From assembly GCF_900143005.1 (NCBI RefSeq), contig NZ_FRCS01000005.1, positions 124,001-188,000 of the forward strand: DNA of 64,000 bases, in the 5' to 3' direction. The notes under the pieces are model-generated. The model searched no databases. It saw only the letters and a program-made list of their open reading frames with translations, and had not been told where the DNA came from. Shown here in pieces: positions 1-64,000 of the stretch. The translations under genes were made by a program, and so were the position numbers. Each line of letters opens with the position of its first letter. The first letter of the stretch is position 1. Source of the DNA: Cryptosporangium aurantiacum (GTDB taxonomy: Bacteria > Actinomycetota > Actinomycetes > Mycobacteriales > Cryptosporangiaceae).

Positions 1-731
1 GTGGCGTCCACTGCGGCGGCGAAGTCGTCGGGCTTCTGCCCGGAGCCGCGTTCCACCTTGACCTGGTAGCGGACCAGCGTCCCGGTGGAGCCGCGCACCG
101 GCGTCGTCCCACCCGCGGCGGTGAACGCCCCGCTACCCCGCGCGGGCACCGTTACCGCCGTCGACGCCGTCGGGCTCGCCTCCGGCTGGATCGCTTCGGC
201 GCTCGGGTTGGTGCTCGGTTGGGTGCTCACTGCTGCGGAGGGCGTGGCTCTCCCGGTCGTCCGGGTTCGCTCCGCCTGCTCGTGTTCGGTGCGGCTGCCC
301 CCGCGGACCAGGTCGACGAGCACCAGAAGGGCTGTGAACAGCACGAGGAGCACGAGGAACCGACGGCGTCGGCGGGCTGCTCGCCGCCGGGCGGCCTGGC
401 GTTGGGCGCGGAGGTAGGTCGCGGAGACCGAGGAGTGCGGTGGTGCCGAAGCGGGACGATCGCCGGGCCGCCGCCCCTGCCGGATCTCGGAACGCAGGGC
501 ACGGCGGGCCTCGTTCGCCGAGTCGGGGTGATGGCGCCCGCGCACGCGTCGCTCGCGGAACGCGTCCGTACGCGTGTCCGCTGTCGCCCGCCGGCCGGTA
601 TCCCGGTGACGGCCGTCCGACGGGTGCGCGGGGTCCTCCCCCCGCAGGGACGGGTCCGCGGTCCGCTCGCTCAGTTCGCCTCCCCGGTCACTCTGATCAC
701 GGCGTTCACGGCGGATTCCCCCGTACCCCAC
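1..731 (-). CDS. DUF3152-type membrane-anchored protein (C-terminus off window)
   Basis: Partial gene running off the left edge. An Arg-rich cytoplasmic N-terminus of about 120 residues is followed by one hydrophobic segment (about residues 124-141, FLVLLVLFTALLVLVDLV), a Ser/Thr/Pro linker, and the start of a folded domain (TLVRYQVKVERGSG then DDFAAAVDAT). That pattern matches the opening of DUF3152, a presumed secreted zinc-peptidase-like domain of actinobacteria; the metal-binding part lies outside the window. The GTG at 731 directly follows an in-frame stop and has a weak AGG upstream. It lies 27 nt after the hydrolase gene, so both may be co-transcribed. In mycobacteria a homologue (Rv3207c, from memory) also lies near the TetR/DUF3107 pair. 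The family call is an inference from motif and context; the frame is well supported by the membrane segment. Confidence 0.7.
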   Translation of the reverse strand, partial: MGYGGIRRERRDQSDRGGELSERTADPSLRGEDPAHPSDGRHRDTGRRATADTRTDAFRERRVRGRHHPDSANEARRALRSEIRQGRRPGDRPASAPPHSSVSATYLRAQRQAARRRAARRRRRFLVLLVLFTALLVLVDLVRGGSRTEHEQAERTRTTGRATPSAAVSTQPSTNPSAEAIQPEASPTASTAVTVPARGSGAFTAAGGTTPVRGSTGTLVRYQVKVERGSGQKPDDFAAAVDA

Positions 732-757
732 CTACGATGCCCTGTCCGACGGGTGAG

Positions 758-1777
758 TCAGGCCACTACTGACCGGTTACCTGCCTCGATCAGCGGAAGC
801 ACCGCCCGGGCCACAATACGGGGGGATTCGAGTTGAGCCGTATGTCCCACACCGCGTAGAACGAGCAGACGACTGTTCGGTATCGCTTTTGCGGTCCTTG
901 AGGCCAATTTGACGTCGACCATGCGGTCTTTGTGGCCCCAGATCACCAGCGTGGGCGCCTGAATCTGACCGGCCAGCCGCCAGAGCGAACGGCCCGGCGG
1001 GACCAAGTAGGACGCCACCAGCCCGCGCAACGAGGCGACGTACGCGGCGGCTCCCCACGGCACCGCCAACCGATGCTCGGCCTCGGCGATCGCTTCCTCC
1101 CAGCGCTGCGGCGCGACCGCCGACGGATCGGCGAAACAGACGTCGATCATGCCCTGGGCCATCTGGTGCGGCGTCGCGGCTCGGAGGATGCGCTCCACCA
1201 CGCGCTCGACGCGGGGCACCACCAGGACCGGGAGCATGTGGCGGTGGGTGGGGCGCGGGCGGTACACCGGCATCGCCGGCGAGATCAGCGTCAGCGTCCG
1301 CACCAGGTCCGGACGCAGTGCGGCGGCCCGGATCACGACCGCGCCGCCGAGCGAGTTGCCGAACAGGTGGACCGGTCCGCGTCCGGACACCTCGATCCAG
1401 CGGATCACCAGCTCGGCGTAGCTCTGCTGGGTGTAGCCGCCGGGCAGGGCCGGGCCGCTCCGGCCGAAGCCGGGCAGGTCGATCGCCTGCCCGTCGAGAC
1501 GATCGGAGAGGAGGTCGGCGAGGTCGGTCCAGTTCTGTCCGGAGCCACCGAGCCCGTGGACGTAGAGCGCGGGCTCGGCGTCCGGCGCGGTGGCCGGGGT
1601 CTCCCGGACGTGGATCTCGATCGCTCCGCCCGGCCAGTCGACCTCGACGGTGCGACCGGGCCAGGGCGGAACCAGCGGGTCTGGCGTTGGGCGGAGTACG
1701 GAGTCGGGGGCGAGTCGAGCAGGCGTCACCCTTTCCAGTTTGCCCGCCAGTTCGGCCGCGTTCTGGGGATCTGGCAC
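758..1777 (-). CDS. alpha/beta-fold hydrolase
   Basis: A 339-residue alpha/beta hydrolase. Visible motifs are the oxyanion-hole region YVHGLGGSGQNW (about residue 92), the nucleophile elbow GNSLGG with catalytic Ser, a late acidic segment (WGHKDRMVD) and the terminal His in RGVGHTAQLE. This is a complete Ser-Asp-His set. There is no signal peptide, so it is probably cytosolic and acts on an ester or similar small substrate that cannot be named from sequence. The Met start at 1777 is followed by a short Ala/Pro-rich extension before the core. The DUF3152 gene follows on the same strand after 27 nt. Confidence 0.85.
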   Translation of the reverse strand: MPDPQNAAELAGKLERVTPARLAPDSVLRPTPDPLVPPWPGRTVEVDWPGGAIEIHVRETPATAPDAEPALYVHGLGGSGQNWTDLADLLSDRLDGQAIDLPGFGRSGPALPGGYTQQSYAELVIRWIEVSGRGPVHLFGNSLGGAVVIRAAALRPDLVRTLTLISPAMPVYRPRPTHRHMLPVLVVPRVERVVERILRAATPHQMAQGMIDVCFADPSAVAPQRWEEAIAEAEHRLAVPWGAAAYVASLRGLVASYLVPPGRSLWRLAGQIQAPTLVIWGHKDRMVDVKLASRTAKAIPNSRLLVLRGVGHTAQLESPRIVARAVLPLIEAGNRSVVA

Positions 1778-1840
1778 TGGAGGCCCTGATCGGGGCCTGC
1801 GATCTGCGGGTTCGCGGGGTTCGGGGTCGGCGCGGCGGCG

Positions 1841-1900
1841 GCCAGTTGCCGCAGGTGGCGGCCAGTTGCCGCAGGTGGCGGCCAGTTGCCGCAGGTGGCG
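1841..1900. repeat. three perfect 20-bp tandem repeats
   Basis: The 20-mer gccagttgccgcaggtggcg occurs three times head to tail without mismatch, in the 208-bp gap between the hydrolase start (1777) and the end of the repeat-protein gene (1986). A 20-bp period is not a multiple of three, so it is unlikely to be coding. The rest of the gap shows no clear promoter or terminator. Confidence 0.95.
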
Positions 1901-1985
1901 GCCTCCGCGTGGCCGGCCCCTGGGCGATGGCGGGTAGCGCTGCGGGTGGCCGCCCGCTCGTCGCCGGTTCTAGCGGCTGCCGCTT

Positions 1986-4900
1986 CTAGTAGCCGCCGCC
2001 GTGGCGGCCGGTCTCCTCGTCGGCGTAACGACGACGCGCCCGCGGGGACGGCTGGTCGCGGCGATCCGGGTACTCGGCGGCCGGACCGGGCGGGCCGGAT
2101 CGGTAGCCACGCTCCGCGGGGCTTGGCTCGCGTTGCGTCGGCGGCCCGACCGGCTGCGGGTCGGCCCAGGAGCCGCTGGGGCCGAGCGGGTCGTGCACCG
2201 GCCAGGCGCCGGTGGGTTCAGCGGCGTGCCGACGGCGCGGCGGCGGGGACGCCGCACTCGGGCCGAGGCCGGCGGGACTACCCGGCATCGCCGGGCCGCC
2301 GAGGCCGACCGGGCTACCGAGGCCACCCGGGCCGCCGGGACCGTTCAGCCCGCTCGGGCCGTTCAGGCCGCTGGGGCCGTTCAGGCCGCTGGGGCCGTTC
2401 AGGCCGCTAGGTCCGCCGGGGCCATTGAGGCCGCTCGGGCCGCTGGAACCCAGCCCGCTGGGACCATTGAGGCCGCTGGGACCGTTGAGGCCGCTCGGGC
2501 CGTTGAGGCCGCTCGGGCCGTTGAGGCCGCTCGGGCCGGCGGGGCCCAGCCCGGTTGAGCCGTATTCGTTCGAGCCGTACCCGTTGGGTGCGGCGCCGTT
2601 GGGACCGACCCCGTTCGGGCCCGCCCCGTTCAGGCCTCCACCGTTAGGGCCAGCGCCGTTCAGGCCGGCGCCGTTCGGGCCGAGGCCGCTCGGGCCGACA
2701 CTGTGCGGACCCGCACCGTTCGCGCCAGCGCCGTTAGGCCCGTAGCCACTCGGCCCGAGCCCCGCCCCGGACGGCTGGCCCGCCCCGGACGGCTGGCCCA
2801 GGCCGGACGGCTGGCCCAGGCCGGACGGCTGGCCCAGGCCGGACGGCTGGCCCAGGCCGGACGACCCGAACCCGGACGGCTGGCCTAGCCCGCCCGCCCC
2901 GGACGACCCGAAACCCGATGACTGGCCGAACCCGGACGGCTGGCCCGCTCCCGACGACTGACCGAACCCGGGCGACGGTTGTCCCAGCCCCGACGGCCCG
3001 AGGCCCGCCGACGGCTGGCCCATACCCGATGCCTGCCCCAGACCCGACGGCCCAAGATCCGACGCCCCCAGACCCGACGGTCCCAGACCCGACTGGCCAA
3101 GACCCGACGGACCCGAGCCCGGCTGCCCCGAAACCGGGTGACCGAGCCCCGCACCGGGCTGCCCGGACACCGGCGACTCGGCCCGGCCGTGCCTGCCCCG
3201 CCCGCCACCGGACGCCGACTCGGCGTACCCGGCCGACTCGGCGTACCCGGCCGACTCGGCGTACCCGGCCGACTCGGCGTACCCGCCCGACTCGCCGTAC
3301 CCAGCCGGTTCGCCGTACCCGGCCGGTTCGGCGGCGCGCCGCGGCGGCAGCCCGAGCCCGCCGTACTCACGTTCCAGATAGCTCCCGCCCCCGAGGCCAC
3401 CGCCTCCGAGCCCGCCCAGCGGTCCCCCGCCAGCCGCGCCGTTCACCGCCGACGGCTCGCTCGACGGCGTCGCACCGTTCGTGCCTCGGCCGTACGACGG
3501 CGGGACGTTGCCTGGCTGCTCCGGCGTCGAGGCTGCCTCGTCCCAGCGCGGCGGCGTCCACTCGGCGGCGGGCGCCGGTTCTTCGGACGTCGGCCACGAC
3601 CAGATCGGCTCCTCCGGCGGCGCCCAGGTGGGCTCGGCCGGCGGGGTGAACACCGCAGACGCCCCGGCGGTGAGATCGCCGCTGGTCCGCGCGTCGGGCT
3701 CGGGGTCGGAGAGCGGAAGATCAGGCAGCGAGAGAATCGCGGGCTCGACGGGCGCAGGCGACACCGGAGCCGCGTCGTCCGGCGAGTCCTTCGTGACGTC
3801 GTTGCGAACCAGCCGCGCCCAGGTCGCCGCCGCCCAGTCACCCAGGTCGGCCGCACCGTTCGGGCCCGGCGCGAGCTCCAGCTCGCCGGTGGGGGCCGCG
3901 ATCGACTCCGTGTACGGCGGCGGCGAGACCAACGGTGTGCTCGGCGCGTACTCCGGCTCGGTCGTACCCGGCACCGGGTAGCTGCCGGTGTCCTTCTCGC
4001 TCTGTGCCGCTGCCGCGGCCCGGCGAGCCGCCCGGCCGCCACGAACCGGTTCTCTGACCGGCTCCGACGCCGCTTCGTCAGCCTGCGGAGCAGCATGCGA
4101 CGGAGCGTGCGCCGACGCCACTTCCGCGGCGTCCGGCTCCGGCTCCGGGTCGTACGGCGCGTCGTCCGGACCGGCCATGATCGTCCGGTAGGTCGCGGTG
4201 TTCTCGACCGCGAGCGGCGGCGCCGAGTGCGAGAAGCTCGCGGCCCACGACGACGTCGCCGCGCTCTCCGGGAGCAGCGACTCGAACCGCCGGTTGAGCG
4301 CGGAGAGGACCGCCCGCACCATCGCCTGGCGGGCGTCTCCGCGAACCAGCGCCACGCCGGCGAGCCGATCGACCTGCCCCGGCGTCAGCAGTGTCACGAC
4401 CGCCACCGCGAGCCGGTCGGAGCCGATGTCGGTCAGTTCGGCCTGGTCGAGACCGCACCGGGCGCGGCCCTCCAGGAGCGCGTCGACCGCGTTGAGGGTC
4501 GCGCCTGCCACCGTGCGGAGCACCGTGCGCTCGACGGCCGGCCCGGTGGCCGAGCCGACCACGCGCGCTGTGGCCGTCGCGAGCGCGACGTCCACCCGGA
4601 CATCCAGACCGCCGGTGACGACCTGTAAACGCTCCAGGTGGACGCGGCGCTGCGGGCCGTCGAGCGGGACGCTCCGATCCTCGTCCACTCCGTCGTCCAC
4701 CAGCACGGACCGGGTCTGGTCCACCTCCACGCCGAGCCTTTCGTCAAGGATCCGGGTCACTGACCACGCCACTGCGGCCTCGTCGGCACCGTCGACGAGA
4801 TCCAGATGCAGAGTACGGTCTCCACCCGCCGCCGTCCGAAGCTCGGCGCTACGGACCCCGACGACCGCGCGTACGGCATCGAGCAACGCGGCCACCGCGA

Positions 4901-4991
4901 TCGGCCGGGAACCGCCCGGACCGCGGGTTCTCACCGTGAACACCGCACGCGCTCCGACCAGGTGCCGGTTGCGGTGCGGAGCGGTGGTCAC
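1986..4991 (-). CDS. 1001-residue protein with Gly/Ser/Asn/Gln repeat tail
   Basis: Unrecognised protein with two parts. Residues 1 to about 265 form a regular alpha/beta domain beginning VTTAPHRNRHLVGARAVF, with no catalytic motif I can name. From about 270 it is low-complexity: an acidic/Pro/Trp linker, then repeats of GYAESA (about 567-590), GLGQPS (about 700-745), PNGAG-type units (about 745-805) and PSGLNG (about 810-890), ending in a basic tail. No signal peptide or membrane segment is seen. The reading frame stays open upstream, but the GTG at 4991 has a GGGAG ribosome site 6 nt before it and begins the ordered domain, so I chose it. The gene is divergent from the TetR gene. The repeats are built from 18-bp units and should vary in number between strains. 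Confidence 0.75.
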   Translation of the reverse strand: MTTAPHRNRHLVGARAVFTVRTRGPGGSRPIAVAALLDAVRAVVGVRSAELRTAAGGDRTLHLDLVDGADEAAVAWSVTRILDERLGVEVDQTRSVLVDDGVDEDRSVPLDGPQRRVHLERLQVVTGGLDVRVDVALATATARVVGSATGPAVERTVLRTVAGATLNAVDALLEGRARCGLDQAELTDIGSDRLAVAVVTLLTPGQVDRLAGVALVRGDARQAMVRAVLSALNRRFESLLPESAATSSWAASFSHSAPPLAVENTATYRTIMAGPDDAPYDPEPEPDAAEVASAHAPSHAAPQADEAASEPVREPVRGGRAARRAAAAAQSEKDTGSYPVPGTTEPEYAPSTPLVSPPPYTESIAAPTGELELAPGPNGAADLGDWAAATWARLVRNDVTKDSPDDAAPVSPAPVEPAILSLPDLPLSDPEPDARTSGDLTAGASAVFTPPAEPTWAPPEEPIWSWPTSEEPAPAAEWTPPRWDEAASTPEQPGNVPPSYGRGTNGATPSSEPSAVNGAAGGGPLGGLGGGGLGGGSYLEREYGGLGLPPRRAAEPAGYGEPAGYGESGGYAESAGYAESAGYAESAGYAESASGGGRGRHGRAESPVSGQPGAGLGHPVSGQPGSGPSGLGQSGLGPSGLGASDLGPSGLGQASGMGQPSAGLGPSGLGQPSPGFGQSSGAGQPSGFGQSSGFGSSGAGGLGQPSGFGSSGLGQPSGLGQPSGLGQPSGLGQPSGAGQPSGAGLGPSGYGPNGAGANGAGPHSVGPSGLGPNGAGLNGAGPNGGGLNGAGPNGVGPNGAAPNGYGSNEYGSTGLGPAGPSGLNGPSGLNGPSGLNGPSGLNGPSGLGSSGPSGLNGPGGPSGLNGPSGLNGPSGLNGPSGLNGPGGPGGLGSPVGLGGPAMPGSPAGLGPSAASPPPRRRHAAEPTGAWPVHDPLGPSGSWADPQPVGPPTQREPSPAERGYRSGPPGPAAEYPDRRDQPSPRARRRYADEETGRHGGGY
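2320..3300 (-). repeat. coding tandem-repeat arrays of 18-bp units
   Basis: Successive arrays of 18-bp units inside the repeat-protein gene: PSGLNG-encoding units (about 2320-2560), GLGQPS-encoding units (about 2766-2890) and GYAESA-encoding units (about 3222-3295). Units differ mainly at third codon positions in the first array and are nearly identical in the other two, suggesting more recent expansion of the latter. Confidence 0.85.
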
Positions 4992-5202
4992 GAGGTACTC
5001 CCGTCTCGTACGACCTCTCACGCAGGCTACCGACGGATAGCCCTTCCGGTCAGGCACCTGAGGGGGAACGGTCCGGTACTGAAGGGTGCAAACGGACAGT
5101 CCGAACGGCGGTTCCGGCGGAGCGGGCAGAAGGTTCATGACAGCTCGCGTACTCTTGCTACCCGGCGGTAAGTGCGGAGGTTCCGCGAGGCTGGAGGAGA
5201 CC

Positions 5203-5865
5203 ATGGCTACCCCGGTGAGCAGTGATCCTGTCGCCGCGAGCACCGGCAGAACCGGCCGGTTGCCCCGGTCCGCGCGGCGCCGGCAGTTGCTCACCGCCGC
5301 GCAGGAGGTCTTCGTCGCCAACGGCTATCACGCCGCGGCGATGGATGACATCGCGGACCGGGCCGGGGTGTCGAAACCCGTCCTCTACCAGCACTTTCCC
5401 GGCAAGCTGGACCTGTACCTGGCGCTGATCGACCAGCACACCGAGGCGCTGGTGAACCATGTCACACAGGCGCTTGCGGGTACGAGTGACAACAAAATCC
5501 GCGTCCACCTGGCCACCAAGGCCTACTTCGACTTCGTCGACAGCGAGGGCGAGGCGTTCCGGCTCGTGTTCGAGTCGGACCTGCGCAACGAGCCGGCCGT
5601 GCGCGAGCGCGTCGAACGCGCGTCCCAGCTGTGCATGGAGGCGATCGCCGACACGATCGGGCATGACACCGGTGTCTCACGTGAGCGAGCCGAGCTGCTC
5701 GCGATCGGCTTGACCGGTGCGTCCGAAATCGCGGCGCGCTACTGGCTCAACGCGAACCGGGCCGTTCCGAAGGAAGAAGCCATCGCGCTGCTGAGCACGT
5801 TGCTCTGGCGCGGGATCTCCGACTTCCCGCTGGAGCGCGAGCCGGAGAATTCTGCTCAGCGCTGA
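5203..5865 (+). CDS. TetR family transcriptional regulator
   Basis: A 220-residue TetR-type repressor. The N-terminal helix-turn-helix spans about residues 20-65 (RRRQLLTAAQEVF, then MDDIADRAGVSKPVLYQHF), followed by an all-helical ligand/dimerisation domain. The ATG at 5203 has a GGAGGAG ribosome site 4-9 nt upstream; a longer in-frame opening at 5086 lacks one. It is followed by a perfect 20-bp palindrome and the DUF3107 gene, the same order as Rv3208-Rv3208A in M. tuberculosis (from memory). The inducer and targets are unknown; autoregulation or control of the DUF3107 gene is a reasonable inference. Confidence 0.92.
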   Translation: MATPVSSDPVAASTGRTGRLPRSARRRQLLTAAQEVFVANGYHAAAMDDIADRAGVSKPVLYQHFPGKLDLYLALIDQHTEALVNHVTQALAGTSDNKIRVHLATKAYFDFVDSEGEAFRLVFESDLRNEPAVRERVERASQLCMEAIADTIGHDTGVSRERAELLAIGLTGASEIAARYWLNANRAVPKEEAIALLSTLLWRGISDFPLEREPENSAQR

Positions 5866-5933
5866 CACCGCTGCCCGCGCCGCTCGGTGGGAGCTTCGAT
5901 CGGATAGCTTCTAGAGCGGTTGATGTGAGCGTC

Positions 5934-5953
5934 CGGGTACGGATTCGTACCCG
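5934..5953. promoter_or_regulatory. perfect 20-bp palindrome before the DUF3107 gene
   Basis: CGGGTACG-GATT-CGTACCCG, two perfect 8-bp arms with a 4-bp spacer, lies between the TetR gene and the AGGAGG ribosome site (5960-5965) of the DUF3107 gene. Its size fits a TetR operator, but as RNA it would also be a stable 8-bp hairpin with a GAUU loop just ahead of the ribosome site. No second copy is visible in front of the TetR gene. Confidence 0.55.
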
Positions 5954-5972
5954 TCAGCGAGGAGGCACTGCG

Positions 5973-6200
5973 GTGGAGGTCAAGATCGGCGTGCAGTTCG
6001 CTCCACGCGAGCTCGTGCTGGAGAGCACCCAGAGCCAGGACGACGTGGAGCAGGCGGTCGCCGAGGCGCTGGCCGGCAAGAACAACCTGCTGTCCCTGGT
6101 CGACGAGAAGGGGCGGCGGGTGGTCGTTCCGGCCGACAAGATCGCCTACGTCGAAATCGCCGAAAGCGAACTACGCCGAGTAGGCTTCGGCACCCCTTAG
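5973..6200 (+). CDS. DUF3107 small protein
   Basis: A 75-residue protein (VEVKIGVQFAPRELVLES at the start, DKIAYVEIAESELRRVGFG at the end) matching the actinobacterial DUF3107 family, of which mycobacterial TB9.4/Rv3208A is a member. It is a single compact beta/alpha domain without membrane segments, and its function is unknown. The GTG start at 5973 is set by AGGAGG at 5960-5965. Its TAG stop codon is also the first triplet of a palindromic element (6198-6322). Confidence 0.92.
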   Translation: MEVKIGVQFAPRELVLESTQSQDDVEQAVAEALAGKNNLLSLVDEKGRRVVVPADKIAYVEIAESELRRVGFGTP

Positions 6201-6322
6201 TGGGCGGCCCGGTCAGGCCGACGCTGACGGGCGAGCGAGCCTCCTTATGGCAACAGGCCAAAGGTCACGGCGTCGGCTCGCTCGACCGCCAGCCCCGCCC
6301 TGACCGGGCTCCAGGTCCGTAG
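6198..6322 (+). repeat. stop-codon-anchored palindromic element, copy A
   Basis: Starts at the TAG stop of the DUF3107 gene, continues TGGGCGGCCCGGTCAGG and ends CCTGACCGGGCTCCAGGTCC. The inner 11-bp arms (6207-6217 and 6299-6309) are perfectly complementary. Pairing continues inward to about 34 positions with a few mismatches, including CGAGCGAGCC / GGCTCGCTCG, around a short unpaired core. Three further copies are at 12330, 51288 and 55575. Confidence 0.85.
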
Positions 6323-6370
6323 CAGGTACAACTGCGCGCGCCTGGCGGCGCTTTACAAGCAATAGTCGGA

Positions 6371-6404
6371 CGCCCGGCCGCGAGGAATCGCGGCCGGGCG
6401 TTTG
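6371..6404. terminator. intrinsic terminator between convergent genes
   Basis: Perfect 12-bp stem CGCCCGGCCGCG / CGCGGCCGGGCG with a 6-nt loop, followed by TTTG on the plus strand. It sits between DUF3107 (rightward) and the ferritin-like gene (leftward). Confidence 0.8.
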
Positions 6405-6420
6405 TGCTTTGGGAGCACCG

Positions 6421-7188
6421 TCAGGACTTGAGGCCCAAGGACTGGAGTCGCGCGGTGTGGCCGGCCGTGAGGCGGTCGATCAGCGCAGCCAGCCCGGCCG
6501 GCTCGCCGGACCCGAGCGGCTCCACCAGCGCCACCAGCGCCGGACGCGCCGCCACGACGAGCTGGGCCTGGGTGACAGCCTCCGCCACCAACCGCCGCGC
6601 CCAGAGCCCGAGCCGCCCGGCCAACGTCGGGTCGACCGCCACCGCGGCGCGCACCTCCGCGACCGCGTACCCGGCGTGCCGATCGTCGTGCAGCACCTCC
6701 AGGACGAGCGTCCGGTCCGGCTCGGCGAGACTGGCGGCCACCTCACGGTAGAAGTCGTCCGCGATTCCGTCGCCGACGTACGCCTTGACGAGCCCTTCGA
6801 GCCAGTCCTTGGGCCGGGTCGACTGGTGATAGGCGTCCAGCGAGGTGACGAACGGCGTCATCGCCTCGACCGGGTCGACGCCGATCTCGGCGAGCCGGTC
6901 CGCCAGGCGCCGGTAGTGCACGAGCTCCGCGGCGGCCATCTCGCTCAGCGCCGCACGCCTGCGGAGGTCCGGGGCGAGCCGAGCGTCCACGGCCAGGTTG
7001 TCGAAGGCCACCAGCGCGCCGTAGCTCAGGACGCCGAGCAGGTCGGCGACGGAGGGACCAGCCTCGGCCGACAACTGATCGGAGGCGTCAGAACGACCCG
7101 AAACGCTCAGTGCAAGCTCCTCGGTGGCGATGAAGTAGGCGGACGTGCTCACCGTAGAGCCTGCACCGCCAGTGGCGGTGTTCGTCAC
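6421..7188 (-). CDS. ferritin-like fold protein (MiaE-like family)
   Basis: Helical protein of about 255 residues, similar in architecture to the ferritin-like/MiaE-type proteins found beside the DEAD-box helicase in actinobacteria (Rv3210c in M. tuberculosis, from memory). Helices carry Glu/His residues typical of a di-iron four-helix bundle: AYFIATEELALS, EMAAAELVHYRRLADRL and HDDRHAGYAVAEV. Whether they bind iron cannot be proved here. The start is uncertain: GTG 7188 is used, and GTG 7152 (VSTSAYFIA) has a better GCAGG upstream. It is divergent from the helicase gene. A tRNA-hydroxylase role is only suggested by the distant family link. Confidence 0.75.
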   Translation of the reverse strand: MTNTATGGAGSTVSTSAYFIATEELALSVSGRSDASDQLSAEAGPSVADLLGVLSYGALVAFDNLAVDARLAPDLRRRAALSEMAAAELVHYRRLADRLAEIGVDPVEAMTPFVTSLDAYHQSTRPKDWLEGLVKAYVGDGIADDFYREVAASLAEPDRTLVLEVLHDDRHAGYAVAEVRAAVAVDPTLAGRLGLWARRLVAEAVTQAQLVVAARPALVALVEPLGSGEPAGLAALIDRLTAGHTARLQSLGLKS

Positions 7189-7562
7189 AGATCGCCGATG
7201 ACATCGGTACGCGACCACGGCTGCGAAAAACGTCGCGGTAGGCTATGAGTGAGGTGACAGCCGTCACCGCACTAACTCGCGCCGTAATTGCCCCCCTTGG
7301 GTGCATGGTCCGCGTCGCGCCTGCCGTTCCCGGCCGGGTGCCCCACGCGCGCTACGGCGCCGGCCGGAGCCCCGGCCGACCCACAAACGGTAGTACCAGC
7401 ACCAACGCAGTACAGAGCATGGAATATCGAGCGCGGACCCCACTCCAGGTCGTCGTCCCGCTGAGCCCGCCACCGCACTGCGGCAGGCGTGAGGCTCGAG
7501 CGACGCATGGTAGCTACCGGATCCACCAGGGCGTCTGCGCACTCGGAGAGAGGCGAAGACCC
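7189..7562. other. long leader between ferritin-like and helicase genes
   Basis: About 370 nt without a convincing gene. The rightward frame is open from an ATG at 7245, but its translation does not resemble protein. TAGGCT at 7239-7244 could be a weak -10 for the helicase gene. I infer a long 5' untranslated leader, known for several DEAD-box helicase mRNAs; no recognised riboswitch motif was seen. Confidence 0.4.
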
Positions 7563-9455
<1,893 letters not shown>

Positions 9456-9459
9456 TCCG

Positions 9460-9861
9460 ATGACGACGACCGGCCCGATGCATCCGGGCAACGCGCTCCC
9501 GCCGGTTCCTCCGGGCCTGAACGGCTGGGCGTCGCCGGACGGGTCCGCGAGCGACGCCTACTGGCGCCGCCCGGCCGAGCCGACGTCGTCCGCGTCACCG
9601 GCAGCAGCGAATGCGGCGGTCCCTGCGCAGTATCAGGGCCCGCCGCAGATGCACCGCCCGTCGGCCGCCGTGGGCTGGGGCCCGGTGATCACGCCCGGCC
9701 CCACCCCGCGTTCGCTGCCGACCCAGGACCACGAGGCGCTCGACCGGGAGGAAGCCCAGGCCAGGGCCGTCACCGTCGGAGTCGGCGTGCTGACACTCAT
9801 CGTCCTGTTCCTGCTGCTGCTGATGATGGTCATCCGCGCCGGTTCCACGACCGGCGTCTGA
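9460..9861 (+). CDS. small single-pass membrane protein
   Basis: A 133-residue protein with a long Pro/Ala-rich N-terminal region and one strong C-terminal membrane segment (about residues 104-125, VGVGVLTLIVLFLLLLMMVI). It is tail-anchored with the N-terminus probably in the cytoplasm. It starts 4 nt after the helicase stop, so it is almost certainly translated from the same mRNA. No known domain is recognised. Confidence 0.75.
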   Translation: MTTTGPMHPGNALPPVPPGLNGWASPDGSASDAYWRRPAEPTSSASPAAANAAVPAQYQGPPQMHRPSAAVGWGPVITPGPTPRSLPTQDHEALDREEAQARAVTVGVGVLTLIVLFLLLLMMVIRAGSTTGV

Positions 9862-9870
9862 GCGACGACG

Positions 9871-10404
9871 TCAGCGGCCTTCCCACACCATCCGCGCGCC
9901 GGTGTCGCCCGCCCGAACCACGGAGACGGCGGCACCGACGGCGGTGCCCAGCAACGCGACCGAGAGCACGATCGAGACGACCTTGAGAACGGTCGAGCCG
10001 CTGCTGTCGCGCTGCGGTTCGCCGACGTTCGTCCACTGGTCGCGCTGGTCGTAGACGGGGGCCTGGGCGCGGCGAGTGCCCCGGGCTCGTTCGACGACGA
10101 CCAGGACGACCGCGACGACCGCGAGAAGCACGGCCATGTTGCGGGTGTCGAGGCCGAAACCGCCGTGTTCGTTGATGGTGGGCGACCCGCCGAGGTACTG
10201 CGCGAACCGGTCACCGGTCTCGGCCGCCACGATGGCCGCTCCGGCGCCCGACAGCGCGCTGAGCACCAGCACCCAGCCGACCTTCGACCGCAGCCGCGGC
10301 ACCAGGACGTAGGCGAACGCGGCGAGGACCGCGATCGGTATCAGCACGACCGCGGCGTGCACCACCAACGGGTGGGCCGGTAGGCCGAACACTTTCTCGA
10401 ACAC
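9871..10404 (-). CDS. DUF2231 four-helix membrane protein
   Basis: A 177-residue integral membrane protein. The opening MFEKVFGLPAHPLVVHAAVVLIP carries the HP-(L/V)-VVH signature of the DUF2231 family, and about four hydrophobic segments follow (residues about 12-32, 42-60, 84-102 and 145-165). Its function is unknown; in some bacteria such proteins accompany cytochrome or redox genes, which is not the case here. It is convergent with the preceding small membrane protein, with a 9-nt gap. Confidence 0.85.
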   Translation of the reverse strand: MFEKVFGLPAHPLVVHAAVVLIPIAVLAAFAYVLVPRLRSKVGWVLVLSALSGAGAAIVAAETGDRFAQYLGGSPTINEHGGFGLDTRNMAVLLAVVAVVLVVVERARGTRRAQAPVYDQRDQWTNVGEPQRDSSGSTVLKVVSIVLSVALLGTAVGAAVSVVRAGDTGARMVWEGR

Positions 10405-10548
10405 GGTGACCTCCGCAAACGGCGTGACAGCCGTACCCTAGTGCGACCGAGTACGCATCAGGGCAGGCTCGAGCTACACAAGCCACACGGAGCACACGGG
10501 CAACAGGTTCTCCGCGGCTCGTGACAAGCCGTCGAGCACACTGGAACC

Positions 10549-11445
10549 GTGACTCAGCTCGCCCCCCACCGCGCCACCCGTGTCGTCTTCTCCGTCTCGG
10601 ACTACCCGGTCGCCGGGTGGGACGCGCCGCCGCCCGCGGGGATTCATCGCGGCACCGCGCTGTTCGTCCCGGGTTACACCGGCAGCAAGGAAGACTTCGC
10701 ACCGCTCTTCGACCCGCTGACCGACGCCGGCTACCGTGTCGTCGCGATCGACCAGCCCGGTCAGTTCGAGTCCCCGGGCCCCGAGTCGCCGCTCGGCTAC
10801 ACGGTGGCCCGGCTCGCCGACGTCGTCCGTGCGGTCGTCGCGGCGCTCGGCGACGGCCCGGTGCACCTGGTCGGGCACTCGTTCGGTGGGCTGGTGTCCC
10901 GGGGCGCCGTGCTGTCCGCGCCGGGTGAGTTCCGGTCGCTCACGCTGCTCTGCTCGGGCCCGGAGGCGATCGTCGGCGCCCGGCGTGACCGGATGGCCCG
11001 GCTGGAACCGCTGCTGCCGCTCGGCATGGCCGCGGTCTACGAGGCGGTCGAGGAGGGTGCCCGGCTCGACCCCAAGTGGCAGGAGGCCTCGCCCGAGCTG
11101 AAGGCGTTCCTGAAGAAGCGGTTCGTCGCGTCGTCGGCGGCGGGCCTGCGCGGGATGGGCGACGCGCTCGGATCCGAGCCGGACCGCACGGCCGAACTGG
11201 CCGCGGCGGGTCTTCCGCTGCTGGTCTGCCACGGCGAGCATGATGACGCTTGGCTGCCGCCGGTGCAGGCCGACATGGCGCGGCGGCTCGGCGCACGGCA
11301 CGTGGTGATCCCGCAGGCCGCGCACTCGCCGGCGATCGAGAACAGCGCGCAGACGGTCGTGGCGCTGGAGCAGTTCTGGCGTTCGGTCGACGACCTGGAC
11401 GACCGGGCGGTTCCGGCGTCCGGGGTGCACACTGAGACTCAGTGA
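10549..11445 (+). CDS. alpha/beta-fold hydrolase
   Basis: A 298-residue alpha/beta hydrolase starting at GTG 10549. Motifs: VPGYTGSKEDF (oxyanion loop), GHSFGGLVS (nucleophile Ser elbow), CHGEHDDAW (acid) and PQAAHSPAIEN (catalytic His). There is no secretion signal. The substrate is unknown. The MpaB-like gene begins 26 nt downstream and is probably co-transcribed. It is not closely similar to the other hydrolase at 758-1777. Confidence 0.87.
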   Translation: MTQLAPHRATRVVFSVSDYPVAGWDAPPPAGIHRGTALFVPGYTGSKEDFAPLFDPLTDAGYRVVAIDQPGQFESPGPESPLGYTVARLADVVRAVVAALGDGPVHLVGHSFGGLVSRGAVLSAPGEFRSLTLLCSGPEAIVGARRDRMARLEPLLPLGMAAVYEAVEEGARLDPKWQEASPELKAFLKKRFVASSAAGLRGMGDALGSEPDRTAELAAAGLPLLVCHGEHDDAWLPPVQADMARRLGARHVVIPQAAHSPAIENSAQTVVALEQFWRSVDDLDDRAVPASGVHTETQ

Positions 11446-11471
11446 TCGGGGTACCGACTATTGGAGGGCCA

Positions 11472-12332
11472 ATGGTGATCTCCGACCTCGGCCTGTACGG
11501 GCCGGAGAGCGTCACCTGGCGGATCCACTCGGATCCGTCGCTCGCTGTGGGCGGGTTGCGCGCGCTGCTGCTGCAGGCGCTGCATCCGGTCGCGATGGCC
11601 GGTGTCTCGGCGAACTCCGGATATCGGGACGACCCGTGGGGCCGTCTGCAGCGCACCACCGAGTACGTGGCGATCACGACGTTCGGCACGGCCGGGGCCG
11701 CCGAGGAGGCGGCGAGCAAGATCCGTCGCCTGCACCGGCGGCTGACCGCGGTCGACCCGGACTCCGGTGAGGTCTATCCGGTGGACGACCCGTCGCTCCT
11801 GCTCTGGGTGCACTGCTGCGAGGTGGACTCGTTCCTCTCCACGGCGCGGCGCGCCGGCGTGCGCCTGTCGGACGCCGACGCGGACCGGTACGTCGCGGAG
11901 CAGGTGCGCCAGGCCCGGCTGATCGGTCTCACCCCGGACGCCATCGAGGTGCCGCGTACGAGCGCGGAGCTCGACGCGTACTTCACCGACGTCCGGCCGC
12001 TGTTGCGCGCTACCCGGCCGGCGTACGAGGGGCTCAAGCTGCTGAGCGCTCCCCCGATGCGCTGGTGGGTGCGGTGGGCGACGCCGGCAGCGCCGAGTTG
12101 GGGCGCGCTGGTCGCGATGGGGTTCGGGCTGCTCCCGGGGTGGGCCAAGCGGCTCTACACGCACCTGCCCGCGCTGCCGGGCAGCGAGATGACGGCCACC
12201 GCGAGCCTGCGGACGCTGCGCGCCGCGGTGCTGGCGCTGCCGGCGTCGGTGCGCGAGGGGCCACAGCTCAAGGCCGCCCGCGCCCGCGTGGCCGCCGTCC
12301 CCATCCGCCGCCTCGAATCCCTTCCTGCGTGA
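11472..12332 (+). CDS. MpaB-like oxygenase (DUF2236)
   Basis: A 286-residue protein of the DUF2236/MpaB group, related to latex-clearing-protein haem oxygenases. Family features visible are the N-terminal WRIHSDPSLAVGGLRALLLQALHPVAMAGV, where His in LLQALHP is the expected haem ligand, and the RTTEYVAITTFG segment. The start ATG at 11472 has GGAGG 4 nt upstream. The substrate is unknown; many homologues are uncharacterised. Its TGA stop opens a shortened palindromic element at 12330. Confidence 0.85.
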   Translation: MVISDLGLYGPESVTWRIHSDPSLAVGGLRALLLQALHPVAMAGVSANSGYRDDPWGRLQRTTEYVAITTFGTAGAAEEAASKIRRLHRRLTAVDPDSGEVYPVDDPSLLLWVHCCEVDSFLSTARRAGVRLSDADADRYVAEQVRQARLIGLTPDAIEVPRTSAELDAYFTDVRPLLRATRPAYEGLKLLSAPPMRWWVRWATPAAPSWGALVAMGFGLLPGWAKRLYTHLPALPGSEMTATASLRTLRAAVLALPASVREGPQLKAARARVAAVPIRRLESLPA

Positions 12333-12364
12333 GCGGCCCGCCGAGGGGGGCTCCAGGTCCGTAG
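12330..12364 (+). repeat. stop-codon-anchored palindromic element, shortened copy B
   Basis: Begins at the TGA stop of the MpaB-like gene. It carries the shared left end GCGGCCCGCCGAGG directly joined to the shared right end GGGGCTCCAGGTCCGTAG, so the internal hairpin arms of the other copies are missing. It looks like an internal deletion derivative. Confidence 0.7.
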
Positions 12365-12372
12365 GGAGCCGC

Positions 12373-13212
12373 CTAGCGCTGGACCGGGATCGCCGCCCAC
12401 GGCTCCTTTGGAGGGCCCGCCGCTTGGCCCTCAGGGCAGTGACGGCGGAAGTCGCACCATGAGCAGCGCGGCCCCGGAGCGGGCGGGAACGCCTCGTCGG
12501 CGGACGCTCCGCCGCTCTTGAAGCGTGTCTCCGCCTCGACCGCGTCGGCAGCGGTCTGTTCCGCCCGCCGTAGGTGTCGCTGGAGCCGCTCCGGCGTGTG
12601 CACGTGGGTGTAGACCTCCCCCGCGCTCAGGTGGTGCAGCTCGACCCGCTGACAGGGACGGCGGAGCGTGCGGGACGCCGCCAGCGCGTAGAGCGCCAGC
12701 GCCTGCGAGCCCGCCGCATCCTCTTCGGACAGCGCGGACCGGCCGGTCTTGTAGTCGACGACCACCGGCTCGCCGTTCCGGTCGTCGAGCCGGTCGATGC
12801 GCCCGGAGACCGCGAGCGTGTCGGTGCGCATCGCCACCGTGCGCTCCAGGCCGAACGGTTCGGCGTCGGGGTCGATGGTCGCCAGGTAGCTCTCCAGCCA
12901 CCCCACCGCGAGTTCCTTGGCCGCCGCCTGCTGCTCGGCGTCGCGGTAGCCGTCGGAGATCCACGCCTCGTTCAGCAGCGCCCTACTCGCCTCGGGTGTC
13001 CGCCGCTGCCGCGGCAGCGACCACCACGACCGCAGCACGTTGTGCACGGTCGCCCCGAGCGCGTTGTGCGCCCACGGCGCCCCCTTGGGGGGCGACGGCC
13101 GGTCGATGTACGTCATTCGGTATCGACGCGGACACTCCGCGAACGCCGCCAGTTTGGACGGTGTGCAGGAGAAGAGCCGCGTGGGCATACCGGCAAAACC
13201 GAGCTGTTCCAT
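12373..13212 (-). CDS. RecB/Cas4-like PD-(D/E)XK nuclease
   Basis: A protein of about 279 residues from the PDDEXK_1 superfamily. Visible active-site elements are GATVHNVLRSWW (motif with His), GRIDRLDD (Asp) and VVVDYKTGRSA (D-x-K core). Four cysteines, one near the N-terminus (FAECPRRYRMTY) and three near the C-terminus (CSWCDFRRHC), match the Fe-S cluster arrangement of AddB and Cas4. A single-domain DNA exonuclease, without helicase, is inferred. ATG 13212 is chosen; a GTG one codon upstream fits the GGGAGG ribosome site equally well. No CRISPR array is nearby, so a repair role is likelier than adaptation. Confidence 0.88.
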   Translation of the reverse strand: MEQLGFAGMPTRLFSCTPSKLAAFAECPRRYRMTYIDRPSPPKGAPWAHNALGATVHNVLRSWWSLPRQRRTPEASRALLNEAWISDGYRDAEQQAAAKELAVGWLESYLATIDPDAEPFGLERTVAMRTDTLAVSGRIDRLDDRNGEPVVVDYKTGRSALSEEDAAGSQALALYALAASRTLRRPCQRVELHHLSAGEVYTHVHTPERLQRHLRRAEQTAADAVEAETRFKSGGASADEAFPPAPGPRCSWCDFRRHCPEGQAAGPPKEPWAAIPVQR

Positions 13213-13251
13213 CACCCACGATCCTCCCACGGGGCACCGACAATCCGTGGG

Positions 13252-14133
13252 TCAGCGGCGGCGCAGCGGCCACTGGTCGCGAGCGGTCACCGGCGACGCC
13301 CCGGTGGCCAGCGAGACCAACTCCTCGTAGACCTCCGGGCGCGTGGTGTTCTCGCCGAGCCGCACGGTCTTGTTCGTCCCGTGGAAGTCGCTCGATCCAG
13401 TGGTGAGCAGGCCCAGGTCGGCGGCGATGCCGGCGAGCGACGTCCGCTCGGCGTCGTCGTGGTCGGGGTGGTCGATCTCCAGCCCGTTCAGACCGGCTGC
13501 GGCGAGTTCGGCGAAGACCTCGTCGTCGATCACCCGCCCACGCTTGGACGCCTTGGGATGGGCCAGCACGCTGACGCCGCCTGCGCCGCGCACCAGCCGC
13601 AGGGCGTCCAGCACCTCGATGTCGCGCTTGGGCACCCGGTACCGGGCGCCGAGCCACTCCGAGCGGAACGCGGTCGGCACGTCCTCCACGACGCCCGCGG
13701 CCACCAGCGCCTGAGCGACGTGCGGGCGGCCCACCGGCGCACCGTCGGCGATCGCCAGCACGCCCTGCCAGGTGATCGGCGCGCCGTCGGCGACGAGCAT
13801 GCCGACCATCTCCTCCGCCCGGGTGAAGCGGGACGCCCTCAGCATCGCCCGCTCCGCGGCGAACGCCGGCTCGGTGGGGTCGAACAGGTACGCGAGCAAG
13901 TGCAGGCTGATCGACCAGCCGTTGGACAGCGCCCAGTAGCAGGACAGTTCCGCGCCCGGAACCAGCACCAGCCCGGGTGGCAGCGCCTCGATCGCGGGAC
14001 GCCAGCCGGCGGTGGTGTCGTGGTCGGTCAGCCCGATGACGTCGAGCCCGGCCTCCACCGCGTCGACGACCAGCCGCGCCGGGGGAACCGTCCCGTCGCT
14101 CGCCGTCGAATGCGTGTGCAGATCGATGCGCAT
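13252..14133 (-). CDS. PHP-domain phosphoesterase
   Basis: A 293-residue PHP protein. Metal-binding motifs are MRIDLHTHSTASDG at the N-terminus, LTDHDT, GAELSCYW (Glu) and GSSDFHG near the C-terminus. The size and arrangement match the TRPH/RNase AM type that hydrolyses 3',5'-nucleoside bisphosphates or trims RNA 5' ends. It acts in the cytosol. It lies upstream of, and co-oriented with, the PD-(D/E)XK nuclease, with a gap of about 40 nt. Confidence 0.9.
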   Translation of the reverse strand: MRIDLHTHSTASDGTVPPARLVVDAVEAGLDVIGLTDHDTTAGWRPAIEALPPGLVLVPGAELSCYWALSNGWSISLHLLAYLFDPTEPAFAAERAMLRASRFTRAEEMVGMLVADGAPITWQGVLAIADGAPVGRPHVAQALVAAGVVEDVPTAFRSEWLGARYRVPKRDIEVLDALRLVRGAGGVSVLAHPKASKRGRVIDDEVFAELAAAGLNGLEIDHPDHDDAERTSLAGIAADLGLLTTGSSDFHGTNKTVRLGENTTRPEVYEELVSLATGASPVTARDQWPLRRR

Positions 14134-14224
14134 GGACGGCGTGCCTCGCGAACTCCGACAGACGGACGATGCCGGGCACGGACGTGCCCAGACATCACCC
14201 TAATCACTCCGGAGAGCAGAGACG

Positions 14225-14977
14225 TCAGTCGCCCTCGTCGCCGACCGCCAGCATCTCCTCGGGGTCGTACATGACCTGGCAGAACAGCAGGTAGAGCTGG
14301 TTCGGGTAGGGCAGCGGCGCGATCTCCCGCAGCGCCTGATCCTGACCGGCGGACTCCAGCACGAACGTGCCGTAGTTGAGCACCCGGCCGAGCGGGCTCT
14401 GCTGGTAGGCCATGTCGGTGACGCGGGCCAGCGGCATCATCGCGACCTTGCGGGTGACGATGCCCTCGATGAGCATCACCCGCTTGTCGGTCAGCACGAA
14501 CTTGTCGAAGTACCAGTCGCCGATCTTGTACCCGGCGGCGATCAGCAGCGCGATCCACAGCAGCGTCACGGCGCCGACGACGTACGGGACGTTCTGCATC
14601 GCACCGACGATGTACCCGAGCAGCAGCGTGCCGCCGGCCAGCGCGAGCAGCCAGCGGATCACGTGGATCCAGTGCCGACGCCACTCGCCGCAGTAGCGCT
14701 CGCTGTCGAACAGGTACTGCGCGACGTGGCGAGTCGGTTCCAGGATCGGCCGGTACGGCCGGGGCGGAGGCGGTGGCGCGGGTGCCGCGGTGGGAGGTGC
14801 CGGCGGCGGCGGGCGCCCGGCCGTCGGATCCGGTGACGGCGGTGGGGGCGGGCCCGGAGGATCGTCGTCAGTGGGCACCGGCGTGATGCCGAGTCCTACC
14901 GGCGGCGGGTCGTGCAGCGTGCGACGACCGAGATCGCGCTCCGGGCTCGACCCGGTGCCAGGGTCGTCTGCGGCCAT
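14225..14977 (-). CDS. bacterial PH-domain membrane protein
   Basis: A 250-residue protein. A Pro-rich N-terminal third (PPGPPPPPSPDPTAGRP type) is followed by two membrane segments (about residues 108-126 and 132-150), then a PH-like domain of the bPH_2/YdbS kind (FDKFVLTDKRVMLIEGIVTR, MPLARVTDMAYQQSPLGR, GTFVLESAGQDQAL). Such proteins are of unknown function, probably membrane scaffolds. The gap to the PHP gene (14134-14224) shows no clear terminator. Confidence 0.82.
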   Translation of the reverse strand: MAADDPGTGSSPERDLGRRTLHDPPPVGLGITPVPTDDDPPGPPPPPSPDPTAGRPPPPAPPTAAPAPPPPPRPYRPILEPTRHVAQYLFDSERYCGEWRRHWIHVIRWLLALAGGTLLLGYIVGAMQNVPYVVGAVTLLWIALLIAAGYKIGDWYFDKFVLTDKRVMLIEGIVTRKVAMMPLARVTDMAYQQSPLGRVLNYGTFVLESAGQDQALREIAPLPYPNQLYLLFCQVMYDPEEMLAVGDEGD

Positions 14978-15047
14978 CGCACACCTCCACGGGGGGACGG
15001 AAGTGGACTACCGGGTCCGTAGGACGCGGTACCCGGTGATCGGAGGA

Positions 15048-15200
15048 CTAGAACACATTGGACACGAACGTCCCGAACCCGGTCGCGATGTCACGCAAGC
15101 CGTCGCCGAGCGAACGCAGTAAGTTGGCGGCGTCCCCCGGTTGGGTCACGATGTAGAAGACGAAAAACGCAACCGCGATCCAACTCAGGGCCTTCTTCAC
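15048..15200 (-). CDS. 50-residue single-pass membrane peptide
   Basis: A short gene. The reverse strand from GTG 15200 reads VKKALSWIAVAFFVFYIVTQ, then PGDAANLLRSLGDGLRDI and a FVSNVF end before TAG at 15048. One N-terminal membrane helix (about residues 5-19) precedes an amphipathic helix. The reverse strand carries a GGGAGG ribosome site about 10 nt upstream. I recall similar small hypothetical proteins in actinobacteria. No function can be assigned; it could be a small membrane regulator. Confidence 0.75.
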   Translation of the reverse strand: MKKALSWIAVAFFVFYIVTQPGDAANLLRSLGDGLRDIATGFGTFVSNVF

Positions 15201-15286
15201 TGCAGCCCGACCTCCCGCTCGGCAACGAAGGTCGTTCTACCATCGCGGGCAAGCGGGAGCGAACATGCGCAGGCCGTGTCGGCGGG

Positions 15287-15949
15287 TCAGCTGACTCCTT
15301 CCTCCGGCGGTCCCCATTGAAGGTACGGCGAGAGCGCCCCGAACGGCAACGGACCTGGTAGCCCATCGCGACCATCTTGCAACACAAAGTGTTCGGCAAG
15401 CACATAACCGGCCTCACCCGGCCAGGCGACGGTCCACAGCCACATGCCTTTCGCCTCGCCGACGTAGACGCAGCGATCCCGCTCCGCCTCGATCGACCAC
15501 AGCGGGGTCGGGTGGCCGGCCGCGACGACCTTGGCGTGCGCGTTCGTGTCGAGCAGCCCGCCGCAGAGCACGTCGCCCGCATCCAGACCGGACAGGCCCG
15601 CGAACCGCGCCCCGAGCCCGACACCCGGCTCCTCGGCGACCAGGACGACGTCGGCGACCCCGCCGAGCGGCGCCGGCCCGGTACACGCCACGGCGGTGGC
15701 CACGATCGGACGACGATCGTCGCCGGCCCAGGCGAGCCCGGTGACGGTCCAGTCGGGCAGCATCGGCCAGGGCACCCAGACCGGCACCCCGGCGTCGATC
15801 CGGACCGCGTCCAGCACGTCCGTGCCCAGCCGGCGGGCAACGTGCAGGGGCGGCACGGCACCGTGCACGGGGCATCGCCAATCGCTGTGCATCAGGTCCG
15901 GCGGACGGACCGCATGCACGCAGCGCGGACAGCTAGGCGGTGATGACAC
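15287..15949 (-). CDS. zinc-ribbon protein, DUF6758-like
   Basis: A protein of about 220 residues with an N-terminal CPRC...CPVHG motif (SCPRCVHAVRPPDL, then SDWRCPVHGAV), likely a Cys/His metal site, followed by a domain rich in beta strands (VWVPWPMLPDWTVTGLAWAGDD). The layout resembles DUF6758 proteins of streptomycetes, and the function is unknown. GTG 15949 begins close to the Cys motif, as in the relatives I remember; ATG 15985 would add 12 residues. Confidence 0.7.
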   Translation of the reverse strand: MSSPPSCPRCVHAVRPPDLMHSDWRCPVHGAVPPLHVARRLGTDVLDAVRIDAGVPVWVPWPMLPDWTVTGLAWAGDDRRPIVATAVACTGPAPLGGVADVVLVAEEPGVGLGARFAGLSGLDAGDVLCGGLLDTNAHAKVVAAGHPTPLWSIEAERDRCVYVGEAKGMWLWTVAWPGEAGYVLAEHFVLQDGRDGLPGPLPFGALSPYLQWGPPEEGVS

Positions 15950-16038
15950 AGCGCAACCGTCCGCCTTCAGACCATGTCCCGTCAAGACCTGACACGATCG
16001 GACAATTCAGGCCCGCTGTCCCAGCGGCCTCGTCCAGC

Positions 16039-16668
16039 TCAGCCGGACACCGCGTGACGCCGAATCCAGGCGTGCATCGCGATGCCGGACGCGACCCCGG
16101 CGTTGATCGACCGGGTCGACCCGAACTGCGCGATCGAGCACACCAGGTCCAGTCCTGCCCTGGCTTCCTCGGACAGACCCGGCCCCTCCTGACCGAACAG
16201 CAGGACGCAGGCCCGCGGCAGCTCGACGGTCTCCAGCGGCACCGCGCCGGGCAGGTTGTCGATCCCGATCACCGGCAACTGCTCCGCCGTCGCCCAGGTC
16301 AGCAGCTCCGTGACGTCACCGTGGTAGCGGATGTGCTGATAGCGGTCGGTCACCATCGCACCGCGGCGATTCCACCGCCGGCGGCCGACGATGTGCACCT
16401 CGCGGGCCAGGAACGCGTTCGCGTTCCGGACGACCGTCCCGATGTTGAAGTCGTGCTGCCAGTTCTCGATCGCGACGTGGAACGGGTGCCGAACCCGGTC
16501 GAGGTCCTCGACGATCGCCTCGCGGCGCCAGTACCGGTACCGGTCGACGACGTTGCGCCGATCACCGCCGGCGAGCAGCTCCGGGTCGTACCGCGGGTCG
16601 GTGGGCCACGGCCCCTCCCACGGCCCCACCCCGACAGCCAGCTCCGGCTCTTCTTCCAGCGCGGTCAC
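16039..16668 (-). CDS. TrmH/SpoU family RNA 2'-O-methyltransferase
   Basis: A 209-residue SPOUT-class methylase. Signature segments are NIGTVVRNANAFLAREVHIVG (motif 1; the Asn/Arg site), VLLFGQEGPGLSEEA (motif 2) and GSTRSINAGVASGIAMHAW (motif 3) at the C-terminus, which forms the trefoil-knot SAM site. It probably methylates tRNA or rRNA ribose; the site is unknown. The frame stays open far upstream across the MaoC gene, but GTG 16668, 15 nt after the MaoC stop, starts the real protein. No strong ribosome site is visible, so translation may depend on coupling. Confidence 0.87.
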   Translation of the reverse strand: MTALEEEPELAVGVGPWEGPWPTDPRYDPELLAGGDRRNVVDRYRYWRREAIVEDLDRVRHPFHVAIENWQHDFNIGTVVRNANAFLAREVHIVGRRRWNRRGAMVTDRYQHIRYHGDVTELLTWATAEQLPVIGIDNLPGAVPLETVELPRACVLLFGQEGPGLSEEARAGLDLVCSIAQFGSTRSINAGVASGIAMHAWIRRHAVSG

Positions 16669-16682
16669 GCCGCCAACCGTAC

Positions 16683-17186
16683 TCAGGCCTTCGGCTCCGG
16701 CCTTCCCGGCTGTTCGCCACCGCGGGAGTCGCCGTACGACTTCTTGGGCACCATCACCTTGCGGCGGAACACGCAGACCACGGTCCCGTCCTGCTTGTAA
16801 CCCTTGGTCTCGACGTAGACGACGCCGCGGTCGTCCTTCGACTTCGACGGCGTCTTGTCGAGCACGGTGGTCTCGCCGTAGATCGTGTCGCCGTGGAACG
16901 TCGGCGCGATATGCCGGAGCGACTCGACCTCGAGGTTGGCGATCGCCTTGCCGGAGACGTCGGCCACCGACATGCCGAGCAGCAGCGAGTAGATGTAGTT
17001 GCCCACCACGACGTTCTGCTTGAAGTCCGTCGTCTGCTCGGCGTAGTGCGCGTCCAGGTGCAGCGGGTGGTGGTTCATCGTGATCAGGCAGAACAGGTGG
17101 TCGTCGTACTCGGTGACCGTCTTTCCGGGCCAGTGCTTGTAGACCGCGCCGACCTCGAACTCCTCGAAGTACCGACCGAACTGCAT
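16683..17186 (-). CDS. MaoC-type enoyl/mesaconyl-CoA hydratase
   Basis: A 167-residue single hot-dog-fold hydratase. The family motif region is ITMNHHPLHLDAHYAEQTTDF (catalytic Asp/His pair) followed by VVVGNYIYSLLLGMSV. It resembles the hydratase encoded next to the CitE-like lyase and acyl-CoA dehydrogenase in mycobacteria (Rv2499c, from memory). Homologues of those partners are in this window at 24437 and 21577. Hydration of a branched enoyl-CoA in leucine/itaconate breakdown is therefore a reasonable guess, not shown. Confidence 0.85.
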   Translation of the reverse strand: MQFGRYFEEFEVGAVYKHWPGKTVTEYDDHLFCLITMNHHPLHLDAHYAEQTTDFKQNVVVGNYIYSLLLGMSVADVSGKAIANLEVESLRHIAPTFHGDTIYGETTVLDKTPSKSKDDRGVVYVETKGYKQDGTVVCVFRRKVMVPKKSYGDSRGGEQPGRPEPKA

Positions 17187-17284
17187 CCGACCACTCCCGT
17201 CTGCCTACGCTGGCTACTGGCTGGTAACAAGGATCTTGCCGGGCCGTTCCTGCGCCTGCAGCGACGAGTGTCACACTGCCCGAC

Positions 17285-17737
17285 GTGGAGGAGATCACCG
17301 AGCCTGGTCCGGGTCGGGTCGGCCGTCGTGTCCGGATCGGCGCGGTGTTGGTCGGGCTGGCGCTGCTCGTGGCCGGAACACTGGTCGGACAGGACGACGA
17401 CTTCCCGTTCAGCCCGTTCCGGATGTACTCCACGACCGACCGGCTGGACGGGACGGTCCGCTCGCTGCGCGTCGAGGCGGTCACGGTCGACGGGGAGCGG
17501 ATCGTGCTGAAGGACTCCGACACCGGCCTGCGGCGGGCCGAGTTCGAGGGCCAGCAGCAGCGGCTCAAGGCCGATCCCGCGCTGCTCGACGCCGTCGCGG
17601 AGGCGTATCACACGCGGCATCCCGATGAGCCTCGGCTGGCGCGGGTCGACATCGTCGTACGGCTGATCGAGCTGCGCGACGGGCGTCCGAGCGGGAAGTG
17701 GCGGGACACCACGACCGTGCGGCGGGAGATCCCGTGA
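17285..17737 (+). CDS. membrane-anchored partner of HTTM protein
   Basis: A 150-residue protein with one N-terminal membrane segment (about residues 17-35, IGAVLVGLALLVAGTLVG), then FPFSPFRMYSTTDRLDGTVRS and a soluble beta-rich domain likely outside the membrane. It starts with GTG and its stop overlaps the start of the next gene by GTGA, so the two are translationally coupled. No named family is recognised. Confidence 0.75.
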   Translation: MEEITEPGPGRVGRRVRIGAVLVGLALLVAGTLVGQDDDFPFSPFRMYSTTDRLDGTVRSLRVEAVTVDGERIVLKDSDTGLRRAEFEGQQQRLKADPALLDAVAEAYHTRHPDEPRLARVDIVVRLIELRDGRPSGKWRDTTTVRREIP

Positions 17738-18606
17738 CCGTGCACCCCGGGAACCTCATGAACGGCGTCGAACGCTGGTTCTTCACGCCGGTCGCCCTCG
17801 GGCGCATCGCCGTCCTCCGGACGCTCGCGTACCTGTTCGTGCCACTGGACGTCTTCCTGATCACGCCGTGGGCGCTGGCCCACCGGGACGTCCCGGTCGC
17901 GCTCTACCAGCCGCTCCGGATCGCCCGGGTGTTCGCGCTGCCGGAGCCAACCCATGCCGTCGTCGTCGGGCTCTGCGTGGCGCTGGTGGTCACGGCGCTG
18001 GCGGCGGCGACCGGACGGGCACCGCGGCTGCTCGGAACGCTGGTCGCGGTGCTCTACCTGGCATGGATGCTGGTCGCGATGTCCTACGGCAAGGTCGACC
18101 ACGACCGGGTCGGATATCTGGTCCTGCTCGCGGTGCTGCCGACCGTCGGCCGGGCCCGGTGGGGCGACCGCACGCTCTCGGAGCGGGCCGGCTGGACGAT
18201 CCGGGCGGTCGCGATCGCGGTGGTGTGCACGTACTTCCTGGCCGCGTGGGCGAAGTTCCGGTTCGGCGGCGTCGACTGGCTCACCGGCGCGACGTACACG
18301 AAGGCCGTGCTCCGTCGCGGGACGATCCTCTCGGACTGGACCGTGCACGTGCCGTACCTGCTGGTGCTGGCCCAGATCGGCACGATCGTGTTCGAGCTGT
18401 GCAGCCCGGTCCTGCTGTTCCTCCGCGGGCGCTGGCAGCTCCGGGCGGTGCTGTTCCTGTTCGCCTTCCACGCGATGGTCTACGCGGCGCTCACGATCGC
18501 GTTCTGGCCGCACCTCATCGCGCTCACCGCCCTACTCCCGCTGGAACGGCTGCGGGTGCCTACCCGGCGAGGCGATCGCGCTCAGCCTGCGGGAGAGCGC
18601 ACGTAG
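17734..18606 (+). CDS. HTTM (gamma-carboxylase-like) membrane protein
   Basis: A 290-residue polytopic membrane protein with about six to eight hydrophobic helices. The pattern VALGRIAVLRTLAYLFVPLDVF at the start and FHAMVYAALTIAFWPHL near the end fits the HTTM domain related to vitamin-K-dependent gamma-glutamyl carboxylase. GTG 17734 overlaps the upstream stop (GTGA), with GGGAG 5 nt before it. The DCC1-type redox protein lies tail to tail and the two coding regions overlap by 47 bp; these two families are often neighbours. The substrate is unknown. Confidence 0.82.
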   Translation: MTVHPGNLMNGVERWFFTPVALGRIAVLRTLAYLFVPLDVFLITPWALAHRDVPVALYQPLRIARVFALPEPTHAVVVGLCVALVVTALAAATGRAPRLLGTLVAVLYLAWMLVAMSYGKVDHDRVGYLVLLAVLPTVGRARWGDRTLSERAGWTIRAVAIAVVCTYFLAAWAKFRFGGVDWLTGATYTKAVLRRGTILSDWTVHVPYLLVLAQIGTIVFELCSPVLLFLRGRWQLRAVLFLFAFHAMVYAALTIAFWPHLIALTALLPLERLRVPTRRGDRAQPAGERT

Positions 18607-18943
18607 CGGTTCCGCCGGGGAGCCGGTCGCGGTTGCGGGCGACCCAGCGGTAGACCGGCCAGGCGAGCGCCCGCACCGGCGCGAGCCGCAGCACCCACCC
18701 GGCCGGCCGCCAGAACGAGCCGGCGTCGATCAGCAGCTGCGCGATCGCGTCCGGACCGGCGGCGCGGCGCTCGGGCGACACCCACTGCACGGCGGTCTCG
18801 GCCTCGTCCATCGTGAGCCCGAGCGCGTCCAGGTCCGTGCGCTGCCACGCGACGACCGCGGCGGACGTCGGGATGCGGCGCTCGATGAAGCGTGCACACG
18901 TCGAGCAGAACGCGCAGTCGCCGTCGTAGACGAAGGTGGCCAT
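18560..18943 (-). CDS. DCC1-like thiol-disulfide oxidoreductase (DUF393)
   Basis: A 127-residue protein starting FVYDGDCAFCSTCARFIERR, which carries the DUF393 signature (D-G-x-C-x-x-C plus a further Cys). The fold is thioredoxin-like and would catalyse thiol-disulfide exchange, possibly serving the HTTM membrane protein encoded on the other strand. The 3' ends of the two genes overlap by 47 bp, so they would produce complementary mRNA tails. Confidence 0.88.
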   Translation of the reverse strand: MATFVYDGDCAFCSTCARFIERRIPTSAAVVAWQRTDLDALGLTMDEAETAVQWVSPERRAAGPDAIAQLLIDAGSFWRPAGWVLRLAPVRALAWPVYRWVARNRDRLPGGTATCALPQAERDRLAG

Positions 18944-18980
18944 GCACTCATTCTGCCGCGCGCTCAGGCGCGCCCCGCGC

Positions 18981-20096
18981 TCAGGCGATCCCTGGGCGCA
19001 GGTGCGGCCCGTCCCAGACGAACGGCATGCCGTGGTCGCGCGCGGTACCGAGCAGGCGCGTTCCGCCGTCCGGCCACAGCGTGATCCGCGCCGTCATCCG
19101 GACCTTCCCGCTCTCGTCGGCCTCGCCCTCGAAGCCGAGCCGCGCCAGCGGGGCGTCCCCGGTAGCGCCCTCTCCGACGTCGGCGAGCAGCGCACCGACC
19201 GCTCCCCAGGTCTCCCGGTCGACGTAGGGCGCGATGACCGAGTGCCACACCACGGTCAGCGTCCCGGCCGATGTCTCCGCCAGCCGGTCGGCGAGCCAGG
19301 CGACCGTGTCGTCGGCCCGGTCGACCGGCGCGGGTACGGCCTCGGCGACCGTGAACGCCGCCCGCAGCCGCGCCAACCGGTCGAGCTGGTCCGCCCAGAC
19401 CAGCGACTCCAGTCGTCGGCGGTGCCCCGGGTCCGCCGGGTCGAGCGGCGCCGGGTCACAACCGCGACGTTCCACGACGCGCACCGGGGTGCTCAGCGGC
19501 ACCGGCGGCGTCCCGCGCCACGGCTCGTCCAGCACCAGCGCGCTCTCCGCGGCGCCGAACACCCCGGCGGAGGTGCGGTACCCGAACCCGTCGGCCCGCA
19601 GGTTCAGGCCGGCCGAGGCGCCGATCTCCAGCAGCCGGATCGGGAGGCCAGTCCGGTGCGCGAGCACCAGGAGGCCGGCGTAGAGCACGGCTGCCCGCCC
19701 GGTCTCGTTCGTCTGGACCGGCAGCGGCAGCAGCGCGGCCACCTGGTCGGAGCGGTCCGCCAGCACCTGGCGGACGACCGGCCACGCGCCCTCGGGCCGT
19801 TCGGTTCCACCCGCGCTCGGGTAGAACGGCGCCAGGTCGGGCAGCGCACCGTCCAGCACCAACCGGTGGAGCGCCGCCATCAGCCGCAACCCGACCACCA
19901 AGTCCGACGTGTAGGGCTCGAGGAGCGTCGTGGCCGGCCCGCCCGACTCCACGTCCGCGGCCACGCTGCGGAGCAGCTCCCGGTACAGCGGAGCCCGATC
20001 GCCGCACGCCGCGGCCTGCCAGCGCAGGCTTCCGGGCAGGTCACCGGCGGCCGGGAACGGCGGCAGGTCGAGTACGGCGTCCGACGGTGCAGTCAT
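18981..20096 (-). CDS. DUF2332 protein
   Basis: A 371-residue protein of the DUF2332 family, of unknown function, common in actinobacteria. Recognisable segments are the N-terminal FRWQAAACGDRAPLY-like opening (here SLRWQAAACGDRAP), PIRLLEIGASAGLNLRADGFGY, which resembles a nucleotide or SAM-binding G-x-S-x-G loop, and VVWHSVIAPYVDRETW. A methyltransferase-like fold is plausible. It is divergent from the radical SAM gene, which has a LexA box in the shared 144-bp gap. Confidence 0.82.
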   Translation of the reverse strand: MTAPSDAVLDLPPFPAAGDLPGSLRWQAAACGDRAPLYRELLRSVAADVESGGPATTLLEPYTSDLVVGLRLMAALHRLVLDGALPDLAPFYPSAGGTERPEGAWPVVRQVLADRSDQVAALLPLPVQTNETGRAAVLYAGLLVLAHRTGLPIRLLEIGASAGLNLRADGFGYRTSAGVFGAAESALVLDEPWRGTPPVPLSTPVRVVERRGCDPAPLDPADPGHRRRLESLVWADQLDRLARLRAAFTVAEAVPAPVDRADDTVAWLADRLAETSAGTLTVVWHSVIAPYVDRETWGAVGALLADVGEGATGDAPLARLGFEGEADESGKVRMTARITLWPDGGTRLLGTARDHGMPFVWDGPHLRPGIA

Positions 20097-20159
20097 GACG
20101 GCCTCCTACGGCGTGGACGGGACAAACGGACTTCTGACACAACCGTGTCCTACTGGCGC

Positions 20160-20175
20160 TCGAACGCTTGTTCGA
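20160..20175. promoter_or_regulatory. LexA (SOS) box
   Basis: TCGAAC-GCTT-GTTCGA is a perfect match to the actinobacterial/mycobacterial SOS box TCGAAC-N4-GTTCGA. It lies 65 nt before the radical SAM start (20241) and 63 nt from the divergent DUF2332 start (20096), so it could control either or both. Repression by LexA and induction by DNA damage are inferred from the consensus. Confidence 0.85.
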
Positions 20176-20240
20176 ATACGGTGGTGTTCGACGCGGGGTT
20201 CCCCGCGCCGGGGCGCAAACCGAGACCGACAGGAGAGGCG

Positions 20241-21293
20241 ATGCGCTGGGACCACATGCGGCTGCTGTCGACCGAGAACGGCGACGCGGAGGCGGCACCG
20301 CTGCCCCTCCCGCTGCCGTTCGAGGGCGCCGGCGTCCAGGTCCGCACGATCGACACCCCGGAGTTCCGGGGGGTCACCTTCTACGAGATCCGGGCGAAGT
20401 CGATTCTGAACCGGGTGCCCGCGTCGTCCCCGGTGCCGTTCCAGTGGACGGTGAACCCGTATCGGGGGTGTACGCACGCCTGCACGTACTGCTTCGCCCG
20501 GAACACGCACACCTACCTCGACCTCGACGCCGGCCACGACTTCGATTCGCGGATCGTGGTCAAGGTCAACGCCGGCGAGTTGCTGCGCCGCGAACTCGGC
20601 GCGCGGTCGTGGGCGGGCGAACACGTGGCGATGGGCACCAACACCGACCCGTACCAGCGGGCCGAAGGCCGCTACGGCCTGATGCGGGAGGTGATCACCG
20701 CGCTGCGCGACCACGCGAACCCTTTTTCGATCCTGACCAAGGGGACGCTCGTGCTGCGCGACCTCGACCTGCTGACCGAAGCAGCGCAGGTCACCGACGT
20801 CCGGGTGAACGTCTCGGTGGGTTTCGTCGACGCGGCGCTCTGGCGGCAGGTCGAGCCGGGTACGCCGAACCCGCGGGCCCGCCTCGGGGTCTGCCGGGCG
20901 CTGACCGACGCCGGTATCGGGTGTGGCGTCCTGATGGCGCCCGTGCTCCCGTACCTCACCGACACCGACGAGCAGCTCGAAGCCACGGTCGCGGCCATCG
21001 CGGACGCGGGGGCGGTCGCGGTCACGCCGCTGACCCTGCACCTGCGGCCCGGCGCGCGCGAGTGGTTCCTCGGCTGGCTGCGCGGCGCCCGGCCCGACCT
21101 CGTCGGGGCCTACCGCAGGCTCTACCGCGAGTCGGCCTACGCGCCGGCCGAGTACACCCGGGCGCTGAACGCACGCGTGCACGAGATCGCGGCGTCGTAC
21201 GGCATCGGCCGCCGGACGCCGAGCAACGCCCGCGACGTCGCCCCGGAGGAGGTCACGGCCGAACCGGCCGCTCAGCAGCTGATGTTGCTCTGA
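20241..21293 (+). CDS. Rv2578c-type radical SAM protein
   Basis: A 350-residue radical SAM enzyme. The Fe-S motif is CTHACTYCF (C-x3-C-x2-C) at about residue 80, preceded by PFQWTVNPYRG; GTNTDPYQRAEGRYGLMR follows, the pattern of spore-photolyase-like and Rv2578c-family proteins. The ATG at 20241 has AGGAGAGG just upstream; the frame remains open much further upstream but that is antisense to DUF2332. A LexA box in the promoter suggests a damage-responsive role, perhaps nucleic-acid repair or modification. The substrate is unknown. Confidence 0.92.
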   Translation: MRWDHMRLLSTENGDAEAAPLPLPLPFEGAGVQVRTIDTPEFRGVTFYEIRAKSILNRVPASSPVPFQWTVNPYRGCTHACTYCFARNTHTYLDLDAGHDFDSRIVVKVNAGELLRRELGARSWAGEHVAMGTNTDPYQRAEGRYGLMREVITALRDHANPFSILTKGTLVLRDLDLLTEAAQVTDVRVNVSVGFVDAALWRQVEPGTPNPRARLGVCRALTDAGIGCGVLMAPVLPYLTDTDEQLEATVAAIADAGAVAVTPLTLHLRPGAREWFLGWLRGARPDLVGAYRRLYRESAYAPAEYTRALNARVHEIAASYGIGRRTPSNARDVAPEEVTAEPAAQQLMLL

Positions 21294-21364
21294 GTCCAGC
21301 CCGCTGACGGCCGGGCCCGGCCTGGGGACCGGTCCGACTGTCAGCAGGACGAGTCCGCGTGCTG

Positions 21365-21555
21365 CCGCCCGCCTGCGCCCCCACCCGGGCGGAGCGGCCG
21401 ACGAACGGACTCGGCCAGAGCCCCGTTCCCGCCGGACTGCGGCCGCGGGAACGGGGCCGACGCACCGCGCCCAGCCTGCGTACGGGGTCCGGGTCTGCGC
21501 AGGCAGGCGCGGTGCACGGGCGGACTGGGTGCAGCACCCCTGCACCCAGTCCGCC
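21365..21555. terminator. cluster of hairpins between convergent genes
   Basis: The 283-bp gap between the radical SAM and acyl-CoA dehydrogenase genes holds several inverted repeats. One is CCGCCCG / CGGGCGG. A 13-bp perfect stem pairs 21420-21432 with 21445-21457. An imperfect stem ACCGCGCC / GGCGCGGT follows, and then a 16-bp perfect stem (21519-21534 with 21540-21555, loop CACCC). No T-run follows, so termination would depend on structure alone or on Rho. Confidence 0.7.
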
Positions 21556-21576
21556 TTCCCACGGTGCGTTCCGGAC

Positions 21577-22779
21577 TTACCCCTTGAGGCCGTACTCACG
21601 GAGCAGGCCGCGGCTGATGATCGTCTTCTGGATCTCCGACGTGCCCTCGCCGATGAGCAGGAACGGCGCCTCACGCATGAGCCGCTCGATCTCGTACTCC
21701 TTGGAGTAGCCGTAACCGCCGTGGATGCGGAACGCCTCCTGGGTGACCTCGGCGCAGTACTCGCTGGCCAGCAGCTTGGCCATGCCCGCCTCGACGTCGT
21801 TGCGCTGGCCGGCGTCCTTCAGCCGGGCGGCGTTCACCATCAGGGCGTGCGCGGCCTCGATCTTCGTCGCCATCTCGGCGAGCTTGAACGCGATCGCCTG
21901 GTGGTCGACGATCGCCTTGCCGAACGTCTTGCGCTGCTGGGCGTAGCTGACGCCCAGCTCGAACGCCCGGATCGCGATGCCGCACGCGCGGGCCGCGACG
22001 TTCACCCGGCCGACCTCGATGCCGTCCATCATCTGGTAGAAGCCGCGCCCGGCCTTGTCCGGCCCGCCGAGGATCGAGGTCGCCGGGATCCGCGCGTCGT
22101 CGAAGATGAGCTCGGTCGTCTCGACGCCCTTGTAGCCCATCTTCTCGATCTTCTTCGGGATCGTGATGCCCTGCGCGGTCTCGCCGAAGCCCGGTTCCTT
22201 CTCGACCAGGAACGTCGTCATGTTCTTGTAGACCGACTCGTTCCCCTCGTCGGTCTTCACCAGCGTCGCGACGACCGACGACTGCGCGCCGTTGGTCAGC
22301 CACATCTTCTGGCCGGTGATCGAGTAGTGATCTCCGTCCTTCTTCGCGCGGGTCGAGATGGCCGAGACGTCCGAGCCCAGGGCCGGCTCGGACATCGAGA
22401 ACGCGCCCCGGACGTCGCCGGTGGCCATCTTCGGCAGCAGGCGCTGCTTCTGCTCGTCGGTGCCGTGCTGGCGCAGCAGGTACGCGACGATGAAGTGGGT
22501 GTTGATGATGCCCGAGACGCTCATCCAGCCGCGGGCGATCTCTTCGACGACCAGCGCGTACGTCAGCAGCGACTCGCCGAGGCCCCCGTACTCCTCGGGG
22601 ATCATGAGCCCGAACAGGCCCATCTCCTTCATGCCGTCGACGATCTCGGTGGGGTACTCGTCGGCGTGCTCGAGTTCCTGCGCGTGCGGGATGATCTCCT
22701 TGTCGACGAAGGTCCGGACCGTCGCGAGGATGTCGGTCTGGATTTCAGTCAACCCGTGGGTCTGCGCGAGACGGGCCAT
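21577..22779 (-). CDS. acyl-CoA dehydrogenase
   Basis: A 400-residue flavin acyl-CoA dehydrogenase of usual length. Features: N-terminal helical domain with LFGLMIPEEYGGLGESLLTYA, FAD/substrate motif AFSMSEPALGSDVSAI, KMWLTNGAQS, then RKTFGKAIVDHQAIAFKLAEM and the C-terminal IHGGYGYSKEYEIERLMREA and IGEGTSEIQKTII segments. It oxidises an acyl-CoA to the enoyl-CoA with electron transfer to ETF. The relation to FadE19-type enzymes and to the MaoC (16683) and CitE-like (24437) genes suggests branched-chain acyl-CoA breakdown; the exact substrate is unknown. Confidence 0.9.
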   Translation of the reverse strand: MARLAQTHGLTEIQTDILATVRTFVDKEIIPHAQELEHADEYPTEIVDGMKEMGLFGLMIPEEYGGLGESLLTYALVVEEIARGWMSVSGIINTHFIVAYLLRQHGTDEQKQRLLPKMATGDVRGAFSMSEPALGSDVSAISTRAKKDGDHYSITGQKMWLTNGAQSSVVATLVKTDEGNESVYKNMTTFLVEKEPGFGETAQGITIPKKIEKMGYKGVETTELIFDDARIPATSILGGPDKAGRGFYQMMDGIEVGRVNVAARACGIAIRAFELGVSYAQQRKTFGKAIVDHQAIAFKLAEMATKIEAAHALMVNAARLKDAGQRNDVEAGMAKLLASEYCAEVTQEAFRIHGGYGYSKEYEIERLMREAPFLLIGEGTSEIQKTIISRGLLREYGLKG

Positions 22780-22902
22780 CGGGCGCTCTCCCTCCGTCGG
22801 CGGGGCAGCCGAGAGCAGGGTCGCCCTCGACCGTTGTTACCGACGAGTATGCCCATCCGAACCGATAAAGCCCCCTGTGAACCCCGCTACAGAGGGTCGG
22901 CG

Positions 22903-22962
22903 AAAAAGTTTGGCCACCGATCGACGTATCACCCGGCGGGGATGCGTCGATAAGTGGCCAAA
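22903..22962 (-). terminator. long intrinsic terminator after the SDR gene
   Basis: Arms 22909-22926 and 22945-22962 pair at 16 of 18 positions (TTTGGCCAC outermost). Read leftward, the stem is followed directly by CTTTTT (22908-22903), the classic intrinsic terminator of the leftward SDR gene ending at 22975. Confidence 0.85.
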
Positions 22963-22974
22963 TTTTCGAAGAGC

Positions 22975-23763
22975 TCAGCCCCGGGACTCCAGGACGGAGT
23001 TGCCGCCGTCGACGACGAGCATCTGGCCGGTGACGTAGGACGCGGCGGGCGTCGTCAGGAACGCCACCAGCGCCGCCACCTCGTCCGGGGAGCCCGGCCG
23101 CCCGAGCGGCGTCAGCCGCCCGTAGTGCAGCTCGCTCACGGTCGAGGACCCGGTGTGGATCCAACCCGGCGCCACGGCGTTCACCGTGACCCCGTCGGCC
23201 ACGACCTCCATCGCGAGCGCGCGGGTCAGCCCGACCATGCCGGCCTTCCCCGCCGCGTACCCGGCCTCGGCGGGCATCGCGTTGACCGGTCCGGTCGTGG
23301 ACGAGACGTTGACGATCCGTCCCCAGCCCCGTTCGGTCATCCCGCCGACGAACGCCCGGCTGGTGAGGAACGCGGTGGTGAGGTTGCGGTCGATCTCGGC
23401 GCGCCAGTCGTCGTCGGTGAGCTGGCTGACCGGGCGCAGCACCTCCGGGCTGGCGACGCTGGCCATCCCGGCGTTGTTGACCAGCACCTCGACGTCGCCG
23501 AGCGTTTCGCGGACGGCGTCCGCGAACGCCTCGACCTCCGCGGGGTCGACCAGGTCCACGACGAACCCGGCCGCACCGAGTTCGGCGGCGCGTTCGTGGA
23601 TCCGGCGGGTCGTCGAGACGATGCCGACGCGGGCACCGAGGCCGATCAGCCGACGTGCGATCGCGTAACCGATGCCGTCCGGGCTGCCGGCTCCGGTGAC
23701 GAGCGCGACCCTGCCGTCGAGGCGGTCGGTGGGGTTAACCGTCGGGGCGGCGTGCTCACTCAT
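22975..23763 (-). CDS. short-chain dehydrogenase/reductase
   Basis: A 262-residue classical SDR. The cofactor loop is [18 protein letters not shown] (a longer Gly loop than usual), with [13 protein letters not shown] (catalytic Ser) and [14 protein letters not shown] (Tyr-x3-Lys). [11 protein letters not shown] and the C-terminal GQMLVVDGG are typical. The Arg-rich region after beta2 ([10 protein letters not shown]) suggests NADP(H). It could be the 3-hydroxyacyl-CoA step of the nearby acyl-CoA genes, which is inference only. The ATG at 23763 is chosen; upstream in-frame sequence is antisense to the DUF4190 gene. Confidence 0.9.
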
Positions 23764-23859
23764 GGGGTGATTGTGTCGTACGTGCTTCACGCGGCGGCGT
23801 CCCGCCCGGAGCGCCCGAACTGTGGTGAACGATGTTGCTGGTGTGATAGACCCGCGCCC

Positions 23860-24390
23860 ATGACGACCAACCCACCGCCGGGCGAAGCCAACCCGTGGGC
23901 CAAGCCGACGTCGGGTTTTCCTGATCCCACCTCGGCTCAACCGGCACCCACGTCGGGCTACCCGGACCCGACCTCCGGATACCCGGCCACCCCGGCCTAT
24001 GACGCGAACGCCTACGCCGGGTACCCGCCCGCCGGTCAGCCGAACGGTTACCCGCCTGCGGGCGCGTGGGGCGCACCACCGCCGGGTTATCCGGGCTACC
24101 CGCCGCCGCGCAAGCAGAACGGCATGGCGCTCGCGTCGATGATCGTGTCGATCTGCTCGCTGGTGATGTGCGGTGGTCTGCCCGGCATCGTCGGCGCGCT
24201 GATCGGGCACTCGGCGAGGAAGCAGATCCGGCAGACCGGCGAGGAAGGCGCGAGCCTGGCGACGGTCGGCATCATCGTCGGCTGGATCGGCTTCGGCCTC
24301 GGCATGGCCGTCGTCCTGGTCTACGCGGTCTTGATCATCGGTGCGGTGGCGTTCGGCTGGTTCGACGAGCCCAACTACAGCACCTACTGA
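23860..24390 (+). CDS. DUF4190 membrane protein with Pro/Tyr/Gly tail
   Basis: A 176-residue protein. Residues 1 to about 85 are low-complexity (repeats of [12 protein letters not shown] and GYPPAG type), probably cytoplasmic. Then come two membrane segments (about 92-112 and 135-160) with [25 protein letters not shown] between them, matching DUF4190. The Cys-Gly-Gly in the first helix is conserved in the family. Function unknown. A strong terminator follows directly. Confidence 0.8.
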
Positions 24391-24394
24391 CACC

Positions 24395-24424
24395 GCGACG
24401 GCCGGGCACCTGCCCGGCCGTCGC
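24395..24424. terminator. bidirectional intrinsic hairpin
   Basis: Fourteen-bp perfect inverted repeat GCGACGGCCGGGCA / TGCCCGGCCGTCGC with only two bases between arms, placed 4 nt after the DUF4190 stop and 13 nt before the end of the convergent lyase gene. Confidence 0.8.
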
Positions 24425-24436
24425 TCACTCGTCTGC

Positions 24437-25399
24437 TCAGCTCTCGGGCGGCGTGAACGTCGAGGTCCTGGCCATCCCGGCCGCGCGGCCCTTACCGGCG
24501 ATTACCAGCGCCATCTTCCGGCTCGCCTCGTCGATCATCTCGTCGCCGAGCATCGCGGAGCCCTTCTTACCGCCGGCCTCCGAGGTCGACCACTCGTACG
24601 CGTCGAGGATCAGCTCGGCGTGGTCGTAGTCCTCCTGGCTCGGCGCGAAGATCTCGTTCGCCGCGTCGATCTGGCCGGGGTGCAGCACCCACTTGCCGTC
24701 GTAGCCGAGCATGGCGGCCCGCTTCGCGACCTCGCGGAACGCGTCCACATCGCGGATCTGCAGGAACGGACCGTCGATCGCCTGCTTGTCGTGGGCCCGC
24801 GCCGCCATCAGGATCTTCATCAGGATGTAGTGGAACGGGTCCGCCGGGTAATCCGGGTGCAGCGCGCCCACGACCAGCGACTTCATGTTGATGCTCGCCA
24901 TGAAGTCGGCCGGGCCGAAGATGATCGTCTCGACCCGCGGCGAGGCCTGCGCGATCGCGTCCACCTCGATCAGGCCCTTGGCGTTCTCGATCTGCGCCTC
25001 GATGCCGATCCGCCCGACCTCGAAGCCCATCGTCTTCTCGATCTGGGTCAGCGTGAAGTCCAACCACTGCACCTGCGCCGCGGACTGCACCTTCGGCAGC
25101 ATGATGCAGTCGAGGTTCGGGCCCGCGCCCTCGACGACCTCGACGACGTCCCGGTAGGTCCAGTGCGTGGTGAGGTCGTTGACCCGCACCACCCGGATCT
25201 TGTCGCCCCAGCCGCCCTCGTTCAGCGCAGCGACGATGTTCTTCCGCGCCTCGGGCTTGGCCAGCGGGGCGCATGCGTCCTCGAGGTCGAGGAACACCTG
25301 GTCGGCGGGGAGGCCCTTGGCCTTCTCCAGGAACCGCGGGTTCGATCCCGGCACGGCCAGACACGACCGGCGAGGCCGCAGGGTCCGAGGCTCAGACAT
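24437..25399 (-). CDS. CitE-like HpcH/HpaI family CoA-ester lyase
   Basis: A 320-residue TIM-barrel lyase. Features are [17 protein letters not shown] at the N-terminus (CoA site), [13 protein letters not shown] (Asp/Glu), [13 protein letters not shown] (Arg), [20 protein letters not shown] (metal-binding Glu) and [12 protein letters not shown] (metal Asp). The length and long C-terminus fit the malyl/citramalyl-CoA lyase-like class such as Rv2498c. Cleavage of a 3-hydroxyacyl-CoA such as citramalyl-CoA is likely. ATG 25399 has AGGAG 8 nt upstream; GTG three codons earlier is less well placed. MaoC and acyl-CoA dehydrogenase partners are nearby but not adjacent. Confidence 0.88.
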
Positions 25400-25516
25400 G
25401 GATTGCACTCCTCACGGATGGGCCAACTCATCAGTAACTTACCGACTGACCAGGTCCCGGTTCCGCAAGCGGAACCGGTTCAGACTGTGACGTTCCGCGC
25501 CTGCCCTACCGCCCCC

Positions 25517-26431
25517 TCACACGTCGTGGGGGACGCCGTCCGGCGCGCCACTCCGGCTGCCGAGCACCACGAACGCGAGCCCGATGAGCAGCACCGCGAT
25601 CCCCGGCCAGGCCAGTAGCGGCGGTGCCTGATCCAGGATCACCCATGCGAGCAGAGCCGCACCGGGCACCTCCAGCAGCAGCGCGACGCTGATCGCGGTC
25701 GCCGAGATCGACGACAGCGCCCAGTTGATCAGCGAGTGCCCGAGCAGCTGCGGCCCGATCGTGACCGCGGCCAGCAGCAGCCAGGTGTGCGCCGGGTACC
25801 CCTCCAGTCGCACACCGCCGATCAGGCACACGACCAGCAGCACCGCGGCGCAGCTGCCGTAGCCGAACGTCGTGTACGTCGTCGTGCTGGTTTCGGCCCG
25901 GATCCCGGCGCCGACGGTCACGTAGGCCGCCGCCAGCACCGCCCCGGCCAGCGCGAGTGCGTCGCCCAGCAGCGCCCGCCCGGAGACCGTGACGTCGGCG
26001 CCAGTCATCAGCGCCACCCCGACCACGGCGAGCACCACGCCGGCCCAGAACCGGGACGAGAACCGTTGCCCGGAACGCAGCGCGATCAGCGCCGCCCAGA
26101 TCGGTTGGGTGCACACCAGCGCGGTGGCGGTCGCGACGCTGGTCATCGTCACGCTCGGCACCCAGGTCGCGAAGTGCCCGGCCAGCAAGATCCCCGCGAG
26201 TGAACACCGCAGCACGGTCCGCCGGTCCGGCCGCGCACCCCGGTTGCGCCCCAGCCGGACCACGGTCACCGGCGCCAGCACCGAGAGCGCCATCGCGTTG
26301 CGCCAGAACGCGATCGCCAGCGCGGGCACCACGCTGGCGGCCGCGGCCATCAACGGGCCGGACCCGCCGACGGCGACGATCGCGACCGCCACCGCTCCCC
26401 AGGTCATCGGTGTCGCGGTCGAACGGGTCAC
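25517..26431 (-). CDS. EamA/DMT superfamily transporter
   Basis: A 304-residue inner-membrane protein with about ten hydrophobic helices arranged as two EamA repeats (first: GSGPLMAAAASVVPALAIAFWRNAM; second after about residue 160). The RxNxM-like FWRNAMA in the first repeat is typical. It is probably an exporter of small metabolites; the substrate is unknown. The GTG start at 26431 leaves only 30 bp to the divergent gene at 26462, so both must share a very compact promoter or lack leaders. Confidence 0.87.
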   Translation of the reverse strand: MTRSTATPMTWGAVAVAIVAVGGSGPLMAAAASVVPALAIAFWRNAMALSVLAPVTVVRLGRNRGARPDRRTVLRCSLAGILLAGHFATWVPSVTMTSVATATALVCTQPIWAALIALRSGQRFSSRFWAGVVLAVVGVALMTGADVTVSGRALLGDALALAGAVLAAAYVTVGAGIRAETSTTTYTTFGYGSCAAVLLVVCLIGGVRLEGYPAHTWLLLAAVTIGPQLLGHSLINWALSSISATAISVALLLEVPGAALLAWVILDQAPPLLAWPGIAVLLIGLAFVVLGSRSGAPDGVPHDV

Positions 26432-26461
26432 AGTCGAATCCTGCCGTGCCAGGATGCGGGC

Positions 26462-26953
26462 ATGAGCGCGGACGCACACCCGCTGGTCGCCGAGGCGATG
26501 AAGAAGGCCGCCGTCGGCTGGCTGTCGACCGACGGACGACCCGCCACGGCCGCCTGGCTGACGTGGGTCGACGGCGCCGCGTACGTCGTCCACGAGGGCC
26601 CCGAGCAGCCGATCCCCGGCCTCGCCGAGGCGAGCGAGTGCCGGGTCGGCGTCCGCGGTGAACACGGCGGACGCATCCTGACCTGGCGCGCGGCGGTCGA
26701 GCGTGTCGAACCGGGCACACCGCTCTGGGACGAGGTGGCGCCACAGCTCGCGCAGAAACGGCTGAACGCGACCGACCCGGTCGGCGCACCGGACCGGTGG
26801 GCCACCACCGCACGGATCAGCAGGCTGGTGCCGGTGGGCGACCCGGTCGAGGAGGGCGCTTCGCTCCCGGACGACATCGGGGCTGCCCCACCGCGGCCGA
26901 CCTCGGCGACGACCCCCACGCCGATACCGCGCACGTTCCACCGGCGGCGGTGA
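26462..26953 (+). CDS. small protein resembling FMN-binding split barrels
   Basis: A 163-residue protein beginning HPLVAEAMKKAAVGWLSTDG, with TAAWLTWVDGAAYVVHEGPEQ and GRILTWRAAVERVEPGT, a strand pattern like pyridoxamine-phosphate-oxidase-type split barrels. The C-terminus is a disordered Pro/Thr-rich tail. The family is not certain. It is divergent from the EamA gene and 26 nt upstream of the PRC/MgtE-N/CBS gene. Confidence 0.6.
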   Translation: MSADAHPLVAEAMKKAAVGWLSTDGRPATAAWLTWVDGAAYVVHEGPEQPIPGLAEASECRVGVRGEHGGRILTWRAAVERVEPGTPLWDEVAPQLAQKRLNATDPVGAPDRWATTARISRLVPVGDPVEEGASLPDDIGAAPPRPTSATTPTPIPRTFHRRR

Positions 26954-26979
26954 GCAGCAGCGGCGGTTAGGCTGCGCAG

Positions 26980-28233
26980 GTGACCACCGCCACCCGGATC
27001 TACTTGGCGCGACTGGCCGGCGTTGCGGTCTTCGATCCGAGTGGCGATCAACTCGGCCGGGTCCGGGACGCGGTGGTACGCCCTCGGGCGGAGATCACGC
27101 GCCCACCGCGGGTCACCGGCCTGGTGGTCGAGATCGTCCACCGACGCCGCATCTTCGTCCCGCTCGGCCGGGTGACCGCGTTCGACCCGGACGCGGTGAT
27201 GCTGAACACCGGAACGATCAGCCTGCGCCGGTTCGAGCAGCGCACCGGCGAGCTGATGGCACTGGGCGACATGCTCGACCGCCAGGTGACGATCGGCGCC
27301 GACGATCCACCGGTCCGCGCGGTCGTCGTCGACGTCGCGATGGAGCGGTCGCGCGCCGGCGAGTGGGAGCTGGTCAAGGTCGCGGCCCGGGAGCACTCGT
27401 CGGGCATGCTCGGACGCCGCCGGGGGCACCTCCGCCAGGTCGACTGGGGCGAGGTCGACGGCGTGATCAGCAGCCAGGACCGGCAGGGCGCGGCCAACCT
27501 CCTCGCGGTGTTCGACCAGCTCCGCGCCGCCGACCTGGCGAACGTGCTGCAAGGGCTCTCGGACAAGCGCCGGGTGGAGGTCGCCGCCGCGCTCGGCGAC
27601 GACCGGCTCGCCGACGTCCTCGAGGAACTGCCCGAGGACGACCAGGTCGAGATCCTCGGTTACCTGGACACCGAACGCGCCGCCCACGTCCTCGAGGAGA
27701 TGGACCCGGACGACGCCGCGGACCTGCTCGGCGAGCTGCCGGAGCCCGAGCAGGAGCGCCTGCTGGCGATGATGGAGCCGTCGGAGGCCGCCCCGGTGCG
27801 GCGTCTGCTCGATTACACCGAGGACACCGCGGGCGGCATGATGACGTCCGAGCCGGTGATCATGCCGCCGGACGCGACCGTGGCCCATGCTCTCGCGCGG
27901 GTCCGCGACCCGGACCTGACGCCGGCGCTGGCGGCCCAGGTGTACGTCTGCCGTCCGCCGTCGGCGACGCCGACCGGCCGGTTCCTCGGCATCGCCCACC
28001 TGCAGCGTCTCCTCCGAGAGGAGCCTGGCACGCTGGTCAGCGCAGTCGTCGACGCCGACCTCGACCCGCTGAACGCCGACGCGACGCTCGCCCAGGTGGC
28101 CCACTACCTGGCGACGTACAACTTGGTCGCCGTGCCGGTCGTCGACGAGAACGACCGCCTGCTCGGCGCCGTCACCGTGGACGACGTGCTCGACCACCTC
28201 CTGCCGGAGGACTGGCGCGACCGGGACGGCTGA
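26980..28233 (+). CDS. soluble PRC-barrel/MgtE-N/CBS protein
   Basis: A 417-residue protein with three parts: an N-terminal PRC-barrel-like domain (residues about 1-150, with FDPSGDQLGRVRDAVV), an MgtE N-domain of helical repeats (about 170-285, LRAADLANVLQGL, LPEDDQVEILGYL) and a CBS pair (about 290-410, TAGGMMTSEPVIMPPD and VPVVDENDRLLGAVTVDDVLDHLL). It stops where MgtE channels would enter the membrane, so it is the cytosolic gate without the Mg2+ pore. Similar proteins (Rv1232c, from memory) lie near mrp. It may sense Mg2+ or nucleotides and act on another membrane protein, such as the DUF1003 protein encoded 22 nt downstream. Confidence 0.85.
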   Translation: MTTATRIYLARLAGVAVFDPSGDQLGRVRDAVVRPRAEITRPPRVTGLVVEIVHRRRIFVPLGRVTAFDPDAVMLNTGTISLRRFEQRTGELMALGDMLDRQVTIGADDPPVRAVVVDVAMERSRAGEWELVKVAAREHSSGMLGRRRGHLRQVDWGEVDGVISSQDRQGAANLLAVFDQLRAADLANVLQGLSDKRRVEVAAALGDDRLADVLEELPEDDQVEILGYLDTERAAHVLEEMDPDDAADLLGELPEPEQERLLAMMEPSEAAPVRRLLDYTEDTAGGMMTSEPVIMPPDATVAHALARVRDPDLTPALAAQVYVCRPPSATPTGRFLGIAHLQRLLREEPGTLVSAVVDADLDPLNADATLAQVAHYLATYNLVAVPVVDENDRLLGAVTVDDVLDHLLPEDWRDRDG

Positions 28234-28255
28234 ACCGCGGAGGAGGTGAACGGGA

Positions 28256-28843
28256 ATGTCGGATGTCACACGGTCCCGGAGCCGGTTGGATCAGCCGCGC
28301 GAGCGGCGCCGCCGGTTGCCGCGGTTCGACGCGGACGCGTTCGGCCGTGGCTCCGAGCGGGTCGCGCAGTTCCTCGGTACCGGCACGTTCATCCTGATGC
28401 AGACGGTCATCGTCATCGTCTGGGTGACGCTCAACATCTTCGCGGTCAACCTGCGCTGGGACCCCTACCCGTTCATCCTGCTGAACCTCGCGTTCTCCAC
28501 CCAGGCCGCGTACGCCGCGCCGCTGATCCTGCTGGCGCAGAACCGCCAGGCCGACCGGGACCGGATCTCGCTGGAGGAGGATCGGCTGCGCGCGCAGGCG
28601 GCGAAGGCCGACACCGAGTACCTGGCCAGGGAACTCGCCGCGCTGCGGCTCGCGCTGGGTGAGGTCGCGACCCGCGAGTACCTCCGGTCGGAGCTCGGCC
28701 GGGTCGTCGAAGAACTACGCGAACCCTCGGACGCGGACGCCGACCTGGCTCGGCCCGCCGGAGAGAGCCGCCGCGCCGAGCGGCGCCTGAGCACCGAGAG
28801 CCGACGCGACACCGACGGCCGCCGCGCCCGCCTCACCCGCTGA
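28256..28843 (+). CDS. DUF1003 membrane protein
   Basis: A 195-residue protein. Two membrane helices (about residues 43-62 and 72-94) contain the DUF1003 pattern GTGTFILMQTVIVIVWVTLN and DPYPFILLNLAFSTQAAYAAP; MSQNRQ-like LLAQNRQADRDR follows. The C-terminal 90 residues are a charged helix, probably coiled coil. The ATG has GGAGGAGG upstream. It is probably co-transcribed with the MgtE-N/CBS gene. Its last codons lie in a 20-bp repeat that continues past the stop. Confidence 0.87.
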   Translation: MSDVTRSRSRLDQPRERRRRLPRFDADAFGRGSERVAQFLGTGTFILMQTVIVIVWVTLNIFAVNLRWDPYPFILLNLAFSTQAAYAAPLILLAQNRQADRDRISLEEDRLRAQAAKADTEYLARELAALRLALGEVATREYLRSELGRVVEELREPSDADADLARPAGESRRAERRLSTESRRDTDGRRARLTR

Positions 28844-28890
28844 CCGCGCGCCTCACCCGATGACCGCCCGCCTCACCCGCTGACCGCCCG
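28831..28890. repeat. 20-bp tandem repeats across the DUF1003 stop
   Basis: Three units of cctcacccg(c/a)tgaccgc(g/c)cg at 28831, 28851 and 28871. The first supplies the end of the DUF1003 gene (LTR then TGA). A related block (28922-28947) holds the stop of the convergent azlD gene. Confidence 0.85.
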
Positions 28891-28934
28891 CACTTCGCCC
28901 GACGGGCCGCGCGCACTTCGGCTGACCGCGCGCC

Positions 28935-29240
28935 TCACCCGGCGACCGCGCGCACCAGCGCGGCGGTCGCCGCCGCGAGCACGACGACGAGCAGGAACGG
29001 CGCCCGGAGCAGCACCGCGACAACTGCGACCGCGACGCCGGCCGCGCGGGCGTCCAGGACGAGCGCGCGACCGCTGCCGAACGTCTGCACCGCGACCAGC
29101 GCCGCGAGCAGCGCGACCGGCAGCAGCGTCGCAACGCGCAGGACGCGCGGGTCCTCCAGCCAGTGCGACGGCAGCGACAACCCGACCCACTTGAACAGGT
29201 AACAGCCCGCAGCGGCGAGGCCCAGCGCCAGCCAGATCAC
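28935..29240 (-). CDS. azlD: AzlD-type branched-chain amino-acid exporter subunit
   Basis: A 101-residue protein with three to four membrane helices and the AzlD pattern GCYLFKWVGLSLP ... VLRVATLLPVALLAALV. It forms the small subunit of a branched-chain amino-acid exporter with AzlC. GTG 29240 overlaps the azlC stop by four bases (GTGA), showing coupled translation. Confidence 0.87.
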   Translation of the reverse strand: MIWLALGLAAAGCYLFKWVGLSLPSHWLEDPRVLRVATLLPVALLAALVAVQTFGSGRALVLDARAAGVAVAVVAVLLRAPFLLVVVLAAATAALVRAVAG

Positions 29241-30094
29241 GACGCGTCCCCCGCCACCGAACCGCCGTCGACCCCAGCCCGCCCGGACGCAGGACCGCCG
29301 GACGCAGGACCGCCGGACGCAGGACCGCCGGACGCAGGACCGCCGGACGCAGGACCGCCGGACGCAGGACCGCCGGACGCAGGACCGCCGGGCGCGGGGG
29401 CGCTGGGCGGCGGCGAGTCGCCGCGGGCAAGGAGGGTTCGGCCGACGGCGAGGACACCGAACGACGCCAAGAGCACCGGGACGCCTGGCGGCAGCCACGG
29501 CGTGGCCACCAGCGCGATCACCGCTCCGGCGGCGGCCACCCGCCACGCACCCCCACCCTCGCGCAGCCGAGGCGCGAGCAGCGCGAGGAACCCGGCCGGC
29601 GCTGCGGCGTCCAGACCTAGGACCGCGGGGTCGCCGACCGCGGTCGCACCCGCCGCCCCGAGCAGCGTCGCAGCGTTCCAGAGCACGAACACGCTGGTCG
29701 CCGTCGAGACGAACGCGAGCCGCGACGCGGCGGGGGTCGGCTGGGCGAGCGCCATCGCCGCCGATTCGTCGATCACGCCTTGCGCGGCGACCGCCCGCCG
29801 CCACCCCGACCACCCCAGCAGCCCCGACAGCCGGACGCCGTACAGCGCGTTCCGCGCACCGAGCAGCAGCGCCGAACCGACCGCGGCGGGCACCCCACCA
29901 CCCGCTCCGACGACACCGACCAGCGCGAACTGGCTCGCGCCGGTGAACACGAGCAGGCTGCTCAGGCAGGTCTGCAAGATGCTCAACCCGGCGGCGACAC
30001 CGGCCGCGCCGAACGCGATCCCGTACGCCCCGGTGGCGACGCCGACGCCGAGCGCGTCGCGGAGGATCGTGCGGGACTGCGGGGTTGATTCCAT
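29237..30094 (-). CDS. azlC: AzlC-type branched-chain amino-acid exporter subunit
   Basis: A 285-residue membrane protein. The AzlC signature is at the N-terminus (GVGVATGAYGIAFGAAGVA, then SSLLVFTGASQFALVGVV and ARNALYGVRLS), with about six helices. It exports branched-chain amino acids with AzlD, which overlaps it by 4 nt. The C-terminal tail is unusual: seven 15-bp repeats encode GGPAS units, a flexible cytoplasmic extension absent from typical AzlC proteins. Confidence 0.88.
   Translation of the reverse strand: MESTPQSRTILRDALGVGVATGAYGIAFGAAGVAAGLSILQTCLSSLLVFTGASQFALVGVVGAGGGVPAAVGSALLLGARNALYGVRLSGLLGWSGWRRAVAAQGVIDESAAMALAQPTPAASRLAFVSTATSVFVLWNAATLLGAAGATAVGDPAVLGLDAAAPAGFLALLAPRLREGGGAWRVAAAGAVIALVATPWLPPGVPVLLASFGVLAVGRTLLARGDSPPPSAPAPGGPASGGPASGGPASGGPASGGPASGGPASGGPASGRAGVDGGSVAGDAS
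29285..29389 (-). repeat. seven perfect 15-bp coding repeats in azlC
   Basis: Seven identical units ggacgcaggaccgcc, encoding GGPAS repeats near the AzlC C-terminus. Identity even at third codon positions points to recent expansion by slippage. Confidence 0.95.
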
Positions 30095-30219
30095 GACCGC
30101 ACCGTAAATCCCGTACCGAACGTCCGGTTACCGGCGTGTGACGCGAACCTCGTCATGCGGTTGCGTTCAGCGCACAGGTTGGGGTGGTGCGTCCCCTACC
30201 CGCACGTAGCATTAGCCGC

Positions 30220-31371
30220 ATGCCGCTCTCTCCCACGCTCCCCGCGGAAGCCGATATTCGTACGGCCCTCGCTGGAGTCAACGACCCCGAGATCCGCCGG
30301 CCGATCACCGACCTCGGCATGGTCGAATCGGTGGCCGTGCACCCCGATGGGGTGGTCGAGGTCGCGGTGCTGCTCACGGTGGCCGGGTGCCCCATGCGGG
30401 ACACGCTGACCAACGACGTCACGGCCGCGGTGAGCAAGCTGACCGGCGTCACCGGCGTGCGGGTGAACTTCGGCGTGATGAGCGACACCCAGCGCAAGGA
30501 GCTGCAGGCGTCGCTGCGCGGTGGCAAGACCGGCGAACCGGTGATCCCGTTCGCGCAGCCCGGCTCGATGACCCGGGTGTACGCGGTGGCGTCCGGTAAG
30601 GGCGGCGTCGGCAAGTCGTCGGTGACCGTCAACCTGGCCGCGGCGCTGGCTGCCCGCGGGTTGTCGGTGGGGGTGCTGGACGCCGACATCTACGGCTTCT
30701 CGATCCCGCGCATGCTCGGCGTCGAGGGAAGTCCGACGCAGGTCGAGCAGATGATCATGCCGCCGCAGTCGCACGGCGTGAAGGTGATCTCGATCGGCAT
30801 GTTCACGCCGGGGAACACCGCGGTGGTGTGGCGCGGGCCGATGTTGCACCGCGCGCTGCAGCAGTTCCTCGCCGACGTGTTCTGGGGCGATCTGGACGTG
30901 CTGCTGATGGACCTGCCGCCGGGCACCGGCGACATCGCGATCTCGGTGGCGCAGCTGGTACCGAACGCGGAGATCCTGGTCGTGACCACGCCGCAGCAGG
31001 CCGCGGCCGAGGTCGCGGAACGAGCGGGCTCGATCGCGCTCCAAACGCACCAGCGGTTGGTGGGTGTCGTCGAGAACATGTCGTGGCTGGAGCTGCCGAA
31101 CGGCGAGCGGATGGACGTGTTCGGCTCCGGTGGCGGCGAGGCGGTCTCCGCGGCGCTCAGCCGGACGCTCGGCGCGCAGGTGCCGCTGCTGGGGCAGATC
31201 CCGCTCGACCCGCGCGTCCGCGAGGGTGGCGACTCCGGAACCCCGCTCGTGCTCTCCGACCCGGACGCCGCCGCGGCCAAGGCTCTCCGCGGCGTCGCCG
31301 ACAAACTAGCCGTCCGCCAGCGAGGCCTCGCGGGCATGTCCCTGGGCCTCAGCCCCGCCAAGCGCCGCTAG
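30220..31371 (+). CDS. mrp: Mrp/NBP35 family Fe-S cluster carrier ATPase
   Basis: A 383-residue P-loop protein. The N-terminal MIP18/DUF59 domain (about residues 8-85) is followed by the ATPase domain with deviant Walker A ASGKGGVGKSSVTVNLA, LDADIYGF, MDLPPGTGDI and ENMSWLELPNG. The CPxC motif that many Mrp proteins carry near the C-terminus is not present here: the corresponding region reads MSWLELPNGERMDVFGSGG. It transfers Fe-S clusters in the cytosol (family knowledge). The 125-bp gap to azlC holds divergent promoters. Confidence 0.92.
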   Translation: MPLSPTLPAEADIRTALAGVNDPEIRRPITDLGMVESVAVHPDGVVEVAVLLTVAGCPMRDTLTNDVTAAVSKLTGVTGVRVNFGVMSDTQRKELQASLRGGKTGEPVIPFAQPGSMTRVYAVASGKGGVGKSSVTVNLAAALAARGLSVGVLDADIYGFSIPRMLGVEGSPTQVEQMIMPPQSHGVKVISIGMFTPGNTAVVWRGPMLHRALQQFLADVFWGDLDVLLMDLPPGTGDIAISVAQLVPNAEILVVTTPQQAAAEVAERAGSIALQTHQRLVGVVENMSWLELPNGERMDVFGSGGGEAVSAALSRTLGAQVPLLGQIPLDPRVREGGDSGTPLVLSDPDAAAAKALRGVADKLAVRQRGLAGMSLGLSPAKRR

Positions 31372-31405
31372 GCCGGCGCGCGCAGTTGTTCTAGCGGGCC
31401 GTGCA

Positions 31406-31813
31406 CTAGGTGGCGTCGGAGTCGTAGCGAGCCGCGCGCGACTCCGGGGACGAGCTCTTTGCCTTGCCGTTTTTGGACGGGCCCTCGTCGCGGTAGGCCT
31501 CCGTGACCTCGTCGACGTGGGTCAGCTCCTCGAAGTCACGCATCGCGTCCTTCAGGGGCTTCCGCAGCGCGGCTTCGTCCTCTTCGCTCAGCAGGTGCTT
31601 CCGGACGAAGCGCTTCGGGTGCAGATCCTCGATCTCAAAATCGGTGCCTAGCTCGTCCCGCAGCTCCGCGCTGGCCCCACGGGCCATCTGGCGGAGCGTC
31701 CGGAGCATCCGCCCCGCTTCACCGATCACCTTCGGCAACCGATCGGGCCCGAACACGAAGAGCCCGATCAGCGCCAGGACGATGATCTCCCACCAACCGA
31801 GATTCTCGAACAC
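31406..31813 (-). CDS. tatB: Sec-independent translocase subunit TatB
   Basis: A 135-residue protein. The short N-terminal membrane helix (WWEIIVLALIGLFVFGPDRLPK, with the FGP hinge) and the following amphipathic helix (VIGEAGRMLRTLRQMARGA) are typical of TatA/TatB. The charged tail and Glu near position 9 favour TatB. It recognises twin-arginine substrates with TatC at the membrane. It is downstream of htrA on the same strand, as in mycobacteria. Confidence 0.93.
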   Translation of the reverse strand: MFENLGWWEIIVLALIGLFVFGPDRLPKVIGEAGRMLRTLRQMARGASAELRDELGTDFEIEDLHPKRFVRKHLLSEEDEAALRKPLKDAMRDFEELTHVDEVTEAYRDEGPSKNGKAKSSSPESRAARYDSDAT

Positions 31814-31944
31814 CGCTGCTCCTCACCGCGGTCACCGCCGTGTCGTCAGCTCGGTACCTGGCCGCTCCTCCGCAGCCTAATCCGTGCCCGGACGGTCCGT
31901 CAGGCCGCCCGGGCACGAGCTTGCTGTGGGAACAGAGGGTACGG

Positions 31945-33546
31945 CTAGCGCTGGCCGAGCGTCACGGTCGTCGTCACCGTCTTGCCACCACGTCGGTAGG
32001 TGATCCCGACCTTGGTGTTCGGATCCTGCTTCCGGATCAGCGCGATCAGGGCGACGCCGTCCTCGATCGGCCGGTTGACGAACTTCGTCACGATGTCGCC
32101 TGCCTTCAGCCCGGCCTTCTCCGCGGGACCACCGGCGACCACCTTGGTCAGCGGCGCACCGCCCGACGTCTCGTCGGCGAGGTTGACCTCCGCACCGATG
32201 ATCGTCGTGCGCGCCTTGCCGGTGGCGATGATCTCCTCGGCGATGCGCTTGGCCTGGTTGATCGGGATCGCGAAGCCGATGCCGATGTTGCCGCTGCTCG
32301 ACCCGCTCCGGCTGGGCAGCGCCGCGATCGCGGAGTTGACGCCGATGACCCGGCCGGCTCCGTCGACGAGCGGTCCACCGGAGTTACCGGGGTTGATCGC
32401 CGCGTCGGTCTGGATCGCGGCCAGGTACGCGTCGTCCTCGTCGCCCTGGCTGGCGCCGCTGTCGCCGCCGGTCCGCACCGGCCGGTCCAACGCGCTGACG
32501 ATGCCGCTGGTCACCGTGTCGGCCAGTCCGAGCGGCGAACCGAACGCCACGGTGGGGTCGCCGATCGCGATCTTGTCCGAGTCGCCGAACTTGACCTGCT
32601 TGAGGTCGCTCTTCTGGATCTTCAGCACCGCGATGTCGGACCCGGGATCGCGTCCGACGATCGACGCCGAAACCGACGTGCCGTCGTGGAACACCACGCG
32701 CAGCGTGCCGCCGGCGGCGGCCGGCGCGGCCACGTGGTTGTTCGTGAGGACGTAACCCTCGTCGGAGATGACGAAGCCGGACCCGTTGCCGTTGCCGCTC
32801 GCCGAGCGGATCACGATCGTGACGACGCTGGGCTGCAGCTGCTTCGCGATGCCCGCCAGCGACGTGGGCGGACGCTCGGCCAGCTCCGGCGTCTCGCCCG
32901 AGCTGTCGCCGAGCGAGAACGAGCTGCCTGCGGTGCGGGCGGCCACGACGTACCCGAGCGCACCACCGAGAAGGCCCGCGACGACCGCGACCACGATCGA
33001 GACGAGCATGATCGGCCCGAACCCACCGCGGCGCGCCGGTCCGTCACCGGGCGGCGTGGGCCCGGCGGGCGGCGGGGTGCCGGGCGGCGTCGGAGCCAGC
33101 CAGGCCGGGGCGGCCGACGGGTCGCGCCACGGGTCCTGAGCCCCCGCCTGCGACCAGAACGGCGAACCGCCCGGTGCGCCGTTCCCGGGGGTGGGAACGG
33201 CCGGTCCGGCGGTCGGAATCGGCGCGGTGGGGTACCCGCTCGGCCCCGGCTGCGACGGCACGCCCCCCGACTGCATGCCCGGAGACGGCATGCCCCCGGA
33301 CGGCATGCCCCCCGACGGCCCACCGCTCAACGGCGCGGCCGGGGCGCTGCTCGGCGTCGGCGCGGTCGGCAGAGCGCCGGTGTTGTAGGCCTCGGACGTC
33401 GGCGCGTAACCCACATCGGGCTGCGGGGAACTCCACGGCGCACCGCTCGCCGACCCGCTACCCGGCGCACCCGGAGGCGAGGCCGCCGCGTCCTCCGGCG
33501 TCGGGGCGTCCGCCGGTCGTCCGTCGACCCGGCTCGCGTCGGTCAA
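31945..33546 (-). CDS. htrA: HtrA/DegP-type membrane-anchored serine protease
   Basis: A 533-residue protein. A long Pro/Gly/Ser-rich cytoplasmic N-terminus (residues 1 to about 175, with GGMPSGGM-type repeats) is followed by one membrane helix (about 178-205), a trypsin-like domain with LTNNHVAAP (His), DIAVLKI (Asp) and GNSGGPLV (Ser), and a C-terminal PDZ domain (about 445-530). It degrades or refolds misfolded envelope proteins. The start is TTG 33546, with GGAGG 7 nt upstream. It lies downstream of the sigE group and is probably part of its stress response. Confidence 0.93.
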   Translation of the reverse strand: MTDASRVDGRPADAPTPEDAAASPPGAPGSGSASGAPWSSPQPDVGYAPTSEAYNTGALPTAPTPSSAPAAPLSGGPSGGMPSGGMPSPGMQSGGVPSQPGPSGYPTAPIPTAGPAVPTPGNGAPGGSPFWSQAGAQDPWRDPSAAPAWLAPTPPGTPPPAGPTPPGDGPARRGGFGPIMLVSIVVAVVAGLLGGALGYVVAARTAGSSFSLGDSSGETPELAERPPTSLAGIAKQLQPSVVTIVIRSASGNGNGSGFVISDEGYVLTNNHVAAPAAAGGTLRVVFHDGTSVSASIVGRDPGSDIAVLKIQKSDLKQVKFGDSDKIAIGDPTVAFGSPLGLADTVTSGIVSALDRPVRTGGDSGASQGDEDDAYLAAIQTDAAINPGNSGGPLVDGAGRVIGVNSAIAALPSRSGSSSGNIGIGFAIPINQAKRIAEEIIATGKARTTIIGAEVNLADETSGGAPLTKVVAGGPAEKAGLKAGDIVTKFVNRPIEDGVALIALIRKQDPNTKVGITYRRGGKTVTTTVTLGQR

Positions 33547-33704
33547 GGGGGTACCTCCGCCTCGTCACGCCCGGCGTCTTCCGCCGGGTGCTCCACTCCA
33601 GTGTTCCTCGCCCAGTCCACCGATGCAGCCCAAGTCATCCGACCGGAGGGGGCCCTGCCCGCCGAACAGCGTGACACGGCCGCGCATGCGGCACACGCGC
33701 AAGA

Positions 33705-34904
33705 TCAGTGGAAAGGATCGACCCAGGATCCCACTCGCCGGATCCCCTTGCTCATCCGGGCGAGGACACCGGTGTCGGCGGACACCGTCGGCAGCGATTC
33801 GACCACCGTCGTCACGGTGGCGTCGGGAACGTCGGTGATCAGCGTGTAGACCATGCCGGAGCCGGCCCAGCTGACCTCACGGTAGAGACCGCAGCGCAGG
33901 TAGACCTCGGTGTCGCCGACCTGGCGCCTGCTGAAGCCCGCCGGAACAGCGGATTCGTCCAGCCGACCACGCTGGGCGAACAGCGAGAGCGCGAACAGCC
34001 CGTCGGAGTAGCTCAGCTGCACCGAGAGGTCCGCCCCGGTGCCGACGGTCCGTGCGCAGACCTGGGTGAGGCCGGCCAGCCGCTTGCCCGGCAGGTCCCA
34101 GCCCTCGGCGGTGAGCTCGGCGAGCTCCTCGTCGGAGAGGCCGTCGTCGCACGCGCCGACGGCCTCCGAGGGAGCGTCAGAAGCGGGCACCTCGGACGGT
34201 GCGGGCGTCACCGCGGTGGTGGGCAGCACGGTCAGGCCGGTGAACGTCGACCTGCGGATCACCCGGCTCGCCGTGTCGAGCAGCTCCCGCTGGATCGCCA
34301 GCCCGGTCTCGTCGTCGACCCAGAGGCGGCCGACGATCGTGCCGCTCAGGCGCAGCACATCGATCCGGGTCACCGGCCGCTCGAGCATCCGCTCCGCGCC
34401 CCTGACCTCCACCCGGTATGCCTGGGTGAGCGTCGCCAGCGTCGCGTCGGAGAGGTCGAGCGTGCCGTCCACGGCGACGAGCTGGCCGGTCGGGCGTCCG
34501 GCGCCGCTCCGCCCGGACCCGTCGGTCGCGACGACCGTGACGCCGTGGCCGGGAACGTTGCGGACGAACGCCGTCGTCGTCACCTGGCCCCAGCGCGACC
34601 AGCTGCGGAACAACTTGGTGCCCTGGTATCCGGTCTCCGCCTGAGCGCGGGCGGCGCGGCGCAGCAGGTCGAGCGCGCGACGCTCACCCGCGCCGAGCGT
34701 CCGCGAGCCGACGGTGAGGGCAGGCGCGGAACGCAGCGACGAGCCGCCGCCGGACTGACCGGCGCCGGTCGTCTCCACCGGCGCCGGAACGAACAGGTAG
34801 ACGCCGGTCGAGCAGACGACCGCACCGAGCGCGCCGGCGCCGACCACGAGCACGAGGCGACGGGCCGCTCGCAGCAGCCCGGCGCGCGGATCGACCAGCT
34901 TCAC
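33705..34904 (-). CDS. RseB/MucB-like envelope-stress regulator
   Basis: A 399-residue protein with one N-terminal membrane helix (about residues 16-40), then a domain resembling the N-terminal lipoprotein-like fold of RseB/MucB (YQGTKLFRSWSRWGQVTTTAFV, DDETGLAIQRELLDTASRVIRRSTFTGL) and a C-terminal domain. It would sit outside the membrane and modulate the anti-sigma factor encoded immediately upstream, overlapping by 4 nt (ATGA). The context with sigE supports this; sequence similarity alone is weaker. Confidence 0.82.
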   Translation of the reverse strand: MKLVDPRAGLLRAARRLVLVVGAGALGAVVCSTGVYLFVPAPVETTGAGQSGGGSSLRSAPALTVGSRTLGAGERRALDLLRRAARAQAETGYQGTKLFRSWSRWGQVTTTAFVRNVPGHGVTVVATDGSGRSGAGRPTGQLVAVDGTLDLSDATLATLTQAYRVEVRGAERMLERPVTRIDVLRLSGTIVGRLWVDDETGLAIQRELLDTASRVIRRSTFTGLTVLPTTAVTPAPSEVPASDAPSEAVGACDDGLSDEELAELTAEGWDLPGKRLAGLTQVCARTVGTGADLSVQLSYSDGLFALSLFAQRGRLDESAVPAGFSRRQVGDTEVYLRCGLYREVSWAGSGMVYTLITDVPDATVTTVVESLPTVSADTGVLARMSKGIRRVGSWVDPFH

Positions 34905-35524
34905 TCGTCGGTGTCCGCAACGTCGACGACGGACGCTTCCCGGTCACCGCCCGGCACACCACCGGTCACCTCGCCGTGCTCCTTGATGTAGGTCAGGACC
35001 GGCGGGTTGACGGTGCTGGGCTGCTGCTGGTCGCCGCCGAGGACGACAACCGTGGAGAGGCTGATCGCGAACGCCGCGACGCCACCGACCGCGGTCGCCA
35101 CGACGCTGCGCCGCAGACGGCGTCCACCCGGACGCGAACTGTCCGGACGGCGTCCGATCGGGCGTCGTCGGCCGGCAGCGGCTGCGACCGGCCGACGGGT
35201 GATCGGCGGACGCCCCGCGGGCGCCACCGCACGGAAGCTCGCTTCCATCCGGATCGGCGGCGGGGTGAGCTCCGGTGTGGCCCGATCGGTGGGCGTGGTC
35301 TCGGGCAGCGCGCGGAGCCGGTCGAGCAGCGAGTCCGGGCACCGCGGCGTCTCGAGCTTGGCCAGCCGGGCCTTGAGCTGACGGTGGCCGTCAACTTCCG
35401 CGCGGCACTCCGCGCAGTGGGCGAGATGGACGAGTACCCGGTCACGGGTCGTCAGGTCGAGCGCGTCGTCCGCGAAGGCGGATGCGAGCTCACCGAGGTG
35501 CGGATCGCGGCGGGGGCCGGTCAC
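34901..35524 (-). CDS. rseA: zinc-type anti-sigma factor (RseA-like)
   Basis: A 207-residue anti-sigma factor. The N-terminal zf-HC2/ZAS motif is HL-x2-ASAF ... [16 protein letters not shown] (H-x3-C-x2-C). An Arg-rich linker leads to one membrane helix at about residues 143-165 ([24 protein letters not shown]). It binds SigE until released by stress. Its GTG overlaps the sigE stop and its stop overlaps the RseB-like start, giving a tightly coupled three-gene unit. Confidence 0.92.
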
Positions 35525-36171
35525 GACATGCCGTCCACGGGGCTCTCCGCGTCGACACCACCATCGGCGCCGCGGGTGGCTCGGGGTGCCCGGTGCGCCA
35601 GCGCCTCACGGAGCTGGCTACGGCCGCGGTGGATCCGGCTGCGGACCGTTCCGAGCTTCACGCCCAGGGTCGCGGCGATCTCCTCGTAGGAGAGGCCTTC
35701 GATGTCGCACAGGACGACCGGCGCGCGGAAGTCCGGCGGCAACGCGGCCAGCGCGCGCTGGACGTCGTCGTCGAGGTTCTCGTCGACGTAGACCTGCTCG
35801 GGGCTGCGCTCGCGGCCGGGCACACGCTCGGCGTCGTCGGGCAGCGCCTCGAAGCGGATCCGGGCGCGTCGCCGCGCCAGGTCGAGGAACAGGTTCGTGG
35901 TGATCCGGTGCAGCCAGCCCTCGAACGTTCCGGGCCGGTAGCGGTCGAGCGCGCGGAAGACCCGGACGAAGACCTCCTGCGTGAGGTCCTCGGCGTCGGG
36001 GCGGTTGCCGGTGAGCCGGTAGGCGAGCCGGTAAACCCGGGCGGAGTGCTCGCGGACGACCTCGTCCCACGCGGGCGGGTCCCAGCTGACCGGCTCCGTG
36101 AAGCCGGCCACGGACCGTTCGGCGACGGGCTCCTCGGCGGGTTCTCCGGGGGCCCCGGTGTGCGCAGTCAC
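35521..36171 (-). CDS. sigE: ECF RNA polymerase sigma factor SigE
   Basis: A 216-residue ECF sigma factor. Region 2 includes [25 protein letters not shown] (2.1-2.2) and [21 protein letters not shown] (2.3-2.4). Region 4 includes [23 protein letters not shown] and [22 protein letters not shown] 36171, with GGGAGG 5 nt upstream, is preferred over ATG 36210. It controls envelope-stress genes, likely including its own operon, and is divergent from the O-methyltransferase gene as in M. tuberculosis (Rv1220c/Rv1221, from memory). Confidence 0.93.
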
Positions 36172-36371
36172 CGCGACCTCCCTCACAGGCGCTACCGGTG
36201 TGATCACCATTGTGCCCGGGCCCTCCCACTCTTCGCTGCTGCACGACCCGGGTTAGCCCCCGTGCGGTGCACGCCATCTCGTCGTGCTGTGCCTTCCTGC
36301 CTGCCAACGGATCGCGGTTCGAGCGCGTTCCCCTACCCTGTCCGAGGCGGTGCTGGGACGGGAGGACTGTG

Positions 36372-37055
36372 ATGGATGCCTCAGCGCGCCCCGGCACGTC
36401 CGCGTTTCCCGATAGACCCGGCAATTCGGCCGGGAGCAGTGCTCTCGGCCGGTTGGACGTGGCCGCGGAGGACGCGATTCTGGCGGCGGCCCGCGCCCGC
36501 GCGGAGGAGCTCGGCTGCCTGGCGCTGTCCCCGGAGTGCGGTGCCGCGCTGCGGGTGCTCGCCGCCGCGATGCAGGCGAAAGCGGTCGTGGAGGTCGGCA
36601 CCGGCACCGGTGTGAGCGGGCTGTGGGTCCTCCGCGGTATGCGTCCGGACGGCGTCCTGACCAGCATCGACTCCGAGGCGGAGCTGCAGGGCGCCGCCCG
36701 GCTGGCGTTCCGCGAAGCCGGGGTGCCCGCGAGCAGGGCCCGGCTGATCAACGGCCGCGCGCTCGACGTCCTGCCCCGGCTCGCCGACGGCTACTACGAC
36801 CTGGTCCTGGTCAGCGACGCCCCGGTCGCCGAGTACCCGGACTACCTGGTGGAGGCCATGCGCCTGCTGCGGCCGGGTGGCGCGGTCGCGTTCGGCGGCG
36901 TGCTGCTCGGTGGCCGGGTCGCGGACTCGAGCGTCCGCGACCCGCTGACCGTCGTCGTGCGGGATCTGCTGCGCACGATCCGCGACCACCAGAACCTCAC
37001 GCCGGCGATCCTCCCGGTCGACGACGGCCTGCTGGTCGCGGTCAAAAACACTTAA
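36372..37055 (+). CDS. SAM-dependent O-methyltransferase
   Basis: A 227-residue class I methyltransferase of the catechol/caffeoyl-CoA O-methyltransferase type. The SAM loop is AKAVVEVGTGTGVSGLWVL (motif I), then SIDSEAELQGAARLAF, and YYDLVLVSDAPVAEYPDYLVEAMRLL; in this last region Asp residues of the family bind metal. Its length is normal. ATG 36372 has GGAGG 8 nt upstream. The substrate is unknown. It is divergent from sigE with a 200-bp gap. Confidence 0.9.
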   Translation: MDASARPGTSAFPDRPGNSAGSSALGRLDVAAEDAILAAARARAEELGCLALSPECGAALRVLAAAMQAKAVVEVGTGTGVSGLWVLRGMRPDGVLTSIDSEAELQGAARLAFREAGVPASRARLINGRALDVLPRLADGYYDLVLVSDAPVAEYPDYLVEAMRLLRPGGAVAFGGVLLGGRVADSSVRDPLTVVVRDLLRTIRDHQNLTPAILPVDDGLLVAVKNT

Positions 37056-37061
37056 GAAGTT

Positions 37062-37234
37062 CCTAGGCCGCGTTCTATGAGCCTCGCTCTCGCGAGGCCC
37101 CACGCAGACGTCGTCCGGCGTCGGCGGAGATCCGTCCGCATACGTGCACTGGTCTTCGGGCGGATCTCCGCCGCCGCCGGGCGGCGTCTGGGCGGGTCCG
37201 CAGCAGAGCACGGGCTCATGGAACGTGGCCTAGG
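37062..37234. repeat. large imperfect palindrome between convergent genes
   Basis: Outer arms 37062-37084 and 37212-37234 pair at 20 of 23 positions (several of the exceptions are G-U). Inner arms 37123-37134 and 37161-37172 (GGCGGAGATCCG / CGGATCTCCGCC) are perfect, with partial pairing between. On the minus strand the fold begins at the glgC TAG stop (37230-37232). It probably serves as a terminator for both convergent genes; its size is unusual. Confidence 0.75.
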
Positions 37235-38462
37235 CGACGACGACCGGCTGGCCCTTGCCGAGCACCACCACACCGCCGTCGCTGACCCGGTAGTGGTGCC
37301 GGTCGAACTCCTCGTCCACACCGATCCGGGCGCCGGGCGGCACCACGACGTTCTTGTCCAGGATCGCGTTCCGCACGATCGCGCCCTCTCCGACCACCAC
37401 GCCGTTGAGCAGGACGGACTCCGAGACCTGGGCCTTGGCCGCCACCAGCACGCCGGGCGAGAGCACCGAGTCGCGGACCTCGCCGGTGACGATGCACCCG
37501 GCCGAGATGATCGACTCGGTCGCCCGTCCGCTGAGCGCGAACTTCGCCGGCGGCAGCTGGGGCATCGAGGTGAGGATCGGCCAGGCCCGGTTGTAGAGGT
37601 TGAAGACCGGGTGGACGGACGCGAGGTCACGGTGCGCCTCGTAGTACGAGTCGAGCGTCCCGACGTCCCGCCAGTAACCGCGGTCCCGGTCGGTCTGGCC
37701 GGGCACCTCGTTGTCGGAGAAGTCGTATACCGCGGCCTCACCCTTGCCGACCAGCATCGGGATGATGTTGCCGCCCATGTCGTGCGCGGACGCCGGGTCC
37801 TCGGCGTCCATCCGGAGCGCGTCCAGCAGCGTCTTCGTGGTGAAGACGTAGTTGCCCATCGACGCGTAGGCGACCTCCGGATCGTCCGGAACGCCCGGCG
37901 GGTCGGCCGGCTTCTCCAGGAACTGGGCGATCGTCCGGCCGTCGGCCGCGGTCTCGATGACGCCGAACTGAGTGGCCTCCCGGCGCGGCACCCGGATGCC
38001 CGCCACCGTCACCCCGGCACCGGAGAAGACGTGCTGCTCGATCATCTGCGCCGGGTCCATCCGGTACACGTGGTCGGCACCGAAGACCGCGATGTACTCC
38101 GGGTCCTCGTCGTAGACGAGGTTCAGCGACTGGTAGATCGCGTCGGCCGAGCCGGTGTACCAGCGCGGGCCGAGCCGCTGCTGCGCCGGGACCGGGGTCA
38201 CGTAGTTGCCGAGCAGAGTGCTCATTCGCCAGGTGGTGGTGACGTGTCGGTCCAGCGAATGGGACTTGTACTGGGTCAGCACGCAGATCTTGCGGACGTC
38301 GGCGTTCACCAGATTCGACAGGACGAAGTCGATCAGCCGATACGGCCCGCCGAACGGGACCGCGGGCTTGGCCCGGTCCGCTGTCAGCGGCATCAGCCGC
38401 TTGCCCTCGCCGCCTGCCAGGACGATGCCGAGAACTGAACGTGTCACCGAGCCACCCACCAT
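37230..38462 (-). CDS. glgC: glucose-1-phosphate adenylyltransferase
   Basis: A 410-residue ADP-glucose pyrophosphorylase. The N-terminal nucleotidyl-transferase domain has [31 protein letters not shown] and [21 protein letters not shown]-type motifs are seen as [11 protein letters not shown]. The C-terminal left-handed beta-helix follows ([21 protein letters not shown]). It makes ADP-glucose for glycogen and alpha-glucans and is typically allosterically regulated. It is divergent from glgA, with a 119-bp gap that must hold both promoters. Confidence 0.96.
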
Positions 38463-38581
38463 AGTGCGACCCTAGTTCCCCACACAGCGGGCTCCTAGTC
38501 GCCTCGGTGGCATCGGGTTTAACGTCTGGAGACCGCCGCGCGCTCGCGAGCATAGCGGGCGCAGGCCGTAGGGTGAGCGGC

Positions 38582-39733
38582 ATGCGCGTCGCGGTCCTGA
38601 CGAACGAGTACCCGCCCCAGGTGTACGGGGGTGCAGGCGTTCACGTCGACTTCCTCGTGCGGGAACTCCGCCGGCTGGTAGAGGTCGAGGTGCACTGCTT
38701 CGGGCAGCCGCGACAGGACGCCCGCGCGTACCTTCCGCCGAGCGAACTGGCCGACGCCAACGGTGCGCTGCGCGCGCTCTCGATCGACCTCGAGATGGCC
38801 GACGGCGTCGGCGACGTGGGCGTGATCCACTCGCACACCTGGTACGCCAACCTCGGCGGTCACCTGGCGAAGCTGCTGCACGACAAGCCGCACGTCGTCA
38901 CCGCGCACTCGCTGGAGCCGTTGCGGCCGTGGAAGGCCGAGCAACTCGGCGGTGGGTACCGGATCTCGTCCTGGGCCGAAAAAACCGCGTACGAGGCCGC
39001 GGACGCGGTGATCGCGGTCAGCAACGGCATGCGCGCCGACGTCCTGGCTGCCTACCCGACGCTCGACCCGGAGCGGATCCACGTCGTCCACAACGGCGTC
39101 GACACCGAGCTGTACGCGCCGACCGGTGACGACGCCGCGCTGCGCAAGGTCGGCATCGACCAGGACCGCCCGTACATCCTGTACGTCGGCCGAATCACCC
39201 GGCAGAAGGGCATCACCCACCTGCTGGCCGCGGCCGAGCGCCTCGACCGGGATGTCCAGATCGTGCTGTGCGCGTCGGCGCCGGACACCCCGGAGCTCGC
39301 CGCCGAGGTCACCGAACGGATCGAGCACCTTCGCGCCGGCGGCCACACGGTGCTGCACCAGACCGAGATGCTGCCGCGCGAGGACGTCATCTCGCTGCTC
39401 AGCCACGCTGCGACGTTCGTCTGCCCGTCGGTCTACGAGCCGCTCGGCATCGTCAACCTGGAGGCGATGGCCTGCCGCGCCCCGGTCGTGGCGAGCGCGG
39501 TCGGCGGCATCCCCGAGGTGGTCCAGGACGGCGTCACCGGGCTGCTCGTGCCGTACACGCCGGACGACCTGCCCGCGTTCGAGGCGGGCCTGGCCGAGGC
39601 GCTGGCGACGGTCGTGGGCGACCCGATCCGCGGCAGCGAGTTCGGCCGCGCCGGACGCAAGCGCGCCGTCGACCTGTTCAGCTGGGAAGCGATCGCCGAG
39701 CAGACGATCACGGTGTACATGTCGCTCGGCTAA
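38582..39733 (+). CDS. glgA: glycogen synthase / ADP-glucose glucosyltransferase (GT4)
   Basis: A 383-residue GT-B glycosyltransferase of family GT4, the actinobacterial short type (GlgA/GlgM, Rv1212c-like). Motifs: VAVLTNEYPPQVYGGAGVHVDFL at the N-terminus (sugar-acceptor loop), HSHTWYANLGG, VHNGVDTELYAP, LYVGRITRQKG, and the EX7E-like VCPSVYEPLGIVNLEAM. It uses ADP-glucose from GlgC to make glucan or maltose-1-phosphate. Its stop overlaps the end of convergent pepA by 3 nt. Confidence 0.93.
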   Translation: MRVAVLTNEYPPQVYGGAGVHVDFLVRELRRLVEVEVHCFGQPRQDARAYLPPSELADANGALRALSIDLEMADGVGDVGVIHSHTWYANLGGHLAKLLHDKPHVVTAHSLEPLRPWKAEQLGGGYRISSWAEKTAYEAADAVIAVSNGMRADVLAAYPTLDPERIHVVHNGVDTELYAPTGDDAALRKVGIDQDRPYILYVGRITRQKGITHLLAAAERLDRDVQIVLCASAPDTPELAAEVTERIEHLRAGGHTVLHQTEMLPREDVISLLSHAATFVCPSVYEPLGIVNLEAMACRAPVVASAVGGIPEVVQDGVTGLLVPYTPDDLPAFEAGLAEALATVVGDPIRGSEFGRAGRKRAVDLFSWEAIAEQTITVYMSLG

Positions 39734-41343
39734 AGCGCTTCGAGGTACCTGGTCAGGGTTCGGGTGCCCCAACCCGTGGCGCCCTTGGTCAGCTCGTCGT
39801 TCGGGCCGTCGGACCACGCGGGCGACGACATGTCCACATGCGCCCAGCGGTCCCTGGCCTCGCCGGTGAACGGGCGGAGGAACAGCGCCGCGGTGGCGGT
39901 CTGCGCGCCGCGTCCGCCGCTGTTGTTCGCGTCCGCGACGTCCGAGTCGATCTGCTCCAGATAGTCCTCGGGCAGCGGCAGCTGCCAGACCCGCTCACCC
40001 GCCTGCTCGGCGGCCTCGAACAGCGCCTTCGCCAGATCGTCGTTCTCCGAGAACAACGCCGCGGTGCGCTTCCCGAGCGCGACCGACTGACCGCCGGTCA
40101 GCGTCGCCAGGTCGATGAGGACGTCCGGCCGCAGGGTCGCGACCGCGTACGCCAGCGCGTCGCCGAGTACCATCCGGCCCTCGGCGTCGGTGCTGAAGAT
40201 CTCCGAGGTCCGCCCGCCGTAGTGCCGGACGACGTCCCCCGGCCGGTAGGCGGTACCGCTCGGCATGTTCTCGGCCAGCGGCACCAGCACGGTGACGCGC
40301 AGCGGCAGCTTCAGCGCGGCCGCGGCCAGCACCGCGCCGACCACGGCGGCGCCGCCGCCCATGTCCTTCTTCATCAGTTGCATGCCCTGCGCGGGCTTGA
40401 TCGAGATGCCGCCGGTGTCGAACGTGATGCCCTTGCCCACCAGGACGACGTGCTTCAGCGTGTGCAGCTCGACGCCGTCCGGCGCCCACCGCAGCTCCAG
40501 CAGACGGGGGCCGCGCGTCGAACCGCCGCCCACCGCGAGCATGCCGCCGAAGTTGTTGGCCGCCAGCCACTCCGGGTCGCGGACCTGCGCGTCGATGCCG
40601 AGCGCGGTGGCCGCCTCCGCCGCCTGCGCGGCGAACCACTCCGGGGACTTGATGTTGCTCGGCGTGTTCACCAGGTCACGGGCGAACGTGGTCCCGTGGG
40701 CGACCGCCTCGGCGCGCACTCGGGCGTCCGCGTAGCGCTCCGGGTCGTCGGTGAGGATCCGGACCGTGGTCAGCGTCGGAGGCTTCGGGTCGGACGCCAG
40801 CGTGAACCGGTAGGACGCCAGCAGCGCGCCCTCGAACAGCCCGCGGACGGCGTCCGGCGTGGCGTCGGAGGGCAGCGCGAAGACCACCTCGGGGTCGCCG
40901 GACGCGGCCCGGACCAGCGCCGCACCGGCCTTGCGCCAGTCCGACTCCGTCCCCGCGCCGGTGCCGACCAGCAGCACAACCGCCGGCGATCCACCCGGCA
41001 GCGGCAGCGTGGCGACCTCGCTGGCCTTTCCCTTCGCGGGCGGCTCCGGACGCCGCTCGTCGCCCAGCCAGGCCGCGAGCGTGTCGCCGAGCGCGGCCGG
41101 AACGGTGTACGGGGTCGGCAGGAGCACCGCCGGTTCGGCCCGGTCCGTGTCGTCGTCGATGGAGTCCTCGGCCACCGCGTCCGGCCGGTCCGGGAACGCC
41201 TGCGCAGCCGACTCCGACGCCTCGGGCGCGTCGTCGGTCTCAGCGGGTTCCCCGGCGTCGGCCGGTGCCGTCGGCAACGCGAGCAGCACCGGTGTGGGAC
41301 CGGTGGTCAACTCGGTGGCAGCCACCAGTCGGACGTCGAGCAC
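39730..41343 (-). CDS. pepA: leucyl aminopeptidase (M17)
   Basis: A 537-residue cytosolic metallo-aminopeptidase. The C-terminal catalytic domain holds VVLVGKGITFDTGGISIKP, MKKDMGGGAAVVGA and the signature STDAEGRMVLGDAL, where Asp/Glu/Lys/Arg residues bind two metals and bicarbonate. The N-terminal domain is variable; here it has an Ala/Glu/Asp-rich insert at about residues 20-70. It releases N-terminal amino acids during peptide turnover. Confidence 0.95.
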   Translation of the reverse strand: MLDVRLVAATELTTGPTPVLLALPTAPADAGEPAETDDAPEASESAAQAFPDRPDAVAEDSIDDDTDRAEPAVLLPTPYTVPAALGDTLAAWLGDERRPEPPAKGKASEVATLPLPGGSPAVVLLVGTGAGTESDWRKAGAALVRAASGDPEVVFALPSDATPDAVRGLFEGALLASYRFTLASDPKPPTLTTVRILTDDPERYADARVRAEAVAHGTTFARDLVNTPSNIKSPEWFAAQAAEAATALGIDAQVRDPEWLAANNFGGMLAVGGGSTRGPRLLELRWAPDGVELHTLKHVVLVGKGITFDTGGISIKPAQGMQLMKKDMGGGAAVVGAVLAAAALKLPLRVTVLVPLAENMPSGTAYRPGDVVRHYGGRTSEIFSTDAEGRMVLGDALAYAVATLRPDVLIDLATLTGGQSVALGKRTAALFSENDDLAKALFEAAEQAGERVWQLPLPEDYLEQIDSDVADANNSGGRGAQTATAALFLRPFTGEARDRWAHVDMSSPAWSDGPNDELTKGATGWGTRTLTRYLEAL

Positions 41344-41456
41344 GCTGGCTCCTCCCGCTCAGAATTTCGGCAGCCGCCGCTTCCGCTTCATTCTGCTCGC
41401 GTGGCGGCGAATTGCACGGACAGGGGCGGCGACACCCAGGTCGGCCAGAGACGAGG

Positions 41457-41507
41457 CAGCCGACCCAGCCTGCACGGGTGCGGCTCCGTGCGAGGCTGGG
41501 CCGGCTG
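41457..41507 (-). terminator. hairpin after the DUF3117 gene
   Basis: Long imperfect stem CAGCCGACCCAGCCT-GCACG paired with CGTGCGAGGCTGGGCCGGCTG around a 10-nt loop, 13 nt after the leftward DUF3117 stop and before pepA. Confidence 0.75.
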
Positions 41508-41519
41508 TCGGCGGGGCGA

Positions 41520-41687
41520 CTAGCCCGCGACGTTCTTCAGAGCGTCCCCGAGCGCGCTGGCCTCGTCGGCCGACATTTCGACGACGAGACGCCCTCCGCC
41601 CTCGAGCGGTACGCGCATCACGATGCCGCGGCCCTCCTTGGTGACTTCGAGCGGACCGTCACCCGTCCGCGGCTTCATGGCCGCCAT
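41520..41687 (-). CDS. DUF3117 small protein
   Basis: A 55-residue protein (MAAMKPRTGDGPLEVTKEGR at the start, ALGDALKNVAG at the end), matching in length and sequence the very conserved actinobacterial DUF3117 family (Rv1211). No membrane segment; function unknown. ATG 41687 has GGGGAG upstream and gives the usual 55 residues; the frame is open for 15 more codons. It has its own terminator, so it is probably a single-gene transcript. Confidence 0.93.
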   Translation of the reverse strand: MAAMKPRTGDGPLEVTKEGRGIVMRVPLEGGGRLVVEMSADEASALGDALKNVAG

Positions 41688-41941
41688 CTCATGCTCCCCT
41701 CGACCGGTGACCGTAGGTGCATGTACGGTCACTCTTTGCAGGCTCGCTGGATCTCACGTGCCCGGGACATCTCACTACTGTCTTATTCTCGCCCATACCT
41801 GCTGGCGTCCCAAACTCGACCCGGCTAAACACAGTGGACTAGCACGCTCCGGACCTGCAGAAAAGACGCCGGCCCGGTCCGCGCGGGGTCTCCGCTGCGC
41901 ACCGAACGGACGCAAGCAGGCGAGAGGATCGAGGAAAGTCC

Positions 41942-42541
41942 TTACGCCGCGCCTGCGTGACAGCCCACGATGTGGTCATCGACCATACCGGTTGCCTGCA
42001 TCAACGCGTACGAAGTCGTCGGACCGACGAAACGAAAGCCACGCTTGCGGAGGTCCTTCGCGAGTGCGGTCGACTCCGGCGACGTGGCGGGTACGTCCGC
42101 CCGGGTCCGTGGGCGGGGCCGCGCGGGCGGTGCGAACGACCAGAGCAGCGCGGACAGCCCGCCAGGGAGCTCGGCGGCGAGCTTCGCGTTCGTGATCGCG
42201 GCGTCGATCTTCGCCCGGTTCCGGATGATGCCGGTGTCCGCGAGCAGCCGTTCGACGTCCGACTCGCCGAACGCCGCGACCGCGCTGATCGAGAACCCGG
42301 CGAACGCCCGCCGGAAGCCCTCCCGGCGCCGCAGGATCGTCAGCCAGGACAGGCCGGACTGGAACGCTTCCAGGCACAGCCGTTCGAAGAGCGCATCGTC
42401 GCCGGTGAGGCGGCGTCCCCACTCCTGGTCGTGGTAGGTGGCGTAGTCCTCGGTCGCCCCGGCCCACGAGCAGCGCAGCAGGCCGTCGGCGCCGCGCACC
42501 AGCCCGACCTCGGCCAGCTCCTGCGCGTCGGGGGTGGTCAT
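41942..42541 (-). CDS. tag: DNA-3-methyladenine glycosylase I
   Basis: A 199-residue Tag glycosylase. Signatures: RCSWAGATEDYATYHDQEWG at the N-terminus (Cys/His zinc ligands and the catalytic region), LFERLCLEAFQSGLSWLTIL (helix-hairpin-helix core) and GFRFVGPTTSYALMQATGMVDDHIVGC at the end (second zinc ligand set). It removes 3-methyladenine from DNA. ATG 42541 overlaps the SRPBCC stop (ATGA). Confidence 0.94.
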   Translation of the reverse strand: MTTPDAQELAEVGLVRGADGLLRCSWAGATEDYATYHDQEWGRRLTGDDALFERLCLEAFQSGLSWLTILRRREGFRRAFAGFSISAVAAFGESDVERLLADTGIIRNRAKIDAAITNAKLAAELPGGLSALLWSFAPPARPRPRTRADVPATSPESTALAKDLRKRGFRFVGPTTSYALMQATGMVDDHIVGCHAGAA

Positions 42542-43116
42542 CGGGCTCGCTCGGCGACGTAGCGGCGGAACCGGCGCAGGCCCAGCCCCAGCGCCGCGGC
42601 GGCGAGCGGGCGGACGAGCGGCCAGACCCGGACGCCGAACGCGCCGAACGGCAGGTGCAGGTCCTCGCTCCAGGTCATCACGGTGCGGCCGGGTCCCCGC
42701 TCGGTCAGGCGGAACGCACCAGGGCCGCGAACCACCCGCCCGACGTGCACGACCTCCACCCGGTGCGGTGGCTCCCAGTCGACGACATGGAAGACGTCCA
42801 GGAAGCCGATCTTGCCGACGCCGGTGAACGCGTGCACGACGCTGCCCGGGGTGCGCCCGTCGCCGCGGGCCACCCGGACGCCGGTCAGCGGGATCCACCG
42901 TGCTTGCGCCGGCCAGTCGGTTGCGGCCGCGAAGACCGTTTCGAGGTCCGCCTCGATCTCGACGTCGACCGCGAGCCGCCCCGGCCCCGCCACCACCAGC
43001 CCAGCGGGCAGCTCGGACACGGCAGGATTCGCCGACGGACCGTCCTCGGACGGGCCGAACCTCGCTGCGCCGGCCGCCCCGGAGGGATCCGACGGCTGGG
43101 CGGGCGGCTCGGTCAC
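42538..43116 (-). CDS. SRPBCC/START-like lipid-binding protein
   Basis: A 192-residue protein. After about 45 disordered residues comes a polyketide-cyclase/SRPBCC fold (VDVEIEADLETVFAAATDWPAQARWIPLTGVRV, then VVDWEPPHRVEVVHVGRVV and FRLTERGPGRTVMTWSEDL). It probably binds a hydrophobic ligand; no enzymatic residues are recognisable. It is coupled by 4-nt overlaps to the DivIVA-like gene before it and to tag after it. Confidence 0.84.
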   Translation of the reverse strand: MTEPPAQPSDPSGAAGAARFGPSEDGPSANPAVSELPAGLVVAGPGRLAVDVEIEADLETVFAAATDWPAQARWIPLTGVRVARGDGRTPGSVVHAFTGVGKIGFLDVFHVVDWEPPHRVEVVHVGRVVRGPGAFRLTERGPGRTVMTWSEDLHLPFGAFGVRVWPLVRPLAAAALGLGLRRFRRYVAERAR

Positions 43117-43985
43117 CGGCCGCGGCCGGAGCGTGGCACGGCGACCTCGGCCGGAGCCTCGTCGGCGGCCACGGCCTCATCGGCGGCATCCACGGGCTCG
43201 GGCGCGGCCGGCGCGCTCGGCTTGCCCGCCGCGGCCTGCGGCTCGGGCTTCGCTGCCGCGGCCTGCGGCTCGGGCTTCGTCGTGGCGACCTGCGGCTCGG
43301 GGGTCGTCGGGGTGGGCTCCGGCGTGGCGGAGTCGTCCGTGTCGGGCTCGGTTTCCGTGTCGCTCCGGGTCGGCTCGCCCGGTTTGGCGGCGCCAGGGGC
43401 GGTGGTGCCGGGCTCGGGGGTGCCGGGCTCGGGGGTGCCGGGCTCGGGGGTGCCGGGCTCGGGCACGGCCGGTGCCGCCGCGGTCGCGTCGACCGGCGCG
43501 GCGGGTCCGGTCCCGTCGACGGACCGGGCAGCGGCGTCGGCGAGGGCAGTGGCGTCGGCGCGGACGGCGTCGTCGGTGTGGGGTGCGGTCGGATCGGCGG
43601 GCACCCCGGAGCCCTCGACAGCCTCGGCCTCCGCGGCGTCCCACGGGAACGCGAACGGGCGCTCCTCGTCGTCGTCCTCGGGAACGCGGGCGGCGAGCTG
43701 GTCCTCCAGATCGATGATTCGAGCGTGCAGGAAGTCGAAGTCGTCGGCCACCCGCTGCAGGATCTCGTCGACCTGGTCCATCCGGTAACCACGGATCGTC
43801 GTGTCGAACCGGAGACCATCGAGGTCACCCCGGTCGAGCGGCCGGTCGGCGGGCAAGTCGAACGGGACGCCGTCCGGGCGAGGCGGGGTCAGCCCGCGAT
43901 CACGACCCAGCGTGAACGCAGCGGCACCGAACACGATGCCGGACAGGACGAGCGCGGCCACGACGACGAGGAGGAAGCTTCCCAC
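43113..43985 (-). CDS. DivIVA-domain membrane protein
   Basis: A 290-residue protein. The N-terminal membrane helix (about residues 3-25) is followed by a DivIVA motif (FDTTIRGYRMDQVDEILQRVADDFDFL, about residues 58-85) and a short coiled coil. The rest is a Pro/Glu/Thr/Ala tail with PEPGT repeats. It resembles mycobacterial Rv1209-like proteins (from memory) and may act at the growing pole or septum. Downstream SRPBCC and tag overlap by 4 nt. Confidence 0.85.
   Translation of the reverse strand: MGSFLLVVVAALVLSGIVFGAAAFTLGRDRGLTPPRPDGVPFDLPADRPLDRGDLDGLRFDTTIRGYRMDQVDEILQRVADDFDFLHARIIDLEDQLAARVPEDDDEERPFAFPWDAAEAEAVEGSGVPADPTAPHTDDAVRADATALADAAARSVDGTGPAAPVDATAAAPAVPEPGTPEPGTPEPGTPEPGTTAPGAAKPGEPTRSDTETEPDTDDSATPEPTPTTPEPQVATTKPEPQAAAAKPEPQAAAGKPSAPAAPEPVDAADEAVAADEAPAEVAVPRSGRGR
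43404..43463 (-). repeat. four perfect 15-bp coding repeats
   Basis: Four copies of ggtgccgggctcggg, encoding PEPGT units in the DivIVA-domain protein tail. Perfect identity suggests recent expansion. Confidence 0.93.
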
Positions 43986-44028
43986 CCCCGCATGGTGTCA
44001 CGGACGCCGTAACGGAGCGCGAAGCGAT

Positions 44029-44064
44029 GCACATTTTGATCCGCTATCAGGGATCAAAGTGTGC
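44029..44064. promoter_or_regulatory. near-perfect dyad between DivIVA and folP genes
   Basis: Arms gcacattttgatcc (44029-44042) and ggatcaaagtgtgc (44051-44064) are complementary at 13 of 14 positions around an 8-bp spacer. The site is AT-rich for this genome. It lies 28 bp before the folP GTG and 44 bp from the divergent DivIVA-gene start, so it could be an operator for both, or an attenuator hairpin for folP. Confidence 0.6.
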
Positions 44065-44092
44065 ACCGCTCGAGGCGGGACAGAATAGGGAC

Positions 44093-44956
44093 GTGCCGCT
44101 CCGCCTCCGCCATCACGTATTCGCCGACACCGAGTTGCTGGTGATGGCCATCGTCAACCGCACCCCGGACTCGTTCTACGACCGTGGCGCGACGTTCACC
44201 GACGAGGCCGCGCTCGCCGCGGTCGACGCCGCGGTGCGCGACGGCGCCCAGATCGTCGACATCGGCGGGGTGAAGGCGGGGCCCGGCGAGGCGGTGGACG
44301 CCACCGAGGAGGCCCGGCGCACGGTGCCGCTGATCCGCGAGGTGCGCACCCGCTACCCGGACCTGGTGATCAGCATCGACACCTGGCGCGCGGAGGTCGG
44401 CGAGGCGGCGGTCGAGGCGGGTGCCGACCTACTCAACGACACCTGGTCGGGCGCCGACCCGGAGCTGGCGACGGTGGCGGCGCGCACGGGGGCCGGGCTG
44501 ATCTGCTCACACGCGGGCGGCCTGACCCCCCGCTCGCGACCGCACCGGCCGAGCTTCCCGGACGTCACGGCGGACGTGGTGAGCACGGTGACGCGGCTCG
44601 CCGAGCGGGCGGTGGAGGCCGGGGTGCGCTCGGACGGCATCCTGATCGACCCCGCGCACGACTTCGGCAAGAACACCTGGCACTCGTTGACGCTCACCCG
44701 GGAGTTGGAGGCGCTGGTGGCGACCGGGTGGCCGGTGCTGGTGGCGCTCTCCCGCAAGGACTTCGTCGGCGAGACGCTCGACCTGCCGGTGGACGACCGG
44801 CTCGAGGGCACGCTGGCGGCCACCGCGATCAGCGCGTGGCTCGGCGCCCGGGTGTTCCGTGCTCACGACGTGCTGGCGACCCGGCGCACGCTGGACATGG
44901 TCGCGTCCATCCGCGGCACGCGCCCGCCGGCGTTCACCCGTCGGGGGCTCGCGTGA
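44093..44956 (+). CDS. folP: dihydropteroate synthase-like protein (FolP2 type)
   Basis: A 287-residue TIM-barrel protein of the DHPS family. Motifs: MAIVNRTPDSFYDRG (pterin loop 1), GAQIVDIGGVKAGPG, ISIDTWRAEVGEAAVEAGADLLND, ILIDPAHDFGKNT (phosphate/Lys region) and LVALSRKDFVGETL. The SR-x-R/K loop reads ALSRKDF. It resembles the mycobacterial second copy (FolP2, Rv1207), which is reported not to have normal DHPS activity, so folate synthesis is not assured. GTG 44093 is chosen; upstream in-frame residues overlap the dyad. Confidence 0.88.
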   Translation: MPLRLRHHVFADTELLVMAIVNRTPDSFYDRGATFTDEAALAAVDAAVRDGAQIVDIGGVKAGPGEAVDATEEARRTVPLIREVRTRYPDLVISIDTWRAEVGEAAVEAGADLLNDTWSGADPELATVAARTGAGLICSHAGGLTPRSRPHRPSFPDVTADVVSTVTRLAERAVEAGVRSDGILIDPAHDFGKNTWHSLTLTRELEALVATGWPVLVALSRKDFVGETLDLPVDDRLEGTLAATAISAWLGARVFRAHDVLATRRTLDMVASIRGTRPPAFTRRGLA

Positions 44957-44978
44957 AAGCGGCGGGCCCGGTGCGGAT

Positions 44979-45036
44979 CGCGGATGGGTGACCCGCGGTG
45001 GGTGCCATAGGACCCGCTACGGGTCATCCATCCGCG
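44979..45036. terminator. hairpin between folP and LOG genes
   Basis: Arms 44979-44995 and 45020-45036 (CGCGGATGGGTGACCCG / CGGGTCATCCATCCGCG) pair at 16 of 17 positions, with further pairing in the loop. They lie between convergent genes; no T-run. The rest of this 182-bp gap holds nothing recognisable. Confidence 0.7.
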
Positions 45037-45138
45037 CGGCAGCGGCCGGAAGCCTCGCCAGGGGGCGCGAGGGGCGCGTCGCTCGCCGGTGATGCAGGAG
45101 CGGGCAGGCCTGCGGTGGTTCGCCGGGCGGCGTATCAA

Positions 45139-45804
45139 TCAATCTTGAACGCGCACCGGGGCTGACGGGCCGGCCTCGACGCGGGTCGCGTGAGCGATCC
45201 CGTCCTCGATGGCGTCGAACGCCTCCGGAACGGAGGAGACGACCGTGAGCAGCGCGAGTGCTTCCGGGCGCACGAACCCGCGGCCGGCCAGGTCGGTGAG
45301 CCACCCGAGCAGGCCGTTGTAGAAGCCCTCGGGGTCGAGCAGCACGACGGGTTTCGCGTGCATGCCGAGCGACCGGGACGTCCAGACCTCGAACACCTCT
45401 TCGAGCGTGCCGATGCCGCCAGGGAGTCCGAGAAACGCGTCGGCGCGGTCGTCCATCGCGGCTTTGCGTTCCCGCATTCCGGTGGTGACGAGGAGTTCGT
45501 CGGAGTCGAAGTCGGCGATCTCCCGGCTGCTCAGCGCCTCGGGGATGACGCCGATCGTGCGCGCTCCCCCGGCACGGGCAGCGGCCGCGACCGCGCCCAT
45601 CATCGACACCCGGCCGCCGCCGGAGACCAGCTCGTGGCCGCGGCGGGCCAGCTCGGCGCCGACCTCGGCGGCGAGCGTGACGTAGTGCGGTTCGATCGAC
45701 GTGGAGGACGCGCAGTAGACGCAGACGGCCGACGAACTCTTTTCAACCTCGCGTCTTTCCGCAGGGTGAGCGCCGTCCGCAGAGGTCGGTCGAAAAGAAT
45801 TCAC
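45139..45804 (-). CDS. LOG-family (TIGR00730) nucleoside-5'-monophosphate phosphoribohydrolase
   Basis: A 221-residue Rossmann-fold LOG protein. Signatures: VCVYCASSTSI, LVSGGGRVSMMGAVAAAA and FLGLPGGIGTLEEVFEVWTS (PGG-x-GT-x2-E). The family releases free cytokinin-type bases from nucleotide monophosphates; many bacterial members instead act in nucleotide salvage. GTG 45804 has GGAGG 5 nt upstream. It begins immediately after the stop of a second LOG-like gene, so the two form an operon. Confidence 0.91.
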   Translation of the reverse strand: MNSFRPTSADGAHPAERREVEKSSSAVCVYCASSTSIEPHYVTLAAEVGAELARRGHELVSGGGRVSMMGAVAAAARAGGARTIGVIPEALSSREIADFDSDELLVTTGMRERKAAMDDRADAFLGLPGGIGTLEEVFEVWTSRSLGMHAKPVVLLDPEGFYNGLLGWLTDLAGRGFVRPEALALLTVVSSVPEAFDAIEDGIAHATRVEAGPSAPVRVQD

Positions 45805-46587
45805 CTACGCCTCCACTGGGGCGTCGTCGGCGCCGGTGGCCTGCTCGGTCGAGAGGTTCTCCGCGGACTGGACGGCAGCGACCGCCTCGTCGATGTCGTC
45901 GGTGAGCTGGATCAGTTCCAGGTCCTGCGCGGAGATCTTGCCGTCGGCGAGCATGCTCTCGCGCAGCCAGTCGACCAGGCCGCCCCAGTATTTGGTGCCG
46001 ATCAGGACGACCGGGAACCGGGTGACTTTGCGGGTCTGAACCAGCGTGAGGGCCTCGAACAGCTCGTCGAGGGTCCCGAAGCCGCCGGGGAGCACGCAGA
46101 ACGCCTGGGCGTACTTCACGAACATCGTCTTCCGGGCGAAGAAGTACCGGAAGTTGACGCCGACATCGACCCACTTGTTGAGTTCCTGCTCGAACGGCAG
46201 CTCGATGCCGAGGCCGACGCTCACTCCGCCCGCCGTGCTGGCGCCCTTGTTCGCGGCCTCCATCGTGCCGGGTCCGCCACCGGTGATCACCGCGAACCCG
46301 GCGCGGACGAGAGCCTGGCCCAGTTGCTCGGCGAGCAGGTAGTCGGGGTGGTCGACGGGGGTGCGGGCGGAGCCGAACACGCTCACCGCCGGCCCGAGCT
46401 CGGCGAGCGCGCCGAAGCCCTCCACGAACTCGCTCTGGATCCGGAGTACGCGCCACGTGTCCGAGTGGATGAAGTCCGCGCGGCCGCTCTTGTTGTCGAG
46501 CAGACGCTGGTCGGTGGTGCCCGTGGGGACCTGCCGACGGCGGAGCGTGACCCGGCCACGCTGACGTTCTGGTTGCGGCACGCTCAT
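45805..46587 (-). CDS. second LOG-family protein
   Basis: A 260-residue LOG-like protein. After about 65 residues of extra N-terminus come [37 protein letters not shown] and [23 protein letters not shown]. It differs from its neighbour in length and in the GGGPG-TME loop, so it is an ancient paralogue rather than a fresh duplicate. The function is presumed to be nucleotide monophosphate phosphoribohydrolase. ATG 46587 is chosen because the upstream frame lacks coding character. Confidence 0.9.
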
Positions 46588-46618
46588 GCCGGTCACGGTA
46601 TCCCGCGAACTGCGAACG

Positions 46619-47680
46619 CTAACCGGCAGTGAGGTAGCGACGAAGTGCCGATGCGGCATCGGTGATCTTTCGGACGTCCACGTATTCACCGGCCTGGTGG
46701 GCCAGATTCGGGTCGCCAGGGCCGAAATTCACCGCGGGAATGCCCAGCGTCGCGAACCGAGCGACGTCGGTCCAGCCGAGCTTGGCCTGCACCGGCGCCT
46801 GGAGCGCTTCGACGAAGCGGGCAGCCGCCGGTTCGTTCAGGCCCGGCAGCGCGCCGGGCGCGGAGTCGGTGACCTCGACGGCGTAACCCTCGAACACCTC
46901 GCGGACGTGCTGCTCGGCGTCCTTCTCGGTGCGGTCGGGTGCGAACCGGAAGTTGACCGTGACATCACACCGGTCGGGGATGACGTTGCCCGCGACGCCG
47001 CCCTCGATGCGCACCGCGTTGAGGCCTTCGCGGTAAAGGCAGCCGTCGATGTCGACCTCTCTGGCCTGATAGGTGTTGAGCCGGTCGAGGATCTCGGCGG
47101 CACGGTGGATCGCGTTGACGCCGAACCAGCTGCGCGCGGAGTGGGCCCGCTTACCGTGGGTGGTGATCTTGGCTCGCAGCGTGCCCTGGCAACCGCCCTC
47201 GACCGTGCCGTCGGTGGGTTCGAGCAGCACCGCGAAGTCGGCGGCCAGCCAGTCCGGATGGTTGCGGCTCACCCGGCCGAGGCCGTTCTTGACCGCCTCG
47301 ACCTCCTCGTTGTCGTAACAGACGAGCGTGAGGTCGTAGGCGGGGTCGTCGATCGTCGCGGCGAGGTGGAGGAGAACGGCCAGGCCGCTCTTCATGTCGC
47401 TGGCCCCGCAGCCGTAGAGGAGGTCTCCGTCGCGGCGGGACGGGACGTTGTCGACGATCGGCACCGTGTCGAGGTGCCCGGCGAGGACGATACGGTGCTT
47501 TTTCCCGAGTTCCGTTCGGGCGACGATCGTGTCACCGTCGCGGGCGGTTCGGTAGTTTTTGAGGCCCTCGAGCGCGGTTTCGACCGCATCGGCGAGGGGT
47601 CCTTCGTCGCCGGAGACGGACGGGAAGTCGACCAGAGCTGTCGTGAGGGCGACCGGGTCGCCGGCGAGGTCCAACGGCAC
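46619..47680 (-). CDS. dapE: succinyl-diaminopimelate desuccinylase
   Basis: A 353-residue M20 metallo-hydrolase. Features: [11 protein letters not shown] (His/Asp metal site), [19 protein letters not shown] (bridging Asp), [14 protein letters not shown] (catalytic Glu-Glu) and [15 protein letters not shown]; the dimerisation domain begins [20 protein letters not shown]. It removes succinate from N-succinyl-LL-DAP in lysine/peptidoglycan synthesis. It is divergent from dapD with a 33-bp gap. Confidence 0.95.
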
Positions 47681-47713
47681 GGGCTCACAGTAGCTCTCGA
47701 TACTCTGAGGCCC

Positions 47714-48685
47714 GTGAGCATCTGGGGAGTAGGCCTTGCGACCGAGTTCGCCGGCCAGATTCTGGACGTGTGGTTTCCCACGGGGAAGTTGGGCCTGGGC
47801 GAACCCGGGGTATCAGAGTTGGCGCCCGGCGTCGCGCGGCTGGACAAGGCTCAGGGAGAGGCCGCACTCGGCTCCGAGTTGGCCAGTGCGGTTGGGCCGG
47901 ACCCGCTGCGCGGCGTCGAGGTCTTCGCGGTGTCGGTCGTCACCGACCTGGACGCGGCGCCGGTCGACGCCGCTGACGCGTACCTGCGCCTGCACCTGCT
48001 CTCGCACCGGGTCGTTCGTCCGCACGGCGTGAACCTGGACGGGATCTTCGGGGCGCTGGCGAACGTCGCGTGGACGTCGGCGGGCCCGGTGGCGGTTGCC
48101 GAGGTGGAATCCGTGCGCGCGCGGGCGCGGGCCGCGCGGACGCACTTCGAGGTGTACGGCGTCGACAAGTTCCCGCGGATGACCGACTACGTGGTGCCGT
48201 CCGGGGTCCGGATCGCCGATGCCGACCGGGTGCGGCTCGGGGCGCACCTCGCGTCCGGCACGACCGTGATGCACGAGGGCTTCGTCAACTTCAACGCCGG
48301 GACGCTCGGATCTTCGATGGTCGAAGGGCGGATTTCGGCCGGTGTGGTCGTGGGCGACGGCTCCGACGTCGGTGGTGGCGCGTCGATCATGGGGACGCTG
48401 TCCGGTGGCGGAAAGACCGTGATCTCGATCGGCGAGCGGTGCCTGCTGGGGGCGAACTCCGGGCTGGGCATTCCGCTCGGTGACGACTCGGTCGTCGAGG
48501 CGGGGGCGTACATCACCGCCGGGTCGAAGGTGACGCTGCCGGACGGGTCGGTGGTGAAGGCCGCTTCGCTGGCCGGCGCGGACGGGATCCTGTTCCGCCG
48601 TAACTCGGTGACCGGGGCGCTGGAGGCCGTACCGCGCGCCGGCCGGTCGTGGGGTGGCCTGAACGAGGCCCTGCACCAAAACTGA
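47714..48685 (+). CDS. dapD: tetrahydrodipicolinate N-succinyltransferase
   Basis: A 323-residue actinobacterial-type DapD. The N-terminal domain is followed by a left-handed beta-helix ([35 protein letters not shown] ... [34 protein letters not shown] ... [19 protein letters not shown]). It makes N-succinyl-2-amino-6-ketopimelate from tetrahydrodipicolinate and succinyl-CoA. GTG 47714 is chosen because upstream residues in this frame are antisense to dapE. dapE, dapD and dapC lie together. Confidence 0.95.
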
Positions 48686-48730
48686 CGCCGGGGGGCCGGG
48701 CTCGGCCCGGGTCTCGCGCTGGGTTGACGG

Positions 48731-48767
48731 GAAAGCGGGCTCTAACGGGTTGTTAGAGCCCGCTTTC
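48731..48767. terminator. perfect 16-bp hairpin between dapD and dapC
   Basis: GAAAGCGGGCTCTAAC / GTTAGAGCCCGCTTTC with a 5-nt loop (GGGTT). It lies between convergent genes; TTTC ends the right arm and GAAA the left, giving a short U-tract in both directions. Confidence 0.88.
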
Positions 48768-48787
48768 GCGTCGTGTGGCGCGGGGGC

Positions 48788-49873
48788 CTACGCGCTGAGG
48801 CGCTTGACCGCGGCGGCGACGCGTTCGTCGGTGGCGGTGAGGGCCACCCGCACGTGCCGCGCACCGGCCGGCCCGTAGAACTCGCCGGGCGCCACGAGGA
48901 TCCCGCGGTCGGCGAGCCACTCCACGGTGTCCCAGCACGGCTCGTCCCGGGTCGCCCACAGGTACAGCCCGGCCTCCGAGTGGTCGATCCGGAAACCGGC
49001 GCTCTCCAGCGCCTCGCGCAACGCCGTCCGGCGCAGCGCGTACCGGTCCCGCTGCTCCCGCACGTGCTCGGTATCGCCCAGGGCGGCCGCCATCGCGGCC
49101 TGCACCGGCTCCGGCACGATCATCCCGGCGTGCTTGCGCACCGCCAGCAGCTCGCCGACGATCGCCGGGTCACCGGCGACGAACCCGGCCCGGTACCCGG
49201 CGAGGTTCGAGCGCTTCGACAGCGAGTGCACCGCGAGCAGCCCGGTGACGTCCCCGTCGCTCACCTCGTCGGAGAGCACCGAGACCGGCTCGACGTCCCA
49301 GCCGAGCTCCAGGTAGCACTCGTCGGAGACGACCACGGTCCCGCGCTCCCGCGCCCAGGCCACGACCTTGCGCAGGTGCGGGACGCCGAGCACGCGCCCG
49401 GTCGGGTTCGACGGCGAGTTCACCCAGATCGCGGCGGGGCGGCCCGGCCCCGCGGCGACCACGGCGTCCGACCGGAGGCCGGCCGCACCGGCCAGCCGGA
49501 TCCCGACGTCGTACGTGGGATAGGCCAGCTCCGGGAAGAGCACGGTGTCGGACGGACCGAGCCCGAGCAGCGTCGGGAGCCAGGCGACCAGCTCCTTCGA
49601 GCCGATCGTCGGCAGAACCCCGACCGTCGCGGTGCAGTGGAGCCGGTCGGCGACCCACTGCTGCACCGCACCGCGGAGCGCCGAGTTACCAGCGGTCAGC
49701 GGGTACCCCGGCGCGTCCGCAGTGGCCACCAGCGCTTCCCGCACCACCGCAGGCGTCGGGTCGACCGGCGTCCCGACCGAGAGATCGACGACGCCGTCCG
49801 GATGCCGGCGCGCCCGGTCTCCGAACGGCGCCAGCGTGTCCCAGGGAAAGTCCGGTAGATCGTGCGGGGTCAG
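48788..49873 (-). CDS. dapC: N-succinyldiaminopimelate aminotransferase, apparent CTG start
   Basis: A 361-residue class I PLP aminotransferase. NSPSNPTGRVLG, SDECYLELGW and SLSKRSNLAGYRAGF (PLP Lys in SKRS) identify it, with the C-terminal Arg in HVRVALTA. The usual DapC N-terminus LPDFPWDTLAPF ... VVDLSVGTPVDPTP is present in frame, but the only start codon that includes it is CTG 49873, as an in-frame TGA lies two codons before. A GGAGG is 7 nt upstream and CTGA overlaps the fdxC stop. The first GTG in frame (49747) would remove the conserved 42 residues. Confidence 0.9.
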   Translation of the reverse strand: MTPHDLPDFPWDTLAPFGDRARRHPDGVVDLSVGTPVDPTPAVVREALVATADAPGYPLTAGNSALRGAVQQWVADRLHCTATVGVLPTIGSKELVAWLPTLLGLGPSDTVLFPELAYPTYDVGIRLAGAAGLRSDAVVAAGPGRPAAIWVNSPSNPTGRVLGVPHLRKVVAWARERGTVVVSDECYLELGWDVEPVSVLSDEVSDGDVTGLLAVHSLSKRSNLAGYRAGFVAGDPAIVGELLAVRKHAGMIVPEPVQAAMAAALGDTEHVREQRDRYALRRTALREALESAGFRIDHSEAGLYLWATRDEPCWDTVEWLADRGILVAPGEFYGPAGARHVRVALTATDERVAAAVKRLSA

Positions 49874-50196
49874 TGCTCACCCTCCTGCGGCGGGAGTGCG
49901 GCGACCAGCGGAGCGTCGTGCTTGATCAGCCCGAGCTTGGATGCACCACCGGGCGAACCGATCTCGTCGAAGAAGACGACGTTCGCGTTGTAGTACTCGC
50001 GCCACTCTTCCTTCACGTCGTCCTCGTAGAAGATCGCCTCGACCGGGCACACCGGCTCACAGGCACCGCAGTCGACGCACTCGTCGGGGTGGATGTAGAG
50101 CATCCGCTCCCCCTCGTAGATGCAGTCGACGGGGCACTCCTCGATGCACGCCTTGTCCTTGACATCGACGCAGGGCTCGGCGATGACGTACGTCAC
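49870..50196 (-). CDS. fdxC: 7Fe-type ferredoxin
   Basis: A 108-residue ferredoxin. The N-terminal cluster site is PCVDVKDKACIEECPVDCIY (typical of a 3Fe-4S set) and the second is ECVDCGACEPVCPVEAIFYED (C-x2-C-x2-C-x3-CP). The C-terminal WREYYNANVVFFDEIGSPGGA is typical of actinobacterial FdxC. A soluble electron carrier. Its stop overlaps the CTG of dapC, so expression is linked; this pairing is also found in mycobacteria. Confidence 0.95.
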   Translation of the reverse strand: MTYVIAEPCVDVKDKACIEECPVDCIYEGERMLYIHPDECVDCGACEPVCPVEAIFYEDDVKEEWREYYNANVVFFDEIGSPGGASKLGLIKHDAPLVAALPPQEGEH

Positions 50197-50324
50197 GTAG
50201 GTAGTCCTTCCAGGCGCGGTGGCGGCTTCGCCTTCGATCTGTGCAGGCTCAACGACAGACGAGGTACCGCCTTAGCGGTATCTAGTATCACTGGCTGCAG
50301 CTCGGAGATGCAGAGGTGGGTCAG

Positions 50325-51290
50325 ATGTCGCTCAGCCCCACGGACGTCGGCCACCGTGTCGTCGTGCGAAGGGTCCTCGGCGACCCCGATGCCGTTCGAC
50401 CGCAGTACGGCGACGTTCTCGGGGAGCTTATCGAGCTGGACGCCGAACGCCAGCGCGTAGTGGTGAGAACCGCAACCGGGGACACGGTCGCGGTGGCCGT
50501 CGCGGACGTCGTCGCGGCGAAGCGGATCCCGCCCCGGCCGCCCGGTTCGCTGCCGGTCGCGGATCTGGAGCTGGAGCGGATCGCCGCGCTGGGCTGGCGC
50601 GGGCTGGACACCGCGACGCTGGGCGACTGGCAGCTGCGGGCGGCAGGCGGGTGGACCGGACGGGCGAACTCCGTGCTGCCGCTGGGCGACCCGGGGATGC
50701 CGCTGGACGCCGCGCTGGACGTCGTCCGGGATTGGTACTCCGCCCGCGACCTGCCGCCGACGGTCCAGCTGCCGCTGCCCGCGTGCGACGAGCTGCGCCG
50801 CGCGCTGGAGGAGCGGGGCTGGTCGGATCGGTGGGGTGCGCTGGTGCTGGTGGCGAGCGTCCGGGCGCTGCGGGCGGCGCGCCTGGCGGTGCCGGGGCTG
50901 CCGCCGGTGACCGTCGCCGCGGAGCCCGACGACGCCTGGCTGGCCGCGTACCACTACCGGGGAGACGCGCTCCCCGCGGTGGCTCTGGACGTGCTGCGGA
51001 ACGCCGCCGCACCGGGGTTCGCCGCCGTGCGGCTGGACGGCGTGCCGGTGGCGATCTGCCGCCTCGTGGTCGACGAGGGGTGGATGGGAATCACCGCGCT
51101 CGAGGTCGACCCGGCGCACCGTCGGCGCGGGCTGGCCACGCACCTGCTGGCGGGCACCGTCGAGTACGCCGCCGGGCAGGGCGCGCGTGGCGTCTACCTG
51201 CAGGTGGACTCCGACAACACCGGGGCGGTCGCGATGTACGAAAAGCTCGGCTTCCGCCACCACCACACCTACCGGTATTACCGGCCTTAG
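50325..51290 (+). CDS. GNAT acetyltransferase
   Basis: A 321-residue protein. The N-terminal half (residues 1 to about 190) has an SH3-like strand region (GHRVVVRRVLGDPDAVRPQYGD) and an unassigned domain. The C-terminal GNAT domain shows MGITALEVDPAHRRRGLATHLLAGTVEYA (acetyl-CoA loop R-R-x-G-L-A) and YLQVDSDNTGAVAMYEKLGFR. The substrate is unknown. ATG 50325 has GAGG 8 nt upstream; GTG 50316 is possible. The TAG stop opens a palindromic element (51288). Confidence 0.86.
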   Translation: MSLSPTDVGHRVVVRRVLGDPDAVRPQYGDVLGELIELDAERQRVVVRTATGDTVAVAVADVVAAKRIPPRPPGSLPVADLELERIAALGWRGLDTATLGDWQLRAAGGWTGRANSVLPLGDPGMPLDAALDVVRDWYSARDLPPTVQLPLPACDELRRALEERGWSDRWGALVLVASVRALRAARLAVPGLPPVTVAAEPDDAWLAAYHYRGDALPAVALDVLRNAAAPGFAAVRLDGVPVAICRLVVDEGWMGITALEVDPAHRRRGLATHLLAGTVEYAAGQGARGVYLQVDSDNTGAVAMYEKLGFRHHHTYRYYRP

Positions 51291-51356
51291 TGGGCGGCCC
51301 GCCGAGGGGCGAGCCTGACGCGGACGCCAGCCTCGTCCTCGGCGGGCTCCAGGTTC
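51288..51356 (+). repeat. stop-codon-anchored palindromic element, copy C
   Basis: Begins with the TAG stop of the GNAT gene, continues TGGGCGGCCCGCCGAGG and ends CCTCGGCGGGCTCCAGGTTC. The 11-bp arms 51297-51307 and 51337-51347 are perfectly complementary and their sequence differs from copy A (CCGAGG versus GTCAGG). The interior is short, so it is a compact hairpin of about 50 nt. Confidence 0.85.
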
Positions 51357-51383
51357 AAACCCCAGAGCGTGCCTAGGCGCTTC

Positions 51384-51899
51384 TCAGCGCTTGGCGGAGG
51401 GGCGCTTTTTGGCGCCCTGGGTCCTTTTTCCCGGCTTGGTGGGCTGGGCCTTTTTCGCGGGGAGTTTCACCTGGGACGCGTAGGCGCCCCAGGCGCGGCT
51501 CTTCGGGTCCAGTCCGAACGCGACCGCGAGCAGCACGCCGATCGCGCCGCCGACGATCAGCGCGCCGACGCACACCAGCAGCTGAATGATCCACTGCCCG
51601 GCACCCGACCCGAACGGTGTGCCGCCGGAGACGAACGGCCCGACGAGCGTCACCAGCAGCGACGCGAACAGGATGTCGAAGAACAGATCACCGGCCGTGA
51701 CCGACGGCAGGTACCGCCGGGACGTCAGGAACCCGGCCACCGCCACCACGAGCCCCATCGCCACCAGCGAGCTCAGCGCGGTCGTGAACTCCACGTCCTC
51801 GCTGGCGCCGCTCGCGATCCGCAGCACCAATCGCGCGGCGAAGTTCACCACGACCAGCGTCGCGACGACCACCCCGACCCGGGCCCACCTGTTACGCAC
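51384..51899 (-). CDS. multi-pass membrane protein with basic tail
   Basis: A 171-residue membrane protein of unknown family with about four hydrophobic helices (residues about 8-28, 40-62, 75-92 and 105-130), ending in a Lys/Pro/Arg-rich tail (PAKKAQPTKPGKRTQGAKKR). It starts with GTG. It follows, but is not coupled to, the mshB operon on the same strand. Confidence 0.75.
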   Translation of the reverse strand: MRNRWARVGVVVATLVVVNFAARLVLRIASGASEDVEFTTALSSLVAMGLVVAVAGFLTSRRYLPSVTAGDLFFDILFASLLVTLVGPFVSGGTPFGSGAGQWIIQLLVCVGALIVGGAIGVLLAVAFGLDPKSRAWGAYASQVKLPAKKAQPTKPGKRTQGAKKRPSAKR

Positions 51900-51964
51900 T
51901 TCCGACCTCCCACGATGCCGTACCGCCGGAACGGTAGGACATCACCGCACCACGCCGGGCGGCT

Positions 51965-52375
51965 TTACCCAAGTGACCGTCGCGGTCTCGACACCGACAT
52001 GGTCACGGCCACGGTCCCGACGATCGCCATCAGTCCGAGCAGCAGGACGCCGTAGCCGACCCAGGTTCCCGGCACCACGACGTCACCCTCCGAGGTGCGC
52101 GACGAGAGCGGCCACAGCACCAGGAAGAACGCGACCGCCGGGATCGCGGTGGCGCCGGCGACCCCGGATCCGTACCGGGTGATCGCCACGCCGAGGACCA
52201 CGCCGATCACGACGATCGCCCAGCTGATCGGGATCAGCTGGGCACCGATCCGAAACGGCGTCAGGAACGCGGCGATCACTTCGCTCGTCACCGTGATCAC
52301 TGTGCCGACCAGCACCGCGGCGATGCGCAGCGCCCATTCAGCGGGAGGGGTTGTCACCTCGCGGAGAGTACTCAC
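51965..52375 (-). CDS. small membrane protein coupled to mshB
   Basis: A 136-residue protein with four hydrophobic helices ([73 protein letters not shown]). GTG 52375 overlaps the mshB stop as GTGA. A comparable gene follows mshB in mycobacteria (Rv1171, from memory). Function unknown. Confidence 0.8.
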
Positions 52376-53229
52376 AGGCCCGCGAACAGATCGTCCTCCC
52401 ACCCGTTCGGATCGATGCTCGGACCGGCCTGGCCCACTGCCCGGATGTAGTACTCGATCCCGACCGGCTCGACACCGAGGTTCTCGGCGAGCACGTGCAG
52501 CCACGTGCCGGGGTCGACCTGGGTGGCGTGGGCGCGCATCGCGGCCCGCTTCGCCTCGGCGTACGCGGACGCGTCGATCCGCGCGCCGAGTTTCTCGTCG
52601 GGGGTGACGAACGGCAGCGCGTCGACGTTCCGCTCGCCGGCGAACGGGTTCTCCGCCGACGTCGCGAAGGCCTCGATGCCGCGAGCCAGCAGCGAACGGG
52701 GCTCGCTCGGCCAGTAGACCTTCGCGACGCGCCAGTCGTCGGCAGCGATCTCGATCGCGCGCATCGTCACGCGGTGTGCCTGGATGTGGTCCGGGTGGCC
52801 GTACAGGCCGTCCGGGTCGTACGTGATGACGACCTGCGGCCGCACCTCGCGGATCACCGCGGCCAGCCAGGCACCGGCCTCGTCGACCGAAGCGCGCCAG
52901 AACGCCCGCGGGTGGTCGTTCTGCGGGGTGCCGATCATGCCGCTGTCGCGGTAGCGGCCCGCGCCGCCGAGAAACCGCTGGTCGGTGACGCCGAGCGCGG
53001 CCATCGCCTGCGCGAGTTCCCCGATCCGGTAACCGCCCAGCTGATCCGCCCGGTCCGCCGCGAGCCCGGCCAGGGCCGGCACCAGGATCTCGCCCTCCTC
53101 GCCGAGCGTGCAGGTGACGAGCGTGACGTGCGCGCCCTCGGCCGCGTACCGGGCCATCGTCGCGCCGGTGGTGATCGTCTCGTCGTCCGGGTGCGCGTGT
53201 ACCAGCAGTAGTCGGCGGCTTGCGGTCAT
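52372..53229 (-). CDS. mshB: mycothiol biosynthesis deacetylase MshB
   Basis: A 285-residue LmbE-type zinc deacetylase. Signatures: [23 protein letters not shown] (HPDD zinc motif), [13 protein letters not shown], and [19 protein letters not shown] (H-x2-H zinc ligand). It deacetylates GlcNAc-inositol in mycothiol synthesis, a marker of actinobacteria. ATG 53229 has GGAG 8 nt upstream. The membrane protein after it is coupled. Confidence 0.95.
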
Positions 53230-53368
53230 GAGGTCGACTCCGGAGTGAGCATCGTAGGGAGCCCTAGCGACCGAGGAGCGGAGCAGTGGAGTCGGCCGGG
53301 GCACACAGCCATGTTTCCAGCGTAAAGGCGGGCGCCGGGCCGACCCGAGGCCCGAATGGCAGGATGGC

Positions 53369-55495
53369 ATGGTGAGTTCGAGCACCGTCGAGACCGATCC
53401 GGGCACGTCGTTCCCTCGGCTGGCCGCCCGGACCCGCACCTTCACCCTCGGGGCACCGCGCACCGTCGCCGTGTCCGCCGACGGGGAACGGGTCGTCTTC
53501 CTCCGATCGTCCGGCCCGACCGACCCCGTGCACGCGCTCTGGGTGCTCGACGTCGGGAGCAGCACCGAGCGGATCGTCGCCGACCCACGCGTCCTCCGCG
53601 ACACCGACGAGGAGAACCTCTCGCCGGAGGAGAAGGCGCTCCGCGAGCGTCGCCGGGAGGCCGGCGGCGGCATCGTGTCCTACGCCACCGACGAGGACAC
53701 CCGGATCGCGGTGTTCACGCTCGGCGGGAAGCTGTTCCGGATCGGGTTGCTGCCCGGCGACGACCCGACGCCGATCGAGCTGCCGGTCGCCGGTCCGGTC
53801 CTCGACCCGCGTCCCTCACCGACCGGCGAGCGCGTCGCGTACGTCACCGGCGGCGCACTGCACCTGGTGGAGCGGATCGGCGAGGGCTGGGCGGACCGCA
53901 CGCTGGTCGCCGAGGACGGCGTCACCTGGGGCGTCGCGGAGTTCGCCGCCGCCGAGGAGATGAACCGGTTCCGGGGTTACTGGTGGTCACCGGACTCCGA
54001 GCGCCTGCTCGCCGCCCGGGTCGACGAGTCGCCGGTGCGGGTCTGGTACATCGCCGACCCGGCCCAGCCGGGGCAGGAGCCGAACACGATCCGCTATCCC
54101 GCGGCCGGAAGCCCGAACGCGCTGGTCAGCCTGCACATCCTGCCGGTGTCGGGCGAGGCACCGCGGCTCGATCTGGCCTGGGACGCGGACGCGTACCCCT
54201 ACCTGGTCACCGCCGGGTGGGACGACAGCGGCTGCCCGCTGTTCACGGTGATGGACCGCAGGCAGACGAAGGCCCTGGTGCTCGGCGCCGATCCCGACAC
54301 CGGTGAGCTGACCACGCACACCGAGGCCACGGGTTCCCCGTGGCTGGAGGTCCTGCCGGGTACCCCGGCGTTGCTGGGTGACGGCCGGCTGGTGCTGGGT
54401 TCCGACGAGGGGGACGCTCGGCGGCTGGTCGTCGGCGGTGTAGTGGCCACCCCGACGAGCCTGTACGTGCGGCGGTTCCTCGGCCAGGAGAACGACGAAC
54501 TGGTCGTCGAGGGCACCGAGGACGCGCCGGAGCAGAACCACGTCTACCGGGTCGGCGCGGACGGCACCGCGCGGCGCGTCACCGAGGGCGTGGGGTGGTT
54601 CAGCGGCGTCTCCGGCGGCGAGACCCGGGTGGAGATCCGGCGGACGCTCGGGACGACCGGCGTGACGTACGTCGTCCACCGCGGCGGTCAGCCCGCCCAC
54701 ACACTCGAATCGTCCGCAGCCGCACCACCGTTCCTGGGGGCGCCCACGCTGAGCCGGGTGACCGACCGTCGGCTACCCGCCGCCGTGCTCTACCCGCGCG
54801 ATCACGTCCCCGGCACTCGCCTGCCCGTCCTCATGGACCCATACGGCGGCCCGCACCACCAGGAGGTGATGGCCGCCGGGACGATGTGGCTGGAGCCGCA
54901 GTGGTGGGCGGATCAGGGCTTCGCGGTGGTCGTCATCGACGGTCGCGGGACGCCCGGCGTCGCACCGTCGTTCGAGCACGCGATCCGTCTCGACCTCGCC
55001 GGGCCCGTGCTGGACGACCAGGCCGACGGGCTGCTCGCGCTCGCGAAGGAGCACCCCGATCTCGACCTCGGACGGGTCGGGATCCGCGGTTGGTCGTTCG
55101 GGGGGTACTTGGCCGCGCTGGCGGTGTTGCGGCGTCCGGACGTGTTCCACGCCGGAATCGCGGGGGCGCCGGTGACGGACTGGGCCCTCTACGACACGTT
55201 CTACACCGAGCGGTACCTCGGGCTGCCGGACGAACAGCCGGACGCCTACCGTCGTTCCTCGCTGATCGAGGACGCCGGAAAGCTCGCCCGGCCGCTCATG
55301 ATCGTGCACGGCCTCGCGGACGACAACGTCGTCGCCGCGCACACGTTGCAGCTGTCGTCCGCGCTGCTGGCCGCGGGACGCCCGCACGAGGTGCTCCCGC
55401 TGACCGGCATCACCCACATGGCAACGAACGAGACCGTCAAGGAGAACCTGCTGCTCCTCCAGCTCGACTTCCTCCGCCGCTCACTCGCCCTGTGA
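53369..55495 (+). CDS. S9-family prolyl oligopeptidase (DPP4-like)
   Basis: A 708-residue serine peptidase. The N-terminal beta-propeller (residues about 15-430) is followed by an alpha/beta hydrolase domain with [16 protein letters not shown] (nucleophile Ser in G-x-S-x-GG), an acid region near [14 protein letters not shown] and catalytic His in [10 protein letters not shown]. No secretion signal, so probably cytosolic processing of peptides. It is divergent from mshB and convergent with the peptide ABC transporter operon, which could supply its substrates. Confidence 0.93.
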
Positions 55496-55574
55496 CGCGG
55501 CGGACGGCGGCTCGCGGCAAAGCGTCCGCGAAGCGCAGTTGCCGTTGAAGCGCCGCCAGGCGCTCGCATTGTCT

Positions 55575-55691
55575 GAACCTGGAGCCCGCTCAGGGCGTCG
55601 CTGCCGATCGGGCGCGACGACGCCGCGTATGCCGTGATACTCAAGTCGTCCCGCCCGCTCGGCAGCGTCGTCCTGAGCGGGCCGCCCACTA
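55575..55691 (-). repeat. stop-codon-anchored palindromic element, copy D
   Basis: Reading leftward it begins with the TAG stop of the last ABC-transporter gene and TGGGCGGCCCGCTCAGG, and ends CCTGAGCGGGCTCCAGGTTC. Pairing extends over about 37 positions per arm with about four mismatches, around an apical region that includes TATCACGGCATACGCGG. It is the longest and most regular hairpin of the four copies. Confidence 0.87.
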
Positions 55692-56711
55692 TGTCTCGGG
55701 GAAGTGGCAGGCGGCCAGGCTCCCGCCGCGCTTGGGGCTGAGCGGCGGTTCCTCCTGCGCGCACTTGTCCTGCGCCTTCCAGCACCGCGTGCGGAACCGG
55801 CAGCCCGACGGCGGGTCCAGCGGCGTCGGCACGTCACCGGCCAGCCGGATCCGCTTCGAGTCAGCGCTCCCCAGCTTCGTCACGTCCGGTACCGCCGACA
55901 GCAGTGCCCGGGTGTACGGGTGGGACGGCCGCTCGTAGATCGCCTCCCGATCGCCGACCTCGACGATCTTCCCCAGGTACATCACCGCGATCCGCTGGGA
56001 GAAGTGCCGCACCACCGCCAGGTCGTGCGCGATGAACAGGAACGCCAGGTCCAGCTCGCTCTGCAGCTTCCGCAGCAGGTTGATGATCTGGGCCTGGATC
56101 GAGACGTCCAGCGCGGAGACCGGCTCGTCGGCGACGATGAACCGCGGCTCCACCACCAGCGCCCGCGCGATCCCGATCCGCTGCCGCTGCCCGCCGGAGA
56201 ACTCGTGCGGGTACCGGTTGTAGTGCTCGGGGTTGAGCCCGACCAGTTCGAGTATCTCCTGGACGCGCTTCTTCCGCCCGCCCGGCGGGTCGATGTCGTT
56301 GACGGTCAGCGGCATCTCGACGATCCGGCCCACCGTGTGCCGCGGGTTCAGCGACGAATACGGGTCCTGGAAGATGATCTGCATGTCCTGGCGGAGCTGG
56401 GTCAACGCCCGGCCGCGCGCCTTCGTGACGTCCTTGCCCTCGAACGTGATCGTGCCCGCCGTGGGCTCCAGCAGCCGGATCACCATCCGGCCGGTCGTCG
56501 TCTTGCCACAGCCGGACTCGCCGACCAACCCGAGCGTCTCCCCCGCCGCGACGTCGAAGTCGACGCCGTCGACCGCGCGGACCACGGCCTTCGTACCGAA
56601 CACCCCGCCACCCACCGGGTAGTGCTTGGCCAGGCCGCGCACCGAGAGCAGCGCGTCCTTCGCGGGCGGCGGCGCGACCTCGTCGCTGGGCCGTACGTCG
56701 GTCTTGTTCAC
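55689..56711 (-). CDS. oligopeptide ABC transporter ATP-binding protein (DppF/OppF type)
   Basis: A 340-residue ABC ATPase. Walker [17 protein letters not shown]-loop [15 protein letters not shown], signature [19 protein letters not shown], Walker [12 protein letters not shown] and the H-loop [11 protein letters not shown] are complete. The C-terminal oligopeptide-transporter extension has [20 protein letters not shown] and HFPE Cys residues. GTG 56711 overlaps the upstream gene by GTGA. Last gene of the five-gene operon; its stop opens palindromic element D. Confidence 0.94.
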
Positions 56712-57772
56712 AGAGCCACACCCGCCTCGGCGATGTCCCGCTGGTAGATCTCGCGCCGGCGGTCGGCCGGCAGGTGGCACGCCACCGAATGACCGGCGTC
56801 GTCCAGGACCGGCAGCAGCTCCGGCACGTCGGTGAACGACCGGTCGCCGTTCTGACCCGCGTACGGGCAGCGCGGGTGGAACGCGCAGCCGGACGGCCGG
56901 TTCACCAGGCTGGGCGGGCTGCCCTTGATCGGCACCAGGTCGGCCTCGGCGTCGCCGTGCAGCGACGGCACCGAGTTGAGCAGGCCCCAGGTGTACGGGT
57001 GCTGCGGGCGCCGGAGCACCTGCTCGACGGTGCCCTTCTCGACCGCGCGGCCCGCGTACATGACCAGGACGTCGTCCGCGACCTGGCTGATCACGCCCAG
57101 GTCGTGGGTGATGATGATGACCGCCGAGTTGAATTCGCGCTGCAGGTCCTCGAGCAGGTCCAGGATCTGCGCCTGGACGGTCACGTCCAGCGCGGTGGTC
57201 GGCTCGTCGGCGATCAGCAGGTCGGGGTCGTTGACCAGCGCCATCGCGATCATCGCGCGCTGCCGCATACCGCCGGAGAACTCGTGCGGGTAGCTGTCGA
57301 TGCGCTTGTCCGGCCGCGGGATCCCGACCCGGTCGAGCATCTCGATCGCTCGGGTCCGCGCGACCTTCTTCGGCTCACCGGGGTGGTGGATCCGGTACGC
57401 CTCGACGATCTGCCGGCCCACCGTGTAGTACGGGTGCAGCGCGGAGAGCGGATCCTGGAAGATCATGGCCATCGTCCGGCCGCGCAGCTTCCGGACCTCC
57501 TCCTCCGGGCAGCCGACGATCTCGCGGCCCCCGACGGTGATCCGGCCGGTGATCTCCGTGCGGTGCAGGTCGTGCAGCCCCATGATCGCCATGCTGCTGA
57601 CGGACTTGCCGGAGCCGGACTCGCCGACGATGCCGAGCGTCTGGCCACGGCGGACTCCGAACGTGATGCCGTCGACGGCCCGGACCACACCGTCCAACGT
57701 CCGGAAGTTGACGCGGAGGTCTTCGACCTGGAGGAAGTCCTCTGCCTCGGCCGCCGTAGAAGTTTCAGTCAT
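56708..57772 (-). CDS. oligopeptide ABC transporter ATP-binding protein (DppD/OppD type)
   Basis: A 354-residue ABC ATPase. Walker [18 protein letters not shown]-loop [15 protein letters not shown], signature [19 protein letters not shown], Walker [13 protein letters not shown] and H-loop [11 protein letters not shown]. The oligopeptide family C-terminal Cys motif is [13 protein letters not shown]. It powers import with the DppF-type partner. ATG 57772 overlaps the permease stop (ATGA). Confidence 0.94.
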
Positions 57773-58758
57773 CCGAGCCTCACCCGCGGGTCGATGTAGG
57801 CGTAGAGCCAGTCGACGACGACGTTCATCAGGACGATGAAGAACGCGGCCAGCAACACCGTGGCCATGACGACCGGCAGGTTGAGTTGCCGCGCGGCCTC
57901 GGCGGAGACGAAGCCGAGCCCCGGCATCCCGAAGACGTACTCGGTGATCACCGCACCACCCAGCGACACCCCCAGGTCGAGGCCGAAGATCGTGACGATC
58001 GGGGTAATACCGGCCCGGAGCGCGTGGCGCCGGTAGACCTGGCGCGACGGCAGCCCCTTGGCCCGCGCGGTACGGACGAAGTCCTCGGACAGCGTCTCGA
58101 TCATCTGGGCCCGGGTGAGCCGGGCGTAGATCGCGGAGTTGAGGAACGCGAGCGTCGTCCAGGGCAGGATCATTCCGACGAACCAGTCGCCGAGGCTCTC
58201 GAACGGGCTGGTGTACGTGGGCGACGGCAGCCATTTCAGCGTGTAGACGAACAACACTTGGAGGAGCAGGCCGACGAAGTAGATCTGCAGCGAGGCACCG
58301 GTGAGCGAGAAGCCGATCGCGGCCTTGTCGACCCAGGTCCCTCTGCGCAACGCGGAGAGGAATCCGAGCGAGACGCCCAGCAGTGCCCAGAGCACGGCTC
58401 CGCCGAGCACGATCGAGAGCGTGATCGGGAGCGCGCGTCCGACGATGTCGGTCACCGCCTCGCTACTGCGGAACGACCAGCCCAGGCAGGGGGCGTCACA
58501 CTCGATCGCGGTGTCGCCCGACCCGATCGTCCGGCCGGCGACGATGCCCTTCATGTACTCGCCGTACTGCTCCCAGATCGGCCGATCGAGACCCAGCTGC
58601 TTCTCGATGTTCGCCACCTGAGCCGGACGGCAGTCGCGACCGCATTGCAGTTCGGCCGGGCTGGTCGGAACCCCGAAGAACATCAGGAATGTCAAGACGC
58701 TCACGCTGAACAACGTCAGCAGCGCGAGCAACCCTCGCCGCACGATGAACCGGGCCAC
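57769..58758 (-). CDS. oligopeptide ABC transporter permease (DppB type)
   Basis: A 329-residue permease with six membrane helices. The N-terminal FIVRRGLLALLTLFSVSVLTFLMFF and the EAA-like loop TARAKGLPSRQVYRRHALRAG are typical of DppB/OppB, with the family gating stretch GMPGLGFVSAEAARQLNLPVVMA. The periplasmic loop after helix 1 has two Cys (LQCGRDCRPAQ), unusual and possibly disulfide-bonded. It is coupled to the ATPase gene by 4 nt. Confidence 0.94.
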   Translation of the reverse strand: MARFIVRRGLLALLTLFSVSVLTFLMFFGVPTSPAELQCGRDCRPAQVANIEKQLGLDRPIWEQYGEYMKGIVAGRTIGSGDTAIECDAPCLGWSFRSSEAVTDIVGRALPITLSIVLGGAVLWALLGVSLGFLSALRRGTWVDKAAIGFSLTGASLQIYFVGLLLQVLFVYTLKWLPSPTYTSPFESLGDWFVGMILPWTTLAFLNSAIYARLTRAQMIETLSEDFVRTARAKGLPSRQVYRRHALRAGITPIVTIFGLDLGVSLGGAVITEYVFGMPGLGFVSAEAARQLNLPVVMATVLLAAFFIVLMNVVVDWLYAYIDPRVRLG

Positions 58759-58777
58759 TGACCTCTCCCAGCCGGGT

Positions 58778-58817
58778 GCTCCGGCCGGCCGTCACGTCTA
58801 GGACGGCCGACCGGAGC
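58778..58817 (-). promoter_or_regulatory. intra-operon hairpin after the binding-protein gene
   Basis: Arms 58778-58793 and 58802-58817 pair at 15 of 16 positions (GCTCCGGCCGGCCGTC / GACGGCCGACCGGAGC), between the solute-binding-protein stop (58831) and the permease start (58758). No T-run follows. Such hairpins often stabilise the binding-protein mRNA or stop part of the transcription, giving excess binding protein (inference). Confidence 0.7.
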
Positions 58818-58830
58818 AGTGGTGACTTGA

Positions 58831-60573
58831 CTACTTGACGTACAGGTTGTTCAGACCCGAGTTGCCGTACGGCTTGCTCAGGTAGATACCGCCGATCTTC
58901 GAGCCGTACAGGGTCGTCTGCTTGTCGTAGATGACCGGAACGGTCGGAGCGAGGCGGGTCATGATGTCCTTGTCCAGCGCGGCCCAGGCCTTGTCGGCCT
59001 CGGTCAGGTCGGACAGGGACAGGATCCGGTCGATCTCCGCGTTGGTCTTCGGGTCGTCCAGGTACGCGGTGTTGTTGTTGCCCTCCGGCACGATGCGGTC
59101 ACCGTCCCAGAGCGGCGGGATGACCGTGCCACCGCCCGGCCAGTCCGCACCCCAGCCGTACATGTAGAGGTCGAACTGGTTGTTCTTCTTGCCGATGACC
59201 GTGTAGTACTGGTCCTCGTCGATCGGCTGGATGTTCAGCTCGAACCCGGCGGGCTTCAGGCTGCTCCGCAGGAACGCGGCGATCGCCTGGTTGCGCTCGG
59301 TGTTCCGGTAGCCGTAGGTCAGCTTGACCGTCTTGCCGCCGAGCAGCTCCTTGGCCTTCTCGATGTTGCCGTTCGGGCCACCGTCGTACGCGTTGTAGTT
59401 CTGGTAGCCCGAGGTGGTCGGCGACAGCAGCGTCGTGGCCGGGTTACCGGCGTAGGAACCCCACACCTTCAGCATGCCCTGGCGATCGATCGCGTAGTTC
59501 AGCGCCTGACGGACCTTGAGGTCCTTCACCCGCTGGTTGTTGAAGTTGATCAACCAGACGAACTGCGTCGGGCCGGTGAGAATCCGGTCCTTCGCGCTCT
59601 GGACGGCCTTCGGGTAGACGCTCGCCGGGATGTTCAGGTCCTGGAACGTCAGCGACGTCTGGGCCGCGCCCGCATCCGAGATCAGCAGCTCGCTGGCCTG
59701 GACGTCGGTGCGAGTGAACTCGATGACGTACTGGTCCGGGTAGTTGTGCCGGATCGGGTCGGTCTTCGGGTCCCAGTGCTCGTTCCGCACCAGCACCATC
59801 TTCTGGGTGCGGTTGTGCGTCTGGATCTTGTACGGGCCCGACGAGAACGGCCGGTTGTCGTACTGGATCTTCGTGTCCCGCGCCGCCGGCACCGGCGAGA
59901 CCGTGGTCATCGCCGCCATGAACGGCATGTCCGCGTGCGGCTCGGGGAAGGTGAAGATGATCGTCTTGTCGTCCGGAACCTGGACGCCCGGCGGGATCTT
60001 CGATCCGCCGTTGTACGGGCCCTTGTACTTCGCGTTGTACTCCGCGCTGCCGACCAGCCACTGCTGGAGGTAGTGCGCACCGTTCGGCAGGTCCGGGCTG
60101 AACGACCGGGCGACGCCGTACGCGACGTCATGGGCCGTGATCGGCGAGCCGTCCTCGTACTTCAGGCCGTCTTTCAGCGTGTACTTCCAGGTCCTACCGC
60201 CGTTGGACTCCTCGCCGGTGTTCGTGGCCAGGTCACCGACGACCTCCAGCTTGCCGTCGCCGTTCTCCCGGTACTGGGTCAGCGTCCGGTAGAGGAGGTT
60301 CGTACCGGTGGTCTGCGCCGGCACGACGTAGTTCTGCTGCGGGTCGAGGTGCTCGAAGCCACCGCTGGTGTAGATCGTGACGGTGCCGCCCTTCTTGGCA
60401 CCGGGCACCTCGGGAGCGGGCCCGTCGGAGTTCTCCGCGAGCGTGGCGGTCTGCGTCGACACCTCGGTCTGGTCGCCAGAGCCGTCGTCGTCTCCGGTGT
60501 TCTTGCTGCATCCGGCCGCGGCGAGCACCACGGCGAGGATGCTGACACTCAGCATCCGTACTGGTCGTCGCAC
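58831..60573 (-). CDS. peptide-binding lipoprotein (SBP_bac_5 family)
   Basis: A 580-residue extracellular binding protein. Signal peptide with lipobox: VRRPVRMLSVSILAVVLAAA then GCSKNTGDD, Cys at about residue 22. Family 5 features follow (GGFEHLDPQQNYV, LLYRTLTQYR, WKYTLKDGLKYEDGSPITAHDVAYGVARSF). It delivers oligopeptides to the permeases. GTG 60573 has GGAAGG upstream; ATG 60600 is less likely because the ribosome site would lie inside the gene. It lies at the position where mycobacteria carry the related lipoprotein gene lpqW. Confidence 0.92.
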   Translation of the reverse strand: MRRPVRMLSVSILAVVLAAAGCSKNTGDDDGSGDQTEVSTQTATLAENSDGPAPEVPGAKKGGTVTIYTSGGFEHLDPQQNYVVPAQTTGTNLLYRTLTQYRENGDGKLEVVGDLATNTGEESNGGRTWKYTLKDGLKYEDGSPITAHDVAYGVARSFSPDLPNGAHYLQQWLVGSAEYNAKYKGPYNGGSKIPPGVQVPDDKTIIFTFPEPHADMPFMAAMTTVSPVPAARDTKIQYDNRPFSSGPYKIQTHNRTQKMVLVRNEHWDPKTDPIRHNYPDQYVIEFTRTDVQASELLISDAGAAQTSLTFQDLNIPASVYPKAVQSAKDRILTGPTQFVWLINFNNQRVKDLKVRQALNYAIDRQGMLKVWGSYAGNPATTLLSPTTSGYQNYNAYDGGPNGNIEKAKELLGGKTVKLTYGYRNTERNQAIAAFLRSSLKPAGFELNIQPIDEDQYYTVIGKKNNQFDLYMYGWGADWPGGGTVIPPLWDGDRIVPEGNNNTAYLDDPKTNAEIDRILSLSDLTEADKAWAALDKDIMTRLAPTVPVIYDKQTTLYGSKIGGIYLSKPYGNSGLNNLYVK

Positions 60574-60628
60574 GAGTACCTTCCTTCTCCCAAGGCGCAC
60601 CCCACTGGGTTTTGCCCGTAATGACCGG

Positions 60629-61711
60629 TCATCGCGCAGACCGGGGATCTAGTGCGTCGCGCAGCGAGTCACCGAAGAGGTTGAACGCGAGCACGAGCAA
60701 GAACAGAGCGACGCCGGGGAAGAACGCGTACGCCGGGTCGGCGGACACGAAGCTGATGGAGCGATAGATCATCCGCCCCCAGTCCGGCACCGGTTCGGTG
60801 ACGCCGATTTGGAGGAACGACAGGGCCGCCTCGGTGGTCACGTACTGCGGCACAGCCAGCGAGAACGTCACCAGGATCGGCGCCCAGAGGTTGGGGAGCA
60901 GCTGCCGGAAAATGATGTGCCGGGTTCCCGCGCCCGCTGCGCGGGCGGCGTCCACGAACTCGCGTTCGCGGAGCGAAAGAACCTGGCCGCGGACGAGTCG
61001 GCAGGTGCTCATCCAGCCGAACGTCACCAGCACTCCGATGACGACGTAGATCCGCGATTCCACGCTCGGCTGTTTCTGCACGGAACCGGTGATCAGCGTA
61101 TTGATGATCGGAATTGCAGCCAGCGAGAAGATGATGAACGGAAACGCCAGCAACAGGTCGGTTACCCAGCTGATCACCGAGTCCACCACGCCACCGAGGA
61201 AACCCGAGACCAAACCGAGGACAACACCGATCACGGTGCTGCACAGCGCGGCCGCCAGCGCGATCCCGAGCGAGGTCCGGGCACCGTAGACCAGCTGCAC
61301 GAAGATGTCCCGGCCGAGCTGGGGCTCCAAGCCGAACCAGTGTTCTCCGCTGACGCCGCCCAGGTATCCCAGCGGATAGCCGAGCGAGTCGAGCTTGTTC
61401 TGGAACAGCTGGTCGCGATTAATTCCGTAGGCAGCCACGATGAGGTCTGCGAAGATCGCCACCAGAAGGAAGAACACCAGCACCACGGCGCTGGCGATCG
61501 CGACCTTGTCGCGCCGCAGGCGAGCCCAAGCGAGCTGGCCGGGTGACCGGCCCTGGATCGCAGACGGCTTGTCTCCGGGCTTGCTCGCGCCGGGCTCGCT
61601 CGCACCGGCCGGTGTGAGTACCGCCTCCGTGTCGAGCGGCAGGACGGGGCCGGGCCCGCTCAGGCCGCCGGCGCCCTCCGTCGAAGGCCGATCGCCGCCG
61701 ACATGGCTCAT
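60629..61711 (-). CDS. oligopeptide ABC transporter permease (DppC type)
   Basis: A 360-residue permease. A cytoplasmic N-terminus of about 70 residues precedes six helices, beginning VAIASAVVLVFFLLVAIFADLI, with the EAA-like loop ARAAGAGTRHIIFRQLLPNLWAPILV and LSFLQIGVTEPVPDWG near the end, typical of DppC/OppC. It is the first gene of the operon, which is unusual: the binding protein more often comes first. ATG 61711 has GGAG 11 nt upstream. Confidence 0.93.
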   Translation of the reverse strand: MSHVGGDRPSTEGAGGLSGPGPVLPLDTEAVLTPAGASEPGASKPGDKPSAIQGRSPGQLAWARLRRDKVAIASAVVLVFFLLVAIFADLIVAAYGINRDQLFQNKLDSLGYPLGYLGGVSGEHWFGLEPQLGRDIFVQLVYGARTSLGIALAAALCSTVIGVVLGLVSGFLGGVVDSVISWVTDLLLAFPFIIFSLAAIPIINTLITGSVQKQPSVESRIYVVIGVLVTFGWMSTCRLVRGQVLSLREREFVDAARAAGAGTRHIIFRQLLPNLWAPILVTFSLAVPQYVTTEAALSFLQIGVTEPVPDWGRMIYRSISFVSADPAYAFFPGVALFLLVLAFNLFGDSLRDALDPRSAR

Positions 61712-62045
61712 CGTTGGCGTTCTCCTTTCATGAACGAGGCGGTCCCCGTCCGAGGCGACCCATCTGGGCGCGGCTACGCAGGCCACCACGTGGGTCGCCT
61801 ACTTTGCGACGTGCACATGCCGATCTGTGCCGCCCCGCCGAAAAGCTACGCGAATGTTCATAACCGCGAGGTCGCAAGTGCCCACAATCGTGTAACAGCT
61901 CAATCACGAGCGCAGGCGGCACTGCAACAGCGAGTAGCAGCGCCTCTTCCGGATTAAACAGAGGTATCGATCTGCTAACGGGAGTGGCTCCAGAACACAG
62001 CAGCGCCCCGGGCCGTCCGGCCCGGGGCGCTGCATTTACCTGGGA
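61712..62045 (-). promoter_or_regulatory. upstream region of the peptide-transporter operon
   Basis: The 334-bp gap between typA and the transporter operon has no gene. Its centre (about 61840-61980) is AT-richer than usual here. A weak candidate promoter read leftward is TTGTGG (61887-61882), 18 bp, then TTATGA (61863-61858); a 15-bp terminator is at 62000-62033. No operator dyad was seen. Confidence 0.35.
62000..62033. terminator. intrinsic hairpin downstream of typA
   Basis: Perfect 15-bp stem GCAGCGCCCCGGGCC / GGCCCGGGGCGCTGC with loop GTCC, 13 bp beyond the leftward typA stop. The right side reads ATTT; leftward there is no strong U-tract. Confidence 0.82.
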
Positions 62046-63938
<1,893 letters not shown>

Positions 63939-64000
63939 GGGAGGGTAACTCCTCGTTCTCGGGATGCCCGCGCGACTCGCGACACCGGGCGAAACAGTTC

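Follow-up and report, generated by a model that had tools for sequence, protein, structure and literature searches.

A stop-codon-anchored palindromic repeat family in Cryptosporangium aurantiacum, probably a mobile and lineage-specific REP/MITE-like element

GTAG-tagged REPs are imperfect palindromes that are mostly extragenic and lie near the 3' ends of open reading frames (ORFs), some of them at the ORF ends themselves, according to the accessible text of Di Nocera et al. (2013; PMC3733652). They are 20-40 bp long, bear a tag (GTAG or CGTC), and frequently occur together with genes for RAYT (IS200/IS605-type) transposases. They are located mainly between convergent or co-directional genes, and their termini often supply the TAG stop of the flanking ORFs. 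The same text names ERIC and YPAL as bacterial MITEs (PMC3733652).

Here, we describe a family of palindromic elements in Cryptosporangium aurantiacum, for which the GTAG-tagged REPs, as presented in that text, are the nearest precedent. The family was noticed in a 64,000-nucleotide stretch (contig NZ_FRCS01000005.1, positions 124,001 to 188,000), called the window below, and is estimated to occupy 77 places in the 9.58-Mb genome. Like the GTAG-tagged REPs, the elements are extragenic and close to gene 3' ends, 44 of the 77 within 3 nt, and 29 of these at TAG. Unlike them, they measure 100-125 bp and have a second hairpin, the base before TAG varies, and no Y1 gene is present; placement within 3 nt in over half of the copies is a further difference. 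The missing Y1 gene and the size rule out REP/RAYT membership. The initial annotation of the window knew no named family with such a layout, a statement that has to be qualified by the TAG-supplying REP termini.

With MITEs, the elements share their non-coding, dispersed nature and their variability between related genomes, but there is no clear target duplication and the ends are not a clean terminal inverted repeat. ERIC- and YPAL-type MITEs are transcribed imperfect palindromes of about 100-170 bp beside genes, with internally deleted copies; the present elements are likewise imperfect palindromes by genes, with internally deleted copies. MIRU of mycobacteria is a small actinobacterial repeat that inserts at stop-codon sites in one orientation. 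MIRUs are non-palindromic direct units that sit within operons where stop and start codons overlap, whereas the present elements form hairpins and are found mostly where genes converge (41 of 59 copies have a convergent next gene). Group IIC introns insert directly behind terminator hairpins in one orientation and without target duplication. The present elements resemble them in that they seem to start with GTG, but they are far too short for a ribozyme and most of their sites are stop codons. Rfam gave no match in the whole window at gathering scores and, for five loci at E <= 1, only two low-scoring miRNA matches and no group II catalytic RNA domains, so that no known Rfam entry covers the family. 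In the literature searched, which consisted of openly licensed PMC papers, no description of the family was found. The term 'stop codon' is absent from the accessible text of the MITE review PMC10969869, and no comparable placement rule was found in that of PMC2229807.

The four copies that the initial annotation reported in the window are genuine, and they are part of a far larger family than these four. A covariance model built from 10 copies gave 132 genome matches at E <= 10, many of which are the second strand of the palindrome. The 77 places are the 75 distinct places of this model, a copy found by pattern search (L005), and the window copy at 12330. Two weak model matches (C2:103742, E 1.2; C10:223614, E 3.5) and two exact right ends with no other recognisable part of the element (L012 and L017) are left out of this figure; the weakest of the 77 places may not be real, and the model overlooked at least one remnant (L133 near 4430). 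In this remnant (G000:C1, ~152,420), the left half is gone and TAG is followed directly by CGGGCTCCACGTTC and the second hairpin (H2). A genome search with the right end CGGGCTCCAGGTYC gave 18 exact matches; allowing one mismatch raised this to 92, compared with 34 for the reversed sequence. By itself, the left word GGGCGGCCCG does not work as a search key, since it gives 368 matches against 438 for the reversed control. The median identity of 55 full copies is 67%, and copies at different loci in different species are up to 94-96% identical. Many copies are cut down to 30-70 bp.

Several other repeats were seen along the way. In one same-genus genome (G003, L137:1540-1730), a second copy with a tandemly duplicated core of the first hairpin (H1) lies ~430 bp downstream of a full copy; this duplication may be an assembly artefact because an N stands at the junction. 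An inverted repeat at 37086-37209 of the window has 58-nt arms that are 78% complementary and 8 nt apart, and does not match the covariance model. Blocks of 9-, 15- and 18-nt periodic repeats lie within long ORFs at 2287-3339 and 29250-29424 of the window.

The family is restricted to a narrow lineage. Among 61 genomes (C. aurantiacum and 60 relatives), six match at E <= 0.01, namely C. aurantiacum itself, three genomes of the same genus (G001-G003), one of a sister genus with two copies, and one marginal genome of the same order. The same-genus genomes have 36, 43 and at least 57 matches, some of which are the second strand of the same palindrome. In a class-wide draw of 197 genomes, with 17 candidates scored in each, none of the 196 genomes beyond C. 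aurantiacum matched at E <= 1e-4, at a limited sensitivity that weak or degenerate families could escape. The 6198 copy had no match in plasmid and phage collections. The 14-mer TAGTGGGCGGCCCG occurs in 103 viral stretches; this was taken as chance, since the model gave no match at E <= 0.01 on 80 of the 103 stretches and one right-end form searched in viral sequence gave none.

Coincidental GC-rich terminator hairpins, alike through base composition, could be imagined in a sequence as GC-rich as this one, and the frequency of the left word (368 against 438 reversed) would fit. However, model matches reach E 9e-25, 55 of the 56 same-order genomes outside the family have no match and the remaining one is marginal, and the 196 other genomes of the class-wide draw gave none. 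Furthermore, the copies have a covarying hairpin and a common H2. E-values, covariation and lineage restriction together rule this explanation out, and its chance of being correct is negligible.

In full copies, H1 is an imperfect hairpin of 100-125 bp that begins with (G)TG(GG/CA/CG)CGGCCCG on the left and ends with CGGGCTCCASGT on the right. TAA-G, TGA-G, TAG-G and T-run-G are all found before the TG, and (G)TG(GG/CA/CG)C is the preferred reading of the left end. In an alignment of 50 copies, which had been fitted to the structure under test, 95.5% of the cells are paired and 23 of 32 pairs are changed on both sides. The cells changed on both sides number 208, against 15-31 in controls with slid partners. 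The covariation indicates that the hairpin is kept; it does not distinguish action as DNA from action as RNA, because the alignment was structure-fitted and the arms can be mutually corrected. In fact, the covariation could arise from hairpin-templated correction of the arms.

Behind H1, the most complete copies continue into a tail of ~50 bp, CAACTGC-GCGCGCCTGGCGGCGC-TT...GGACGC, which contains the terminator-like palindrome H2. The consensus was aligned from 16 tails of C. aurantiacum and 12 of its relatives, and H2 is recognisable in 16 of the 77 copies. In 178 kb of C. aurantiacum sequence, much of it chosen around elements, all six matches of the H2 palindrome lie at most 60 nt behind an H1 right end. 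None of 55 element-free gene ends of the window has it, and a looser pattern gave two further matches elsewhere in the window. An insertion of ~187 bp in G003, compared with ~5 bp in G002, spans both H1 and H2. By the criterion of a hairpin followed by a T-run, H1 is not an intrinsic terminator, as base counts show no T-run to its right; behind H2, a TT is present in some copies only.

The window copies follow genes that Pfam assigns to DUF3107, MPAB_Lcp_cat, GNAT and ABC_tran/oligo_HPY. These are mutually unrelated, in agreement with the initial annotation. The TAG stop of the DUF3107 gene (6198..6200, plus strand) stands directly left of a full-length H1 (6201..6322, plus strand; model E 5.9e-22, fold z -4.4); the element may already begin with the G of this TAG. 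The H2 tail of this copy, with CAACTGC, the palindrome GCGCCTGGCGGCGC and GGACGC, occupies 6329..6373 on the plus strand; no counterpart was seen where this site was aligned with the three same-genus relatives. The other full-length copy lies on the minus strand. It is bordered by the TAG stop of the ABC transporter ATPase gene (55689..55691) and consists of H1 (55570..55688; model E 2.9e-22, fold z -7.5) and an H2 tail (55523..55569). Both full-length copies run on into H2, beyond the extent first given for them. The GNAT gene ends with TAG at 51288..51290, followed by an H1 copy with an internal deletion at 51291..51360 (both on the plus strand), which matches the model. Behind the TGA stop of the MpaB-like gene (12330..12332, plus strand), there is a short H1 remnant (12333..12366, plus strand) with TGA-GCGGCCCG at its left end and GGGGGCTCCAGGTCC at its right. 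It lacks the full consensus ends, which had been described as common to all four copies. Its fold is about that of shuffled sequence (z 0.11), and the hairpin was not significant in two of three short copies folded.

The initial annotation had the stop codon of the upstream gene as the first triplet of the element. The placement holds, with TAG three times and TGA once; at three of the four sites, however, the position of the stop belongs to the host gene, since relatives that lack the element stop at the same codon. In the genome as a whole, a sense stop codon, according to simple codon-score gene calls, ends within -3 to +3 nt of the left end in the 44 copies mentioned above. It lies inside the element in 15 of the 77, which include a right-half fragment with an undefined left end (L007), and in the remaining 18 it is further away (6) or no sense stop was called near (12). 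The orientation away from the gene, described as invariable, is true of the four window copies and of 59 of the 77 copies genome-wide. For a random noncoding position and orientation, 2.3% would be expected at a stop (164 genes, 25,080 noncoding bases; binomial P ~2e-51), so that placement at random relative to stop codons does not account for the copies. In the relatives, 34 of 51 copies are exact, 7 have the stop inside and 10 are otherwise placed; the 51 include one probable false match (L065) and both sister-genus copies (L064, L069), which are at stops.

The bordering stop is TAG in 29 of the 44, whereas TAG closes 34 of 142 ordinary genes (P 9e-7); in the relatives, the corresponding counts are 24 of 34 and 22 of 89. 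TAG stands directly left of the element in 18 of the 77 copies, and the base before it varies. The preference could in principle be one for a DNA word. A repeat targeted to T-rich tetranucleotides such as TTAG or TTTG, with counter-selection in genes and promoters doing the rest, would profit from the premise that, in a GC-rich genome, such words are found for the most part at stop codons and in the T-tracts of terminators. The T-runs that precede several of the copies away from stops fit this, as does an excess of T in the middle of the last codon (position 2; 17 of 44 against 16 of 142; P 1.5e-4, with three positions tested), and only 2 of the 17 TTAG in the window are coding. However, of the stop-or-noncoding words in the window, only 4 of 15 TTAG and 17 of 120 TAG (14%) are stop codons, yet in 16 of the 18 TAG-bordered copies this TAG serves as the sense stop, and in a 17th a TAG belonging to the gene itself precedes the element. 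We consider a DNA-word target quite unlikely. Since a TAG target with purging from coding sequence gives only 14% at stops, the stop preference is unexplained by known rules.

For 16 copies, there is no sense stop at a distance of up to 75 nt; in 12 of these, an antisense gene ends at most 400 nt downstream, and in 7 of the 12 at most 30 nt. L053, L055 and L087, as well as copies of G003 and G001 in L135, L136 and L081, lie directly behind a hairpin and short T-run, i.e., an intrinsic terminator. L058 has a T-run upstream without a strong hairpin, and L119 lies directly behind a tRNA-Val gene. The common denominator of the landing places is the 3' end of an expressed unit. For several other non-stop copies, no stop, terminator or tRNA feature was recognised.

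Stop codons are also found within the elements. In L048, L051, L090, L112 and L113, the TGA of an antisense or convergent gene (TCA on the element strand) lies within the right end GTCAGAAC. One element can thus border the stops of two genes, because four of these five copies also border a sense stop. At L011, L016, L060, L085 and L110, the genes read into the element and stop at a TGA at +15 or +27, as if the TAG had mutated to TGG, AAG, TCG or GAG. Here, a fallback stop comes from the element, and with it a new, short tail at the C-terminus.

Empty sites in relatives were compared at 15 sites across C. aurantiacum and the three same-genus genomes, with one genome per species; the 809 site was unplaced and the comparison at 11014 partial. 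Filled and empty alleles could be read at nine sites, and at eight of these, the empty allele stops at the same codon. The 17 empty alleles with the same codon have nine TGA, six TAG and two TAA, read by eye. At the ninth site (51288), relatives without the element read on to a different stop codon. The other six comprise one site filled or scarred in all four genomes (C8:181381), one terminator site, one without a sense stop, and three without a full reading. At a terminator site, C. aurantiacum has an apparent scar where G003 and G002 are filled. At G003 7113 and C8:181381, different species have clearly different copies, so that insertion or conversion seems to be recurrent at the same stop codon.

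For the window copies, the 6198 site is empty in all three relatives, and their genes stop at the same codon with TAA, TGA and TGA. The orthologous 12330 site has a full-length copy in G003 behind TAG at the same codon and none in G002 and G001. Behind the MpaB-like gene, G001 has ~1.1 kb of extra sequence (L123, orthologous to window 12366) and G002 and C. aurantiacum have little. At the 51288 site, a diverged copy is present at the same place in G003 and none in G001 and G002. The 55575 site is filled in C. aurantiacum, G001 and G002, and G003 has an element on the convergent gene instead. That gene ends with RKSLAAR* in G003, at a TGA within the element, and with RRSLAL* in C. aurantiacum (translated by hand).

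The initial annotation had offered two readings, a mobile REP/MITE-like element at gene 3' ends and a terminator or mRNA-stability cassette. In a version of the latter, the repeat is a domesticated 3'-UTR RNA module (an mRNA stabiliser, an attenuator or half of a two-part terminator) that is kept at gene ends by selection and spread by rare recombination, so that its location at stop codons would reflect its function. The strong covarying hairpin, the sense orientation, the position of the 6198 copy between stop codon and terminator, and the TT behind the H2 palindrome in part of the copies are in keeping with such a module. Against it, H1 is without a T-run on its right, at each window site, between one and three of the three relatives lack the element behind the orthologous gene, and the ancestral terminator, judged by eye, is still present behind the empty 6198 site in two of them. 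In addition, many copies are only 30-70 bp long, two of the three short copies folded were without a significant hairpin, and the four host genes of the window are unrelated. We regard this as an unlikely origin of the family. A terminator or stability function is conceivable as a consequence of insertion, though no T-run follows H1 and relatives do without the element.

Instead, the mobile reading fits the many dispersed copies, the lineage restriction, the empty sites and the strict placement. From the family itself, its covarying hairpin, its placement, its empty sites and its differences between species, we conclude that it is probably a lineage-specific, non-autonomous mobile palindromic repeat of the REP/MITE-like type, anchored on stop codons. 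A new copy would insert on the sense strand, left end first, immediately after a gene's stop codon or, less often, directly behind an intrinsic terminator T-tract or tRNA, and would leave the host reading frame intact. Later, copies may lose the interior of the hairpin to become remnants or scars of 30-70 bp, and some genes may lose their own stop and end at one inside the element. Copies would presumably spread by a transposition-like event in which an enzyme recognises the hairpin as single-stranded DNA or RNA. This enzyme may be encoded elsewhere, and it is not a recognisable Y1/RAYT transposase. Y1_Tnp (PF01797) was found in none of five genomes (C. aurantiacum, the three of the same genus and the sister genus), and the positive control found it in 5 of 14 named genomes.

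If G is the first base of the element, insertion after the TA of TAA or TAG would recreate TAG. This could explain part of the TAG excess, though not the sites with TGA in relatives. The search for a target duplication, suggested at the outset, gave no clear one. In 70 copies, for k = 2-5 and right-end offsets of 3-17 from a right boundary that is itself uncertain, matches did not consistently exceed those of shuffled pairs, apart from a weak exception (k = 2, offset 6, 7 against 3.7 expected, 9 of 200 shuffles).

A different landing rule would be the 3' end of an expressed unit (stop codon, terminator T-tract or tRNA end) rather than a DNA word, with copies added to RNA 3' ends. Substrates could include tRNAs, transcripts that have terminated, and mRNAs cleaved in the ribosomal A site, and the copies would return to the chromosome through cDNA. 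We think this improbable; if true, the family would be a novel type of mobile element, tied to translation or to the processing of RNA.

To our knowledge, few mobile elements land so exactly on a functional gene boundary. The probably mobile repeat described here shows near-exact placement at stop codons in all four genomes of its genus and also in the two sister-genus copies, and the empty sites in relatives make its landing rule testable. Such placement is a possible way for a repeat to persist in a dense genome without damaging genes. The element is also a source of new C-terminal tails and may be a natural tool for tagging gene 3' ends.
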